Of a DNA stretch of 64,000 bases, positions 1-64,000 are shown one piece after another. The notes beneath the pieces are model-generated. The model saw only the letters and a list, made by a program, of their open reading frames with translations. It was not told the origin of the DNA and made no database searches. A program made the position numbers and the translations under genes. Source of the DNA: Streptomyces cinnamoneus (GTDB lineage: Bacteria; Actinomycetota; Actinomycetes; Streptomycetales; Streptomycetaceae); assembly GCF_002939475.1 (NCBI RefSeq), contig NZ_PKFQ01000001.1:1178001-1242000 (forward strand), given 5' to 3'. Every line of letters begins with the position of its first letter. The stretch's first letter is position 1.

Positions 1-720
1 CGTGGGAGGACCCCTCCGGGCGATGACGTCGGCGTACAGCAGCTGCCGCAGCCGCTGCGCGGCACGGCCGAGGCCGGCGCGGACGCGCGGCGGGCCGGAG
101 CGCGCCGGGACGTCGTGGAAGAGGAGGAGCAGGGGCGCGAAGAGCCGGGCGCCGACGGCCCGGCCGAGCCGGAAGGCGGCCTGTTCGCCGCCGGAGAGCC
201 AGACGCCGCAGACGACGGCCACGAGGACGTGCGCGGACCACATGCCGAGGGCGCCGTGGCCGGCGTGCATCGACATCATGCCGTGCCCGGCCATGCCCTC
301 CATGCCGGCGGTCATGGCGTGGTCCATGGGCCCGCCGCCCGCCCCCGGCGCGGCCATGGCCGCCCCGTGCCCGCCGCCGCAGGTGGCGAGGGGGCCCGGG
401 TCGGCGGCGGCGCCGCCCGTGACCACGGCCGCGCCCTGTGCGGCGTCACGCCCGACGCTCTGGGCGACCGTGAAGAAGGAGTGCAGCGCCGTCTGGGCGC
501 CCACCGTGGCGAGGGTGATCAGCAGCGGGCCCCGCTCGCGCCCCGCGAGGAACCACGCGCAGCCGCCCGTGCCGGACAGCGCGGCGGCTATGGCCCACCA
601 CGGGACCGGGGTCCCGGACATGACGGCGTGGCCCAGGGCCGCGAGCAGCACACAGACCGCTGCGAACACTCCGGCTCGCAGCGCCCGCGGGACCTGGCCG
701 GTCTGCTGCCCTGCTCTCAT
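1..720 (-). CDS. His/Met-rich integral membrane protein (3' part cut by window edge)
   Basis: An open frame runs leftward from an ATG at 720 and has no stop before base 1, so the C-terminus lies outside the window. The N-terminal 60 residues form hydrophobic segments (AGVFAAVCVLLAALGHAVM, then a WWAIAAAL stretch), followed by further membrane segments around residues 70-90 and 165-180. Between them is a loop of about 50 residues very rich in Met, His and Gly, including CGGGHGAAM, MDHAM and HGMMSMHAGHG. Such Met/His clusters are typical of copper-binding loops, and from memory similar Streptomyces membrane proteins sit beside CopC/YcnI copper proteins. The metal role is an inference, because the neighbours that would confirm it are off the window. 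No close functional family is recognised. Confidence 0.7.
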   Translation of the reverse strand, partial: MRAGQQTGQVPRALRAGVFAAVCVLLAALGHAVMSGTPVPWWAIAAALSGTGGCAWFLAGRERGPLLITLATVGAQTALHSFFTVAQSVGRDAAQGAAVVTGGAAADPGPLATCGGGHGAAMAAPGAGGGPMDHAMTAGMEGMAGHGMMSMHAGHGALGMWSAHVLVAVVCGVWLSGGEQAAFRLGRAVGARLFAPLLLLFHDVPARSGPPRVRAGLGRAAQRLRQLLYADVIARRGPPT

Positions 721-1204
721 GACGGGGACATCGTTGCACCCGCCCCAAGCGCCGTGACGGCGGGGGGCGCGCTGACGTCCGCACGACCCCCCGCTCGGGC
801 GCATGGCTCCGCCCCGTACCGTCCGCCCGGCGGTACGGGGCGGTGGGCCGCCGGCTCGGGGGGAATGACCGGCAACCCGGTCCCGTCGCGCCAGTGGGAC
901 TCGCGAGAACGAGTCAACCGCGCGCCGGGGCCGGGCGGGAGCGTGTGCAAGGGGGTCGCTGTGGGTGCGTGGTGCACACCCCGTGTGGAAGCGGGGGTTC
1001 CGTTGGGGGGTGGGGACGCCCGACGGGGTGGAGGGCCGGAGGCGGCCGGGGACAGGGGCTGGTGAGCCGGGAGCCTGTGCCCCGGGCCGACGGGGGGCCG
1101 ACAGCGGGGGCGTCGTCGACGGCCGGGGCCGGGGGCGCCGTCACGGCCGATGGCCGAGGCCGGTGGCCGTCGAGCGGCGAGCGGCAGGCGGCCACCCGGG
1201 GCCG
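721..1204. other. Intergenic region, G-rich, no convincing gene
   Basis: These 484 bases separate two minus-strand genes. Open frames here are proline/arginine/glycine-rich shadows with no ribosome-binding site. A strong hairpin lies at 809-843. On the plus strand, 993-1028 has four runs of four or more G (993-997, 1005-1010, 1012-1015, 1025-1028) separated by short loops, which fits a G-quadruplex pattern. Nothing else could be supported. Confidence 0.5.
809..843. terminator. Perfect 13-bp hairpin
   Basis: CCGCCCCGTACCG at 809-821 is the exact reverse complement of 831-843, with a 9-base loop. There is no U-tract. It lies upstream of the partial membrane protein and about 360 bases beyond the holin-like gene, so it could end transcription arriving from the right. 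Confidence 0.45.
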
Positions 1205-1468
1205 CTACCGGCTGCGGCGCGTGCTGCCGTTGCTCGACCGCTTGCCCGCGCGGCGGTGGGGAAGCCACGCCGCGCTGTCCTTGTCGCCGAAGCGCGTGCC
1301 GATCGCGCCCTTGATCACCGACAGTGCGGCGGGCAGCGCGGCGATGGCGGCGGCCTTGAGCGCGGAGATGCTGGTGAGGTCGAACCCGTCGGCGATGATG
1401 ATGCCGAGGAAGGTGGTCACATAGGCCGCGAGGGTGCGTTCGGCTATGTCGAGGAGCACGTTGCGCAT
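1205..1468 (-). CDS. Holin-like small membrane protein (87 aa)
   Basis: The start is the ATG at 1468, giving MRNVLLDIAERTLAAYVTTF and 87 residues. Residues about 12-30 and 38-55 form two hydrophobic helices (LAAYVTTFLGIIIADGF; LKAAAIAALPAALSVIKGAI), followed by a basic, hydrophilic tail. This size and arrangement match the small phage-type holin proteins that are common singletons on Streptomyces chromosomes. No endolysin or other phage gene is adjacent, so a lytic role is not supported here. It could instead be a general small membrane protein. The function is inferred from architecture only. Confidence 0.6.
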   Translation of the reverse strand: MRNVLLDIAERTLAAYVTTFLGIIIADGFDLTSISALKAAAIAALPAALSVIKGAIGTRFGDKDSAAWLPHRRAGKRSSNGSTRRSR

Positions 1469-1670
1469 GGGTGTGGTTCCGTTTCGCTGGTTCCGTAAGG
1501 GACGGCGCGGGGCGGATCCGTCGGTATGACGTGTGCACTGCAAGCCGCCGCGTACCGGGGGTTGTACCCGGCGGCAGTGAATCCCGCACCTTTCAGGGAC
1601 GGTTGGGAAGGTGCCGGCGGCTCGGCCCGCGGCGGTATCGTCGAAGCGGCCGACCTCCGGGAGGGTCCAC

Positions 1671-2930
1671 GTGGTCAACCCATGGCTGGCGATGACGTGC
1701 GGCGGCGATCCCGCCGAGCGCTGCCGCTCCGTCCGCAGCGCGCACGCCGCGTTCCTGACCGGCGGCCTGGTGGCGCCGGACGTGCGGGAGGTGGTCGCCG
1801 ACTCCTGGCGGCGGTCCGCGGCGGTCCTGCCCGCCGGGGAGTTCCTGGCGCCGGTCGAACTGGCCGGTGCCGAACTGGAGGAGTACCGCCGCACGCATCC
1901 GCTGGCACGGGCCATGCCGCTCCTGCGCGAGCTGCTGGGTTCGATCGCCGACGACGGCGCGCACCTGCTCGCCGTGAGCGACGCGTCCGGGCGGCTGCTG
2001 TGGGTGGAGGGGCACCGGGGCGTACGGGGCCGCGCCGAGCGGATGAACTTCGTCGCCGGGGCCCGCTGGGACGAGCGGCACGCCGGCACCAACGCCCCGG
2101 GCACCGCGCTCGCCCTCGGTCACGCGGTGCAGATCTTCGCCACCGAGCACTACAACCGGCTGGTCCAGCCCTGGACGTGCGTGGCCGCACCGCTGCGCGA
2201 CCCGGGCAGCGGGCGGCTGCTGGGCACCGTGGACATCACCGGCGGCGACCACCTCGCCGGCCCGCACAGCCTGGCGCTGGTGCGGGCGACGGCGCGGGCG
2301 GCGGAGGCGCAGCTGGCGTCCGGGTCCGCCAGGCCGGGTCATGTGCTGTCGGTGCTGGGACGGGACGAGGCGTTGCTGGTCACGGACGGGCGGCGGCTAC
2401 GGCTGGGGCGGCGGCACAGCGAGATCCTGCTCCTGCTGGCGGGGCGCCCCGAAGGCCTGACGGGGGATCAACTGACGTGGGAGCTGTACGGGGAGCGCCC
2501 GGTGCCGCCGGTGACGCTGCGCGCGGAACTGTCGCGGCTGCGGCGTCTGGTGGGCGGACTGCTCGGCTCGCGCCCGTACCGGCTGAGCGTTCCGGTGCAG
2601 ACGGACGCGGCGTGCGTGGAGCGGGAGTTGGCGGCGGGCGACCTGCGGGCCGCGTTGCGCGCGTACGAGGGGCCGCCGCTGCCGCTGTCGGAGGCACCGG
2701 GGGTGTGCCGGACGCGACGGCTGCTGGAGGACCGGCTGCGCCGGGCGGTGCTGGGCGGCGGCGACGCGGGGGCGCTCCAGATGTGGGCGGACAGCCCCTG
2801 GGGCGAGGACGACCTGGAGGTCTGGGAACGGCTCCTGGCCGCGCTGCCCGAGAGCGCGGGGCACCGCGGTGCGGTGGCGGCGCGGGCGCGCCGGCTGCGG
2901 GCAACGTTCGCGCAACCGGGGCGGGGCTAG
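1671..2930 (+). CDS. GAF-domain transcriptional regulator with C-terminal winged helix
   Basis: The likely start is the GTG at 1671 (VVNPWLAMTCGG), with GGGAGG about seven bases upstream, giving 419 residues. The N-terminal half is the GAF-type sensor seen in regulators of alcohol and aldehyde metabolism: SWRRSAAV, then HLLAVSDASGRLLWVEGH and AGTNAPGTALALGHAVQIFATEHY, ending near LGTVDITGG at about residue 200. Residues about 245-310 form a winged-helix DNA-binding segment (LTGDQLTWELYGERPV ... LRAELSRLRRLVGGLLGSRP) resembling that of SARP/OmpR proteins, followed by a helical C-terminus. It ends 45 bases before a co-directional aldehyde dehydrogenase, the usual partner of this regulator family, which it probably controls in response to an aldehyde or alcohol. 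Confidence 0.75.
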   Translation: MVNPWLAMTCGGDPAERCRSVRSAHAAFLTGGLVAPDVREVVADSWRRSAAVLPAGEFLAPVELAGAELEEYRRTHPLARAMPLLRELLGSIADDGAHLLAVSDASGRLLWVEGHRGVRGRAERMNFVAGARWDERHAGTNAPGTALALGHAVQIFATEHYNRLVQPWTCVAAPLRDPGSGRLLGTVDITGGDHLAGPHSLALVRATARAAEAQLASGSARPGHVLSVLGRDEALLVTDGRRLRLGRRHSEILLLLAGRPEGLTGDQLTWELYGERPVPPVTLRAELSRLRRLVGGLLGSRPYRLSVPVQTDAACVERELAAGDLRAALRAYEGPPLPLSEAPGVCRTRRLLEDRLRRAVLGGGDAGALQMWADSPWGEDDLEVWERLLAALPESAGHRGAVAARARRLRATFAQPGRG

Positions 2931-2975
2931 CGTCCTGCGGCGTCAGCACCCGTCGATGACCGGAGGGCCACCCCC

Positions 2976-4499
<1,524 letters not shown>

Positions 4500-4672
4500 G
4501 AACGCTCCCACGCAGAACACGGCCTTCCCCGGACGCACAGATTTCATCAAAAGGTGGATATCCGTACGGTCCTTGAAAAGAGCGGCCAATCGCCAACAAC
4601 TCGATTCTCCGGCGCGGAAGGAACCACCGGCCAAACGGCCGACTGTTTACGGGAGTCCAGCCCGTACCTGAA

Positions 4673-4703
4673 TTGGCGTCAGCAGCCCGAGCTGCACTAG
4701 GAT
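4673..4703 (+). promoter_or_regulatory. Candidate promoter for the acidic Lsr2-like gene
   Basis: TTGGCG at 4673-4678 and TAGGAT at 4698-4703 resemble Streptomyces vegetative -35 and -10 boxes, with a slightly long 19-base spacer. The gene's AAAGGAG ribosome-binding site follows about 20 bases downstream. Confidence 0.4.
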
Positions 4704-4738
4704 TTAGGCGCGTACCAACAAAAGGAGAGGCGCCGTCC

Positions 4739-5140
4739 ATGGGCACCAAATTCATTGAGGTAGACGAGTCCCACAAGGGTCAGCCCGGCGTGGAAGAAGG
4801 GGTGAAGACGATCGAGGTCGGTGGTCAGACGATCACGACTCCGATTTACGTCCAGCGGATCGACTTCGACGACCTCGCCCCCGAGGTGACCGACAATCTG
4901 ACCACGGTCAAGTTCGCCGTGACGGTGACCGAGGAAATGGAGGACCTGACGGGGGAGGTGGACGAGGACGGTTCCCCCATGACGGAAATCAAGGAAATCC
5001 AGGTGCCCAAGTGGCTCGAAGTCGACCTGGGTCCCGAATCCCTGAAGCAGTACGAGGAAGTGATGGCGCCCTTCTTCGCCGCCGCCCGCGAAACCGAGGC
5101 ACCGACCGTGCCCGCGCCCCGCAAGCGCCGGAAGAAGTGA
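4739..5140 (+). CDS. Small acidic protein with Lsr2-like dimerisation elements and a basic tail
   Basis: ATG at 4739 is preceded by AAAGGAGAGG, giving 133 residues. The function is not recognised with certainty. Residues about 40-65 (VQRIDFDDLAPEVTDNLTTV) and 98-120 (WLEVDLGPESLKQYEEVMAP, then FFAAAR) resemble the two parts of the Lsr2 N-terminal dimerisation domain, whose core reads like VDDLDG..ADETV.F and YEIDL..N...LR..L.PYV.AAR. They are separated by an acidic insert (EEMEDLTGEVDEDG). The usual Lsr2 DNA-binding half with its RGR hook is absent and is replaced by the tail RKRRKK. Codon use early in the gene is less GC3-biased than in its neighbours. It could be a nucleoid-protein partner or antagonist, or an unrelated conserved protein. 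It has its own promoter candidate and a strong terminator, so it looks monocistronic. Confidence 0.6.
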   Translation: MGTKFIEVDESHKGQPGVEEGVKTIEVGGQTITTPIYVQRIDFDDLAPEVTDNLTTVKFAVTVTEEMEDLTGEVDEDGSPMTEIKEIQVPKWLEVDLGPESLKQYEEVMAPFFAAARETEAPTVPAPRKRRKK

Positions 5141-5147
5141 TCTCGTG

Positions 5148-5173
5148 CCCCTCTCCTGCCGCCAGGAGAGGGG
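5148..5173 (+). terminator. Rho-independent-type terminator
   Basis: CCCCTCTCCTG at 5148-5158 pairs perfectly with 5163-5173 around a CCGC loop, eight bases after the stop codon of the Lsr2-like gene, and is followed by CTTCGTT. Confidence 0.8.
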
Positions 5174-5345
5174 CTTCGTTGTCCGAAGCACGCGGTCAGG
5201 TGCCGGGAGGCCCCGGCACCGGGCAGAGCCCCGCGCGGTGGGCCGGGTCCCTGTGGAGGGCGGCAGGTCCGCCACAGCTCCCCCGAGGTCTTTCTCACGC
5301 CTGGACCAGTGGCGGCGATCCCCCTGCCCGTAGATCATTCCCGAC

Positions 5346-6254
5346 ATGACCTCAGCAACGATCAACGCAGCGGCGTCAGGCACCTGGAAGCTCGGCGACC
5401 TGGCGGTCCACCGGATCGGCTTCGGCGCGATGCGCCTGCCGCAGACCGGCGAGGCGCTCGTCCCGGACGCCGTCCCGCGCGACCGCGACCAGGCGATCAG
5501 GGTGCTGCGGCGCGCCGTCGAGCTCGGCGTCAACCACATCGACACGGCGGCGTTCTACTTCTCGCCGCTGCGCTCCGCCAACGAACTGATCAACCGAGCC
5601 CTGGCTCCCTACCCGGACGACCTGGTCGTCACCACCAAGGTCGGGCCGGGGCGGGACCCCTCGGGCCAGTGGCTGCCCCACGCCACGCCCGAGCAGTTGC
5701 GCTGGCAGGTCGAGGAGAACCTGCGCCAGCTCGGCCGTGACCACCTGGACGTGGTGAACCTGCGCGTCGTCGGCGACGACTCGATCGCCGAGCGCTTCGG
5801 CGCGCTGGCCGAACTGCGTGACGCCGGACTCATCCGCCACCTGGGCATCTCCAACATCACACCCGCGCACCTCGCCGAGGCCCAGGCCATCGCGCCGGTG
5901 GTGTGCGTGCAGAACATGTACGGCATCGGGGTGCGGCCCGACCAGGACGCGTTCGTCCGCGACTGCGGGGAGCAGGGCATCGCCTTCGTGCCGTTCTATG
6001 CGATCGCCGGGTCCGGGCGCCAGGCCGGGGTGAGCGACGGCGACGCCCCGGAGATCCTGGCCGTCGCCCGGGCACACGGGGTGAGCCCGGCCCAGGTCCG
6101 GATCGCCTGGACGCTGCACCGCGGCCCGCACGTGCTGGCCATACCCGGGACCGGCGACCCGGACCACCTGGCGTCCAACGTGGCCGCCGGCGCGCTGCGC
6201 CTGTCCGAGGACGAGCTGGCCGCTCTCGACTCCCTGCACCGTCAGGGCGATTGA
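5346..6254 (+). CDS. Aldo/keto reductase (PdxI-like oxidoreductase)
   Basis: This is a 302-residue single-domain TIM-barrel AKR. Visible family signatures are IGFGAMRLPQTG at the N-terminus, NHIDTAAFYFS with the catalytic Asp and Tyr, TTKVG with the catalytic Lys, and GISNITPAHLAEA and IPGTGDPDHLASNVAA for NADPH binding. In the usual fourth catalytic position the common His of D..xLH is replaced: the sequence reads LDVVNLRVVG, as in AKR groups related to pyridoxal reductase PdxI. The substrate is unknown. It is monocistronic and converges on the HNH nuclease gene. Confidence 0.82.
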   Translation: MTSATINAAASGTWKLGDLAVHRIGFGAMRLPQTGEALVPDAVPRDRDQAIRVLRRAVELGVNHIDTAAFYFSPLRSANELINRALAPYPDDLVVTTKVGPGRDPSGQWLPHATPEQLRWQVEENLRQLGRDHLDVVNLRVVGDDSIAERFGALAELRDAGLIRHLGISNITPAHLAEAQAIAPVVCVQNMYGIGVRPDQDAFVRDCGEQGIAFVPFYAIAGSGRQAGVSDGDAPEILAVARAHGVSPAQVRIAWTLHRGPHVLAIPGTGDPDHLASNVAAGALRLSEDELAALDSLHRQGD

Positions 6255-6328
6255 GGGCAACCCGGCAGCCGGGAACCGGCCGCCCGTCATCGCCCCGACG
6301 GCCACCTCGCCCCTCTACCTCGCGTCGC

Positions 6329-7003
6329 TCACTGGCCGCACGTGTCCAGCATCTCGGCGAGGGTGTTCTGCTCGGCCTGGGTGACGCTCAGCTTGTAGAG
6401 GGACTTCACGTGCGTCCAGGCCCGCGCGTACGTGCAGTGGTAGGAGGACAGCGGCGGCTTCCACTGGTCCGGGCCCTGGTCGCCCTTCTGTCTGTTGGAC
6501 GTGGCGGACACGGCCACCAGCTGCGGGTCGACCAGGTCGTTCGCGAACTTCCGGCGGGTGGGGGTGTCCCACTTGTCGGCTCCGCTGCGCCAGGCGTTGG
6601 CCAGGGGCACGACGTGGTCGATGTCGAGCTGCCTGGCGTCGTCGACCTGCTTCCCGTCGTAGACGCTGGTCCACGAGCCGGCGACGGCGCGGCACTGGAC
6701 ATCGGCTGTGACGTTTCTGCCGTCGCGGGCGAGGACGGTCTCGCGGGTGTCGCAGTTGTTCCCCTGCTGGATCCAGTGGGGGAACTTCGCCCGCGAGTAG
6801 CCGTCCATGGAGTGCGGCGCCTCGACGGTGAGTCCGGCGAGTTCGTCCCGGGCGACGTCCGCCGGCGGCGGCTCGGGCAGGTCCCGCCGGGTCGGTGACG
6901 CCGGCGCGGAGGCGGACGCCGGGACGGTCGCGAGCGCGGCGAGTGCCGACAGGGCCAGAGCTGCGGAAGTGGTGGCGTAGCGCCACCGGATTCGGGTGAT
7001 CAC
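6329..7003 (-). CDS. Secreted HNH endonuclease family protein (DUF1524-like)
   Basis: This 224-residue protein has an N-terminal signal peptide (basic MITRIRWRY, hydrophobic AALALSALAAL, cleavage near ASASA at about residue 33). The catalytic block is LDIDHVVPLANAW (His130), followed by a W..P..R..F.ND segment and a conserved SNRQKGDQGPDQW. These match the exported HNH nucleases of actinomycetes related to the GmrSD C-terminal domain. Two Cys residues near 84 and 104 and two more near the C-terminus probably form disulfides, as expected outside the cell. A role in DNA scavenging or competition is an inference. No immunity gene is recognisable beside it. Confidence 0.85.
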   Translation of the reverse strand: MITRIRWRYATTSAALALSALAALATVPASASAPASPTRRDLPEPPPADVARDELAGLTVEAPHSMDGYSRAKFPHWIQQGNNCDTRETVLARDGRNVTADVQCRAVAGSWTSVYDGKQVDDARQLDIDHVVPLANAWRSGADKWDTPTRRKFANDLVDPQLVAVSATSNRQKGDQGPDQWKPPLSSYHCTYARAWTHVKSLYKLSVTQAEQNTLAEMLDTCGQ

Positions 7004-7249
7004 TCGTCAAGGAATAGCGGTGACCCATCGCACCGTTCCGTGGTTCACCCGGCCAGGGGCGCGGCACACGTCACTCGTTGCCCCCCCCTGATCGCACGCG
7101 GTCGCCGCATGACCTGGCAGGACATCGTCTTCGGGCCCGGCCTCGGCCTTCCGCAAGCCGCCCGGCAGGGCGACGAGCGGCTGGCCGGCCCGCACGACGT
7201 CCAGCCCGGAGGGAAGCGGGTGAGGGCGGAGGGCCGCGCCGCCTCCTGA

Positions 7250-7285
7250 GGCAAGGAAACTTGCCCCGATTTCAGCTGAAATCGG
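7250..7285. promoter_or_regulatory. Hairpin plus 20-bp perfect palindrome upstream of the repeat protein
   Basis: GGCAAG (7250-7255) and CTTGCC (7260-7265) form a GAAA-loop hairpin. It abuts CCGATTTCAGCTGAAATCGG at 7266-7285, which equals its own reverse complement over all 20 bases. The palindrome lies about 115 bases before the repeat-protein start and looks like an operator for a dimeric regulator. Further down, CGACTACC occurs twice (7313-7320, 7334-7341). The rest of 7004-7398 shows no gene. Confidence 0.5.
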
Positions 7286-7398
7286 ACCGCGTCTCGTCCG
7301 TCTGGCCCCAATCGACTACCGGATGGAGCAATACGACTACCCTGCGGATGCTCCAGCCGGGTCGCCGGGTGAACCTCGGAACGAAGGAGGTACACCCA

Positions 7399-8121
7399 AT
7401 GAAGTCAATTCGTACCGCTCTCTGCGGCACTCTGACGGCAGTCGCCGTCTGCGCGGCCCCCGCCGCCTACGCACTGGGTTCGTCCACCGTCCCGGTCAAG
7501 GCGGGTCAGAGCAGCGTCGTGGTCAAGCACGGTGACCACGGCAACTGCGACGACGACCATGGCCGCGGCGGCCACGGCCGTCACGACCGCGACCACGACC
7601 GTGACGACTGCGACGACGATCACGGGCGTGACCACGACCACGGTCGGGACAACGACCACGGCCGTGACCACGAGGGTCGTGACGACCATGGCCGTGACCA
7701 CGAGGGTCGTGACGACCACGGTCGGGACAACGACCACGGGCGTGACCACGAGGGTCGTGACGACCACGGGCGTGACCACGACCACGGGCGTGACCACGAG
7801 GGTCGTGACGACCACGGGCGTGACCACGACCACGGTCGGGACAACGACCACGGCCGTGACGACCACGGGCGTGACCACGGCCGGGACGACCACGGCCGGG
7901 ACCACGGCCGGGACGACCACGGTCGCGACCACGAGGGACGCCACAACGACCACGGCCGGCCCCACCACCACGCTCACGCGGGTGGCGGCGCCACTGCTTC
8001 CGTGGCCGCGCCGGAGTCCTCGGTGCCCGAGACTCCCGCGCTCGCCCTCGCCGGTGCCACGGTGGGCATCGCCGGTGGTCTGATCTGGTACCGCCGTCGC
8101 GCCAACGCGGCCAAGCGTTGA
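7399..8121 (+). CDS. Secreted Asp-His-Gly-Arg repeat protein with C-terminal cell-wall/membrane anchor
   Basis: ATG at 7399 follows GAAGGAGG, giving 240 residues. Residues 1-26 are a signal peptide (MKSIRTALCGTLTAVAVCAAPAAYA). Residues about 50-190 are almost entirely D, H, G, R, N and E in tandem units such as DHGRDHEGRD and DDHGRDNDHG, a disordered, highly charged, His-rich segment likely to bind metal ions. A HAHAGGGATAS linker leads to a sorting-signal-like end: VPETP (209-213), 17 hydrophobic residues (ALALAGATVGIAGGLIW) and the basic tail YRRRANAAKR. That arrangement of pentapeptide, helix and positive tail is the sortase substrate plan, although the fifth residue is Pro rather than Gly. 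A class F sortase gene begins 19 bases downstream. No known family is recognised for the repeat part. Confidence 0.8.
   Translation: MKSIRTALCGTLTAVAVCAAPAAYALGSSTVPVKAGQSSVVVKHGDHGNCDDDHGRGGHGRHDRDHDRDDCDDDHGRDHDHGRDNDHGRDHEGRDDHGRDHEGRDDHGRDNDHGRDHEGRDDHGRDHDHGRDHEGRDDHGRDHDHGRDNDHGRDDHGRDHGRDDHGRDHGRDDHGRDHEGRHNDHGRPHHHAHAGGGATASVAAPESSVPETPALALAGATVGIAGGLIWYRRRANAAKR
7551..7962 (+). repeat. Tandem GACCACGG-type coding repeats
   Basis: This is a run of degenerate 12-base units (GACCACGGNCGT and variants) encoding DHGR, with longer 33-48 base units repeated several times, for example DHEGRDDHGR. The repetition also opens long valine/threonine frames on the other strand, which are shadows. 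Confidence 0.85.
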
Positions 8122-8140
8122 CGGGAAGCGAACCGGCGTC

Positions 8141-8941
8141 ATGTCAGAAGAGCGCACAGGCGGTGGCTCCCGCCGCCTGCTGACAGGGGTGGCCTGGTTG
8201 GCACTGATGCTGGCCCTGTGGCTGTGGGGCCACGACACCGTCGAGGATCCGATAACCGCGGTTCCGAAGACCGGTGACGTCGCCGCCACAGGACACCCTC
8301 CTGCGCCCGGCCTGCCCCCGGTACACGAACCGTTGCCGGGGGCGGGCCCCCAAACCCTGGCCATCAAGGCCCTGGGGCTCAAGGCCCCCATCGAGCCCCA
8401 CGGGCTGGACGCCCTGGGCGGGGTGGAACCACCCCCGTACGAACGGCCCAACACCGTGGCCTGGTACCAGAACGGCCCGCCGCCCGGCAGCACCGGCGCC
8501 GCGGTGCTCGTCGGTCACGTGGACACCAAGAGTTCGCCGGCCGTCTTCTACGAGCTCAGCAACGTCAAACGCGGTGCGAAGATCGACGTGACGCGCAACG
8601 ACGGGTCCGTCGCCGAGTTCACCGTCGAGAACGTGGCCACCGTCGAGAACAACCACTTCGACGCCGACAAGGTCTACGGAGCGGCCGACACCAAGCGTGC
8701 CGAACTTCGACTGATCACCTGTGGCGGCGAGTACGACCGGGCCCACCGCGAGTACAAGGCCAACGTGGTGGTCACGGCCTATCTGACCGGAACCCGGCAG
8801 ACCGCCCCGGACAGCGGCGGCACGGCCGGCTCCTCGAAGCCCCCCGCACCCTCGCCCTCTCCCGCGCTCACACCGGCACCGTCCGGTACCCCGGAGGGGG
8901 ACGAGGGCGGCCAAGGCGGCCAGGAGGAAGAGGAGAACTGA
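8141..8941 (+). CDS. Class F sortase
   Basis: This 266-residue protein has an N-terminal membrane anchor (LLTGVAWLALMLALWLWG, residues about 12-30), a linker, and the class F sortase fold. The catalytic residues are visible: His126 in VLVGHVDTKSSPAVFY, Cys194 in LRLITCGGEY and Arg203 in AHREYKANVVV. A proline/serine tail and acidic end (GGQEEEEN) follow the domain, which is unusual. Family members are transpeptidases or endopeptidases that act on exported proteins at the outer face of the membrane. The gene begins 19 bases after the repeat protein with its VPETP-hydrophobic-basic end, so that protein is the obvious candidate substrate. Confidence 0.88.
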   Translation: MSEERTGGGSRRLLTGVAWLALMLALWLWGHDTVEDPITAVPKTGDVAATGHPPAPGLPPVHEPLPGAGPQTLAIKALGLKAPIEPHGLDALGGVEPPPYERPNTVAWYQNGPPPGSTGAAVLVGHVDTKSSPAVFYELSNVKRGAKIDVTRNDGSVAEFTVENVATVENNHFDADKVYGAADTKRAELRLITCGGEYDRAHREYKANVVVTAYLTGTRQTAPDSGGTAGSSKPPAPSPSPALTPAPSGTPEGDEGGQGGQEEEEN

Positions 8942-9002
8942 CGCGGCGAACGCGCGCCAGGGGGTGTCCGACGGGTCCGCGCCGGCCCGGCGGACGCCCC
9001 CC

Positions 9003-9045
9003 AGGGGGTGTCCGATGGCCCGTGCTGACCCATCGGACACCCCCT
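9003..9045. terminator. Bidirectional terminator, perfect 16-bp stem
   Basis: AGGGGGTGTCCGATGG at 9003-9018 pairs perfectly with 9030-9045. The right arm overlaps the stop codon of the minus-strand DUF4291 gene, and the sortase gene ends about 60 bases to the left. The first 13 bases of the left arm also occur at 8959-8971 as a direct repeat. Confidence 0.8.
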
Positions 9046-9736
9046 AGTGCCGCAGGTGGGCCAGGCGCGCGTCGTCGAGCGGGTACGGGCGCTCGTCCGG
9101 CAGCAGCGACGCGGCCCCGTCGAGGTCCCCTTCCCGCACCCGCCGGTGCACCTCGGCCGCCAGCGCGGTGACGTCCGTGATGCCGACGGTCCACTCGTCC
9201 GCGTACCGGCGCGACGCGTCACCCGCGAGGCCCAGTTGGAGCGACCGGTGCGGCAACGGGTTCAGGCGCAGGTCCCGTTCGGGGTCCCACTGGACCCGGG
9301 CGGGGGAACGCTTCAGCTGACGCTTCCACGCGGTCTCGTCGGGATGGATCCGGCGGTCGTAGTGCGACAGGCAGGAGTGGTCCAGGGCCCACTCGAAGCC
9401 CTCGCGGCTGATCTCCACGGCCAGGACGGTCTCCTGGCCCTCCTTGGTGCCCCAGCCGCAGCGGTACATCATCCACAGGAACGACGGCTTGATCCATGTC
9501 ATCCGGTCGCGCTTCCAGCTGGCGGGGAAGCGGCCGTCGCGGGCGGCCGGCACCCCGATCCCGGGGGTGTACGCCTGGTAGACGGTGATCGTCGAGTCCG
9601 TGTGCCGGGCCCGGATCTGACGGGCGGGCAGCGCGGGGCCGGCCGCGTCGGCCGGGGGGATCGCGGGGGTCGGGTGGGTCGCGGGGGCCGGCCGGGTCCC
9701 GGCGGCCGGGTGGATCGGGTTGTTCACGCGGCCCAT
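9044..9736 (-). CDS. DUF4291 domain-containing protein
   Basis: The frame is 230 residues. After a proline/alanine-rich N-terminus (about 38 residues, possibly partly untranslated) the whole DUF4291 domain is present: RQIRARHTDSTITVYQAYTP, RMTWIKPSFLWMMYRCGWGTK, FEWALDHSCLSHYD, VQWDPERDLRLNPLPHRSLQ and DEWTVGITDVT. The family is widespread in actinobacteria and other bacteria. I know of no established activity, and its conserved Arg, His, Tyr and Trp residues suggest an enzyme. The gene stands alone between a sortase and a DUF779 gene and shares a terminator with the former. Confidence 0.85.
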   Translation of the reverse strand: MGRVNNPIHPAAGTRPAPATHPTPAIPPADAAGPALPARQIRARHTDSTITVYQAYTPGIGVPAARDGRFPASWKRDRMTWIKPSFLWMMYRCGWGTKEGQETVLAVEISREGFEWALDHSCLSHYDRRIHPDETAWKRQLKRSPARVQWDPERDLRLNPLPHRSLQLGLAGDASRRYADEWTVGITDVTALAAEVHRRVREGDLDGAASLLPDERPYPLDDARLAHLRH

Positions 9737-9855
9737 TGTCAGCGCCGTCGCCCCGGGTGACCAGCCGATTTCCGAGCCGCCCCCTTCCCTCCCTGGCGAT
9801 CAGCTCGCCCCTGCGGGCAGGCTGTCCCCTCTCAGGACAGTGAGGAGGAAACCCC

Positions 9856-9897
9856 ATGAACCCGCACTTACGCCGGACGCCCGGGCACCGCCGATGA
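9856..9897 (+). CDS. 13-residue leader ORF with a TTA codon, coupled to the DUF779 gene
   Basis: GAGGAGG at 9842-9848, the best ribosome-binding site in the region, is placed seven bases before ATG 9856. The frame reads MNPHLRRTPGHRR and stops with the TGA of the ATGA at 9894-9897, whose ATG starts the DUF779 gene. Codon 5 (9868-9870) is TTA, the rare leucine codon read by the developmentally controlled bldA tRNA in Streptomyces. The downstream start has no ribosome-binding site of its own, so its translation probably depends on ribosomes finishing this leader. The coding assignment is an inference from these features. Confidence 0.5.
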   Translation: MNPHLRRTPGHRR

Positions 9898-10394
9898 ACG
9901 GGCACACCGGCGTCACCGACGCCTCCGAAGTCTCCCGCATCGCCCTCACCCCGAGCGCCGCCGAACTGCTCCGCAAGCTCCATGAGAAGCACGGGCCCCT
10001 GATGTTCCACCAGTCCGGTGGCTGCTGTGACGGCAGCTCGCCCATGTGCTACCCGCGCGGCGAGTTCCGCACGGGCGGCTCCGACGTCCTGCTGGCCGAG
10101 CTCACCGTCGAGGGCGTGGCGGAGCCGGTCGGCTTCTGGATGGCCGCCGACCAGTTCGAGCGATGGCGCCACACCCACCTGACGGTGGACGTGGTGCCGG
10201 GCCGTGGCAGCGGCTTCTCCCTGGAGGCACCCGAGGGGGTGCGCTTCCTCATCCGGTCCCGGCTGCTGACCGACCGGGAGGCACGGCTCCTCGACGCGCC
10301 CGCACCGGCGTCCGGGGGCCCGGCCGCCCTCGGCTACGACGCGTCCGCCAGCGACAGCGTGTGCAGGCGCTCGGGCGGGCCGGGCCGCGCGTAG
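9894..10394 (+). CDS. DUF779 family protein
   Basis: ATG at 9894 overlaps the leader stop as ATGA, giving 166 residues. The DUF779 core is complete: IALTPSAAELLRKLHEKHGP, the Cys-rich HQSGGCCDGSSPMCYP, FRTGGSDVLLAEL, the HTHLTVDVVPGRGSGFSLE block and RFLIRSRLLTD. The family is about 120-130 residues and is commonly encoded beside acetaldehyde dehydrogenases, so an accessory role in aldehyde metabolism is assumed. The clustered cysteines suggest a metal or redox site. The last 35 or so residues are not family-like, and 61 bases of the 3' end overlap the convergent cyclic-di-GMP gene. Confidence 0.8.
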   Translation: MNGHTGVTDASEVSRIALTPSAAELLRKLHEKHGPLMFHQSGGCCDGSSPMCYPRGEFRTGGSDVLLAELTVEGVAEPVGFWMAADQFERWRHTHLTVDVVPGRGSGFSLEAPEGVRFLIRSRLLTDREARLLDAPAPASGGPAALGYDASASDSVCRRSGGPGRA

Positions 10395-12577
10395 TACCAG
10401 CCCTGCGCCGTGTCGCAGCCGAGCAGCCGCAGGTGGTCGGCCTGCGCGCCCGTCTCCACGCCCTCGACCGTCACCGACAGGTCGAGGGTGTGGGCGAGCG
10501 ACACGATGCCTTCGACGATCTTGACGTCGACGGGATCGGCGGGGGCGCGCTGCATGCCCCGGGTGAAGGAGCGGTCGAGCTTGAGGGTGCTGACCGGGAG
10601 GCGGCGCAGGTACGACAGGTTCGAGTAACCGGTGCCGAAGTCGTCGAGGGCGATGTCGACGCCCAGGTCGGCCAGCTGGCGCAGGTGGCGCAGCTCGTCC
10701 TCGTCGGCGCCGATGAGCGCGTTCTCGGTGACCTCCAGGCACAGGGCCGAGGGGTCGAGCCCGGCGTTGCCCAGGATGGCGACGGTGTCGGCGACCAGGC
10801 CCGGGTGGCGGAGCTGGGAGGGCGAGAGGTTGACGTTGACCCGCAGGGGTGCGGGTTCACCGCCCTCGGCGGCGCGCCAGGAGCGGGCCTGGCGGGCGGA
10901 CTCCTCCAGCACCCAGCGGCCGAGCGGCACGATCAGTCCGGTGCTCTCGGCGAGCGGGATGAACTGGTCCGGCCCGAGCACCCCGTGCACCGGGTGCAGC
11001 CAGCGCACGAGCGCCTCCGCGCCCCGGACGGTGCCGTCGGCGAGCCGTACCAGCGGCTGGTACTCGATGAAGAACTCGCCGTGGTCCAGGGCGGCGGGCA
11101 GGCAGGTGGTGAGGCTGTGCCGGGCGATGGCGCGGGCGTCGCAGTCGGCGTCGGCGTGCTCGTAGCGGTTTCCGCCGGCGGCCTTGGCGCGGTACATCGT
11201 GATGTCGGCGCTGCGCAGCACCTCGGCGGCGCCCGGTTCGCCGGCCACGCCGTCGACGATGCCGATGCTGGCCCGTACGGACAGGTCGCGGCCGCCCACG
11301 TGGATGGGCTCGGCCAGGGCGGCCAGCATGCGCCGGGCCAGGGCGGTCGCGTCGCCGGAGGCGGCGGGCCCGGTGCTCAGGGCGACGAACTCGTCCCCGC
11401 CCAGCCGGGCCACGAGTTCGTGCGGCGCGCGGACGCAGGAGCGCAGCCGCTCGGCGACGGCGACGAGCAGCTGGTCGCCGACGGCGTGGCCGAGGCTGTC
11501 GTTGACGGCCTTGAAGCCGTCTATGTCGAGGTAGCACAGGCCGAAACGGGCGCCGGCCGCGTCCGGGCCGCCCTGCCGGACCCCCTCGCCGGACGTCGCG
11601 GTCTGGAGCGCGCGGTCGAGGCGTTCGAAGAACAGGGTGCGGTTGGGCAGGCCCGTGAGTGAGTCGTGGGTGACTTCGTAGCGCAGCCGCTCCCGCAGCA
11701 GCCGTCGCTCGGTGATGTCCTGCATGACGGCGAGCTGGTACCGGGGAGCGCCCGAGGCGTCGCGCAGGAGCGAGACCGAGAGGTCGGTCCACAGGACGCT
11801 GCCGTCGCTGCGGTAGTACGGCTTTTCGAGGCGGTAGTGGTCGCGGTCCCCGCGGACCAGCTCGCGGTAGAGGCTCCAGCACTCCGGCGGGTCGTCGGGG
11901 TGGACCAGCTCGCCGACGTTGCGGCCGGTCACCGACTGGCCGAGCATCCGGACGAGCGCGTCGTTGACGTCCGTGATGCGGCCCTGGACGTCCGCGACGC
12001 CGACGCCGACGGCGGCGCCTTCGAAGACGGCGCGGAAGCGCGCCTCGCTGTCGCGCAGCGCCTGCTCGGTCTCGGCCTGGGCGGCCCGCGCGACGCGGGT
12101 GACGGCCTCCTGCTCGGCGAGGGTGCGCTCCCGCAGGGCGCGGGCGAAGCCCGCGGCCACCGCGTGCTGGAGGCGTGAGCAGCGGGCGCGGCTCTCCTCG
12201 ACGGGCATGGGTGTGCCGGGCGGGCAGTACAGCACGAGGTAGGCGTCGATGACGCTGAGGATCAGCGGCAGGACCTCGGGGTCGGTGCAGTTGGCGCGCA
12301 CGAGCGCGGCACCGACCTCGACCGCCGGTTTGGAGTCGAAGGGCCGGGCGTGGAGGGCGTCGCGCAGGACGCGGGCGAGGGGCACGAGGTGGCGCTCGAA
12401 CTCGGCACGCGTCATGGCGGCCGCCGTCCCCGGGTAGATGGCTCGGCCCCAGATGGCGGCGAACCGAAACAATCGGTCGTCCCGGGAACCGGAGCCGAGG
12501 ACTTCCACGGTCGCGTACGAAACCGGGGCGGCGGTTTGATTCACGGACAGCATTCTGCCACTCGGCCTCGGGGTCAC
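10334..12577 (-). CDS. PAS-GGDEF-EAL cyclic-di-GMP turnover protein
   Basis: This 747-residue protein starts at GTG 12577; ATG 12553 is an alternative, and neither has an ideal ribosome-binding site. Residues about 30-165 form a conserved actinobacterial N-terminal segment. A PAS/PAC sensor follows (LRDSEARFRAVFEGAAVGVGV ... LAVMQDITERRLLRERL, about 180-310), then a diguanylate cyclase domain with an intact RLGGDEFVAL motif (about 320-480) and a phosphodiesterase domain with GAEALVRW and the metal-binding EVTEN and DDFGTGYS motifs (about 490-740). Both signatures are intact, so it could make and degrade cyclic-di-GMP, the signal that controls BldD and sporulation in Streptomyces. It has no membrane segment. 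It belongs to the Cdg/Rmd group, but I cannot assign the exact orthologue. Confidence 0.9.
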   Translation of the reverse strand: MTPRPSGRMLSVNQTAAPVSYATVEVLGSGSRDDRLFRFAAIWGRAIYPGTAAAMTRAEFERHLVPLARVLRDALHARPFDSKPAVEVGAALVRANCTDPEVLPLILSVIDAYLVLYCPPGTPMPVEESRARCSRLQHAVAAGFARALRERTLAEQEAVTRVARAAQAETEQALRDSEARFRAVFEGAAVGVGVADVQGRITDVNDALVRMLGQSVTGRNVGELVHPDDPPECWSLYRELVRGDRDHYRLEKPYYRSDGSVLWTDLSVSLLRDASGAPRYQLAVMQDITERRLLRERLRYEVTHDSLTGLPNRTLFFERLDRALQTATSGEGVRQGGPDAAGARFGLCYLDIDGFKAVNDSLGHAVGDQLLVAVAERLRSCVRAPHELVARLGGDEFVALSTGPAASGDATALARRMLAALAEPIHVGGRDLSVRASIGIVDGVAGEPGAAEVLRSADITMYRAKAAGGNRYEHADADCDARAIARHSLTTCLPAALDHGEFFIEYQPLVRLADGTVRGAEALVRWLHPVHGVLGPDQFIPLAESTGLIVPLGRWVLEESARQARSWRAAEGGEPAPLRVNVNLSPSQLRHPGLVADTVAILGNAGLDPSALCLEVTENALIGADEDELRHLRQLADLGVDIALDDFGTGYSNLSYLRRLPVSTLKLDRSFTRGMQRAPADPVDVKIVEGIVSLAHTLDLSVTVEGVETGAQADHLRLLGCDTAQGWYYARPGPPERLHTLSLADAS

Positions 12578-12727
12578 GGCCTCCGCCCCGTCCCGGGAAC
12601 CTCAGCACTGGCCTGATTCGCCCCCCGCGCCAGCGCCGGCCCCGCGCCCGACGCCCTTTCACCAACGGTACCCGCAAGAGGGAGGGCCGCACCGGAGCCC
12701 GGCGCGGAACCCGCCCCGGAGGGCCCC

Positions 12728-12904
12728 GTGGCCCCGCGCGCGGGCACCCGTCCGGCCGTGGTGGAGTACGAGCCGCCCCGGGCGCGAGCGCTGGTGGAGG
12801 GCACGCTCGGCTCGGACGGGCCGACGCCTGGGGGGAACCGGACGGGACGCTCCATCAGACTGTGTCTCCAGTTCGTCGCGGGGGTGTTGACCAGAGGCTA
12901 CTGA
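12728..12904 (+). CDS. Possible small protein (58 aa)
   Basis: GTG at 12728 is preceded at a good distance by GGAGGG (12718-12723), and the frame runs 58 codons to TGA at 12902-12904. The product starts VAPRAGTRPAVVEYEPPRAR and ends with an amphipathic basic segment, GRSIRLCLQFVAGVLTRGY. No family is recognised. The ribosome-binding site and the non-shadow composition of the end support it, but GC-rich frames of this length also arise by chance. Confidence 0.3.
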   Translation: MAPRAGTRPAVVEYEPPRARALVEGTLGSDGPTPGGNRTGRSIRLCLQFVAGVLTRGY

Positions 12905-13149
12905 TCGCCCGTTCGAATGGAAGCGACAGGCGGACATAACCGGTCCGCATTCAGCCACCGTTCACTTTGGCCCGCACGCATGCGCGCGCCACCGCGGTCC
13001 GAAACGGAGCACCGGCGTGACATGGGTCTCTTTCGCGGGGCGGGTCCGGTATGCAACCTCTTCCCCTTCTCATGCGTCGAGGGTGGCGTCCCGCGACGAC
13101 CGGAACGGCCTGGGCGACGGTCGTCGACCGGGCCCCGGCCGGGCTCCGG
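12905..13149. other. Intergenic region without recognisable content
   Basis: Together with 12578-12727 this separates the cyclic-di-GMP gene from the C39-like gene. Apart from the small ORF at 12728-12904, no hairpin, repeat or convincing frame was found. Confidence 0.4.
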
Positions 13150-14520
13150 TCAGCGCACCCCGACCGAGGACAGGGCCCTGGCCTGACGGGTCGTCGGGCG
13201 CACGGGGAAGTAGAGGTAGCAGATGCCTCCCGAGCCGCTTCTGATCTGGCCCTGGGCGTTGTGGCGCTTGGTCCTGAGCCAGATGTTCTCGAACTGCCGC
13301 CGCTGGTACACGCGCTCGACCGCCGCGTTCGTCGGGCTCGCCGGGTCGTGGGCGACGACATCGCCGCGGTCGGTGAAACCGACGACGCACATCAGGTGGC
13401 CGGCCGTGCCGTAGCCGGCACCGTCCAACTCGGAGGCGAGGAAGGACTGGGAGGTGATGACCGGGATCCCGGCCCGGACCAGCCGTTCGGCGTCGTTCAG
13501 GGAACGCAGCCGGGTGACCACGGCCTGGAGGTCGTGGTACGTGGCGGCGTACGCGGCGTTGAACGGCCAGTTGCCGCAGCCCTTGTACTGGTGGTCGAAG
13601 GTGTGGCGCGCCGCGTGGCAGACCTGGGGGTCCGTGTAGGAGGGGTCGACCCACTCCAGGTCCCGGGGGGTGGGCCTGCGCCCCCAGTACTCGATGACCA
13701 TCTGCGAGGAGGTGGGGCTGCACCAGGCCTCGCCCCCGTTGTCGTACTCGGGGTACTGGCCCTTGTGGATCTCCTGTGAGTAGCTGGGCACCGCCAGCCT
13801 GTGCCCCGCCCCCTCCCCCGGCCGCGACGCCGGCACGGTGAAGCGGTCGGGGATGTCGGAAGCCATCACTCCGAGGCGCCAGACGGTGGGCGTGAGGGCG
13901 GTGCCCGGCCTGCGGTAGAGGGTGAGCCGCAGTTCGTACGAGGCCAGGCGGAGCCCGCTGGCGGGGGCGTCGACGGCGAGGGTGTCGGTGGAGACGCTGC
14001 TCTTCTTGTCGCTCTGCCCGTCGACCGAGGTGCGGCGGATGTCGCCGCGCGCGTCGCCGGACGTCCAGCGGCCCATCACGTACCAGGGGGTGCTGGTGCG
14101 GTCGGTGTAGGTGCCGCGCAGCTCGGCCTGGAGCCAGGTGCCGGCCGGTGTGTGCGCGTTCCAGGAGACGACGATCTCGGTGGCGGGCGCGGCCGGCACG
14201 GTGACCGGGGAGCGCCAGGTGGCGTACTCCCAGGTGGCGGTGGTGTGGGTGTGCGGGTCGGCGTACTCCTGGTTGCCGATGGGCCGGTCGATGACCAGGC
14301 CGGGGCGGGTGCCGCCCAGGACCCGGGTGCCGGCGCCCCGGCCGCCGGCCCACTGCGGGAAGGTCACCCAGGCGTGGTTGTCGACGGTGCCCGCCGGGCG
14401 GCCGGAGCCCCTGCCGGGCACCGCGGCGGACGCGGCGGCGGAGGCGAGCGGGGTGGCGGCGGCCGCCACGGCGAGGGCGGCGGTGATGACGGTGCGACGG
14501 GGCGCGGGTCTGCTGGACAT
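13150..14520 (-). CDS. Secreted peptidase C39-like family protein
   Basis: ATG at 14520 follows a GGGGGA site, giving 456 residues. A long signal peptide with an Arg pair (MSSRPAPRRTVITAALAVAA ... ASAAV) suggests Sec or Tat export. Residues about 50-260 form a beta-rich domain (WVTFPQWAGG; VSWNAHTPAGTWLQAELRGT) and about 275-440 a C39-like papain fold. The catalytic set is visible: Cys in GGEAWCSPTSSQMV, His in GYGTAGHLMCVVGF and Asp in VVAHDPASP. A stand-alone C39-like protease of this type has no ABC transporter partner and probably acts on the cell wall or extracellular peptides. The substrate is unknown. Confidence 0.82.
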   Translation of the reverse strand: MSSRPAPRRTVITAALAVAAAATPLASAAASAAVPGRGSGRPAGTVDNHAWVTFPQWAGGRGAGTRVLGGTRPGLVIDRPIGNQEYADPHTHTTATWEYATWRSPVTVPAAPATEIVVSWNAHTPAGTWLQAELRGTYTDRTSTPWYVMGRWTSGDARGDIRRTSVDGQSDKKSSVSTDTLAVDAPASGLRLASYELRLTLYRRPGTALTPTVWRLGVMASDIPDRFTVPASRPGEGAGHRLAVPSYSQEIHKGQYPEYDNGGEAWCSPTSSQMVIEYWGRRPTPRDLEWVDPSYTDPQVCHAARHTFDHQYKGCGNWPFNAAYAATYHDLQAVVTRLRSLNDAERLVRAGIPVITSQSFLASELDGAGYGTAGHLMCVVGFTDRGDVVAHDPASPTNAAVERVYQRRQFENIWLRTKRHNAQGQIRSGSGGICYLYFPVRPTTRQARALSSVGVR

Positions 14521-14702
14521 GACGGTGGTCCCCCAGTCGTGGGTTGATGGGGCTGTGGACGCGGGCCGGCCCGTTCGGGCCGGACCACTATCGCGGGTGC
14601 GGACGCCCACGGCCAGTGATGCCCGCGCGGCGCGTTGCGGAACACCGGGGCGGAGGGCACGGGCCCGGGGCCGGTCCGCGGGGCACGGCCTAGGGTGGTG
14701 CG

Positions 14703-15320
14703 GTGAACGATCGCACCAGCCCCGGCACCCCGCCTTCCGGCACGCTGGCCGCCCTCGCCGGCCGGCTGCGCGCCCTGCCCCCGTCACTCGGCCCGGTCCG
14801 GCTGGTCGCCGTGGACGGGCACGCGGGGTCGGGGAAGACCACCTTCTGCGCGCGGCTGGCGGCGGCGCTGGGCGGCGCCCCCGTGCTGCACCTGGACGAC
14901 CTGGCGACGCACGACGAGCTGTTCGAGTGGACCGGGCGGATGCGCGAGTGGATCCTCGCCCCCCTGGCGCGCGGCGAGACCGCGCGGTACCGGGCGTACG
15001 ACTGGGTGGCGCGGCGGTTCGGCGACGACGAGCGCGCGTTGCCCGCGGCGCCGGTCGTCCTGGTGGAGGGCGTGGGGGCGGGACGGAGGGCGCTCCGGCC
15101 GTATCTCGCTTGCCTGTTGTGGATGGAGTTGACGGATGAGGGCTCCTGGGAAAGGGGTCAACTCCGTGACGGACCCGAACTGACCGATTTCTGGGACGGC
15201 TGGAAGCAGGCGGAGCGAGCGCATTTCTCCACGGACCCCACGCGTCCCTATGCGCAACTCCTGGTACTCCAGAGCATGGAGGGATACGTGTTGCTGCCGG
15301 GGCCTTCGAAAACCGACTGA
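14703..15320 (+). CDS. P-loop uridine-kinase-like protein
   Basis: The start is GTG 14703, giving 205 residues. A Walker A motif lies at about residues 38-46 (VDGHAGSGKTTF). The segment PVLHLDDLATHDELFEW fits the nucleoside-kinase lid/substrate region, and VVLVEGVGAGRRAL is the Walker B-like strand. The fold matches the uridine kinase family of P-loop kinases, but the short form is common in actinobacteria as a broadly annotated ATP-binding protein, and the phosphate acceptor cannot be read from sequence. It is transcribed divergently from the C39-like gene, with about 180 bases between them. Confidence 0.75.
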   Translation: MNDRTSPGTPPSGTLAALAGRLRALPPSLGPVRLVAVDGHAGSGKTTFCARLAAALGGAPVLHLDDLATHDELFEWTGRMREWILAPLARGETARYRAYDWVARRFGDDERALPAAPVVLVEGVGAGRRALRPYLACLLWMELTDEGSWERGQLRDGPELTDFWDGWKQAERAHFSTDPTRPYAQLLVLQSMEGYVLLPGPSKTD

Positions 15321-15407
15321 CCCGACGTCACCCTTACCTTGCGTGAGGGGTTGCCGCCGGTACACCCCGCATCCCCGGACGTTCCCCGCCTGCGGCCCCA
15401 ACTCGGC

Positions 15408-15512
15408 TTGACCTGGCGGGCGTACAGGACTTACGTTCTCAATGTGCGGCTTCCGAGAGCCGCTTGCATACGCGAAGCCCCCGGTTGTTCCCCCGTGACC
15501 GGGGGCTTCGTA
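15408..15512 (+). ncRNA. Candidate small RNA: promoter, hairpin and terminator with no ORF
   Basis: TTGACC at 15408-15413 and TACGTT at 15432-15437 are spaced by 18 bases as a promoter. The expected transcript from about 15444 contains GCGGCT/AGCCGC as a small hairpin, then GAAGCCCCCGGT (15474-15485), which pairs perfectly with 15498-15509 as a strong terminator. No reading frame with a ribosome-binding site fits between them, so a 65-70 base RNA is the simplest reading. The terminator could alternatively serve the kinase gene upstream. The rest of 15321-15837 shows no gene. Confidence 0.4.
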
Positions 15513-15837
15513 CCGCCCCCGGCGCAGCGATTCGAGCGCTTTGTTCCGGCGTGCGGCCCCGCCGGGTGACCCTGGGTGACCACTCTCCGGATCGCTTTCC
15601 CGTGCGCCCCCGGATCGCACCGGTGCCGTGGTCCGCGCCCCCGCACCCTTCGAGCGACGCCGACCGCGCAGGTACGATGCGAGACGACGCACCCGCCTGC
15701 GGGGACCCGCACGACGAGTTGCGTCGGCACACTGGTCAACTCAACTCCCGTCCACAGCACAGCGGTTCGGAAAGGCGCGGCCAAGGCACTCGCCCGGCGG
15801 CACGGCACGCTACGGGGGCAGGTTTGTGGGGGACGTG

Positions 15838-17721
15838 ATGGATCTCGGCATGCAGGGCCCGCCCGCCCCTGCCGATCTCGCCTGGCTGCGCGCCGTCGAC
15901 GCCTACACCATGGGCGCCTACACCCAGGCCGAGGAGGAGTTCAGGACGGCGGTCCGCGTCGACCCCGGCATGGCCGACGCCTGGCTCGGGCTGCACGCGC
16001 TGCGCGCCGAGACCACGACGGCACTGCTGCGCATGTACCGGCACCGGGACCGCTTCGGCGAACAGCGCGCCCGCCACCGCCGACCGCTCAACTCCTGGTA
16101 CTGGCTGGGCTGGTGGGTCCAGCCCGTCCTGGAGAACGGCCGTGACCTGCTGCTGGCCCACGCGTCGCACTGGCTCGACGGACGGCACGTCCCCGAGCTG
16201 GACCGGGCGCTCGCCGGCTGCCCCCCGGCCGAGACCGACCCGCACGTACGCTTCCTGCACGCCTGCCGCGCGTATCTGGTCAAGGACTGGGACCAGCTCG
16301 TGCGGCACACCGAAGCGCTCCTGGACGACCCGCTGCTGGGCATCGAGGCCGGGCTGTTCGGCGGCATGGCCCGGGTGCGCCTGGAGATGTACGGACAGGC
16401 CGAGCCGCTGCTCGCCACCGCCCTGATGCGCTGCCGCAGCGAACAGCCGCAGCGCAAGGAGCTGCGCTACTGGCTGGCCCGCGCCCACGAGGGCACCGGC
16501 CGCAGCGCCGCGGCGCTGCCGCTCTACCGCGCCGTGCACCGCGTCGACCCCACGTTCATGGACACCGCGGCCCGGCTCACCGCCATCGCCGACGGCGACG
16601 GCCTGGACGAGCCCGTCGACCTGTCCTCCCTGGCCTTCGGCGGCACCGCGGCGGACCCCTCGGACCCGCCGGGCGAGCCGGAGGCCCAGGCGTCCTCCGA
16701 CTCCCTCGACGTCCTCACCGGCACCGGCCCGGTCACCGCCGGCAGCGCGCCGGTCGAGGCCGACGGCGTCCGCGAGAAGTTCCGCGTGCCCGCCCAGCAG
16801 GCGAGCGCGCCGCTGCCCGGCCGCTCCGATCCGGTCCTGCTCGCCAAGGCCCTGGCCGAGCTGGAGCGGATGGTGGGCCTCGAACCCGTCAAACGGCAGG
16901 TGCGGGCGTTGTCGGCGCAACTGCACATGGCCCGGCTCCGGGCCGGCCAGGGGCTGCCCGTCCAGCCCCCCAAGCGTCACTTCGTCTTCTCCGGCCCCTC
17001 CGGCACCGGGAAGACCACGGTGGCCCGCATCCTCGGCCGCGTCTTCTACGCCCTCGGGCTCCTCGGCGGCGACCATCTGGTCGAGGCCCAGCGGGCCGAC
17101 CTGGTCGGCGAGTTCCTGGGGCAGACGGCCGTCAAGGCCAACGAGCTGATCGACTCGGCGCTCGGCGGTGTGCTCTTCGTGGACGAGGCCTACAGCCTCT
17201 CCAACTCCGGATACAGCAAGGGCGACGCCTACGGCGACGAGGCGCTGCAGGTCCTCCTCAAACGCGCCGAGGACAACCGCGACCGGCTGGTGGTCATCCT
17301 GGCCGGCTACCCGGAGGGCATGGACCGGCTGCTGACCGCCAACCCCGGCCTCCACTCCCGCTTCACCACCCGCGTGGACTTCCCCAGCTACCGTCCCGCC
17401 GAACTCACCAGCATCGGCGAGGTCCTGGCCGCGGAGAACGGCGACGCCTGGGACGAGGAGTCCCTGGAGGAACTACGCAGCATCAGCGCCCACGTGGTCG
17501 AGCAGGGCTGGATCGACGAGCTGGGCAACGGCCGGTTCCTGCGCACGCTCTACGAGAAGAGCTGCGCGTACCGGGACCTGCGGCTGTCCGGGTACGCCGG
17601 CACGCCCACCCGCGACGACCTGGCGACGCTGCGCCTGCCGGACCTGATGCAGGCCTACGGGGAGGTCCTGTCGGGGCCGGGGTGGACGAGCGGGGCGGGC
17701 ACCTCGGATCCGTTGACGTGA
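15838..17721 (+). CDS. EccA/CbxX-type AAA ATPase with TPR-like N-terminus
   Basis: ATG at 15838 follows GGGGG, giving 627 residues. The N-terminal half is helical and TPR-like (AVDAYTMGAYTQAEEEFRTAV; HASHWLDGRHVPELDRAL), then a disordered acidic linker (about 260-330). The C-terminal AAA domain has Walker A SGPSGTGKTTVARILG, Walker B GGVLFVDEAYSL, sensor VVILAGYPEGM and arginine finger region NPGLHSRFTTRVDFPSY. This layout is that of mycobacterial EccA ATPases of type VII (ESX) secretion and of CbxX/CfqX proteins. No other ESX gene is in the window, so a secretion role is unproven. From memory, the S. coelicolor gene at this syntenic place is annotated as CbxX/CfqX family. Confidence 0.85.
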   Translation: MDLGMQGPPAPADLAWLRAVDAYTMGAYTQAEEEFRTAVRVDPGMADAWLGLHALRAETTTALLRMYRHRDRFGEQRARHRRPLNSWYWLGWWVQPVLENGRDLLLAHASHWLDGRHVPELDRALAGCPPAETDPHVRFLHACRAYLVKDWDQLVRHTEALLDDPLLGIEAGLFGGMARVRLEMYGQAEPLLATALMRCRSEQPQRKELRYWLARAHEGTGRSAAALPLYRAVHRVDPTFMDTAARLTAIADGDGLDEPVDLSSLAFGGTAADPSDPPGEPEAQASSDSLDVLTGTGPVTAGSAPVEADGVREKFRVPAQQASAPLPGRSDPVLLAKALAELERMVGLEPVKRQVRALSAQLHMARLRAGQGLPVQPPKRHFVFSGPSGTGKTTVARILGRVFYALGLLGGDHLVEAQRADLVGEFLGQTAVKANELIDSALGGVLFVDEAYSLSNSGYSKGDAYGDEALQVLLKRAEDNRDRLVVILAGYPEGMDRLLTANPGLHSRFTTRVDFPSYRPAELTSIGEVLAAENGDAWDEESLEELRSISAHVVEQGWIDELGNGRFLRTLYEKSCAYRDLRLSGYAGTPTRDDLATLRLPDLMQAYGEVLSGPGWTSGAGTSDPLT

Positions 17722-17743
17722 CCCCTCCCCCGGGGAGCACGGA

Positions 17744-17777
17744 GGTGCCGGCGGGGGCCCGCGCCCCCGCCGGCACC
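17744..17777. terminator. Bidirectional terminator, perfect 15-bp stem
   Basis: GGTGCCGGCGGGGGC at 17744-17758 pairs perfectly with 17763-17777 around a CCGC loop. It lies between the ends of the convergent AAA ATPase and CNNM-type genes. Confidence 0.8.
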
Positions 17778-17785
17778 GTGGGGCC

Positions 17786-18865
17786 TCAGCCCGCCAGGGC
17801 GCCCTGTTCCTCCGCGTGGCGCGCGACCGGCACCACGCGGTGGGCCGGGTCGCGGACTTCGCCGACGAGCATTTCGAGGACGTCCTCCAGCGCGACCAGC
17901 CCCAGCATCCGCCCCGAGGCGTCCGTCACGGCCGCCAGGTGCGCGGCGGCCCGCCGCATGACCGTCAGCGCGTCGTCGAGCGGCAGCTCGGCCCGTAGCG
18001 TCTCGACGCGGCGCCACACGTGCTGCGGGACGGCCCGGTCGGCGTCCTCCAGGTCCAGCACGTCCTTGACGTGCAGGTACCCCATGAAGGAACCACCGGG
18101 GGACGCGCATATCGGGAAGCGGGAGTAGCCGGTCTTGACCGTCAGCTCCTCCACTTCCCGGGGCGTGACCGACGGGTCGACCGTCACCAGCGTGGCCGGG
18201 TCCAGCAGCACGTCCGTGACCGGGCGGCTGCCCAGCTCCAGCGCGTCGGACAGGCGCTCCTGCTCGGCCGGGCCGAGCAGTCCGGCCTGACCGGAGTCCT
18301 CGACGAGGTGCGTGAGCTGTTCGCTCGTGAAGACGGCCTCGACCTCGTCCTTGGGCTCGACGCGGAAGAGCCGCAGCACGCCGTGCGCGCACGCGCCGAG
18401 CAGCCGGGTGACCGGCCGGCACAGCCGGGCGAAGCCCACGAGGCCCGGTCCCAGCCACAGCGCCGCCCTGTCGGGCGCGGACATGGCCAGGTTCTTCGGC
18501 ACCATCTCGCCGATGACCAGGTGCAGGAAGACCACGAGGGCCAGGGCTATCACATAGCCCAGCGGGTGGATGAGGCCCTCGGGCAGCCCCACCGCGTGGA
18601 AGACCGGCTCCAGCAGAGCCGCCACCGTCGGCTCGGCGACCGCGCCGAGCGTCAGGGAGCACACGGTGATGCCGAACTGGGCGGCCGCCATCATCTGCGG
18701 CAGGTTCTCCAGGCCGGTCAGCACGGTCCGGGCCCGGCCCGACCCGGCCGCCGCCTTCGGTTCGATCTGGCTGCGGCGTACGGACACCAGCGCGAACTCG
18801 GCGCCCACGAAGAAGCCGTTGGCCAGGACCAGAGCCACGGCGAAGAGGAGTTGCAGGACGCTCAT
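17786..18865 (-). CDS. CNNM/CorC-type membrane protein with CBS domains (distal copy)
   Basis: This 359-residue protein's ATG at 18865 overlaps the preceding stop as ATGA, so it is translationally coupled. An N-terminal DUF21 transmembrane domain covers residues about 1-180 (LLFAVALVLANGFFVGAEFAL; FGITVCSLTLGAVAEP; LVVFLHLVIGEMVPKNLAMS). Two CBS-type regions follow (about 200-340), with RFPICASPGGSFMGYLHVKD and GLVALEDVLEMLVGEVRD. Family members are implicated in magnesium or cobalt efflux and were once called hemolysin-like. The C-terminal CorC_HlyC domain of the larger paralogue is missing. The two adjacent copies probably form a heteromeric transporter. Confidence 0.85.
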   Translation of the reverse strand: MSVLQLLFAVALVLANGFFVGAEFALVSVRRSQIEPKAAAGSGRARTVLTGLENLPQMMAAAQFGITVCSLTLGAVAEPTVAALLEPVFHAVGLPEGLIHPLGYVIALALVVFLHLVIGEMVPKNLAMSAPDRAALWLGPGLVGFARLCRPVTRLLGACAHGVLRLFRVEPKDEVEAVFTSEQLTHLVEDSGQAGLLGPAEQERLSDALELGSRPVTDVLLDPATLVTVDPSVTPREVEELTVKTGYSRFPICASPGGSFMGYLHVKDVLDLEDADRAVPQHVWRRVETLRAELPLDDALTVMRRAAAHLAAVTDASGRMLGLVALEDVLEMLVGEVRDPAHRVVPVARHAEEQGALAG

Positions 18866-20199
18866 CGCTGCTCCCCCGGCGCCACGCCGGTGCGCACGAA
18901 CCGCACGCGCTCGGCGCGGTGGTGACCGACGTGGCGCACCGACAGCCGCCAGCCGGGCAGCTCGGCGCTGTCCCCGGACACGGGGATGCGCCCCAGCAGG
19001 CCGGCGACGAGTCCGGCGACGGTCTCGTACGGACCGTCGGGTGCCTCCAGGCCTATGCGCCGCAGCACGTCGACCCGGCAGCCGCCGTCGGCGTCCCAGG
19101 CCGGCCGTCCGTCCTCGCAGACCACCGGCGCGAGCTCGGGACGGCCCGCGTCCGCCGCGTCGTGCTCGTCGCGGACCTCGCCGACGAGCTCCTCGACGAT
19201 GTCCTCCAGCGTGACCACCCCGGCGGTGCCGCCGTACTCGTCGACGACCACGGCTATCGGCTGCTCGCTGCGCAGCCGCTCCAGCAGCGGCTGCACGGGC
19301 AGGGTGCCGGGCACCAGCATGGGCGCGACGGCGATCCGGCCGACGGGAGTGCGCAGCCGGTCGTGGCCGGGCACGGCCAGCGCGTCCTTGAGGTGGACCA
19401 TGCCGACGACCTCGTCGAGGCGCTCCCGGTAGACCGGGAAGCGGGAGAGGCCGGTGGCACGGGTGAGGTTGAGGACGTCCTCCGCGGTCGCGGTGGACTG
19501 GAGGGCGCTGACCTTCACCCGGGGGGTCATCACGTGCTGGGCGGTCAGCCCACCGAGCGAGAGGGTCCGCACGAACAGGTCGGCGGTGTCCTGCTCCAGG
19601 GCGCCGGCCCGGGCCGAGTGCCTGGCGAGCGAGACGAGTTCGCCGGGGGTGCGGGCGGAGGCCAGCTCCTCGGCGGGCTCGACACCCATGGCCCGGACCA
19701 TGCGGTTGGCGACCGCGTTGAGCAGGGAGATCACGGGCCGGAAGGAGTGGGCGAAGACGCTCTGCGGGCCGGCGACGAAGCGGGCGACCTGGAGCGGCCG
19801 GGAGACGGCCCAGTTCTTGGGCACCAGCTCGCCGACGACCATCTGCACGGCGGAGGCCAGCAGCATGCCGGTCACGACGGCGACGCCGGGGGCGGCGCCG
19901 TCCGGCAGGCCCGCGGCGGTGAGGGGCCCGGTGAGCAGCCGCCCGAGGGCGGGCTCGGCGAGCATGCCGACCACCAAGGAGGTGATGGTGATGCCCAGTT
20001 GGGTGCCCGAGAGCTGGAAGGAGAGTTCCCGCAGGGACTCGACCACGGTCCGGGCCCGGTGGTCGCCCTCGGCGGCCACCCGTTCGGCCTCGGGCCGCTC
20101 GACGGTCACCAGACCGAACTCGGCGGCGACGAAGAAGCCGTTCGCCAGGATGAGGAGCAGGGCTGCCGCGAGCAGCAGCAAGGACACGGTGATACTCAT
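18862..20199 (-). CDS. CNNM/CorC-type membrane protein with CBS and CorC_HlyC domains
   Basis: This 445-residue protein is the first gene of the coupled pair. The DUF21 domain (about 1-190) holds four hydrophobic segments (LLLLAAALLLILANGFFVAAEFG; GTQLGITITSLVVGMLAEPA; LLASAVQMVVGELVPKNWA). Tandem CBS domains (about 215-345) contain MTPRVKVSAL, SRFPVYRERLDEVVGMVHLKD and VVVDEYGGTAGVVTLEDIVEELVG in separate stretches. A CorC_HlyC domain ends the protein (about 355-435; DGGCRVDVLRRIGLEAPDG). The CBS pair binds adenine nucleotides in characterised relatives. Divalent-cation export is the family role, and the ion transported here is not known. Confidence 0.87.
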   Translation of the reverse strand: MSITVSLLLLAAALLLILANGFFVAAEFGLVTVERPEAERVAAEGDHRARTVVESLRELSFQLSGTQLGITITSLVVGMLAEPALGRLLTGPLTAAGLPDGAAPGVAVVTGMLLASAVQMVVGELVPKNWAVSRPLQVARFVAGPQSVFAHSFRPVISLLNAVANRMVRAMGVEPAEELASARTPGELVSLARHSARAGALEQDTADLFVRTLSLGGLTAQHVMTPRVKVSALQSTATAEDVLNLTRATGLSRFPVYRERLDEVVGMVHLKDALAVPGHDRLRTPVGRIAVAPMLVPGTLPVQPLLERLRSEQPIAVVVDEYGGTAGVVTLEDIVEELVGEVRDEHDAADAGRPELAPVVCEDGRPAWDADGGCRVDVLRRIGLEAPDGPYETVAGLVAGLLGRIPVSGDSAELPGWRLSVRHVGHHRAERVRFVRTGVAPGEQR

Positions 20200-20384
20200 G
20201 GCGCCGCCTCGCTGTGGGGGGCGGCGCAGGTACTACAGGACGGTCCGTCCATTGCCGGAGTACGTCACTCCTCGGTTCGCAGGTGCCCCGGTACGGGGCG
20301 GGGCACGTGTGTGCCCGTGGCACCAGAGTAATCAAGGAACCGGCGCGCGGTACGGGCAGGCGCCCCCGGGAGACGGGAGTGACG

Positions 20385-20849
20385 TCAGGTGGCGGACCGG
20401 CCCGTGCCGTGCGTCTCGACCAGGGCCCGCAGGGCGCGGGCGTCGGCGACCGCCTGGTCCCGCGCCATGCCGGGCTGGATGCCCATGGCCGGCAGGCTCG
20501 TGCCGTCGGCCAGGTCGAGGTGGACCCAGGCGTCGCCGCGGCGCAGGTTGACGCGCACGATCTCGGCCCACTCCAGGCGGCGCCTCGTCGTCAGGTTCAC
20601 GACGGTGACGCCGTCCCGGTCCGCGACGACCCGGGGACGGCTGAGCAGCGCGAGGACGCCGAGGATCAGCAGCCCCGTGCCGATGAACGTGGCCCGGTCC
20701 CCCGCGGTGAAGGCCTCCAGCAGCAGCGAGATCGCCGTCAGCACGACGAGCAGGGCGATGCCGACGCTCAGCAGCACGATCCGGGTGCGGGTCGGGCGGA
20801 AGGTGACGGGCAGCTCGGGCAGGCCGGTCGGGGGCGCGGGGGTGGACAC
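20385..20849 (-). CDS. PH-domain-containing membrane protein
   Basis: This 154-residue protein has two hydrophobic helices (residues about 24-45 IVLLSVGIALLVVLTAISLL and 53-70 ATFIGTGLLILGVLALL) followed by a bacterial PH-like domain (VVADRDGVTVVNLTTRRRLEW; VRVNLRRGDAWVHLDLADGT; LPAMGIQPG). Such proteins are common downstream of hisG in Streptomyces. It lies 61 bases after hisG on the same strand and may be the last gene of the rib-his array. The function is unknown. Confidence 0.8.
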   Translation of the reverse strand: MSTPAPPTGLPELPVTFRPTRTRIVLLSVGIALLVVLTAISLLLEAFTAGDRATFIGTGLLILGVLALLSRPRVVADRDGVTVVNLTTRRRLEWAEIVRVNLRRGDAWVHLDLADGTSLPAMGIQPGMARDQAVADARALRALVETHGTGRSAT

Positions 20850-20910
20850 TTCTGTTCTTCCTCGGACGGCTCGGTCTTCGGACGGCTGGGGCTCTTCCTC
20901 GGACCGCCGG

Positions 20911-21759
20911 TCAGAGGCGGCAGGCGTGGATGCCCGTGGTCAGGATGGCGCGGGCGCCCAGCTCGTAGAGCTCGTCCATGACCCGCTGGGCGTCCTTGGC
21001 CGGGACCATCGAGCGGACCGCGACCCAGCCCTCGTGGTGCAGGGGCGAGACGGTGGGCGACTCCAGGCCGGGGGTCAGGGCGACGGCGCGCTCGACCTGC
21101 TCGACGCGGATGTCGTAGTCCATCATCACGTAGCGCCGGGCGACCAGGACGCCCTGCATGCGGCGGAGGAACTGCTGGACCTTCGGGTCGTCGGCGGGGG
21201 CGCCGACGCGCCGGATGACGACGGCCTCGGACTTCAGGATCGGCTCGCCGATGATCTCCAGCCCGGCGTTGCGCAGGGTCGTGCCGGTCTCCACGACGTC
21301 GGCGATGACCTCGGCGACGCCCAGCTGGATGGCGGTCTCGACGGCGCCGTCGAGGTGGACGACGGAGGCGTCGACGCCGTTGTCGGCGAGGTGCTTGGTG
21401 ACCAGGCCGGAGAAGGAGGTGGCGATCGTCATGCCGCCGAACTCGCTGACGTCCTTCGCCGTGCCCGGACGGGTCGCGTAGCGGAAGGTCGAGCTGGCGA
21501 AGCCGAGCTGCATGATCTCCTCGGCCCGGGATCCGGAGTCGAGGAGCAGGTCACGGCCTGTGATGCCGATGTCGAGCTTGCCGGAGCCCACGTAGACCGC
21601 GATGTCGCGCGGACGCAGGAAGAAGAACTCGACCTCGTTCTCGGCGTCGACGAGGACGAGTTCCCTGCGGTCCTTGCGCTGGCGGTAGCCGGCCTCATGG
21701 AGCATCGCCGACGCAGGCTCGGAGAGAGAACCCTTGTTGGGAACGGCGATGCGCAGCAT
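20911..21759 (-). CDS. hisG: ATP phosphoribosyltransferase, long form
   Basis: The start is ATG 21759 after GAAGGA, giving 282 residues. The first step of histidine synthesis, condensing ATP and PRPP, is indicated by RIAVPNKGSLSEPA, the GITGRDLLLDSG phosphate-binding region and the loop EVIADVVETGTTLRNAGLE. The C-terminal 75 residues (TPGLESPTVSPLHHEGWVAV ... ELGARAILTTGIHACRL) form the ACT-like regulatory domain of the long-form enzyme, which allows histidine feedback. It follows hisE by 62 bases, and the two are the usual Streptomyces pair separated from the main his operon. Confidence 0.95.
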   Translation of the reverse strand: MLRIAVPNKGSLSEPASAMLHEAGYRQRKDRRELVLVDAENEVEFFFLRPRDIAVYVGSGKLDIGITGRDLLLDSGSRAEEIMQLGFASSTFRYATRPGTAKDVSEFGGMTIATSFSGLVTKHLADNGVDASVVHLDGAVETAIQLGVAEVIADVVETGTTLRNAGLEIIGEPILKSEAVVIRRVGAPADDPKVQQFLRRMQGVLVARRYVMMDYDIRVEQVERAVALTPGLESPTVSPLHHEGWVAVRSMVPAKDAQRVMDELYELGARAILTTGIHACRL

Positions 21760-21821
21760 GAGGTGGTTTTCCTTCGTACGGAGAAGTGGGTGGAGCGGGG
21801 GGTCGGGCTGATCCGGAAGGA

Positions 21822-22091
21822 TCAGAGATGAGCGTATACGTCGTCCAGGGAGATCCCCCGGGCCACCATCATCACCTGAAGGTGGTACAGCAGCTGGGAG
21901 ATCTCCTCGGCGGTGGCCTCGGCGCCCTCGTACTCGGCGGCCATCCATACCTCGGCGGCCTCTTCGACGACCTTCTTGCCGATGGCATGGACGCCCTTGC
22001 CCACAAGCTCGGCGGTGCGGGACGTGGCGGGATCGCCGGAGGCCTTCTGCTGGAGCTCGGCGAAGAGCTCCTCGAACGTCTTCTTGGACAT
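21822..22091 (-). CDS. hisE: Phosphoribosyl-ATP pyrophosphatase
   Basis: This 89-residue protein is typical for stand-alone HisE. It contains the all-alpha MazG-like signature [18 protein letters not shown] with the metal-binding glutamates, then [16 protein letters not shown]. It hydrolyses phosphoribosyl-ATP in the second step of histidine synthesis. It follows ribH by 33 bases on the same strand. Confidence 0.95.
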
Positions 22092-22124
22092 GGTGGTCCT
22101 ACCCTACGGGGTCCACCCCACCGG

Positions 22125-22610
22125 TCAGTGCCAGGGCTCGGACACCGAACGCAGCGTCATGGCCGTGGAGACGGCCGCGGTGACCGCCTCGTGGCCCTTG
22201 TCCTCGGCCGAGCCCTCGAGTCCGGCCCGGTCCAGGGCCTGCTCCTCCGTGTCGCACGTGAGGACGCCGAAGCCGACGGGGACGCCGGTATCGGCCGACA
22301 CCCGGGCGAGTCCCTGGGTCACGCCCTGGCACACGTAGTCGAAGTGGGGCGTGCCGCCGCGGATGACGACGCCGAGGGCGACGATCGCGTCGTAGCCGCG
22401 GCCGGCGAGGACCTTGGCGACCACCGGCAGCTCCCAGCTGCCGGGGACGCGCAGCAGCGTCGGTTCGTCGATGCCCAGCTCGTGCAGGGCGCGCAGGGAG
22501 CCGTCGACGAGACCGTCCATCACCTTCTCGTGCCACTGCGCGGCGATGACGGCCACCCGCAGGTCCTGGCAGTTCTTCACACTCAGCTCGGGTGCACCCT
22601 TGCCGCTCAC
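22125..22610 (-). CDS. ribH: 6,7-dimethyl-8-ribityllumazine synthase
   Basis: This 161-residue protein is the normal size. Substrate-binding blocks are visible: [46 protein letters not shown] and the [16 protein letters not shown] loop. The catalytic His is in HFDYVC. It joins 3,4-dihydroxybutanone phosphate to the ribitylamino-uracil, upstream of riboflavin synthase. It lies 25 bases after ribBA. Confidence 0.95.
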
Positions 22611-22635
22611 GTTCTTCTCTCCTCGGTCGTGTCGA

Positions 22636-23931
22636 TCACTGGTTGCCGCAGGCGGAGCCGCGCTCGGTCTCCAGCCACGGCAGGTCGTGCCCCATGCGGT
22701 CGCGCTTGGTCCGCAGGTAGCGCAGGTTGTGCTCCCCCGCCTGCACGGGCATGGGCTCGCGGCCGGTGACCTTCAGGCCGTGCCGGATCAGGGCGGCCGT
22801 CTTGTCGGGGTTGTTGGTCATCAGCCGCAGCGAGCGCACCCCCAGGTCGGCGAGGATCTGGGCGCCGCAGGCGTAGTCGCGGGCGTCGGCCGGCAGGCCC
22901 AGTTCGAGGTTGGCGTCGAGCGTGTCGCGGCCGTCCTCCTGGAGCTCGTACGCGCGCAGCTTGGGCAACAGGCCGATGCCGCGCCCCTCGTGGCCGCGGA
23001 GGTAGAGCACGACGCCCCGGCCCTCGACGCTCACCCGTTCGAGGGAAGCCTGCAGCTGGGGCCCGCAGTCGCAGCGCAGCGAACCGAAGACGTCACCGGT
23101 CAGGCACTCCGAGTGGACGCGCACCAGCACGTCCTCGCCGTCGCCGAGGTCGCCCGCGACGAGCGCGATGTGCTCGACGCCGTCCACGGTGGAGCGGAAG
23201 CCGTAGGCCCGGAAGTCGCCGTGGGCGGTGGGCAGCCGGGTCTCGGCCTCCCGGCGCACGGTGGGCTCGGAGGACTTGCGGTAGGCGATCAGGTCCTCGA
23301 TGGAGATGATCGACAGGCCGTGCTTGCGGGCGAAGGGGACCAGCTCGGGCAGGCGCAGCATGGCGCCGTCCTCGCCGGCGATCTCCACGATCGCCGCGGC
23401 CGGGCGCAGCCCGGCGAGGCGGGCGAGGTCGACGCCGGCCTCGGTGTGGCCGTTGCGGACCAGGACGCCGCCGGGGCGGGCGCGCAGCGGGAAGACGTGG
23501 CCGGGGCGGACGAAGTCCGCGGGGACGGCGGCCGGGTCGGCGAGCAGCCGGATGGTGGCGGCCCGGTCGGCGGCGGAGATGCCGGTGTCGGTGCCGTGGG
23601 CCCGGCTCGCGTCGACGGAGACGGTGAAGGCGGTGCGCATCGACTCGGTGTTGTGGTCGACCATCTGGGGCAGGTCGAGCCGGTCGGTGTCGGCCTCCTC
23701 CATGGGCACGCAGATCAGGCCGCGGCACTCGCTCATCATGAAGGCCACGATCTCGGGCGTGATCTTCTCGGCGGCGACGACCAGGTCGCCCTCGTTCTCG
23801 CGGTCGGCGTCGTCCACGACGACGACGGGCCGGCCGGCGGCGATGTCGGCGACGGCGCGCTCGACGGAGTCGAGGGCCAGCACGTCGGCCTCGCCGTCGC
23901 CGAAGGGGTACCAGCTCTGTACGGCGGTCAT
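22636..23931 (-). CDS. ribBA: Bifunctional 3,4-DHBP synthase / GTP cyclohydrolase II
   Basis: The 431-residue protein's ATG at 23931 overlaps the ribM stop by four bases. Residues 1-210 are RibB ([20 protein letters not shown] acidic site; [24 protein letters not shown] split across the active site). Residues about 215-420 are RibA, with the zinc ligands in [15 protein letters not shown] and the catalytic region [19 protein letters not shown]. It supplies both branches of the riboflavin pathway from ribulose 5-phosphate and GTP. Confidence 0.95.
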
Positions 23932-24587
23932 GCCGCCACTCCTTCCGTAACGGTGGCGGGGGTCGCGCTCGTGCGCGAGCGCAGCCACCAGTCGCGCATG
24001 CCCCACAGGACGAGGACGAGGTAGACGACGTAGACGAGGCCGGAGAAGGCGAGCCCGCTGTCGAAGGCGAGCGGGACGCCGACCACGTCGACGAGCAGCC
24101 AGGCGAACCAGAACTCCACGAGTCCGCGGGCCTGGGCGACCATGGCGGCGAGCGTGCCGATGAAGATGTACGCGTCCGGCCAGGGGTTCCAGGACAGTTC
24201 CGGTACGGCGGTGAACAGGGAGCCGACGGCGAGCGTACCGACGGTGGTGCCGCCGAGCAGGAGGGCGCGCTCGCGCCAGGTGGCGAAGCGGACGGCTATG
24301 GAGCCGTCCTGGGCCTGCCGCCGGCCGCCGGCCCACTGGCGCCAGCCCCACAGGGCGACGGTGACGACCAGGAGCTGCTTGCCGACGCCGCCGCTGAGGT
24401 GGGCGGAGGCGTAGGCGGTGATGAGGACGACGCCGGAGAGCAGCTGGGCGGGCCAGGTCCACACGGAGCGGCGCCAGCCGAGGGCGAGGGCGGCGAGGCC
24501 TATGCAGTTGCCGATCATGTCGGACCAGATCACGTGCTGGCCGAAGGCGGCGAAGGCCTCCTCGCTCAGCCAGTCGAGGGCGCTCAT
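23928..24587 (-). CDS. ribM: Riboflavin transporter of the PnuC/RibM family
   Basis: This 219-residue protein has seven or so hydrophobic segments and the PnuC-type [17 protein letters not shown] motif. Its ATG overlaps the ribE stop and its own stop overlaps the ribBA start, both as ATGA, so all three are coupled. Placement inside a riboflavin operon behind an FMN riboswitch identifies it as RibM (PnuX), a facilitator of riboflavin uptake described in Streptomyces and Corynebacterium, rather than a nicotinamide-riboside importer. Confidence 0.88.
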
Positions 24588-25195
24588 GCGGCGGTCTCCT
24601 TCTCGCCGCGCTGCCCCAGGAGGCGCTCGACGTATTTGGCGAGGACGTCCACCTCGAGGTTGACCGGGTCCCCGGGCTGCTTGGTGCCGAGGGTGGTGAG
24701 CTCGAGGGTGGTGGGGATGAGGCTGACGGTGAAGTAGTCGTCGCCGGCCTCGACGACCGTCAGGCTGACGCCGTCGACGGTGATGGAGCCCTTCTCCACG
24801 ACGTAGCGGGCGAGGCCGGCGGGCAGGGCGACCTTGACGATCTCCCAGTGCTCGCCGGGGACGCGCTCGGTGATGGTGCCGGTGCCGTCGACGTGGCCCT
24901 GGACGAGGTGGCCGCCGAGGCGGCCGCCGAGCGCCATGGGGCGTTCGAGGTTGACGCGGGAGCCGGGGGCGAGCGCGCCGAGGCTGGAGCGGTTCAGGGT
25001 CTCGGCCATCACGTCGGCGGTGAAGGTGCCGTCGGCGGTCTCGACGACGGTGAGGCAGACGCCGTTGACGGCGATCGAGTCGCCGTGCTTGGCGTCTGCC
25101 GTGACGACGGGGCCGCGCAGCCGGAACCGGGAGCTGTCGCCGAGCTCCTCGACGGCGACGACCTCACCCAGTTCTTCGACGATTCCGGTGAACAC
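24584..25195 (-). CDS. ribE: Riboflavin synthase alpha subunit
   Basis: GTG at 25195 begins one base after the ribD stop, with GGAG in the ribD end, giving 203 residues. The two homologous lumazine-binding barrels are evident: [12 protein letters not shown] ... [15 protein letters not shown] (residues 1-95) and [11 protein letters not shown] ... [20 protein letters not shown] (about 98-190). The N-terminal FTGIVEE motif takes part in the dismutation of two lumazine molecules to riboflavin. Confidence 0.95.
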
Positions 25196-25196
25196 T

Positions 25197-26351
25197 TCAG
25201 TTCTCCTCGGTGGCGGGAGCGGTGGCGGGGACGGTGGGGGTGGCGGTGATCCGCAGGTCGGGACCCAGCCGGGCGACGTCGGTGACGTCCAGGCGCAACA
25301 CCTGGGCGATCGTCGCGATTCCGGCGTCGCCGAGGGCGCTGGGGCCGGCACCGAGCAGGGCGGGTGCCAGGTAGCCGATAACGCGGTCGACGGCACCGGC
25401 GGCGAGGAACGCTCCGGCGAGGGTGGCGCCGCCCTCCAGGAGAACGGAGCGGACGCCGCGGTCGTGGAGCGCGCCCAGCAGGGCGTGGACCGCTATGCCC
25501 GCCTTGCCGTCGCCGGTGGGCCCGGTGGCCTTCTCGCCGGGCAGGCGGACCGTGTCGACGCCGGGCAGGTGCCGGGTGTCGGCCTCCTCGCCGACGACGA
25601 CGAGCGTCGGGGCCGCGTCGTCCAGGACCCGGGCGCCGGGGGTGATCGTGGCGTGGGTGTCGACGACGACGCGCAGCGGCTGGGTGACGGGCCGGCCCGG
25701 GGTGGGCTGGCCGCGGACGGCCAGGTGGGGGTCGTCGGCGCGCAGTGTGCCGGAGCCGACGACGACGGCGTCGGCCTCGGCGCGCAGCCGGTGCACGTCG
25801 GCCCGGGACTCGGCGGAGGTGATCCAGCGGCTGGTGCCGTCGGCGGCGGCGGTGCGGCCGTCGAGCGTGGCGGCGTACTTCCACACGACGAAGGGCCGGC
25901 CGCGCAGGACGGAGGTGAGCCAGGCGGCGTTGCCGGCGGCGGCCTCGTCCGCGAGCAGGCCGCCCTCGGTCTCCACGCCGGCGGCGGCCAGGGTGGCGGC
26001 GCCGCCGGTGGCGGTGGGGTTGGGGTCGGCGACGGCGTAGACGACGCGGGCGATGCCGGCCTCGACGAGGGCCTGGGAGCAGGGACCCGTGCGACCGGTG
26101 TGGTTGCAGGGCTCCAGGGTGACGACGGCGGTGCCGCCCCGGACGTCGTGGCCGGCGTCGGCGGCGGCGCGCAGGGCGTCGACTTCGGCGTGCGACTCGC
26201 CGGCGCGCCGGTGCCAGCCCTCTCCGGCGACGCGACCGACAGCGTCGAGCACGACGCAGCCGACGACGGGGTTGGGGCTGGTGGAACCGAGGGCGCGGGA
26301 TGCGAGCTCGATGGCGCGTCGCATCGCGTCGGCTTCGGTCGCGGTGGCCAC
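25197..26351 (-). CDS. ribD: Bifunctional diaminohydroxyphosphoribosylaminopyrimidine deaminase / reductase
   Basis: GTG at 26351 follows AGGAGG, giving 384 residues. Residues 1-140 are the zinc deaminase with HAEVDAL and the LEPCNHTGRTGPC zinc signature. Residues about 150-365 are the NADPH reductase (RPFVVWKYAATLDGR, HRLRAEADAVVVGSGTLRADDP, VLLEGGATLAGAFLAAGAVD). It is the first gene of the rib array and lies 163 bases after the FMN riboswitch, which should control it. Confidence 0.95.
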   Translation of the reverse strand: MATATEADAMRRAIELASRALGSTSPNPVVGCVVLDAVGRVAGEGWHRRAGESHAEVDALRAAADAGHDVRGGTAVVTLEPCNHTGRTGPCSQALVEAGIARVVYAVADPNPTATGGAATLAAAGVETEGGLLADEAAAGNAAWLTSVLRGRPFVVWKYAATLDGRTAAADGTSRWITSAESRADVHRLRAEADAVVVGSGTLRADDPHLAVRGQPTPGRPVTQPLRVVVDTHATITPGARVLDDAAPTLVVVGEEADTRHLPGVDTVRLPGEKATGPTGDGKAGIAVHALLGALHDRGVRSVLLEGGATLAGAFLAAGAVDRVIGYLAPALLGAGPSALGDAGIATIAQVLRLDVTDVARLGPDLRITATPTVPATAPATEEN

Positions 26352-26513
26352 CGGGGTCCTCCTGCCTCTTCGGGCAACGGACTCCGGGGCTGTCGTACGG
26401 GACGACGATCGAGCGGATACACAGAAGCGATCACACGGCCGGAGACGGGTGCGGAGGTCACCGAGGGTGCCTCACGCGTCGCGCCTGCGACGGTGTGCCG
26501 ATGCGTGCCCGCC

Positions 26514-26640
26514 GCGCACTGCCTCCCATCCGGACTTTAACCGTCGGTCCAGGAATTTCACCTGGTCAACCGGCCGCTGGCTGCGGCCGGGTCGCGGACT
26601 ATAACCGCCGGTTCGGACTTTCACCGACCCCGGAGTGCGC
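26514..26640 (-). ncRNA. FMN riboswitch (RFN element) of the rib operon
   Basis: Read on the minus strand, the element opens with GCGCACT and closes with AGTGCGC (26634-26640 and 26514-26520), forming P1. Inside are the conserved RFN blocks GGTGAAAGTCCGAAC, GGCGGTTATAGTCCGCGA, GGTGAAATTCCTGGACCGAC and AAAGTCCGGATGGGAG. These match the FMN-binding core almost base for base. FMN binding should reduce expression of ribD and the genes behind it. The 160-base leader to the ribD start has room for the expression platform. Confidence 0.95.
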
Positions 26641-26827
26641 TGCGTAATGTGGATCATTAACGGTACTGGGTGTCTGACCTGCGAATTTTTTGGACGCGGA
26701 TCCGACGCTCCGAAGCGTACGCCGGGCGGCGCCACGGTGTCCACGGGGACTTGACAAAGTGCGCGGCCTCACATCGGCGATCGCCGGCCCACCGCGGGAG
26801 GCCGCGGGGGCGCGAGCCCCGGCGATT

Positions 26828-26869
26828 TGGTCCATACCTATTGACGCACTGGTCTAGTCCTCTTAACCT
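26828..26869 (+). promoter_or_regulatory. Chitinase promoter with direct repeats and a DasR-type site
   Basis: TGGTCCATACCT (26828-26839) and TGGTCTAGTCCT (26850-26861) are the two 12-base direct repeats characteristic of Streptomyces chitinase promoters, here flanking TTGACG (-35, 26841-26846). A -10-like TAACCT lies at 26864-26869. ACTGGTCTAGTCC (26848-26860) also matches the left and centre of the DasR operator consensus ACTGGTCTAGACCAGT. Induction by chitin and repression by DasR are therefore expected. Confidence 0.85.
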
Positions 26870-26979
26870 CTGCCACACCTCCGCGGAGTACGGGCCCGTC
26901 GGTGGGCGCACACCACGGGCCACAGCACGTCGCACCCCCCTCACCGCTCTTCCCAGCCCCCCACTGGAGGTAGTCGCTC

Positions 26980-29370
26980 GTGTTATTCCGCATGCGTCCC
27001 CCCGGATCGAGACCCGTCGGCCCGCGCGCCCGGCGGAGCACGGTCCTCGCCTCGGCCGGCACCGCACTCGCCGGCCTGCTCGTCGGCACGCTCCCCGTGA
27101 GCGCCTCGCACGCCGAGGACCAGTCCGCCTGCCGGCCCGACGGCCTGTACAGCACACCGGGCGCCGCCGTCCCCTACTGTTCGGTCTACGACACCGCCGG
27201 CCGGGAGAAGATGGGCGCCGACCACCAGCGCCGCGTCATCGGCTACTTCACCGGCTGGCGCACCGGCAAGGACGGCACCCCCGCCTACCTCGCCTCCGAC
27301 ATCCCGTGGGACAAGGTCACCCACCTCAACTACGCCTTCGCCCACGTCGGCCCCGACGACAGGATCTCCGTCGGCGCCGACGGCCCCGGCAACCCCGCGA
27401 CGGGCATGACCTGGCCGGGCGTCCCCGGCGCCGAGATGGACCCGGGCCTGCCCTACCAGGGTCACTTCAACCTCCTCACCGCCTACAAGAAGCGGCACCC
27501 CCAGGTGAAGACGCTCATCTCCGTGGGCGGCTGGGCGGAGACCGGCGGATACATCGACGAGAACGGCAAGCGCGTCGACTCCGGGGGCTTCTACAAGACG
27601 GCGACGAACGCCGACGGATCGGTCAACCAGTCCGGCATCGACACCTTCGCCGACTCCGCCGTCGCATTCGTCAGGAAGTACGGGTTCAACGGCGTCGACA
27701 TCGACTACGAGTACCCGACCTCGATGAAGGACGCCGGGCACCCCAAGGACTGGGTGCTCGCCAACGCCCGGCGCGGCGGGCTCAACAAGGGCTACGCGGC
27801 TCTGACGAAGACCCTGCGGGAGAGGCTCGACCGGGCCGGCGCCGCCGACGGCAGGCACTACCTGCTCTCGGTCGCCGCGCCCTCCTCGGGCTATCTGCTG
27901 CGCGGCATGGAGACGTACCAGTCGGCCAGGTACCTGGACTACGTCAACGTGATGTCGTACGACCTGCACGGCGCCTGGAACGAGTTCGTCGGCCCGAACG
28001 CCGCGCTGTTCGACGACGGCAAGGACGCCGAGCTCGCCAAGTGGGGCGTCTACTCGGCGGCCCAGTACGGCGGCATCGGCTACCTCAACGGCGACTGGGC
28101 GCAGCACTACTTCCGCGGCGCCCTCCCCGCCGGCCGCGTCAACCTGGGCCTCCCCTCCTACACGCGCGGCTGGAAGAACGTCGCCGGAGGGACCGACGGC
28201 CTGTGGGGCACGGCCAAGGCCGCCTCCTGTCCCGCCGGTTCGGGCCTCGCGACCTGTGGTGACGGTGCCGTCGGCATCGACAACCTGTGGCACGACAAGG
28301 ACGACGACGGCAAGGAGTCCCCCGCCGGCTCCAACCCCATGTGGCACGCGAAGAACCTCGAGAAGGGCATCGCCGGCGACTACCTCGGCGCCTACGGCTT
28401 CCCGGCCGGCACCGGACCGACCGGCTCGTACACCCGCAAGTACGACGCCACCCTGACCGCGCCCTGGCTGTGGAACGCCGACAAGAAGGTCTTCCTCTCC
28501 ACGGAGGACGAGGAGTCGGTGAAGGCCAAGGCCCGGTACGTCGTCGACAAGGGACTCGGCGGGACGATGATGTGGGAACTCGCCGGCGACTACGACTGGA
28601 ACGCCGCGAAGGGCCAGTACACCGCCGGCTCGACCCTGACCCGCACGCTGTACGACGCCTTCAAGGCCGCCCCCGCCTACGGCGCCCGGCGCGCGACGAC
28701 CGACATGCCGAGCGAGGCGCTGGACCTCGGCGTGAGCTTCACGAACTTCCCCCTCGGCGACTCCAACTACCCGATCAACCCGAAGATCCACATCGTCAAC
28801 GACACCCGCACCACCATCCCCGGAGGCGCCGAGTTCCAGTTCGACTACGCCACCTCCGCACCGGGCAACGCCAAGGACCAGTCCGGCTGGGGGCTGAAGG
28901 TCGTCCGCAGCGATCACACCGCGCCGAACAACATCGGCGGCCTCAAGGGCGACTACCACCGCGTCTCGGTCAAGCTGCCGGCTCAGCAACCGCTCGCGCC
29001 GGGCGCCTCGACGGACATCGACTTCGTCTACTACCTGCCGACGTCCACGCCCTCCAACTGGACCGTCTCGTTCGGCGGCAGGACCTACGCCCTGGCCGGC
29101 GACCTCGCCCGCGGCACCACCGTGGTCGACCCGGGCGGTGCCACCCCCACACCGACCTCCACGCCGACCGGCACGCCCACCGGCACCCCGACGGGCACCC
29201 CCACCGGCGGCACCTGCGTCGCGCCGTCCTGGGACAAGGCGGTCGCCTACGGCGGCGGCGCCACCGTCTCCTGGAAGTCCCGCTCCTGGAAGGCGAAGTG
29301 GTGGACCCGGGGCGAGGAACCCAGCACCACCGGCGAGTGGGGGGTCTGGCAGGACCTGGGCGCGTGCTGA
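26980..29370 (+). CDS. Secreted GH18 chitinase with C-terminal chitin-binding module
   Basis: GTG at 26980 has GGAGG nine bases upstream; codon 2 is TTA. The product is 796 residues. An export signal (RARRSTVLASAGTALAGLLV ... VSASHA, possibly Tat) is followed by the GH18 barrel (about 85-560), with SVGGWAE and the catalytic FNGVDIDYEYP motif, whose last Glu is the acid. A beta-sandwich domain (about 575-705; SFTNFPLGDSNYPINPK), a Thr/Pro linker (TPTGTPTGTPTG) and a CBM5/12-like module (APSWDKAVAYGGGATV, SWKAKWWTRGEEP) follow. From memory, the S. coelicolor gene beside the rib operon is chiI. It degrades chitin outside the cell. Confidence 0.92.
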   Translation: MLFRMRPPGSRPVGPRARRSTVLASAGTALAGLLVGTLPVSASHAEDQSACRPDGLYSTPGAAVPYCSVYDTAGREKMGADHQRRVIGYFTGWRTGKDGTPAYLASDIPWDKVTHLNYAFAHVGPDDRISVGADGPGNPATGMTWPGVPGAEMDPGLPYQGHFNLLTAYKKRHPQVKTLISVGGWAETGGYIDENGKRVDSGGFYKTATNADGSVNQSGIDTFADSAVAFVRKYGFNGVDIDYEYPTSMKDAGHPKDWVLANARRGGLNKGYAALTKTLRERLDRAGAADGRHYLLSVAAPSSGYLLRGMETYQSARYLDYVNVMSYDLHGAWNEFVGPNAALFDDGKDAELAKWGVYSAAQYGGIGYLNGDWAQHYFRGALPAGRVNLGLPSYTRGWKNVAGGTDGLWGTAKAASCPAGSGLATCGDGAVGIDNLWHDKDDDGKESPAGSNPMWHAKNLEKGIAGDYLGAYGFPAGTGPTGSYTRKYDATLTAPWLWNADKKVFLSTEDEESVKAKARYVVDKGLGGTMMWELAGDYDWNAAKGQYTAGSTLTRTLYDAFKAAPAYGARRATTDMPSEALDLGVSFTNFPLGDSNYPINPKIHIVNDTRTTIPGGAEFQFDYATSAPGNAKDQSGWGLKVVRSDHTAPNNIGGLKGDYHRVSVKLPAQQPLAPGASTDIDFVYYLPTSTPSNWTVSFGGRTYALAGDLARGTTVVDPGGATPTPTSTPTGTPTGTPTGTPTGGTCVAPSWDKAVAYGGGATVSWKSRSWKAKWWTRGEEPSTTGEWGVWQDLGAC

Positions 29371-29414
29371 TGCACTGAGGTCCACCAGTGGGCCGGGCCG
29401 GAAGGGGACGCACC

Positions 29415-30632
29415 ATGGACGGGAGCACGGACGGCCGGACGGATCCCGGGGACCCGCGGGTGCGCCGGGCCCGGCTCGCCATCGCCGCGGTCTTCGCCGT
29501 GCACGGCGCGGTCAGTGGCAACCTCGCCACCCGGATCCCCTGGATCCAGGAGCACACGGGCATCGGCCCCGGCCTGCTCGGCCTCGCGCTGACCTGCCCC
29601 GCGGTCGGCGCGGCCCTCGCCATGCCGCTCGCGGGGCGGGTCGGGCACCGCTACGGCTCGCGCGCCGGCCTACGGGCGCTGCTCTGCTTGCTCTGCGCCT
29701 CGCTGGCCCTGCCCGCCCTGTGCCCCGGGCTGGTGGCCCTCTGCGGGGCGATGGCCGTCTACGGAGCGGCGTCCGGGATGGCGGACGTCGCCATGAACGC
29801 CCTCGGCGTGCGGACGGAGGAACTGCTGGGGCGCCCGGTGATGTCGGGGCTGCACGGCATGTGGAGCGTGGGCGCGCTCGCCGGTTCAGCGGCGGGCACG
29901 GTGGCGGCGCACACGGGCACGGGCGCCCGGCTCCACCTCGGGCTCGCCGCGGTGGTGCTCCTCGGGCTGGGCGTGCTCGTCTGCCACGGGGTCCTCGACC
30001 TGCGCCCCGGGCCGGACGAGGACGCTCCGCCGCGCTTCGCCCTGCCGCGGCGCGCGGTGCTGGCCATCGGGGCGGTCGGGTTCTGCGCGGTCTTCGCCGA
30101 GGGGGCGAGCCTGGACTGGTCGGCCGTCTACCTGCGTGACGTCATCGGTTCCGACGCCGGTGTGGCCGCGGCGTGCACGACCGCCTTCTCCTGCACGATG
30201 GCGGTGGCCCGGCTGGCAGGCGACGCGGTGGTCGGACGGTTCGGCCCGGTGCGCACGGTGCGGGCCGGAGGGGTGCTGGCGGGCCTGGGCGGCATCCTGG
30301 TCGTCTGCGCGCACGAGGCCGTACAGGCCATGGCCGGCTTCGGGCTCCTGGGACTGGGGATCGCCGTCGTCGTGCCGCTGGCCTTCGCGGCGGCGGGCCG
30401 CAGCGGTCCCGAGCCCAGCGGGGCCATCGCGGGCGTCGCGACCATCACGTACACCTCGTGGCTGGTGGCGCCGGGACTCATCGGGCAGCTCGCGCACGCC
30501 ACTTCGCTGACCGTGTCGTTCACCCTGGTGACCGTCACGGCCGCTGGACTGACGGTGGTGGCGGGGGCGCTGCGCACCCCTTCCGGCCACGCCGTCGAGA
30601 CGGCCGCCGTCTCCTCCCCCGCCCGGCGCTGA
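29415..30632 (+). CDS. MFS transporter
   Basis: ATG at 29415 follows AAGGGG, giving 405 residues with about twelve hydrophobic helices. The loop between helices 2 and 3 is RVGHRYGSRAGLR, the usual MFS GxxxDR(x)GRR-type turn. GLHGMWSVGALAGSA and VAGVATITYTSWLVAPGLIG are typical of the YbjJ/fucose-permease-like branch found in Streptomyces. The substrate is unknown. It starts 44 bases after the chitinase and may be co-transcribed with it, but other chitinase loci do not require it. Confidence 0.85.
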   Translation: MDGSTDGRTDPGDPRVRRARLAIAAVFAVHGAVSGNLATRIPWIQEHTGIGPGLLGLALTCPAVGAALAMPLAGRVGHRYGSRAGLRALLCLLCASLALPALCPGLVALCGAMAVYGAASGMADVAMNALGVRTEELLGRPVMSGLHGMWSVGALAGSAAGTVAAHTGTGARLHLGLAAVVLLGLGVLVCHGVLDLRPGPDEDAPPRFALPRRAVLAIGAVGFCAVFAEGASLDWSAVYLRDVIGSDAGVAAACTTAFSCTMAVARLAGDAVVGRFGPVRTVRAGGVLAGLGGILVVCAHEAVQAMAGFGLLGLGIAVVVPLAFAAAGRSGPEPSGAIAGVATITYTSWLVAPGLIGQLAHATSLTVSFTLVTVTAAGLTVVAGALRTPSGHAVETAAVSSPARR

Positions 30633-30661
30633 GCCGACGGGGCGTCCTGCTCGACACGCCG

Positions 30662-30710
30662 CCGCGGGCCGTGTACCCGGACCCCTTAAGGGTCGGGCCA
30701 CGGCCCGCGG
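30662..30710. terminator. Bidirectional terminator, 12-bp stem
   Basis: CCGCGGGCCGTG (30662-30673) pairs perfectly with 30699-30710. A near-perfect inner stem (CCCGGACCC with GGGTCGGG) extends the structure. It lies between the convergent MFS and repeat-protein genes. Confidence 0.75.
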
Positions 30711-30737
30711 TGGAGGGGGACCGTCAGGCGCGGAAGG

Positions 30738-31622
30738 TCAGATCACGGCGCTGTAGCCGTGGTGGCCGCCGCCGTGGTGGCCGCCACGGTCGCAGTCGTC
30801 GTCCTTCCGGTTGTGGTGCCCACCGCCCCAGCGGTCGCAGTCGTCGTTCCGGTTCCAGCTGCTGTGGCCGCCACAGTCGTTCCCGTGGCCCCACTTGCCC
30901 CAGCCGTTGCCCCAGTCGTTGCCCCAGCCGCTGTGACCCCAGCCGCTGTGACCCCAGCCGCCGCTCCAGCCGCCGATACGCCACTTGCCGATCCAAATAC
31001 CGCCCCAGTTACCCCAGCCGCCCCAGCCGCCACCCCAGCTGCTGTGGTGGCGTCCGTGGTCGCAGTCGCGGTCGTAGTGACGGCGTCCGTGGTCGCAGTC
31101 ACGGTCGCGGTCGTGGTGTCGTCCGCGGTCGCAGTCGCGGTCGCGGTCGTGGTGACGCCCGCGGTCGCGGTCACAGTCGCGGTCGCGGTCGCGTCCCCGG
31201 TCACGGTCGCGGTCGCGACCCCGGTCGTGGTCGCGGCCGTGGTCACGGTTCCGGTCGCAGTCGCGGCGGTCCCGGTCACGGTCCCGGTCACGGTCCCGGT
31301 CACGGTCCCGGCCGTGGTCACGTCCGTGGTCTCGTCCGTGGTCACGGTCCCGGTCCCGGTCGCGGTCCCGGTCGCGGTCGCGGTCGCGGTCGCGGCCGTG
31401 GTCGCGGCCGTGGTCACGGTCCCGGTCGCGGCCGTGGTCGCGTCCGTGGTCTCGTCCGTGGTCGCGACGGTGGTCGCGATCGCGGTCATGGTCGTCGTCC
31501 CAGCTCCACGACTGGTTCACGGACGCGACCTGCGGCGCGGCCTGGGCCACTCCGGCGACCGGAACGATGGTGGCGCCGGCGAGGATCGCGGCGGCCGCGG
31601 TGCGGCCGACGAGCTTACGCAT
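30738..31622 (-). CDS. Secreted Asp/Arg/His-Gly repeat protein
   Basis: ATG at 31622 follows AGGAGA, giving 294 residues. A clear signal peptide (MRKLVGRTAAAAILAGATIV ... AQAA, cleavage near residue 29) precedes about 160 residues of D/R/H/G repeats (RDHGRDHGRDRDRDRD-type), with scattered single Cys residues in DRDCDRGRHHD units. The C-terminal 100 residues change to Gly/Trp/Asn/His-rich repeats (SSWGGGWGGWGNWGG; GHSGWGHSGWGN). There is no sorting signal or C-terminal helix, so the product is probably released. Composition suggests a disordered, metal-binding or hydrated wall component. It is a compositional relative of the sortase-linked protein at 7399-8121, but no family or function is known. 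Confidence 0.75.
   Translation of the reverse strand: MRKLVGRTAAAAILAGATIVPVAGVAQAAPQVASVNQSWSWDDDHDRDRDHRRDHGRDHGRDHGRDRDRDHGRDHGRDRDRDRDRDRDRDRDRDHGRDHGRDHGRDRDRDRDRDRDRDRRDCDRNRDHGRDHDRGRDRDRDRGRDRDRDCDRDRGRHHDRDRDCDRGRHHDRDRDCDHGRRHYDRDCDHGRHHSSWGGGWGGWGNWGGIWIGKWRIGGWSGGWGHSGWGHSGWGNDWGNGWGKWGHGNDCGGHSSWNRNDDCDRWGGGHHNRKDDDCDRGGHHGGGHHGYSAVI
31020..31500 (-). repeat. Tandem CGGTCG/CGGTCA coding repeats
   Basis: Degenerate 6- and 12-base units (CGGTCGCGGTCG, CGTGGTCACGGT on the plus strand) encode the RD and HGRD runs of the minus-strand protein. Long frames on the other strand across this block are repeat shadows. Confidence 0.85.
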
Positions 31623-31853
31623 GTGTGTCTCCTGAATTGCAGGAAATCGGACACGATCACGCATACCTCGCATGAACCGATAAACAGCTGGCAGTCGTGG
31701 CCATACAGCCCTACGAGGTGCTTATTGCGCCGATCGCAGCAACCCGCCGGGCGTACCCTCCGGGCCCGTCTCCCCGGGCCGCGCGCAGCGGGAGCACCCG
31801 TCCGAGCGGCTTAGCATGGTCCGGATCATCACTGGAACAGCTTGGGAGCAGCC

Positions 31854-33269
31854 ATGGGCGTCGGCGTGCGCTGGACTCTGCACGGCGACGGGCGCACCCC
31901 CGCCCCGGGGGCCGTTGTCCGACCGGATGAGCGGCTCTCGTGGCCCCGGACCGCGGGCCTGGGCGCCCAGCACGTGGTCGCAATGTTCGGCGCGTCGTTC
32001 GTAGCACCCGTTTTGATGGGCCTTGACCCGAATCTCGCGATCATGATGTCGGGTGTCGCGACGATCCTCTTCCTCCTCGCGACGCGCGGCAGGGTGCCCA
32101 GCTATCTGGGGTGCAGCCTGTCGTTCGTCGGGGTCGCCGCGATCATCCGGGCGCAGGGCGGCGACAGCGCGGCCGTCACCGGCGCGATCCTCGTGGTCGG
32201 GGCGGTGCTGTTCCTGAGCGGCCTCGCGGTGCGGAGGTTCGGCGCGCAGATCATCCACGCCGCGATGCCGCCGGTGGTGACCGGCGCGGTGGTCATGCTG
32301 ATCGGCTTCAACCTGGCGCCGGTGACGGCGAGCACCTACTGGCCGCAGGACCAGTGGACGGCGCTGCTGACGATGCTCTTCACCGGGCTCGCGGTGGTGT
32401 GCCTGCGGGGCTTCTGGTCGCGGGTCGCGATCTTCCTCGGACTGGTCTTCGGCTACGCGGTCTCCTGGGTCTTCGACCGGCTCTTCGGGAAGATCCACTC
32501 GGTGCGGGGCGGCGGGCAGGCCGTGGACCACTGGCGCCTGGACCTCTCGGGCGTGGGCAAGGCGGACTGGGTCGGCCTGCCGTCGCTGCACGCGCCGAGC
32601 TTCGGCTGGTCGGCCGCGCTGGTCGCGCTGCCGGTCGTCATCGCCCTGATCGCGGAGAACGCGGGGCACGTGAAGGCGGTCGGCGAGATGACGGGCGACC
32701 CGCTGGACGACCAGCTGGGCACCGCGATCGCGGCGGACGGCGCGGCGACGGTCCTGTCCACGGCGGTCGGCGGCCCGGCCAACACCACCTACTCCGAGAA
32801 CATCGGCGTCATGGCGGCCACCCGGGTCTACTCCACCGCCGCCTACTGGGCCGCCGCCGGCTTCGCGCTGCTCTTCGGCCTCTGCCCGAAGTTCGGCGCC
32901 GTGGTGGCGGCGATTCCGGGCGGGGTGCTGGGCGGCATCACGGTCATCCTGTACGGAATGATCGGCCTGCTGGGTGCGCAGATCTGGGTGCACAACAACG
33001 TGGACCTGCGTAATCCGCTGAATCTGGTGCCGGTCGCGGCGGGCGTCATCATCGGCGTCGGCGGCGTCAGCCTGAAGATCAGCGCCAACTTCGAGCTGAG
33101 CGGCATCGCCCTGGGCACGATCGTGGTCATCACCGGCTACCACGCGCTGCGGGCGCTGGCCCCCGCCCACCTCAAGGAGCAGGAGCCGCTGCTGGACGCC
33201 GGCACCAGCGGCTACGACGACGACGCGGCCGGGGGGCCGGCGGCGGGTGGCGCGACGGGCCGCGCATGA
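31854..33269 (+). CDS. Uracil-xanthine permease family transporter (NCS2/NAT)
   Basis: ATG at 31854 follows GGGAG, giving 471 residues with 12-14 hydrophobic segments. Signature regions are LGAQHVVAMFGASFVAPVLM (helix 1), the paired QWTALLTMLF region, IALIAENAGHVKAVGEMTG with the substrate-binding Glu and Asn, and GGPANTTYSENIGVMAAT with the QNxGxxxxT-like loop of the family. It imports uracil or related nucleobases by proton symport. The Gly/Asp/Ala-rich C-terminus is cytoplasmic and probably disordered. Confidence 0.88.
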   Translation: MGVGVRWTLHGDGRTPAPGAVVRPDERLSWPRTAGLGAQHVVAMFGASFVAPVLMGLDPNLAIMMSGVATILFLLATRGRVPSYLGCSLSFVGVAAIIRAQGGDSAAVTGAILVVGAVLFLSGLAVRRFGAQIIHAAMPPVVTGAVVMLIGFNLAPVTASTYWPQDQWTALLTMLFTGLAVVCLRGFWSRVAIFLGLVFGYAVSWVFDRLFGKIHSVRGGGQAVDHWRLDLSGVGKADWVGLPSLHAPSFGWSAALVALPVVIALIAENAGHVKAVGEMTGDPLDDQLGTAIAADGAATVLSTAVGGPANTTYSENIGVMAATRVYSTAAYWAAAGFALLFGLCPKFGAVVAAIPGGVLGGITVILYGMIGLLGAQIWVHNNVDLRNPLNLVPVAAGVIIGVGGVSLKISANFELSGIALGTIVVITGYHALRALAPAHLKEQEPLLDAGTSGYDDDAAGGPAAGGATGRA

Positions 33270-33382
33270 CCGACGGCGGCACGACGGGCGGCGGCGCGGC
33301 GAACAGTGGCACGACGAGTGACGGCGCGAGGGACGGTGGCACGAGAGGCGGGGGCACGGGCACGGCTCGTGGCGACGCCTGA
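33266..33382 (+). CDS. Possible 38-aa Gly/Thr-rich peptide coupled to the permease
   Basis: ATG at 33266 overlaps the permease stop as ATGA and runs 38 codons (MTDGGTTGGGAANSGTTSDG ...). The composition is low-complexity Gly, Thr and Ala from short DNA repeats (GGTGGCACGA-like). The overlap is what coupled Streptomyces genes show, but the product has no domain and may be accidental. Confidence 0.2.
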   Translation: MTDGGTTGGGAANSGTTSDGARDGGTRGGGTGTARGDA

Positions 33383-33450
33383 GGACCCGTTCACCCGTTC
33401 GGAGTAAATACCCGCCCATTCGCCTACTCTCCGTGTTCATCTGTCACTCT

Positions 33451-34149
33451 ATGCATATGGCGATCACGGGGACACGGCCGGCGGCACCCGCCGGCATCGA
33501 CTGGGTGGTGATGCGGATGCGGGGCCTGGAAGCCGCGCTTCCGCCCAGGGACGGCGTAGCCGTCTTCAACCGGGTGTACCTGGCGGTCACGGAAGAGGTG
33601 AGCCGCGGAGTGGCGGGCGGCTGGTTCCACGACCGGCGGGCCGCCGCCGAGCTGGACGTGCGCTTCGCCTGCCGGTATCTGCATGCCGTCGACCAGGCCG
33701 CCGTGGGGCGGCGACCGCCGGCCTGCTGGCGGCCCCTGTTCCAGTTACGGGGTCATCCGGCAGTCCAACCCCTGCAGTTCGCGCTGGCGGGGATCAACGC
33801 CCATATCGGGCACGACCTGGCGCTGGCCCTCGCGGACACCTGCCGGGCTCTGGGCGCCGAGCCGGAGGCGCTGGAGGGGGACTTCGACCGGATCGGCGAT
33901 CTCCTCGCGTCCATGGAGGAGCGCATCCGCGAGGAGCTGATGCCGGGCCCGGACCTGCTCGACGTGGCCGATCCTCTGACGCATCTCGTCGGCTCGTGGA
34001 CTCTGGACGCCGCCCGGAGCGCGGCATGGGCCTCGTTCCGCGCGCTGTGGGCCGTCCGGGGACTCCCCGACCTGGCCGAGGAGTTCGCGGACCGCGTCGA
34101 CGCGGGCGTCGGAATGGTGGGGCGGTGTCTGCTGACGCCGCTGGGCTGA
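33451..34149 (+). CDS. DUF5995 family protein
   Basis: The start is ATG 33451 (ATG 33457 is equally possible), giving 232 residues without a clear ribosome-binding site. The conserved core reads VAVFNRVYLAVTEEV, ACRYLHAVD, FALAGINAHIGHDLALAL with a paired His motif, and FDRIGDLLASMEERIREEL. The helical, His-containing plan is that of DUF5995, whose function I do not know. Codon 99 (33745-33747) is TTA, so full translation may require the bldA tRNA and be tied to development. It ends in a hairpin that overlaps its last codons. Confidence 0.78.
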   Translation: MHMAITGTRPAAPAGIDWVVMRMRGLEAALPPRDGVAVFNRVYLAVTEEVSRGVAGGWFHDRRAAAELDVRFACRYLHAVDQAAVGRRPPACWRPLFQLRGHPAVQPLQFALAGINAHIGHDLALALADTCRALGAEPEALEGDFDRIGDLLASMEERIREELMPGPDLLDVADPLTHLVGSWTLDAARSAAWASFRALWAVRGLPDLAEEFADRVDAGVGMVGRCLLTPLG

Positions 34150-34172
34150 CGCGTGTCGCGGCGTCAGCCCAG
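34141..34172. terminator. Terminator overlapping the DUF5995 stop
   Basis: CTGGGCTGACGC (34141-34152) pairs perfectly with 34161-34172. The TGA stop lies inside the left arm. It can serve both the plus-strand gene and the convergent amine oxidase. Confidence 0.7.
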
Positions 34173-34238
34173 CGGTCACGGGTGGCACGGCCCCCGGCCT
34201 TCCGGCCGCCGGGCCCGTGGGCCGCGGCCCTCGCGTCC

Positions 34239-35942
34239 TCAGTCCTCCGGCAGCTCGACCGGGGCGATCTCGTCGTAGACGTCGCCGGGGCCCGGGTTGG
34301 TGGCGTCGGTGGAGCCGCCGAACTGGTGCATCACGCCCCACACCGCGTTGAGCGCGGTCTGCACGGCACCCTCGGCCCAGCCCGCCGTCCAGGAGATGTC
34401 GTCACCCGCGAGGAAGATGCCGCGCTTGTCCTCGGGCAGCCGGTCCTGCATGAAGTGGGTGAACAGCCGACGCTGGTAGCGGTAGTGGCCCGGCAGGTTC
34501 GCCTTGAACGCGCCCATGAAGTAGGGCTCGTTCTCCCAGGAGATCGTCACCGGGTTGCCGATGATGTGCTTGCGGATGTCGACCTTCGGGTAGATCTCGC
34601 CGAGCGACTTGAGCATGACCTCCATGCGCTCGTTCGCCGACAGCGGCAGCCACTTGAGGCTGTCGTCGCACCAGGTGTAGGACAGGCAGATGACGGCGGG
34701 CTTGTCCGGGCCGTCGTCCAGCAGGTAGGTGCCCCGCGTCATGCGGTCGGTGAGCGTCATCGACATGACGTCCCGGCCCGTCTCCTCGTCCTTGTCCAGC
34801 CAGAACGGCCGGTCGACCGGCACGAACAGCTTGGACGACTCCATGTAGTGCGTGCGCTCCATCGCCGTCCAGTGGTCGATGGGGAAGAGCGTGTCATCGC
34901 ACTGGATCTTGGACAGCAGCATCCAGGACTGCGCGGTGAAGATGGCCGCCTTGTACGAGCGGATGTCACCGGCAGCGTCGGTCACCGTGATGCGGTTGCC
35001 CGCGGTGCGGTGCAGCCGGGTCACGGCCGGGCGCGGCGCCCCGCCGTGCAGGGACGACAGCGAGGTGCCCGGCGCCCAGTGGACGGTCTTCACCGGCTCG
35101 CGCTCCCACAGGCGCAGCGGCAGCTGCTGGCTGCCGCCGACGATGCCGCGGTGGTGGTCGTCGGCCTCGGTGTAGACGACGCGCAGGATCTCCAGGATGG
35201 AGTTGGGGAAGTCGGTGTCCCAGCCGCCCGTGCCGAAGCCGACCTGACCGAAGATCTCGCGGTGGCGGAAGGACTTGAAGGCCTCGGACTCGCAGAGGAA
35301 GCCGTAGAAGGTCTGGTTGTCGAGCTTCTCGACGAGCTTCGCCCAGATCTCGCGGATCCGCGGCACGTCACGCTCGCGCATGGCGCGGTTCATGTCGGAG
35401 AAGTCCGCGCCCTCCTCCAGACAGGCGTTCCACGCCTGGGCCACGTCGCGGTAGACCTGGGGCAGGTCCTCGATCGTCTCGGCGTAGTGCGACTCGCCCT
35501 TGAGGTCGACGACCGTGGAGGGGGTGTCGGGGGCGAGCGGGTTCGGGAAGGGCTTGGTCTCCAGGCCGACCAGGTCGATGTAGTGCTGGAAGGCGGTGGA
35601 GGACGGCGGGAAGCGCATCGCGCCCATCTCGGCCATGAGGTCGCCCTCGCAGCCCTCGAAGCCGACGGTGCGCAGCCGGCCGCCGATCTGGTCGGCCTCG
35701 TAGACGACGGGCTTGAGGCCCATCTTCATCAGCTCGTAGGCGGCGATGACGCCCGACAGACCGCCGCCGATGACGGCGACCTCGGTTCCGTGCTCCGTCG
35801 CCGGGATCTGGCCGATGCCCGCCGGGTGGGCGAGGAAGTCGTCGTAGGCGAAGGGGAAATCCGGCCCGAACATGGTGATCGGCGGCTGGGTCTGCTGGAC
35901 CTGCTCGTCGTCGTGGACGGCGGTGGGCACCGTGGACGTCAT
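34239..35942 (-). CDS. Flavin monoamine oxidase / L-amino-acid oxidase family protein
   Basis: The 567-residue protein has the FAD-binding Rossmann motif EVAVIGGGLSGVIAAYEL with the acidic ribose anchor in VVYEADQIGGRLRT, a substrate domain with EMGAMRFPPSS, and the C-terminal FAD motif GIFLAGDDISWTAGWAEGAV. It resembles bacterial amine oxidases of the tryptophan 2-monooxygenase/L-amino-acid oxidase group. It lies 57 bases after the nitrilase gene on the same strand, behind the Lrp/AsnC regulator. Oxidation of an amine or amino acid, with the amide or nitrile product hydrolysed by the neighbour, is a reasonable inference. Confidence 0.88.
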   Translation of the reverse strand: MTSTVPTAVHDDEQVQQTQPPITMFGPDFPFAYDDFLAHPAGIGQIPATEHGTEVAVIGGGLSGVIAAYELMKMGLKPVVYEADQIGGRLRTVGFEGCEGDLMAEMGAMRFPPSSTAFQHYIDLVGLETKPFPNPLAPDTPSTVVDLKGESHYAETIEDLPQVYRDVAQAWNACLEEGADFSDMNRAMRERDVPRIREIWAKLVEKLDNQTFYGFLCESEAFKSFRHREIFGQVGFGTGGWDTDFPNSILEILRVVYTEADDHHRGIVGGSQQLPLRLWEREPVKTVHWAPGTSLSSLHGGAPRPAVTRLHRTAGNRITVTDAAGDIRSYKAAIFTAQSWMLLSKIQCDDTLFPIDHWTAMERTHYMESSKLFVPVDRPFWLDKDEETGRDVMSMTLTDRMTRGTYLLDDGPDKPAVICLSYTWCDDSLKWLPLSANERMEVMLKSLGEIYPKVDIRKHIIGNPVTISWENEPYFMGAFKANLPGHYRYQRRLFTHFMQDRLPEDKRGIFLAGDDISWTAGWAEGAVQTALNAVWGVMHQFGGSTDATNPGPGDVYDEIAPVELPED

Positions 35943-35999
35943 CGGCTGAGCTCTTCCTACTGGCAGGGTGGGGGTGAAGGGGGGCGAGCGAGCCCGCGG

Positions 36000-36800
36000 T
36001 CAGGTGAGCGGGGGGTACAGCTCCGGGCGGCGGTCGACCAGGTAGGTGTTCTCCGCGCGCGAGGCCTTGAGCAGCTGCGGGTCGACGTCCGCGATGACCA
36101 GGTCCTCGCCGGCTCCGGCGCGTGCCCGTACGGTCCCGTCGGGGGAGGCGAGGCAGGACAGGCCCGCGAAGGTGAAGCTCCGCTCGGCGCCGCAGCGGTT
36201 GACGTAGGCGATGTAGAGCTGGCTCTCCCAGGCCCGGGCAGGAATGATCGTCTGCGGGACGATCTCGTACGGGCGCATCAGCGCGGTCGGCACGAGCAGC
36301 AGCTCGGTCCCGGCCAGCGCGTGGGCCCGGACGGCCTCGGGGAACTCGACGTCGTAGCAGATCAGCAGGCCGAGCCGGACTCCGTCGAGGTCGGCCTGGA
36401 CGACGAGCTCCTGGCCGGGCGTGAAGTGGGTGTTCTCGTACGCGCCGAAGAGGTGGGTCTTGCGGTAGTGCGCCAGCTGGGCGCCGTCCGGGCCGATGAC
36501 CTGGAGGGAGTTGTAGACCGCGTCCCCGTCGCGCTCCGGGTAGCCGTAGCCGATGGCCAGGCCGTGCTCGGCGGCTATGCGCGCCACGGCCTGCGCTCCG
36601 GGGCCGTCGGCGGGCTCGGCGAGGTCGCGGACGGCGCGGCCGAGAGCGTAGCCGGTGAGGTAGAGCTCGTTGGCCAGCAGCAGGCGGGCTCCCGCGTCGG
36701 CGGCCCGGCGGGCGGCGCGGGCCAGCGCGTCGAGGGTGTCGGCCGTGGAGGAGGGAATGCCGCTGGGGCCTTGGTACAGGGCTGTGCGCAGCGGCGTCAT
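36000..36800 (-). CDS. Nitrilase-superfamily carbon-nitrogen hydrolase
   Basis: ATG at 36800 follows GAGGA, giving 266 residues. The catalytic Glu-Lys-Cys set is present: NELYLTGY, YRKTHLFGAYENTHF and LGLLICYDVEFPEAVR. AYVNRCGAERSFTFAGLSCL continues the family core. The form is that of amidases acting on small linear amides, as in the aliphatic amidase/omega-amidase branch. In tryptophan-monooxygenase-like pathways the oxidase makes an amide that such a hydrolase cleaves to the acid, which fits the downstream amine oxidase. The substrate is not determined. Confidence 0.87.
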   Translation of the reverse strand: MTPLRTALYQGPSGIPSSTADTLDALARAARRAADAGARLLLANELYLTGYALGRAVRDLAEPADGPGAQAVARIAAEHGLAIGYGYPERDGDAVYNSLQVIGPDGAQLAHYRKTHLFGAYENTHFTPGQELVVQADLDGVRLGLLICYDVEFPEAVRAHALAGTELLLVPTALMRPYEIVPQTIIPARAWESQLYIAYVNRCGAERSFTFAGLSCLASPDGTVRARAGAGEDLVIADVDPQLLKASRAENTYLVDRRPELYPPLT

Positions 36801-36898
36801 GCGTTCCTCATTCAGCTGGTCGAGCGGGTGGGGGCAAACACGCATTCGGTAAACGCCATGACGGTACGGGGCATGCTCTTGGCCGGACAAGGCGTCGA

Positions 36899-36960
36899 CG
36901 TTGCGCGCGACCGTGCTATTCGTTGCGCCTTTGCGCCCTTGTCCGGCGATTCGTTGCACG
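36899..36960 (+). promoter_or_regulatory. Three TTGCG-type half-sites upstream of the nitrilase-oxidase operon
   Basis: TTGCGCG, TTGCGCC and TTGCACG start at 36901, 36923 and 36954, spacing 22 and 31 bases, each preceded by CG. ATTCGTTGC is duplicated exactly at 36918-36926 and 36949-36957. A similar trio precedes the amino-acid permease (40168-40225). Spacing near whole and half helical turns and the adjacent regulator suggest Lrp/AsnC binding sites. Confidence 0.5.
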
Positions 36961-37055
36961 GGGGTGCCCTTTGGTCCCGGCCTTCCGGCCGGAAAGGTGT
37001 CGCGATCATGACAATCTGCTGATCGCCGACCCCGTCGCCACCGGGGTGGTGTCGC

Positions 37056-37511
37056 TCAGGAGGGGGCGCCGGAGCTGAAGCGGCGCAGGAGGGGCGAGAG
37101 GACCAGCACCGACTTCGTGCGCTCGACGAAGGGCTCGCCGGCGATGCGCTCCAGGACGCGTTCGAAGTGGCGCATGTCGGAGGCGAAGATCTGGACGATG
37201 GCATCCGCCTCGCCGGTGACGGTCGAGGCGGACGCCACCTCCGGGTACCGCGACAGCCCCCGGTGGATGGCCTCCGGGGAGGTGTTGCGGCGGCAGTACA
37301 GCTCGATGAAGCCTTCGGTCTCCCAGCCGAGCGCCGCGGGGTCCACCCGGACGGTGAAGCCGGTGATGGCCCCTTCGGCGCGCAGCCTGTCCACACGCCG
37401 CTTGACGGCGGGGGCGGACAGGCCGACCTCCGCCCCGATGTCGGCGTAGGAGCGCCTGGCATCCTCGGCCAGGGCATGCACGATGCGTTCGTCGAGCTCG
37501 TTCAATCGCAC
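37056..37511 (-). CDS. Lrp/AsnC family transcriptional regulator
   Basis: The 151-residue protein has an N-terminal winged-helix segment LNELDERIVHALAEDARRSYADIG ... LSAPAVKRRVDRLRAEGAIT (as two stretches) and a C-terminal RAM/ACT-like effector domain (FIELYCRRNTSPEAI; VTGEADAIVQIFASD). Members respond to amino acids as dimers to octamers. It lies upstream of the nitrilase and amine-oxidase genes on the same strand, and a GNAT gene and an amino-acid permease are close. It probably senses the amino acid or amine handled by these genes. Confidence 0.9.
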   Translation of the reverse strand: MRLNELDERIVHALAEDARRSYADIGAEVGLSAPAVKRRVDRLRAEGAITGFTVRVDPAALGWETEGFIELYCRRNTSPEAIHRGLSRYPEVASASTVTGEADAIVQIFASDMRHFERVLERIAGEPFVERTKSVLVLSPLLRRFSSGAPS

Positions 37512-37543
37512 GGCGGGTGGATCACTTTTCTCCGTGTATCTAT

Positions 37544-37560
37544 TACTGCTACCAGCAGTA
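37544..37560. promoter_or_regulatory. Inverted repeat upstream of the Lrp/AsnC gene
   Basis: TACTGCT (37544-37550) and AGCAGTA (37554-37560) form a perfect inverted repeat with a three-base centre, 33-49 bases before the regulator start, in an unusually A+T-rich stretch. It may be an autoregulatory operator or part of the promoter. Confidence 0.45.
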
Positions 37561-37606
37561 GATCACGTCATGGCACCGTTCCCGACCGGAAGGACGGCCG
37601 CGGGGG

Positions 37607-38173
37607 TCAGCTGCCCAGTGCCGTGCACATGGCCGACGGGCCGGGGAAGTCCTCCAGCAGGGCGTCCATCAGGACCTCGTCGACGGGCTGGCCGAGCCAG
37701 TGTCCGGACCTGCGGAAGCGGCCGGCGGGGCGGAAGCCGGCCTTCTCGAAGGCGGTGATGCCGGCCCGGTTGGGTTCGAGGACCTTGAGCCACACGGCGC
37801 GCAGCGCGCCCAGGTGGAAGGCCCAGTCCAGGGTGAGGCGGGTGGCCTCCTCAGCGAAGCGCTTGCCGCGCTGGGGCGGGGCCAGGAAGATCGTGAACTC
37901 GGCCCTGCGCTCCCTGGGATGGACGCGCAGTGCGGTCAGACCGATGGCTTGCTTGTCCTTCAGGCGGACGATCTCGAAGCGCGCGTGGTCCCGGTCGTCG
38001 AGCTGCCGGTCCCATTCCTCGGCGTGCGCCTCCCATGCCTGGGGGAAGCGGCTGCCGCGGCCGAGGATCGTGCCGGGGTCGGTCTCCCATTTGTGGTATT
38101 CGGCGAGCATCGCTTCACGGGGCATGCCCAGCGCGAGGCGGTCACCGGTCAGCAGGAGGTGGGGGCTGCTCAT
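37607..38173 (-). CDS. GNAT-family N-acetyltransferase (RimJ/RimL-like)
   Basis: ATG at 38173 gives 188 residues. The acetyl-CoA binding core is FLAPPQRGKRFAEEATRLTL, followed by LRAVWLKVLEPNRAGITAFEKAGF, the usual signature of RimJ-type enzymes. A short N-terminal extension (LLLTGDRLALG) is typical. The acceptor is unknown. It lies between the Lrp regulator and the permease, all on the minus strand. Confidence 0.85.
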   Translation of the reverse strand: MSSPHLLLTGDRLALGMPREAMLAEYHKWETDPGTILGRGSRFPQAWEAHAEEWDRQLDDRDHARFEIVRLKDKQAIGLTALRVHPRERRAEFTIFLAPPQRGKRFAEEATRLTLDWAFHLGALRAVWLKVLEPNRAGITAFEKAGFRPAGRFRRSGHWLGQPVDEVLMDALLEDFPGPSAMCTALGS

Positions 38174-38294
38174 CGGATGTGATCCCTTCCGCGCCCCGGA
38201 CGGCCGGGCCGGGGCCGTCGAATGCCCGAACGGCTGCCGGGACCGCGAGGAGCGGACCCGGCAGCCAGGGATCATAGGGCGGCGCGGAAGAAGA

Positions 38295-39992
38295 TCACTT
38301 CTTCGCGGGCCGCTTGCGGCCCTTGGTGGACGCCTTGGCGGCGGACGCCTTCGCAGCGGGCTTCGCGGGCGCCTTGGCGGGCTGAGCAGCGGCCTTGGCC
38401 CCGGCCTCGGAGGTGGCCGCGGGGGCGGTCTGCGATCCCGCGGCCTCCCTGGCGAGACGCGAGCTGCGCATGCCGTAGGCGAAGTAGATCACCAGGCCGA
38501 CGAGCATCCAGCCGAGGAAGACCTCCCAGGTCACGACGTCCAAGCTGAACATCATGTAGACGCACAGCGCGAAGCCGACGGCGGGGAAGACCGGGGCCAG
38601 CGGCACCGTGGTGTCACCGAAGGGGACACGCACACCCGAAAGCGGTACCTGGAAGCTGCGCTTCATCGCGGGGCGGGTGAAGCGCAGCACGATGACGGCG
38701 ACGTTGACCAGCGCGAAGGCGAAGAGCGTGCCGATGCTGGTGGCGTCGGCGAGCTGGGCCAGCGGTACGGCCGCGGCGAGGACGCCGCAGAAGACCGAGA
38801 CGATCACCGTGTTGGAGACCGGTACGCCCTTCTTGCTGACCTTGGAGAAGGTCTTGGGGACCAGACCGTCGCGGGACATCGCGAAGAGGATGCGGGTCTG
38901 GCCGTAGAGCACGGTCAGCACGACGCTGGCGATGGCGATGACGGCACCGGCGGCCAGGAAGACGGCCCAGTAGCCGTGACCGGTGACGTCCTTCATGATC
39001 CCGGCGAGCGCGGCCTCGGAGCCCTCGAACTTGTCCCACGGCATGGCGCCGACGGCGATCGCCGCGACCAGCACGTACAGGGCGGTGACGATCAGCAGCG
39101 AGAGCATGATGGCCTTGGGCAGGTCCCGCTTGGGGTCCTTGGCCTCCTCGCCCGCGGTGGAGGCGGCGTCGAAGCCGATGTAGGAGAAGAACAGCGTGGC
39201 GCCCGCGGCGCTGACGCCGCCCAGGCCCAGCGGCATGAACGGGGAGTAGTTGCCCGCGCGGATGCCGGTGAAGGCGACGGCGCAGAAGAGCAGCAGGGCC
39301 ACGATCTTCACGCCGACCATGATCGTGTTGGCGCGGGCGCTCTCCTTGGCGCCGCCGAGCAGGAACGCCATGCACAGCAGCACGACGAGCAGGGCGGGCA
39401 GGTTGAAGACGCCGCCGTCCGAGCCGGGCGGGTTGGCCAGCCAGTCGGGGATGGTGACGCCGATCGTGCCTTCGAGGAGCTCGTTGAGGTACTGGCCCCA
39501 GCCGACCGCGACGGCCGCGACGGAGACGCCGTACTCGAGGATCAGGCACCAGCCGCAGATCCAGGCGACGATCTCGCCCAGGGTGGCGTAGGCGTAGGAG
39601 TACGAGGAGCCGGAGACCGGGATGGTGCCGGCCAGCTCCGCGTAGGAGAGCGCCGAGAACAGCGCGGTCAGGCCGGCGATGACGAACGAGATCACCACGG
39701 CGGGGCCGGCGTCGGGGACGGCCGAGCCCAGCACCACGAAGATGCCGGTGCCCAGCGTGGCGCCGATGCTGATCATCGTCAGCTGCCACATACCGAGCGA
39801 ACGACGCAGGCTGCCGCCCTCGCCCTGGCCGCCCTCGGCGACCAGGCGCTCGACGGGCTTGCGACGCATCAGGCGCGCGCCGAAGCCGCTGGTGGGCAAC
39901 CGGCCGCTCTTGTCGTCGCCGGGGGTGGCGGCGGCTGGCGCTGCGGCCTTGTCCAACACAGGGGTCGCTCCCACAGGGGTCGCTCCGTTCAT
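38295..39992 (-). CDS. APC-family amino-acid permease with a Lys/Ala-rich tail
   Basis: This 565-residue protein has 12-14 hydrophobic helices. The helix 1 motif GMWQLTMISIGATLGTGIFVV and helix 6 FFSYIGFDAASTAGEEAKDP are those of cationic-amino-acid-transporter-type APC permeases. The last 50 or so residues (about 515-565) are an unusual histone-H1-like run of Ala, Lys and Pro: PAKAPAKPAAKASAAKAS, then TKGRKRPAKK. Such tails are normal in bacterial nucleoid proteins but odd on a permease. Its promoter region carries a three-part TTGCG motif matching the one before the nitrilase gene, so the Lrp/AsnC protein may control uptake. Confidence 0.88.
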   Translation of the reverse strand: MNGATPVGATPVLDKAAAPAAATPGDDKSGRLPTSGFGARLMRRKPVERLVAEGGQGEGGSLRRSLGMWQLTMISIGATLGTGIFVVLGSAVPDAGPAVVISFVIAGLTALFSALSYAELAGTIPVSGSSYSYAYATLGEIVAWICGWCLILEYGVSVAAVAVGWGQYLNELLEGTIGVTIPDWLANPPGSDGGVFNLPALLVVLLCMAFLLGGAKESARANTIMVGVKIVALLLFCAVAFTGIRAGNYSPFMPLGLGGVSAAGATLFFSYIGFDAASTAGEEAKDPKRDLPKAIMLSLLIVTALYVLVAAIAVGAMPWDKFEGSEAALAGIMKDVTGHGYWAVFLAAGAVIAIASVVLTVLYGQTRILFAMSRDGLVPKTFSKVSKKGVPVSNTVIVSVFCGVLAAAVPLAQLADATSIGTLFAFALVNVAVIVLRFTRPAMKRSFQVPLSGVRVPFGDTTVPLAPVFPAVGFALCVYMMFSLDVVTWEVFLGWMLVGLVIYFAYGMRSSRLAREAAGSQTAPAATSEAGAKAAAQPAKAPAKPAAKASAAKASTKGRKRPAKK

Positions 39993-40167
39993 GACTGCCG
40001 GTCGGGGGTGCCGGTCGGGAGCGACGGCCGACGGCGGTCACCCAGGGCGCGCCGGCATGGCAGAGCAAACCCATTGCGAGGGGGTACCGCCGAGCAAGCG
40101 GTACCCGCCACTCCACGTTCTGCGCAGACCCTACGAGGTCAGGGGCCGCGCTCGTAATGCACCATTC

Positions 40168-40225
40168 TTGCGTATGACCGGTGGATCATTGCGTCCGGGG
40201 GCTTGGAACGGGCGATCGTTGCACG
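40168..40225 (+). promoter_or_regulatory. Three TTGCG-type half-sites upstream of the permease
   Basis: TTGCGTA, TTGCGTC and TTGCACG start at 40168, 40189 and 40219, spacing 21 and 30 bases. The last site, TCGTTGCACG, is identical to 36951-36960. They lie 175-230 bases before the permease start, in the same strand orientation relative to the gene as the other trio. Apart from these and the guaB1 terminator, 39993-40309 shows no gene. Confidence 0.5.
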
Positions 40226-40257
40226 TCGCGTTATGAATCGGTACATGGGCAGCAAAA

Positions 40258-40293
40258 AAGGGGCGCGACCCGGCGAACCGGATCGCGCCCCTT
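40258..40293 (-). terminator. Rho-independent terminator of guaB1
   Basis: AAGGGGCGCGA (40258-40268) pairs perfectly with 40283-40293. Read on the minus strand, the stem is followed by a TTTTTT tract (40254-40259), a canonical intrinsic terminator just after the guaB1 stop. Confidence 0.9.
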
Positions 40294-40309
40294 CAAAGGC
40301 GGTGGGGGA

Positions 40310-41800
<1,491 letters not shown>

Positions 41801-41922
41801 TCAGCACCGGACCGCACCGGATCGGGCTGCGGCTCCTAGACCCATCATCCATGATTCACCGGCTCCGTGGTGACCCCGGGCGGGATTCTGTGCCTTTTGA
41901 CCAGTGGTTCGGGGGACCGTCT

Positions 41923-41962
41923 GTGCCTTCGGCCAAGCGTCCGGCCGCCCGGCCGAAGGCAC
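41923..41962 (-). terminator. Terminator for the P450 gene
   Basis: GTGCCTTCGGCC (41923-41934) pairs perfectly with 41951-41962, and the loop can pair further (GGCCG/CGGCC). It lies 15 bases after the P450 stop on the minus strand. Confidence 0.7.
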
Positions 41963-41977
41963 GCGGGAGCCGGCGGC

Positions 41978-43480
41978 TCAGGCGTCCGCGGGCTCGGGGG
42001 CGCCGTTCTGCGACGTCTCCCTACCGGCGCCGGCGGACGCCGCCCCGGGGCCGTCGGCGTGGTGCGCGCGGTGGGCCAGGGCGAGGGTGAAGCCGGTGGG
42101 CATGAGGGTGAGCCGCTCGTGCACCTTCAGCTGGTAGTCCGCGTGGTCCTCCAGCTCGTAGCGGTGCACCAGCATGGCCAGCACCAGGGTCGCCTCGTGC
42201 AGGGCGAACTGCCGGCCCAGGCAGACCCGGGCTCCCGTGCCGAAGGGCTTGTAAACGTGCGCCGGGCGGGCCCGCACCCGCTCGGGGGTGAACCGGTCGG
42301 GGTCGAACCGCTCCACGTCGCCGCCCCAGACGGGGTCGCGGTGCAGCATGGGCGTGAACACGACCGCCCAGGCGCCCCGCCGCATGGGGTGGCGGCCGCC
42401 GATCACGGTGTCCTCCAGCGCCTCCCGGGCGAAGCCGGGGGCGGTCGGCCACAGCCGCAGCGCCTCCTCCAGGCACCGGCGCACGTGGCGGAGCTTGGTG
42501 ACCTGCTCGTACGAGGGGTCGGGGTCGGCGCCCCCGCCCCAGACCCGGGCCACCTCCTCCCTGGCCGCGGCCAGCAGCGCGGGGTTCTTGACCAGGTAGT
42601 ACAGGGCGAAGGACAGGGCGCCCGCGGTGGTCTCGTGCCCGGCGACCAGGAAGGTGATGACCTGGTTGCGGATGTTGGCCGGCGCCAGCCGCTCGCCCGT
42701 CTCGGGGTGGGCGGTGTTGAGCATGAGACCGAGCATGTCGTGGGTGCCGGTGTCGCCGTCCGCCATGCGCCGGTGCACGACCTCGTCGACGATCTCCGCC
42801 ATCAGAGCGGTGTCCTGGGCGTTGCGCCGCTTGGCGCGCCGGGTCAGCAGGGAGCCGATGTAGGGGACCTCGACGGCGTTCTGCTGCGAGAACTTCAGCG
42901 CGCGGACCATGGCGCGGACGAAGGGGTGCGGGTCGGCGCGTTCGAACGAGCCGAAGTCGTACCCGAACCCGGCCCGGGCGATGGTCTCCAGCGTCACCTT
43001 GGTCATGTCGCGGCTGACGTCGACGGGCGCGCCGCCCACGCAGCGGTCCCAGCTGTCCAGCAGCCGGCGGGTGGCCGCCAGCATCGTCGGGTGGTAGCTC
43101 TTGAGCGCCTCGCGGGTGAAGGCGGGTACCAGGATGTCGTGCGCGCGCTGCCAGTTGGGCTCGTGGTGGTACGCCGTGGCCAGACCGTCGCCGGCGATGT
43201 CCCGCAGATCCGTCATGGATTCGGCGACGTGCTTGCGGAAACGGGACTCGTCGACGAGCTCGGCGGCCATCGACGAGTCCGAGACGAAGACGAATTCGTG
43301 ATCGAAGACCTTGCGCCGGAAGATCGGGCCCAGATTCCTGGCGATGTTCATGGTGTCCTGGACAGGGGTGGCCGGATGCGCCCCGACCAGATCACCGAGA
43401 AAAGGGATCCGATGGGGTGGATGTGGAATCCGGTGGATGTCCGGCCAACCGTGGCCGCCGTGCCGGTTCGCGGTTTTCAT
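41978..43480 (-). CDS. Cytochrome P450, BM3-like haem domain without reductase
   Basis: ATG at 43480 gives 500 residues; the frame is open for another 100 codons upstream without a better start. P450 motifs are present: AGHETTAGALSFALYYL (oxygen-binding helix I), CLEEALRLWP (ExxR), and FGTGARVCLGRQFALHEATLVL with the haem ligand Cys420. The C-terminal block resembles the haem domain of Bacillus P450 BM3 (CYP102), but the protein ends there and has no flavin reductase. It would need separate redox partners. At the cluster edge, oxidation of the aryl ring or of the polyketide is the likely job. Phenol coupling is an alternative, as in related aryl polyketides. Confidence 0.88.
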   Translation of the reverse strand: MKTANRHGGHGWPDIHRIPHPPHRIPFLGDLVGAHPATPVQDTMNIARNLGPIFRRKVFDHEFVFVSDSSMAAELVDESRFRKHVAESMTDLRDIAGDGLATAYHHEPNWQRAHDILVPAFTREALKSYHPTMLAATRRLLDSWDRCVGGAPVDVSRDMTKVTLETIARAGFGYDFGSFERADPHPFVRAMVRALKFSQQNAVEVPYIGSLLTRRAKRRNAQDTALMAEIVDEVVHRRMADGDTGTHDMLGLMLNTAHPETGERLAPANIRNQVITFLVAGHETTAGALSFALYYLVKNPALLAAAREEVARVWGGGADPDPSYEQVTKLRHVRRCLEEALRLWPTAPGFAREALEDTVIGGRHPMRRGAWAVVFTPMLHRDPVWGGDVERFDPDRFTPERVRARPAHVYKPFGTGARVCLGRQFALHEATLVLAMLVHRYELEDHADYQLKVHERLTLMPTGFTLALAHRAHHADGPGAASAGAGRETSQNGAPEPADA

Positions 43481-43617
43481 GACGTCACCTGTTCTCTCGT
43501 CCTCCGGGGGAGTGCGTTGCCGCAGGGCACCGGCGACCGTCATCGCTCCGTTCGACAATGTGCCTGGTCTATGCGCACGCACGAGGGGGAACCACGTTCT
43601 CCGCCGTCGCGGACGGG

Positions 43618-43633
43618 GGCAACCCCCTAGTGG
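43618..43633 (-). promoter_or_regulatory. Candidate cluster operator upstream of the P450
   Basis: Read on the minus strand, the motif is CCACTAGGGGGTTGCC, 138-153 bases before the P450 start. It differs by one G from CCACTAGGGGTTGCC at 51164-51178, before the PKS. A further shared element, GTAGGGGCTGG, occurs at 43669-43679 and as GTAGGGGCTTGG at 51188-51199. Confidence 0.5.
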
Positions 43634-43760
43634 AATAAAGGCGTTCGATAGGGAGTCGTAGGTGACCGGTAGGGGCTGGCACGGGGCCTGGGGTCTCACT
43701 AGGCTCTGCGGCGCAACGGCAACTTTCCCCGCCCGCACGCCACTATGCGCTGGAGGCTCC

Positions 43761-44402
43761 GTGATCGACAGCTCGTTCAAACCAGAGCGGGATGTGGTCC
43801 ATTACAACGACTGGGCGCCCACTTACGAGGACAGCAAAGTCCAGCGGATCCGCAACGACATCCACCAGAGTCTGGTCGACTGGGCCGCTTCCTCGGGTAT
43901 TCAGCCGAAGCGCATCCTGGACGTGGGCTGCGGCACGGGCGCACTGCTGCGGCGGGTCGGCCCTGCATTTCCCGACGCCGAACTGAATGGCGTCGACATC
44001 TCACCCAACATGGTGAAGGAAGCCAGCCGCAAGGTGCCCAAGGGCCTGCGGGTCCACTTCCTCCAGGGCCCGGCCGAGAAACTGCCCTTCGAGGACGGCG
44101 GTTTCGATCTCGTGGTCACCACGATCTGCTTCCACCACTGGCGGAGCCGGGTCGAGGGAATTGCCGAGGTGCACCGGGTGCTCGCGCCCGGCGGGCGATT
44201 CTACATCGCCGACCACTTCGCGATCGGCTGGCTGCGCGCGCTGTTCATCGCCTTTCGCTGCCGCGACCGGTGCCACACGCCGCGCGAGCTCAACCGGATG
44301 CTGCGGGACGCCGGTTTCTCGGTGCAGGGCTGGAAGCGGCTGTACAAGCTCTGGGGATGGCTGCCGCTCATCCAGGGCGTGGTGGCGGAGAAGCGCCCGT
44401 AG
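43761..44402 (+). CDS. SAM-dependent class I methyltransferase
   Basis: GTG at 43761 is preceded by GGAGG five bases upstream and by a TAGGCT -10-like box at 43700-43705, giving 213 residues. The SAM-binding motifs are ILDVGCGTGALLRRV, LNGVDISPNMV and FDLVVTTICFHHW, with the ArsM/UbiE-like post-motif VLAPGGRFYIADHF. The C-terminal half carries a YKLWGWLPLIQGV segment typical of small-molecule C- or O-methyltransferases. It is transcribed divergently from the P450 and converges on the aldehyde dehydrogenase, so it probably methylates the starter ring or the finished polyketide. The acceptor is not known. Confidence 0.87.
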   Translation: MIDSSFKPERDVVHYNDWAPTYEDSKVQRIRNDIHQSLVDWAASSGIQPKRILDVGCGTGALLRRVGPAFPDAELNGVDISPNMVKEASRKVPKGLRVHFLQGPAEKLPFEDGGFDLVVTTICFHHWRSRVEGIAEVHRVLAPGGRFYIADHFAIGWLRALFIAFRCRDRCHTPRELNRMLRDAGFSVQGWKRLYKLWGWLPLIQGVVAEKRP

Positions 44403-44413
44403 GGCCGTGGACG

Positions 44414-44465
44414 ACGCCGCCCGGCGCGCCCCGGCCGTGAGGACGAGGGGCGCGCCGGGCGGCGT
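44414..44465. terminator. Bidirectional terminator, perfect 19-bp stem
   Basis: The 19 bases at 44414-44432 are the exact reverse complement of 44447-44465, with a 14-base loop. The hairpin lies between the convergent methyltransferase and aldehyde dehydrogenase genes. Confidence 0.8.
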
Positions 44466-44470
44466 TCGCG

Positions 44471-44513
44471 TGCGCCCGGGGAGCCGGACGCAGCGCCCGG
44501 TTCCCCGGGCGCA
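44471..44513. terminator. Second convergent hairpin, perfect 12-bp stem
   Basis: TGCGCCCGGGGA (44471-44482) pairs perfectly with 44502-44513, immediately beside the 19-bp stem and nine bases before the aldehyde dehydrogenase stop. It makes a tandem terminator. Confidence 0.7.
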
Positions 44514-44521
44514 CGGACGCT

Positions 44522-45982
44522 TCAGAAGGGGTACGCGGGTACCGCCCCCTGGACCGTCATCCACTGCCACTGCGTGAACTCGTCCCAGCTGTGCAGCACT
44601 CCGTGCCGGCTGCCGTTGCCGGACGCGCCCCGGCCGCCGAACGGCACGACGGCGTCGTCGCCGATGGTCTGGTCGTTGACGTGCACGATGCCCGTGCCGA
44701 GCCGTTCCGCCACCGCCAGGCCGCGCTCCGGCGATCCGGTGAGGACGCCGGCGGTGAGCCCGTACGCGCAGTCGTTGGCCACCGCGACGGCCGTCTCGAC
44801 GTCGGGGACCACGACGACCGGTGCGACCGGGCCGAAGATCTCCTCCGTGAACGCGGGCATCCGCGGCGTCACGCCGGTGAGCACCGTGGGCCGGTAGAAC
44901 GGCCCCTCCCCCGTGCCGCCGGTGCGTACCCGTGCGCCCGCGGCGACCGACTCCCGCACGATGCGTTCCACCCGTTCGCGCTGCGCGGCGTCGACGAGGG
45001 GCCCGAGGTCGGGCTTCGCCGTCCACGGGTCACCGGTGCTGAGCCGCTCGGCCCGCCGGGTGAGGTGTTCGACGTAGGCGTCGGCGACGCGCTCCAGCAC
45101 GATGTGCCGCCCGGCCGTCATGCACACCTGGCCCTGGTGGAAGAAGGCACCGAACGCGCCCGCGGAGGCGGCGGTTCCGGGGTCGGCGTCGTCCAGCACG
45201 ATCAGCGCGTTGTTGCCGCCGAGTTCCAGGGAGACGCGCTTGAGCGCCCGGCCGGCCGTCTCGCCGATGAGCCGGCCGACGGCGGTGGAGCCGGTGAAGG
45301 CGATCATCGCCGTGTCCGGGCTCTCGGTGAGCGCGGCTCCCGCCTCGGCGCCGCCCGGCAGCACGTGCAGTACCCCGGCGGGCAGCCCCGCCTCCTCGAA
45401 GAGCCGGGCGACGACCAGGCCGCCGGAGACCGGGGTGTGCAGGTCCGGCTTGAGCACCACCGCGTTGCCGAGGGCGAGGGCGGGCGCCACCGCGCGCATG
45501 CCCAGTAGCAGCGGGAAGTTCCAGGGGCTGATCACGCCGACGACGCCCAGCGGGAGCCGCCGGGCGACGCTGTGGCGGCCCGGTACGGACGGCAGCAGAT
45601 GACCGTGCGGCTGGGTGTGCAGCGAGGCGGCGACCCACAGCTCGTCGAGGACCGCGTCCACTTCGGCCTCGGCCTTGGGGACGACGGCACCGCCCTCGCG
45701 CACGATCCACTCGACGACCTCGGCGCGGTGCTCCTCCAGCAGCCGCGCCGCCGCGCGCATCAGTTCGGCCCGCTCGGCCGGCGGTGTCGCCGCCCAGCCC
45801 GGCTGTGCCCGGGCCGCCGACGCGGCGGCGGCGCGGACCTCGGCGGCTCCGGCGAGGCCGACGGTGGCCAGGGTGGCGCCGGTGGCGGGTTCGACGGTGT
45901 CGGCGGTGCCGGCGGCGGTCGTGCGCCAGCCGTCGCCGTACACCTTGCCGCGCAGGCCGGCGGGGTCGACCAGACGTGTCAT
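44522..45982 (-). CDS. Benzaldehyde dehydrogenase-like enzyme (3,5-dihydroxybenzaldehyde to acid, predicted)
   Basis: This 486-residue protein's ATG at 45982 lies 12 bases after the preceding gene, with a GAGAGGA site. It is a full ALDH: VGVISPWNFPLLLGMRAVAP, KRVSLELGGNNALIVLDDAD with the general base, and FFHQGQVCMTAGRHIVLERV with the nucleophile Cys. The HQGQVCMTAGR form and the start MTRLVDPAGLRGKVYG fit benzaldehyde/vanillin-type dehydrogenases. As the last gene of the dpg operon, after a benzoylformate-decarboxylase-like enzyme, it is predicted to oxidise 3,5-dihydroxybenzaldehyde to 3,5-dihydroxybenzoic acid, the substrate for the PKS loading ligase. Confidence 0.88.
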   Translation of the reverse strand: MTRLVDPAGLRGKVYGDGWRTTAAGTADTVEPATGATLATVGLAGAAEVRAAAASAARAQPGWAATPPAERAELMRAAARLLEEHRAEVVEWIVREGGAVVPKAEAEVDAVLDELWVAASLHTQPHGHLLPSVPGRHSVARRLPLGVVGVISPWNFPLLLGMRAVAPALALGNAVVLKPDLHTPVSGGLVVARLFEEAGLPAGVLHVLPGGAEAGAALTESPDTAMIAFTGSTAVGRLIGETAGRALKRVSLELGGNNALIVLDDADPGTAASAGAFGAFFHQGQVCMTAGRHIVLERVADAYVEHLTRRAERLSTGDPWTAKPDLGPLVDAAQRERVERIVRESVAAGARVRTGGTGEGPFYRPTVLTGVTPRMPAFTEEIFGPVAPVVVVPDVETAVAVANDCAYGLTAGVLTGSPERGLAVAERLGTGIVHVNDQTIGDDAVVPFGGRGASGNGSRHGVLHSWDEFTQWQWMTVQGAVPAYPF

Positions 45983-45994
45983 GCGGGTCCTCTC

Positions 45995-49801
<3,807 letters not shown>

Positions 49802-49876
49802 GATGTGAACCACACCTCCGTCAGCGATTGCCCCGCACATCGGCCGGGCCGGGGCGTAACCGTACGAGCCGGCCGG

Positions 49877-51028
49877 TCAATACCGCAGGAGAGCCGTTTC
49901 TATGGTCGATCCCGGGCCCATGGTCATAAAGATTCCGTAGTCCCCCTCCTCGACCACGCCCTCGTCCAGCAGGCGGGCGTAGGAGAAGAGGAAGGAACCG
50001 CTCGACAGATTCCCGTAGTCCCGCAGCACGCCCGTCGTGTGGCGCACGTCGTGTCGGGTGAGGCCGAGGTTGACCGTGACGGAATCGATGACCTTCTTGC
50101 CACCGGAGTGAACGATCCAGTGCGCGATGTCGCTCCGCCGTATTCCGGTTCCCTCAAGCAACCTTCCGACCACGGATTCGGCGTGCGCACCGACCACGTA
50201 CGGCACGTCGCGGTCGAGGAAGAAGCTGAATTTCCCGGCGTCGTCGTCCCAGTCGTAGCGCATCGCGTCGACGGCGTCGGGAATGATGCAGCTGGCGAAC
50301 TTGAGCACCGTCGGGCAGCTGTCGCCCGGCCCGTATCCCCCGGGCGCGCGGTCCGGGCCGCCGGAGATCAGCGCCAGCGCTCCCGAGCCGTCGCCGAAGA
50401 GGCTGTTGACGACCGAGCTGCGCATGGTCCCGTCGAAGACGTACGCCGCCGAGCACGCCTCCACGCACAGCAGGACGGCCAGCTCGCCGGGGTGGGTGCT
50501 GGACCAGCCGGCCACCGCGCCGAGGCCGTTGAGGCCCGCGTTGCAGCCCATGCCGACGACGTCGAGCCGGGCGCAGTCCTGCCGCAGCCCCAGTTCCTTG
50601 ATGATCAGGGCGCTGAAGCCCGGCGTCATGAAGCCGGTGGTGGAGACGCAGCACAGGTAGCGCACGTCGTCGAGTTCGGCGTCCGCGCGCTTGAGGCACG
50701 CCTGCAGCGCGCGCATGCCCATGTCGAGACCCGTGGTGCGGTGCTTGCGCAGCAGTTCGCCCTGGGCCTCGTCGCGCCGGTCGCCGGCGGCGTCGACCGG
50801 CGGCAGGGTCAGGTGGCGGCGCTCGATGGCACTGTTCATAAAGACCGAACGAATCTTGGGATCCGTCACCTTGAAGAATTCCAGGAGTTCGGACTGGGAA
50901 TAGGAGAACGGCGGTACCGCGGTTCCCACGCCGACGATCCGCGGCCGGGGTATCGAATTACCGGATTCCTCGTCCGCACAACGGCCGGCCGGCATCAACA
51001 CGTCAACCGGCCCAACGGGCGGTGCCAT
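49877..51028 (-). CDS. dpgA: Type III polyketide synthase DpgA (3,5-dihydroxyphenylacetyl-CoA synthase)
   Basis: ATG at 51028 gives 383 residues. The chalcone-synthase-like fold shows RIVGVGTAVPPFSYSQSEL at the N-terminus, the nucleophile Cys162 in LDVVGMGCNAGLNGLGAVAG, the catalytic His in IAHWIVHSGGKKVIDSV and Asn in LRDYGNLSSGSFLFSYARLL. DpgA condenses four malonyl-CoA into 3,5-dihydroxyphenylacetyl-CoA. It is the first gene of the minus-strand operon dpgA-dpgB-dpgC-decarboxylase-dehydrogenase and is divergent from the PKS gene, with 263 bases between the starts. The operon therefore makes the aromatic starter for that PKS. Confidence 0.94.
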   Translation of the reverse strand: MAPPVGPVDVLMPAGRCADEESGNSIPRPRIVGVGTAVPPFSYSQSELLEFFKVTDPKIRSVFMNSAIERRHLTLPPVDAAGDRRDEAQGELLRKHRTTGLDMGMRALQACLKRADAELDDVRYLCCVSTTGFMTPGFSALIIKELGLRQDCARLDVVGMGCNAGLNGLGAVAGWSSTHPGELAVLLCVEACSAAYVFDGTMRSSVVNSLFGDGSGALALISGGPDRAPGGYGPGDSCPTVLKFASCIIPDAVDAMRYDWDDDAGKFSFFLDRDVPYVVGAHAESVVGRLLEGTGIRRSDIAHWIVHSGGKKVIDSVTVNLGLTRHDVRHTTGVLRDYGNLSSGSFLFSYARLLDEGVVEEGDYGIFMTMGPGSTIETALLRY

Positions 51029-51163
51029 AGGTCACCTTCGTCCCATAGAAATGGCGCTGCCAGCTCTGATAGCGCGCCCCGTCGTCTGGTAGCCGTCGCC
51101 GACCGTACCGCAATGCCCCGGAACGCAACCCGCGGCTAAGGGGCGGGAAAGGGGACGGCTAAC

Positions 51164-51178
51164 CCACTAGGGGTTGCC
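51164..51178 (+). promoter_or_regulatory. Candidate cluster operator between dpgA and the PKS
   Basis: CCACTAGGGGTTGCC lies 114-128 bases before the PKS start and 136 bases before dpgA. It is nearly identical to the inverted copy at 43618-43633. It is followed by GTAGGGGCTTGG (51188-51199) and an A+T-rich stretch (ACGATATTGATAAGTC, 51215-51230) that probably contains the PKS -10 box. Confidence 0.5.
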
Positions 51179-51291
51179 AGGGGAAGGGTAGGGGCTTGGT
51201 CGACCGGCTCCGGCACGATATTGATAAGTCAGCTGCGACCGTCGTAAACATAATTGCCCGAGCCCGTGCTCTCGGATGTACAGGAGCTTGC

Positions 51292-53230
51292 ATGTTGCGT
51301 ACCGAGCTGATGCAGCCGCTGCCCCGATTGTTGGTGGCACAGGCCGCTCGCTTCGGCGACAAGGCCGCTTTCCGTGATCCGCAGCGCGTGGTGGGCTACG
51401 CCGAACTCGAGCTGCGCACCGGCCGGATCGCCGGGCACCTGGCGGACGTGGGTCTGGCCACGGGCGACCGGGCGGCGATCTACCTCGGCAACCGCGTCGA
51501 GACGATCGAGTGCTACCTGGCCGTCGCCCGCGCCGGCGGCGTCGGGGTCCCGCTCCATCCCCAGTCGGCCGACGCCGAGTTGCGCCACCTGCTGGGCGAC
51601 AGCGGCGCCCGCGTGGTCTTCACCGACCGGTTCCGGCTCGAACAGGTCCGCAGGTGCTGGGCCGGCGACGACGCGCTGGCGGTCGTGGTGGTCGACGACG
51701 ACGGCGAACCGCACGACGCCGCGGAACCGGCGGACGCCGCCCCCGTCGAGGCGTCGTTCGAGGAGTGGGCCACCACCGCGCCCGCCACGGCGGCCCGCGA
51801 CGACCTCGGCCTCGACGACCCGGCGTGGATCCTGTACACCTCGGGCACCACGGGCGAGCCCAAGGGCGTCGTCTCCACCCAGCGCAGCTGCCTGTGGTCG
51901 GTGGCCGCCTGCTACGCCCCGGTCCTCGGGCTCTCCCCCGACGACCGCGTGCTGTGGCCGCTGCCGCTGTTCCACAGCCTGGCGCACATCCTCTGCGTGC
52001 TGGGCGTCACCGCGACCGGCGCGACGGCGCACATCCTGCCGGGCGTCTCGGCGGAGGACGTCCTCGACGAGGTGCGGGGCGGGGACCACACCTTCCTGGT
52101 CGGGGTCCCGACGATGTACCGCTACCTGCTGGACGAGGCGGGGGCCGACGGGCTGCCCCTGCCGGCCCTGCGCATCTGCCTGACCACGGGTTCGGGTGCG
52201 GGCGAGACGCTGCGGCGCGACTTCGAGGAGCGGTTCGGGGTTCCGCTGGTCGACAGCTACGGCAGCACGGAGACCTGCGGCGCGATCACCGTCAACTGGC
52301 CGACCGGCACCCGGCCCGCGGGCTCGTGCGGCCTGCCGGTGCCCGGCCTGTCCCTGCGCCTGGTCGACCCGGACGACGGCCGCGACGTCGCACCGGGCGA
52401 GGAGGGCGAGATCTGGGTCAGCGGCCCCAGCCTCATGACGGGCTACCACGGGCGCCCGGAGGAGACCGCCACCGCCGTCACCGACGGCTGGTACCACACG
52501 GGCGACCTGGGCCGCCGCGACGAGTTCGGCTACCTGAGCATCACCGGCCGCATCAAGGAACTCATCATCCGGGGCGGCGAGAACATCCACCCCGGCGAGG
52601 TCGAGGACGTGCTGTTGCGGCTCGACGGCGTCGCCGACGCGGCGGTGGTCGGCCGGGCGCACGAGGTGCTGGGCGAGGTGCCGGTCGCCTGCCTGGTCCC
52701 CGCCGCCGGTGCCGTCCTGGACCCGGAGGCGGTCTTCGCCGCGTGTGCCGAGCGGCTGGCCTACTTCAAGGTGCCCGAGGAGCTCTACACCACAGACGCG
52801 ATCCCGCGCACCGGCTCCGGAAAGGTCACCCGCCACGCACTGCGGGACCGGCCGGGCACCCTGCTGGCCGCGCGCGAGCCGGCCGAGGCGGCGGCGCCCG
52901 TGCGGAAGGACGCCGACCCGGGGGCCGCGGCGGCGTTCCGGGCGCGCCTGTCCGGGCTGGGACCGGCCGACCGGCGACGGGCCCTGCTGGACCTGGTGCG
53001 CGAGGAGACGGCCGCCGTGCTCGGCGGTGTCACCCCCGGTGAGATCCACGCGACGCGCGCGTTCAAGGAGTTCGGCTTCGACTCGGCGAGCGCGGTGCGC
53101 CTGCGCGGCCGGCTGGCGGACGCCACGGGGCTGCGGCTGCCGTCGACGCTCGTCTTCGACCGGCCGACCCCCGCCGCCGTCGCCGACCACCTCCACGCGG
53201 GTCTGTACGGCACGCCCACCCCGGCGGCCC
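51292..53230 (+). other. PKS loading module: AMP-ligase + ACP
   Basis: Residues about 1-530 are an acyl/aryl-CoA-ligase-type adenylation domain: [12 protein letters not shown] (P-loop), [31 protein letters not shown] with the hinge Asp, [19 protein letters not shown] and the catalytic Lys in [10 protein letters not shown]. An ACP follows, with the phosphopantetheine Ser598 in [10 protein letters not shown]. No reductase lies between them, unlike in rapamycin-type loading modules. The specificity for 3,5-dihydroxybenzoate is inferred from the neighbouring operon. Confidence 0.88.
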
Positions 53231-56200
53231 GGTCGCGCGGCCGGGCGGCGGCGCATGCCGAGCCCATCGCGATCGTCGGCATGAGCTGCCGTTTCCCCGG
53301 CGGGGTGGCGTCGCCGGAGGAGCTGTGGCGGTTGGTCGCCGACGGCGTCGACGCGATCGGGGGGTTCCCGGCGGACCGCGGCTGGGACGTGGACGCGCTG
53401 TACGACCCCGACCCCGACGCGCCCGGCAAGACCTACGTCCGCGAGGGCGGTTTCCTCGGGGACGCCGCCGGATTCGACGCGGCCTTCTTCGGGATCAGCC
53501 CGCGTGAGGCCCTCGCCATGGACCCGCAGCAGCGGCTGCTGCTGGAGACCTCGTGGGAGGCCGTCGAGCGGGCCGGCATCGACCCGGTGGCCGTGCGCGG
53601 CAAGGCCGTCGGCGTGTACGCGGGTGCGATGTTCCACGACTACGCGGCGGCGCACGGCGACCAGGGGGCGGAGGGCCTGGAGGGCTACCTCGGCACCGGC
53701 AGCGCGGGCAGCGTCATCTCCGGCCGGGTGGCCTACGCGCTCGGCCTGGAGGGGCCGGCGGTCACGGTCGACACGGCGTGCTCGTCGTCGCTGGTGGCCC
53801 TGCACTTCGCCGCGCAGGCGCTGCGGGGCGGCGAGTGCGAGCTGGCGCTGGCCGGCGGGGTGGCCGTCATGGCGACGCCAGGCGTGTTCGTCGACTTCAG
53901 CAAGCAGCGCGGCTTGGCCGCCGACGCCCGCTGCAAGTCCTTCGCTGCGGCCGCCGACGGCACCGGCTGGTCCGAGGGGGTGGGCATGGTGCTGCTGGAG
54001 CGGCTGTCCGACGCACACCGCAACGGCCACCATGTCCTCGCGGTCATACGCGGCTCCGCCGTCAACCAGGACGGCGCCTCCAACGGCCTCACCGCCCCCA
54101 ACGGGCCGTCTCAGGAACGCGTCATCCACGCCGCCCTCACCAACGCCCGCCTCACCCCCGCCGACGTCGACGCCGTCGAAGCCCACGGCACCGGCACCCG
54201 CCTCGGCGACCCCATCGAAGCCCAGGCACTCCTCGCCACCTACGGCCAGAACCGCCCCACCGACCACCCCCTGTGGCTCGGCTCCCTCAAGTCCAACATC
54301 GGCCACGCACAGGCCGCCGCCGGCATCGGCGGCGTCATCAAGATGGTCGAGGCCATGCGCCACGGCACCCTCCCCCGCACCCTCCACGTCGACCAGCCCA
54401 CGACGGAAGTCGACTGGTCGTCCGGCGCCGTCGCGCTCCTCACCGAGGCCCGGTCCTGGCCCGAGACGGGCCGCCCCCGCCGCGCCGCCGTCTCCTCCTT
54501 CGGCGTCAGCGGCACCAACGCCCACCTCATCCTCGAACACACACCCGAGGAAGAGGCCGCCGCGCCGGACGACGCCGCCGCGCCCCCGGCAGGGGCCGTT
54601 CCGTGGGTGCTGTCCGCCCGTACGGACGCCGCCCTGCGCGAGCAGGCCGCGCGTCTGCACGCCCATCTCACCGAACGGCCCGGGCTGGAGCCGGCCGGGG
54701 TGGCCCGGGCGCTGGCCCTGCGCACCGGCTTCGCCCGGCGTGCCGTGATCACGGGCGGCGACCGGGAGCGGCTGCTGGCCGGCCTGACGGCCCTCGCGAA
54801 CGGTGAACCCGTTCCCGAGGTGCCGACGGGCTCCGCCGCCCCCGAGCCCCGCGTGGTGTTCGTCTTCCCGGGCCAGGGCACGCAGTGGCGCGGCATGGCG
54901 GTGGAACTGCTGGACTCCTCGCCGGTGTTCGCCGAGTCGGTGGGTGCGTGTGCCGAGGCGCTGGCGGAGTACGTCGACTGGAACCTGCTGGACGTCCTGC
55001 GGGACGCCCCCGGCGCGCCGCCCCTGGAACGGGTCGACGTCGTGCAGCCCGTGTCCTTCGCCGTCATGGTGTCGCTGGCGAAGCTGTGGCGGTCCTGCGG
55101 GGTCGAGCCGGACGCGGTGATCGGGCACTCCCAGGGCGAGATCGCGGCCGCCTGCGTGGCGGGTGCCCTGGGTCTCGCGGACGCCTGCCGCGTGGTGGCC
55201 CTGCGCAGCCGGGAACTGCTGGCGCTGGCCGGGCGCGGCGGCATGGTGTGGCTGTCCGCCTCCGCCGAACGGGCCGCCGAGTTGCTGGCGCCCTGGGAGG
55301 GCCGGCTGTCGGTCGCGGCGGTCAACGGGCCCTCGTCGGTGGTGGTGTCGGGCGAGGCCGCGGCTCTCGACGAGTTCGAGCGCAAGCTCGCCCGTGCCGG
55401 GGTGTGGCGCTGGCGCGTGCCGGGCGTGGACTTCGCCGCGCACTCGCCGCAGATCGACGACATCGCCGCGGAGCTGCGCGACGTCCTGGCCCCCGTGAAG
55501 CCCGGGCCGGTGCGGCTGCCGTTCTTCTCCACGGTCGACTGCCGCTGGGCCGAGGGCCCCGAACTGGACGGCGCCTACTGGTTCCGCAACCTGCGCGAGA
55601 CCGTGCGGTTCGAGGCGGCGACGGCCGCGCTGCTGACGGCCGGACACTCGGTGTTCATCGAGGTGAGCGCCCACCCCGTCCTCATCCAGGGCATCCACGA
55701 GACGGTCGACGCCACGGGGACGCCGGCGGTCGCCTTCGGCACCCTCCAGCGTGAGCAGGGCGGACCGGGCCGCTGGCTCACCGCCCTCGGGCAGGCGTGG
55801 ACCGCCGGGGTGCCCGTGGCGTGGCGCGAGCTGACCGGAGCGGGCGGCCGGGCCGACCTGCCGACGTATCCGTTCGAGCACCGGCACTACTGGTCCGTGC
55901 CGGCCGTGGGATCCCGCGGCGACGTACGGTCCGCGGGTTTGGAGGACACCGGCCACCCCCTGCTCGGGGCGAGCGTCGCCCTGCCCGGGTCCGACGGTCT
56001 GGTGCTGACCGGCCGGCTGTCCCGGCGCACCCACCCGTGGCTGGCCGACCACGCGGTGTCCGGCACGGCGCTGCTGCCGGGCTCGGCGTTCATGGAGCTG
56101 GCGCTGCGCGCCGCCGACCAGGCGGGCTGCCGCAGCGTGGAGGAGCTGGCCCTGGAAGCGCCGATGCCGCTGCCGGAACAGGGCGGCCTCGCGGTGCGGG

Positions 56201-59200
56201 TGGAGGTCGGTGCGGCGGACGGGACGGGTCGGCGCCCCGTCAGCGTCCACTCCCGCGGGGACGAGCCGGACGCGCCGTGGACCCGCCACGCGACCGGGTT
56301 CCTCGCCGCCGACGGCGACGGTGCTCCGCCGCCCCTGGCCGAGTGGCCGCCGCACGGGGCGACGCCGGTGGACGTGGACGGCGCCTACATCCGGCTCGCC
56401 GAGCGCGGTTTCTCCTACGGCCCCGCCTTCCAGGGGCTGCGGGCGGTGTGGCGCAGGGGCGAGGAGTTGTTCGCGGAGGCCGCGCTGGACGAGGAGTCCG
56501 CGGCGGAGGCCGACGCGTACGGCCTGCATCCGGCGCTCCTCGACTCCGCCCTGCACGCCATGGAACTGGCGGCCGGCGACGGGCAGGGCGAACCTGCCGG
56601 GGGCCGGCTGGCGTTCTCGTGGAGCGGCATGGCCCTGCACGCGGTCGGGGCGGCCGCGATCCGGGTCCGGCTGGTCCCGGCCGGGCCGGACGCCGTCTCG
56701 GTCACCGTGGCCGACAGCACGGGCGCCCCGGTCGCCTCCATCGCGTCCGTGGTGCTGCGCGCCGTGGAAGGCCGGCGGCTGTCCGCCACCGCGACGAGCG
56801 GCGGGGGCACGGACCTGTTCCACGTCGACTGGACGCCGGTGGCGCGCCGCACGGCGGGTGACGGCGGCTGGTGGGCGGTCGTCGGCCCCGACCCCCTCGG
56901 GGTGGCGGAGGCGGTACGGGCCGCGGGCCGCGAGGTGCGGGAGTTCACGGATCTGACCGATCTGGACGGGCTGCGCGAGGCGCTGGCCCCGGGCTCGCCC
57001 CTGCCCGAGGTCGTGTGCGCCGCTCTCGCCACACCGGCACCCACGCCCGAGACGACGTCCGGTGACCTTCCCGGCGCGGCCCGCGCCGCGACCGGCCGGG
57101 CCCTGGAGCTGGTGCGGAGCCGGCTCGGCGACGACCGCCTCGGCTCGTCGCGCCTGGTGCTGCTGACCCGGCAGGCGGTGGCGGCCGGCGACGACGACTC
57201 CGTCGTCGACCTCGCGTACGCGCCGGTGTGGGGGCTGGTGCGTGCGGCGCAGTCGGAGCACCCGGACCGGTTCGTGCTCGTGGACGTGGACGCGGCGCGT
57301 CCGGCGTGGGGGGAGGCCCTCGTCGCCGCCGTCGCGTCCGGCGAGACGCAACTGGCCGTCCGTGGTGGCGAGGTGCTCGCCCCGCGTCTGGCCCGCACCA
57401 CCGGTGCTCCCGGGGCGGCGGACCCGTTCGCCGGCTGGGACCCCGACGGCACCGTGCTCGTCACGGGCGGGACCGGCGGCCTCGGCGCGCTGGTCGCCCG
57501 GCACCTGGTCACCGCACACGGCGTCCGCCGGCTCCTGCTGGTCAGCCGCCGGGGCGCCGACGCGCCGAACGCCCGTGACGTCACCGACGAACTGACGGCT
57601 CTGGGCGCCGTGGTGGACGTGGCCGCGTGTGACGTGGCCGACGAGGACGACGTGGCCTCCGCGCTCTCCCTCGTTCCGGCGGGGCATCCGCTGACCGCGG
57701 TCGTGCACACCGCCGGGCTCGTCGACGACGGGGTCGTCGGTTCGCTGACCGCCGGGCAGATCGACGCGGTCTTCCGGCCCAAGGTCGACGGCGCCCTGAA
57801 CCTGCTGCGGCTGACCGGACCGGACGGCCTCACCGCGTTCTTGATGTTCTCGTCGGCCGCCGCCGTCTGCGGCAGCCCCGGGCAGGGCAACTACGCGGCC
57901 GCCAACGCCTTCCTCGACGCGCTGGCCCACCACGAGCGGGCGAGGAGCGGGCCGGCGCCCGTCGTCACGTCGCTCGCCTGGGGGGTGTGGGCCGAGGAGA
58001 GCGGCATGGCGGGCCGCCTGGACGCCGCCGACCTGCGCAGGCTGGCCCGCGCCGGAGCGGCCGCCATGACCGCCGAGCAGGGGCTGGCCCTGTTCGACCG
58101 GGCCTGCGGTGCCGGCCGGGCGAGTGTCGTACCGATGCGGGTCGACCTCCAGGCGCTGCGCGCCCGGGACCACGACGCGGTGCCCGGCCTCTTCCGGAAC
58201 CTGCTCGCCACGCGCCGCCGGGCGGCCGCGCCCGCGGCGGAGAGTCCCTCGTCGTTCGCGGCGCGCCTGGCGGCCATGGCGGAGGAACAGCGGCTTCGGG
58301 CCCTCCTCGACGTCGTCCGCGCGAACGCCGCGACCGTCCTGGGTCACGCGTCCGCCGAGGAGATCGCCGAGGACCGCACGTTCCGCGAGCTGGGCTTCGA
58401 CTCGCTGACGGCCGTCGAGTTCCGCAACCGGCTCAGCACCGTGACCGGGCTGCGCCTGCCCGCGACCCTGATCTTCAACCACCCCACGCCGGCCGTACTC
58501 GCGTCCTACCTGCTCGGCGAGACCCTCGGCGACGCCGGAGCCCCCGCCGACGCGGCGTCGGCCCCGGCACCGGCGGTCCTCGTGGACGACGAGCCCATCG
58601 CGGTCGTGGGCATGAGCTGCCGCTACCCGGGCGGGGTCACCTCACCGGAGGACCTGTGGCGCCTGGTGGCCGACGGCACCGACGCGGTGAGCGGCTTCCC
58701 CACCGACCGCGGCTGGGACGTGACGGCGGCCTACGACCCCGATCCGGACGCCCCGGGCAAGACCTACGTCCGCGAGGGCGGGTTCCTGGACGACGTCGCC
58801 GGTTTCGACGCGGACTTCTTCGGGATCAGCCCCCGCGAGGCCCTCGCCATGGACCCGCAGCAGCGGCTGCTGCTGGAGACCTCGTGGGAGGCCTTCGAGC
58901 GGGCCGGCATCGAGCCGACGGCCGTGCGCGGCACGCCGGTCGGCGTCTACGCCGGCACCCACGGGCAGGACTACGCCGAGCTGCTGGCGCGTGCCGACGA
59001 CAGCCTTGAGGGCTACCGCGACACGGGCAACGCGGCGAGCGTCGTCTCAGGCCGCATCTCCTACACCCTGGGTCTGGAAGGCCCCGCGGTCACGGTGGAC
59101 ACGGCGTGCTCGTCCTCACTGGTGGCCCTGCACCTGGCGGTACAGGCCCTGCGCAACGGCGAATGCGAGCTGGCGCTGGCCGGCGGCGTCGCGGTGGTCT

Positions 59201-62200
59201 CCACCCTGGACGGCTTGATCGCCTTCAGCCGTCGTCGCGGCCTGGCGGCGGACGGACGCTGCAAGGCCTTCTCGGAGACAGCCGACGGCTTCGGCTTCGC
59301 CGAGGGTGTGGGGGTGTTGTTGCTGGAGCGGTTGTCGGACGCGCGGCGCAACGGCCGGCGGATCCTGGCGGTCGTGCGGGGGTCGGCGGTCAACCAGGAC
59401 GGCGCGAGCAACGGCCTGACGGCACCGAACGGCCCCTCGCAGGAACGAGTGATCCGAGCGGCACTGGCAAACGCACGCCTGACCCCGAACGATGTGGACG
59501 CGGTCGAAGCCCACGGAACAGGCACACGACTGGGCGACCCCATCGAGGCACAAGCCCTCCTGGCCACCTACGGACAAGGACGGCCGGAGGACCGGCCCCT
59601 GTGGCTGGGCTCGCTCAAGTCCAACATCGGCCACGCCCAAGCCGCAGCAGGCGTCGGCGGCGTCATCAAAATGATCCAGGCCATGCGCCACGGCACCCTG
59701 CCACCCACCCTCCACGTCGACGAACCGAACAGCGAGGTGGACTGGTCGGCCGGCGGGGTTCGGCTGCTGACGGAGACGTGCGGCTGGCCGGAGGTCGAGC
59801 GTCCGCGGCGGGTGGGTGTGTCGTCGTTCGGGATCAGCGGAACCAACGCCCACGTCATCCTGGAACAGGCACCACCAGAGACAGTGGAGGAGCAGGCGCC
59901 CGCCACTGGGCAGAGCGACGTGGTCGTGCCCTGGGTCGTCTCGGGCAAGACCGAAGCAGCCGTCGACGAACAGCTCGCACGGCTACGCCAATGGGCCCAG
60001 CAACGGCCGGACGCCCGGCCAGTCGACGTCGCCCACGCCTTGGCCACGAGTCGCACGCACTTCGAATACCGGGCCGCGGTCGTAGGCCGAACCCACGAAG
60101 AACTTGTCACCGCGCTGGCCTCGCCCGCATCGGTCTTACGAGGCCGGCGACAAGGCCGCGAACTGGCGGTCCTCTTCGCGGGACAGGGCTCACAACGCCC
60201 CGGCATGGGACGCGAACTCCACGCCACCTACCCAGCCTTCGCCGACGCCTTCGACGCCATCCGCACCGAACTCGACCAACACCTAGACCTGCCACTCACC
60301 CACATCATGTGGCACGACACCACCGGCCTACTCCACCAAACCGCCTATACCCAGGCCGCGCTCTTCGCCCTCGAAACAGCCCAATACAGGCTCATAGAAA
60401 GCTGGGGACTACGGCCAGAGGCACTGCTCGGGCACTCGATCGGGGAACTCACCGCAGCCCACGTCGCCGGCATCTGGTCTCTCGAAGACGCCTGCACCCT
60501 GGTCGCCGCACGCGGACGCCTCATGCAAACCCTCCCCACCAGCGGCACCATGACCGCCCTCCAAGCCACAGAAAACGAAATCGCTCCTCTTCTCAACGAG
60601 CGAGTGAGCCTGGCAGCCATCAACGGCCCCTCATCCGTCGTCATCTCCGGCGACAAAGACGCCGTCGACACCATCGCAACAACCGTCACCAACTGGGGCC
60701 GCAAAACCAAGAAACTCCACGTCAGCCACGCCTTCCACTCCCCCCACATGGACCCCATACTCGACGAATTCCAAACCATCGCCGAGTCCCTCACCTACCA
60801 CCCACCCCAGCTGACCATCATCTCCAACCTCACCGGCCAACCCACCACCACCGACACCCTCACCCCCACCTACTGGACCCACCACATCCGCCAACCCGTC
60901 CGCTTCAACGACGGCCTCACCCACCTCACCACCCACACCCTCCTCGAACTCGGCCCCGACAGCACCCTCACCGCCCTCACCCAACCAACCCACCCCCACA
61001 CCACCGCCACCCCCCTCCTCCGCAAAAACCACCCCGAACCCCACACCACCATCACCGCCCTCACCCACCTCCACACCACCGGCACCACCCCCAGCTGGAA
61101 CACCCTCCTCCCCACCACCCACCCCACCCACGACCTCCCCACCTACCCCTTCCAACACCACCACTACTGGCTGGAACCCTCGCGCCCCGCCGGCTCGCCC
61201 ACCGGTTCCGCAGCGGACCCGGCCGACGCCGCGCTCTGGGCCGCGATCGAGAGCGGTGACCTCGACGCGCTCGCCGAGACCCTCGCGCTCGCGTCCGACG
61301 CACCGCTGACCGCGGTCGTCCCCGCTCTGGCCGCCTGGCGGCGCGGCAACCGCGACCGTTCCACCCTCGACTCCTGGCAGTACCGCGAGACGTGGCGCCG
61401 CTTGCCCGCCGGTCCAGCCACCGCGTCCGCCCCCGACCTCTCCGGCACCTGGCTCCTGGTGGCCCCGCCCGGGCACGACGGCCTCGCCGACGGCCACTCC
61501 CTGGTCGCCGCCTGCGCCGCCGCGCTCGCCGACCACCGGGCCGAGGTCGTGTGCGTCGCGCCCGCCACCACGGTCGCGGACCGCACCGAGTTCGCCGATC
61601 TCGTCCGTACCGCTCTCGCCGGTCGCGGCCCCGTCGCCGGTGTGCTGTCCCTGCTGGCTCTGGACGACCGGCCGCATCCCGCGCACCCGTCCGTGCCCGC
61701 CGGGCTCGCCGCCACCGCCGCGCTGGTGCAGGCCCTGGGCGACTGCGGGATCGGCGCCCCCCTGCACGTCGCGACCACCGGAGCCGTCCACGTCGACCGC
61801 GCGGACTCCCCCGTCCTCGCGACCGCCGCCCAGTTCTGGGGCTTCGGCAGGGTCGTCCAGCTCGAACACCCCGACCGCTGGGGCGGTCTCCTCGATCTGC
61901 CCGCCGACCTCGATCCCGCTCTGCGTGCCCGGTTCGCCGCTGCGCTCCGCTCCCCCGCCGAGGCGGAGGTCGCCCTGCGTTCCTCCGGCACGTACGCGCG
62001 GCGTCTGGTGCGTGCGCCGCTCGGCGCGACGGCGACCGGTGGCTGGAAGCCCCGTGGCACCGTACTGGTGACGGGGGGCACGGGTGCCGTCGGCGGGCAG
62101 GTGGCCCGTTGGCTGGCCGGTCAGGGCGCGGAGCATCTGCTGCTCGTCGGCCGGAGCGACCGTGCGGCCGTGGGTGCGGCGGAGTTTGCGGAAGAGCTGC

Positions 62201-64000
62201 GGGCCGCGGGCGCAGGTGTGACGTTCGCGGCGTGCGACGTCGCCGACCGTGCCGCCCTTGAGCGGCTGCTGGCCGACGTGCCGGCGGACCGCCCGTTGTC
62301 GGCGGTGGTGCACGTGGCCGGGGCCCTGGACGACGGGGTCGTGGACGCGCTGGACGCGGAACGGTTCGCCGCTGTCTTCCGGTCGAAGGTGACCGGTGCG
62401 TGGAACCTGCACGAGCTGACCGCCGGTCTCGAACTGGACGCGTTCGTGCTCTTCTCGTCCCTGGCCGGCGTGCTCGGCGCCGCCGGGCAGGGCAACTACG
62501 CGGCCGCCAACGCCTCCTTGGACGCCCTCGCCCGGCACCGGCGCTCGCTCGGTCTGCCCGCGACGTCCCTCGCCTGGGGGGCGTGGGCCGGAGCCGGCAT
62601 GGCGGCCGGTGACGGCGTCGCCGACCGGCTGCGGCGCACGGGGCTGCTGCCGATGGACCCGGAAGTCGCCGTCACCGCCCTGGCCCGGGCCGTCGGTCAC
62701 GACGAGGCGTGTCTGGTCGTGGCCGCACTCGACTGGGAGGTCTTCCCCCTGTCCTGGCCGGCGTCCCGGCCGTACGCCGTGCTCGCCGAGCTGGCCGCGC
62801 CGTCCGGTGCGGGGGCCGACGCCTCGCGGGACGACCACCGCACGCCGCTGCTGCGGCGACTGGCGGAGGCCGCCGAGGGCAACGAGCGGCGGCGCGTGCT
62901 GCTGGAAGCCGTACGGGGCGAGGTCGCGGCGGTGCTGGGGCACGCGGCGCCGGACGCCGTCGGGCCGGACCGTGCGTTCAGCGCGCTCGGCTTCGACTCG
63001 CTGACCGCCGTGGAGCTGCGGAACCGGCTCGGTGCCGCCACGGGCCTGGCGCTGCCGGCGACGCTGACGTTCAACCACCCCACTGCGGCCGCGCTCGCCG
63101 ACCATCTGCTGGCCGAGCTGACGGACGGCGTGCCCACGCCGGACGCGCCGGCGGCGCGGCCCGCCCTCGCGCCGGCCGACGACGACCCGATCGCGATCAT
63201 CGGCATGAGCTGCCGCTTCCCGGGCGGAGTGCGATCGCCCGGTGAGCTGTGGCGGCTGGTGGCCGAAAGTGTGGACGCGGTGTCCGGCTTCCCCGCGGAC
63301 CGTGGCTGGGACGTCGGGGCGCTCTACGACCCGGACCCCGACCGGCCCGGCACGACGTACGTCCGTGACGGCTCCTTCGTCGACGACGTCGCCGGTTTCG
63401 ACGCGGACTTCTTCGGGATCAGCCCGCGCGAGGCCCTCGCCATGGACCCGCAGCAGCGGCTGCTGCTGGAGACGTCGTGGGAGGTGTTCGAGCGGGCCGG
63501 CATCGCGCCGTCGGCGGTGCGCGGCAGGCCGGTGGGCGTGTTCGTGGGCACCAACGGCAACGACTACGGCGCTCTCCTGCGGGGCGTTCCCCAGGAGTTG
63601 GAGGGGCACGTCGGCACGGGCAACGCGGCGAGCGTGGCCTCCGGCCGCATCTCCTACGTGCTCGGTCTGGAGGGGCCCGCGGTCACCGTGGACACGGCGT
63701 GCTCGTCGTCCCTGGTCGCCCTGCACCTGGCCGCGCAGGCGCTGCGCGGCGGGGACTGCGAGCTGGCGCTGGCGGGCGGTGTCACGGTGATGTCCGCCCC
63801 GGACGCCTTCGTGGAGTTCAGCCGGCAGCGGGGGCTGGCCGAGGACGGCCGGTGCAAGGCGTTCGCGGCGGGCGCGGACGGCACGGCGTGGGGCGAGGGC
63901 GTGGGCGTCCTGCTGGTGGAGCGGCTGTCGGACGCGGTGCGCAACGGACACGAGGTGCTGGCCGTCGTGCGGGGGTCCGCCGTGAACCAGGACGGCGCGT
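51292..64000 (+). CDS. Modular type I polyketide synthase with AMP-ligase loading module (3' part beyond window)
   Basis: ATG at 51292 follows AGGAG. The frame stays open to the window edge, at least 4,236 codons. Domain order: AMP-ligase, ACP; KS-AT-DH-KR-ACP; KS-AT-KR-ACP; KS (partial). All active-site residues seen are intact. The ligase should activate the 3,5-dihydroxybenzoate made by the divergent operon and load it on the first ACP. Module 1 would leave a double bond after extension and module 2 a hydroxyl. One TTA codon lies at 60136-60138, so translation of module 2 onward may depend on bldA. Modules beyond KS3 and any thioesterase are outside. From memory, kendomycin and venemycin synthases share the loading logic. 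The reduced modules here suggest a longer chain than venemycin. Confidence 0.95.
53260..58530 (+). other. PKS module 1: KS-AT-DH-KR-ACP
   Basis: KS1 has Cys830 in [22 protein letters not shown] and [14 protein letters not shown]1 has Ser1280 in [14 protein letters not shown]. Its specificity loop reads DFAAHS (about 1380-1385), closer to methylmalonyl (YASHS) than to malonyl (HAFHS) enzymes, but not canonical. DH1 has His1587 in [12 protein letters not shown] and Asp1751 in [12 protein letters not shown]1 has the NADPH motif [12 protein letters not shown], Tyr2201 in [11 protein letters not shown] and a VDD in place of LDD, suggesting B-type. ACP1 Ser2371 lies in [11 protein letters not shown]. 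The expected product is an alpha,beta-double bond conjugated to the aryl ketone-derived chain. Confidence 0.88.
53506..63473 (+). repeat. Near-identical KS-coding direct repeats
   Basis: A 44-base block coding [14 protein letters not shown] is identical at 53506-53549, 58837-58880 and 63430-63473, inside longer highly similar KS regions. These repeats could recombine and delete or add whole modules. Confidence 0.8.
58580..63130 (+). other. PKS module 2: KS-AT-KR-ACP, malonyl-specific
   Basis: KS2 has Cys2606. AT2 has Ser3049 in [16 protein letters not shown] and the malonyl signature SHAFHSPHM (3145-3153). No DH motif (HxxxGxxxxP) follows the AT; residues about 3290-3400 go directly to the KR structural subdomain. 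KR2 has [13 protein letters not shown] (about 3592), LDD in [12 protein letters not shown] (B-type) and Tyr3736 in [14 protein letters not shown]2 Ser3903 lies in [11 protein letters not shown]. Expected: malonyl extension and reduction to a hydroxyl. Confidence 0.88.
63180..64000 (+). other. PKS module 3: ketosynthase, partial
   Basis: The KS3 start ([13 protein letters not shown]), the [20 protein letters not shown] block and Cys4137 in [12 protein letters not shown] are present. The catalytic His residues and everything downstream are beyond the window. Confidence 0.85.

What the first reader, a model, noticed from the sequence alone, without database searches (positions are those of the whole stretch)
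9856..9897. TTA-containing leader peptide coupled by ATGA to the DUF779 gene
The strongest ribosome-binding site (GAGGAGG) serves a 13-codon ORF whose fifth codon is TTA and whose stop overlaps the start of DUF779. The DUF779 start has no site of its own. This could place an otherwise TTA-free gene under bldA control through its leader, a regulatory use of TTA that I do not know to be described.
Basis: partly seen in the sequence, partly recalled or inferred. Interest (0 to 1): 0.55.

Follow-up and report, generated by a model that had tools for sequence, protein, structure and literature searches.

The report
Rare-codon leader in front of DUF779
A 13-codon mini-gene carrying the developmentally controlled rare codon TTA overlaps the start of a gene of unknown function in a Streptomyces, and several related species keep that TTA at the same spot even where the mini-gene has become part of the gene itself, which suggests that the codon acts as an on/off gate.

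Summary
In detail: a GAGGAGG-served 13-codon ORF (MNPHLRRTPGHRR, codon 5 = TTA) ends in an ATGA overlap with DUF779, whose own start has almost no ribosome-binding site. Among 132 distinct DUF779 loci examined, 7 have TTA within 25 codons of a start with a five-base SD, and all 7 have it at codon 5. They lie in one group of related Streptomyces. In four species TTA sits in an out-of-frame leader (10 or 13 codons) that keeps the ATGA overlap; in three it is codon 5 of DUF779 itself. What follows TTA differs in sequence, length and frame; SD and TTA do not. No DUF779 body of the 132 contains TTA. bldA is present in the genome. Best explanation: TTA just behind the only good ribosome-binding site makes DUF779 synthesis depend on bldA tRNA, directly in the in-frame species and through translational coupling in the leader species. 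Limits: TTA is absent from other members of the group; one relative has a leader without TTA; no bldA mutant was tested; a DNA-element reading is not excluded. A bldA polarity effect on an overlapping gene was already proposed for S. coelicolor SCO6638/SCO6637, so this is a new variant, not a new kind.

The parts
9793..9824 (+). promoter-like pair CTGGCGATCAG ... GGGCAGGCTG (TGGCGA, 18 nt, CAGGCT)
   Evidence: TGGYG-N17-21-CAGGCT occurs upstream of 18 of 132 distinct DUF779 loci, including all 7 TTA loci; 0 hits in the same stretches reversed. The consensus scan for sigma-70 promoters found none, so the promoter role is inferred.
9842..9848 (+). Shine-Dalgarno GAGGAGG of the leader
   Evidence: sequence; predicted anti-SD pairing -12.7 kcal/mol
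9856..9897 (+). 13-codon leader ORF MNPHLRRTPGHRR
   Evidence: counterparts in L006, L032, L137
9868..9870 (+). TTA, codon 5, the codon read by the bldA tRNA
   Evidence: same codon position in 7 loci; tRNA-Leu(TAA) gene present in this genome
9894..9897 (+). ATGA overlap of leader stop and DUF779 start
   Evidence: ATGA also in L006, L032, L137 and in L142
9894..10394 (+). DUF779 protein, 166 aa, no TTA in its body

Best explanation
Ribosomes load only at the strong SD of the leader. They read ATG AAC CCG CAC and then need the UUA-reading tRNA made by bldA. When that tRNA is scarce they stall at codon 5, do not reach the leader stop, and the DUF779 start, which has almost no SD of its own, is not used. 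When the tRNA is available (thought to be late in growth, from published bldA work) ribosomes reach UGA and reinitiate at the overlapping AUG. The leader thus brings DUF779, whose own codons contain no TTA, under bldA control. In sister species the same TTA is codon 5 of DUF779 itself. Shown: the sequence anatomy, conservation of SD and TTA in seven loci, the two architectures, bldA in the genome. Inferred: translation of the leader, coupling, and dependence on bldA.
For: 7 of 132 distinct DUF779 loci have TTA near a start with a five-base SD, all at codon 5. Leader form with ATGA in L001, L006 (same sequence as the Streptomyces cinnamoneus record L031), L032 and L137; in-frame form in L005, L007 (same as the S. 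olivoverticillatus record L044) and L138. After TTA the leaders differ in sequence and length (13, 10, 13, 13 aa) but keep ATGA. The seven differ at 19/68 to 33/66 four-fold sites, apart from two sister pairs at 9/74 and 10/74. In the DUF779 core 0 of 97 amino-acid-invariant codons keep an A or T third base in all seven, and none of 86 Leu codons is TTA. A/T-ending codons keep that base in 36 of 291 ordered comparisons between non-sister loci (my sum; 1 of 33 from the window's gene, at most 4 of 7, L138 with L007), while TTA is kept in all seven. TTA occurs in 0 of 132 DUF779 bodies. Anti-SD pairing is -11.6 to -14.5 at the four leader starts, against -2.5 to -3.4 at three DUF779 starts and -7.9 at the fourth, L032. 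bldA tRNA gene present.
Against: No TTA of this kind in 125 of 132 loci, including a nested set of nine species of the same group (98% support on rpoB) and L002, L009, L142. L142 has a 15-codon leader with ATGA and no TTA, so the leader does not require TTA. The seven loci were chosen for having TTA, and the deep branches of the trees are poorly resolved, so gains and losses cannot be counted. A second TTA mini-ORF of this genome, upstream of a MarR-type gene, is no clean negative control: in 6 of 10 genomes the aligned ATG opens an ORF with TTA, at codons 7 to 13, and in 2 more the same bases are kept out of frame; it shows that a TTA behind an SD can be conserved as a DNA element. The DUF779 start in L032 has a weak SD-like site (-7.9). 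The fold of the junction in this species is no stronger than shuffles (z -0.5). No expression data.
Confidence: 0.6

Rival explanations
1. Relic: the start region of DUF779 is free to vary. An ancestor with an in-frame N-terminal extension holding TTA suffered a frameshift, and reinitiation at ATGA rescued the gene. Coupling is real, but TTA is a leftover with little effect.
For: In-frame versions exist in L005, L007, L138. Start regions differ in frame and length across the group, and L142 has a leader without TTA while its sister L009 is in frame.
Against: A/T third bases elsewhere in the gene are seldom kept between these lineages (36 of 291 ordered non-sister comparisons), yet TTA is kept in all seven, while codons 2-4 each changed in at least one and everything after codon 5 changed.
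Confidence: 0.2
2. The conserved stretch ATGAAYCCGCACTTA is a DNA or RNA element (operator or RNA-binding site), and TTA as a codon is incidental.
For: CCGCACTTA is shared by five of seven loci. Upstream of a MarR-type gene of the same genome TTACTTCACGA is kept as DNA in 8 of 10 genomes, in frame in some and out of frame in two, so such conservation without a codon role happens.
Against: L005 and L138 read AACGCACGCTTA and AACGCACACTTA and L006 has ATC at codon 2, so the neighbours vary while TTA and its distance from ATG do not; TTA is in frame with the SD-served ATG in 7 of 7. No strong fold.
Confidence: 0.1
3. DUF779 is translated independently of the leader, from its own AUG or from an upstream start in its frame, and the leader is silent.
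For: The DUF779 frame is open upstream for at least 77 codons in all four leader species, and L001 has an in-frame GTG at 9840. L032 has a weak SD-like site at its DUF779 start.
Against: In L006 the 80 upstream in-frame codons listed hold no ATG, GTG or TTG, so ATGA is the one in-frame start shared by the four in that range. The strong SD is placed for the leader ATG in all four.
Confidence: 0.07
4. Stalling at UUA provokes a -1 frameshift that fuses the leader to DUF779, giving a protein like the in-frame species make.
For: DUF779 lies in the -1 frame relative to the leader and that frame is open through the leader in all four leader species.
Against: I see no slippery heptamer at TTA (by eye, no scan run), so short an open frame is unsurprising at this G+C content, and ATGA already gives a simpler route.
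Confidence: 0.03

Closest known systems
SCO6638/SCO6637 of Streptomyces coelicolor (PMC2000904, passages read)
   Same: A TTA gene whose stop overlaps the start of the next gene; RNA and protein of both lower in a bldA mutant; the authors suggest possible translational coupling and polarity from stalling at UUA.
   Different: There the TTA gene has a product of its own that was seen in the proteome; here the upstream ORF has 10-13 codons with a non-conserved tail and looks like a pure leader.
TTA/bldA control of Streptomyces genes such as adpA (review PMC4255298, passages read)
   Same: Translation gated by the rare UUA codon; the review notes a bias of TTA towards gene starts in streptomycetes.
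   Different: TTA is in the regulated gene itself (in adpA between the two domain-coding segments); here, in four species, it is in a separate overlapping ORF.
Leader ORFs with rare codons coupled to the main gene, e.g. uof-fur (review PMC11550727, passages read)
   Same: A short upstream ORF with slowly read codons whose expression is coupled to the main ORF.
   Different: The signal there is iron; here the presumed signal is the supply of one developmental tRNA.

Membership tests
TTA/bldA-controlled genes of Streptomyces | in-frame TTA in an ORF with a ribosome-binding site | tested here: met
   codon 5 of an SD-served ORF; translation itself not shown
TTA/bldA-controlled genes of Streptomyces | bldA tRNA-Leu(UAA) gene in the genome | tested here: met
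TTA/bldA-controlled genes of Streptomyces | TTA conserved between species | tested here: inconclusive
   7 of 132 loci, one group, same codon position; absent from other members of the group
TTA/bldA-controlled genes of Streptomyces | expression falls in a bldA mutant | not testable with these tools
   needs a mutant
translationally coupled leader ORF | leader stop overlaps the gene start, gene start lacks its own SD | tested here: met
   ATGA in four species; weak pairing at the DUF779 start in three of them, -7.9 in L032
translationally coupled leader ORF | gene expression needs leader translation | not testable with these tools
   needs reporter fusions
transcription attenuator leader peptide | terminator between leader and gene | tested here: not met
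   no terminator-like site in 9600-10450; the ORFs overlap

The most novel reading that the evidence does not exclude
Selection in this Streptomyces group acts on TTA at a fixed distance behind the ribosome-binding site, whichever protein it falls in: a stand-alone TTA mini-ORF works as a detachable bldA gate that makes a TTA-free gene bldA-dependent by translational coupling.
Probability: 0.48. Interest if true: 0.62.

Novelty: new variant of a known kind. Interest (0 to 1): 0.5.

Why it matters
bldA targets are usually listed by looking for TTA inside annotated genes (inference from the papers seen). A TTA in an unannotated 10-13 codon leader would be missed. If the gate works, some bldA-dependent genes without TTA could be direct targets, and a small portable leader could give a Streptomyces gene bldA timing. 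The group also offers a natural comparison: the same codon in leader and in in-frame form.

Tried and rejected
A wider survey for SD-served TTA mini-ORFs in the same genome (pattern GGAGG-N4-10-ATG-N0-30-TTA; other start codons and weaker SDs not covered): 32 hits against 35 for the pattern read backwards. I picked out 8 in-frame cases by hand; one search confirmed the 7 others in fetched stretches. Two of those 7 are short ORFs. One lies antisense in a CoA-ligase-like gene (name from recall). The other, 14 codons, lies upstream of a MarR-type gene (family from recall) and ends 55 bases before it. I first took the latter as a negative control that relatives do not keep; on recount that was wrong. 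From the aligned ATG, 6 of 10 genomes have an ORF with TTA, but at codons 7, 8, 9, 12, 12 and 7+13; in 2 the same bases are out of frame; 2 have none; ORF lengths run from 14 to 34 codons. I read it as a conserved DNA element between genes and no longer use it as a control. For this I lowered the main explanation from a drafted 0.62 to 0.6, the novel case from 0.5 to 0.48, and raised the DNA-element rival from 0.08 to 0.1.

RNA structure at the junction: no signal. Consensus promoter and terminator scan: nothing. DUF779 and rpoB trees do not resolve the deep order of the TTA species, so I could not say whether the leader or the in-frame form came first.

Looking for more members of the group: genus, family and order draws share genomes. 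In the genus draw 241 of 392 genomes have a DUF779 match, but only matches that became loci were read: 145 loci in all, 132 distinct after 13 duplicates were dropped. The scan for TTA covered starts 41-260 bases upstream of the conserved core with one of four five-base SDs. 27 loci were taken by me for the DUF779 tree and 2 of these (L033, L040) dropped for a stop inside the aligned stretch.

Full report
Observation. The window sequence at 9842-9897 holds GAGGAGG, 7 bases, and ATG AAC CCG CAC TTA CGC CGG ACG CCC GGG CAC CGC CGA TGA; the TGA overlaps the ATG of a 166-aa DUF779 protein. The predicted pairing with the anti-SD of 16S rRNA (its letters typed from recall) is -12.7 kcal/mol at the leader start and -3.4 at the DUF779 start.

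Relatives. I collected DUF779 loci from public genomes: 145 loci, 132 distinct. A search for any start with a five-base SD and TTA within 25 codons found 7 loci, all with TTA at codon 5. Four are leaders that end in an ATGA overlap with DUF779: the window (MNPHLRRTPGHRR), L006 with the same sequence as S. cinnamoneus record L031 (MIPHLSGHPS), L032 = Streptomyces sp. UNOB3_S3 (MNPHLGRRRGHRP) and L137 (MNPHLCRQHGRHP). Three are in frame, so TTA is codon 5 of DUF779: L005 (MNARLPDVSRIALTP), L138 (MNAHLPDVSRIALTP) and L007, the same as S. olivoverticillatus record L044 (MNPHLSPNKPEN...). No locus of the 132 has TTA in the body of DUF779.

Is TTA kept by selection? Apart from two sister pairs (9/74 and 10/74) the seven differ from one another at 19/68 to 33/66 four-fold sites. 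In the DUF779 core 97 codons (Met and Trp included) are invariant in amino acid in all seven; 41 of them have an invariant third base, and none of these is A or T; of 86 Leu codons none is TTA. A/T-ending codons keep that base in 36 of 291 ordered comparisons between non-sister loci and in 14 of 28 between sisters (my sums); from the window's gene it is 1 of 33, and the highest non-sister value is 4 of 7 (L138 with L007). Against this TTA is kept in all seven, while codons 2, 3 and 4 each changed in at least one and the stretch after TTA differs in sequence, length and frame. This points to TTA itself. The caution is that the seven were selected for TTA, and that it is missing from other members of the group.

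Group. All seven share with eleven other loci an upstream pair TGGYG-N17-21-CAGGCT (18 of 132; 0 in the reversed control). The 21 loci of the group that I compared (19 distinct, TTA or not) have the same convergent GGDEF-EAL neighbour, so they are orthologues in place. An rpoB tree of 22 genomes puts the TTA species as poorly resolved deep branches, with nine no-TTA species in a nested set (98%) and L142/L009 (100%) and L002 outside, but the deep nodes have only 32-67% support. One origin of TTA and loss in the nested set is the simplest reading; the tree does not decide it. L142 has a 15-codon leader with ATGA and no TTA, while its sister L009 is in frame: leaders can arise in this start region without TTA.

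Survey of the same genome. There are 32 GGAGG-ATG-TTA arrangements, no more than with the pattern read backwards (35); 8 are in frame and only the DUF779 leader is a short ORF overlapping a gene start. So this is not a widespread device in this genome under that definition. A second SD-served TTA mini-ORF lies upstream of a MarR-type gene. Its bases are conserved, but as DNA: 6 of 10 genomes have an ORF with TTA from the aligned ATG, at codons 7 to 13, 2 have the same bases out of frame, 2 have none. That is a warning that conservation of a TTA behind an SD need not mean a codon role. The DUF779 case differs in that TTA is in frame and at codon 5 in 7 of 7.

Mechanism. The likely sequence of events is loading at the leader SD, waiting at UUA for bldA tRNA, arrival at UGA, and reinitiation at the overlapping AUG. 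The DUF779 start has little SD in three of the four leader species; in L032 a weak GAGGG could help (-7.9). Within the 80 codons listed no upstream in-frame start is shared by the four. No terminator-like site was found, which argues against attenuation. Translation and bldA dependence are inferred. That UUA-containing transcripts are thought to be confined to stationary phase is from the abstract of PMC4932002 as shown in a search listing.

What is in print. In the held open-access library I searched bldA or Streptomyces with leader peptide, translational coupling, upstream open reading frame, translationally coupled, short ORF, uORF and small ORF. Some of these lists were cut: 30 of 57, 20 of 26 and 15 of 60 papers shown. 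In what was shown I saw no TTA-containing leader peptide described. I read passages, not whole texts, of seven papers: PMC4255298, PMC5015266, PMC2000904, PMC11550727, PMC4681348, PMC5332605, PMC8914203. The nearest precedent is SCO6638/SCO6637 (PMC2000904): a TTA gene overlapping the next gene, both reduced in a bldA mutant, with coupling and polarity suggested. Most subscription papers are not in that library, so absence is not proven. DUF779 appears in two papers of the library, neither opened.

Verdict. It is a new variant of known bldA control.

Noticed in passing
   Followed up: partly
L184 and L185-L193, upstream of the MarR-type gene at G000:C1:1511073: Strongly conserved stretch with palindrome-like repeats (CTTGAGATCGTCAAG, TTCAGGTAGTCAAG and variants) in the ten genomes compared, perhaps operators of the adjacent regulator; a TTA mini-ORF overlaps it in 6 of 10.
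   Followed up: partly
L179 (G000:C1:4378100-4378900): A 179-codon ORF with TTA at codon 3 behind a GGAGG site ends in ATGA, possibly another TTA gene overlapping the next gene, like SCO6638/SCO6637; the downstream frame was not examined.
   Followed up: no
window 9793-9824 and 17 other loci: A promoter-like pair TGGYG-N17-21-CAGGCT found only in this group (18 of 132); in L037 the apparent DUF779 ATG lies 6 bases behind it, as in a leaderless mRNA.
   Followed up: partly
window 10334-12577, minus strand: PAS-GGDEF-EAL protein convergent to DUF779; a relative lies next to DUF779 in all 21 loci compared.
   Followed up: partly
window 7078-8121, plus strand: ORF with long DHGRDHD-type repeats just ahead of a sortase-domain gene at 8141-8941.
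   Followed up: no
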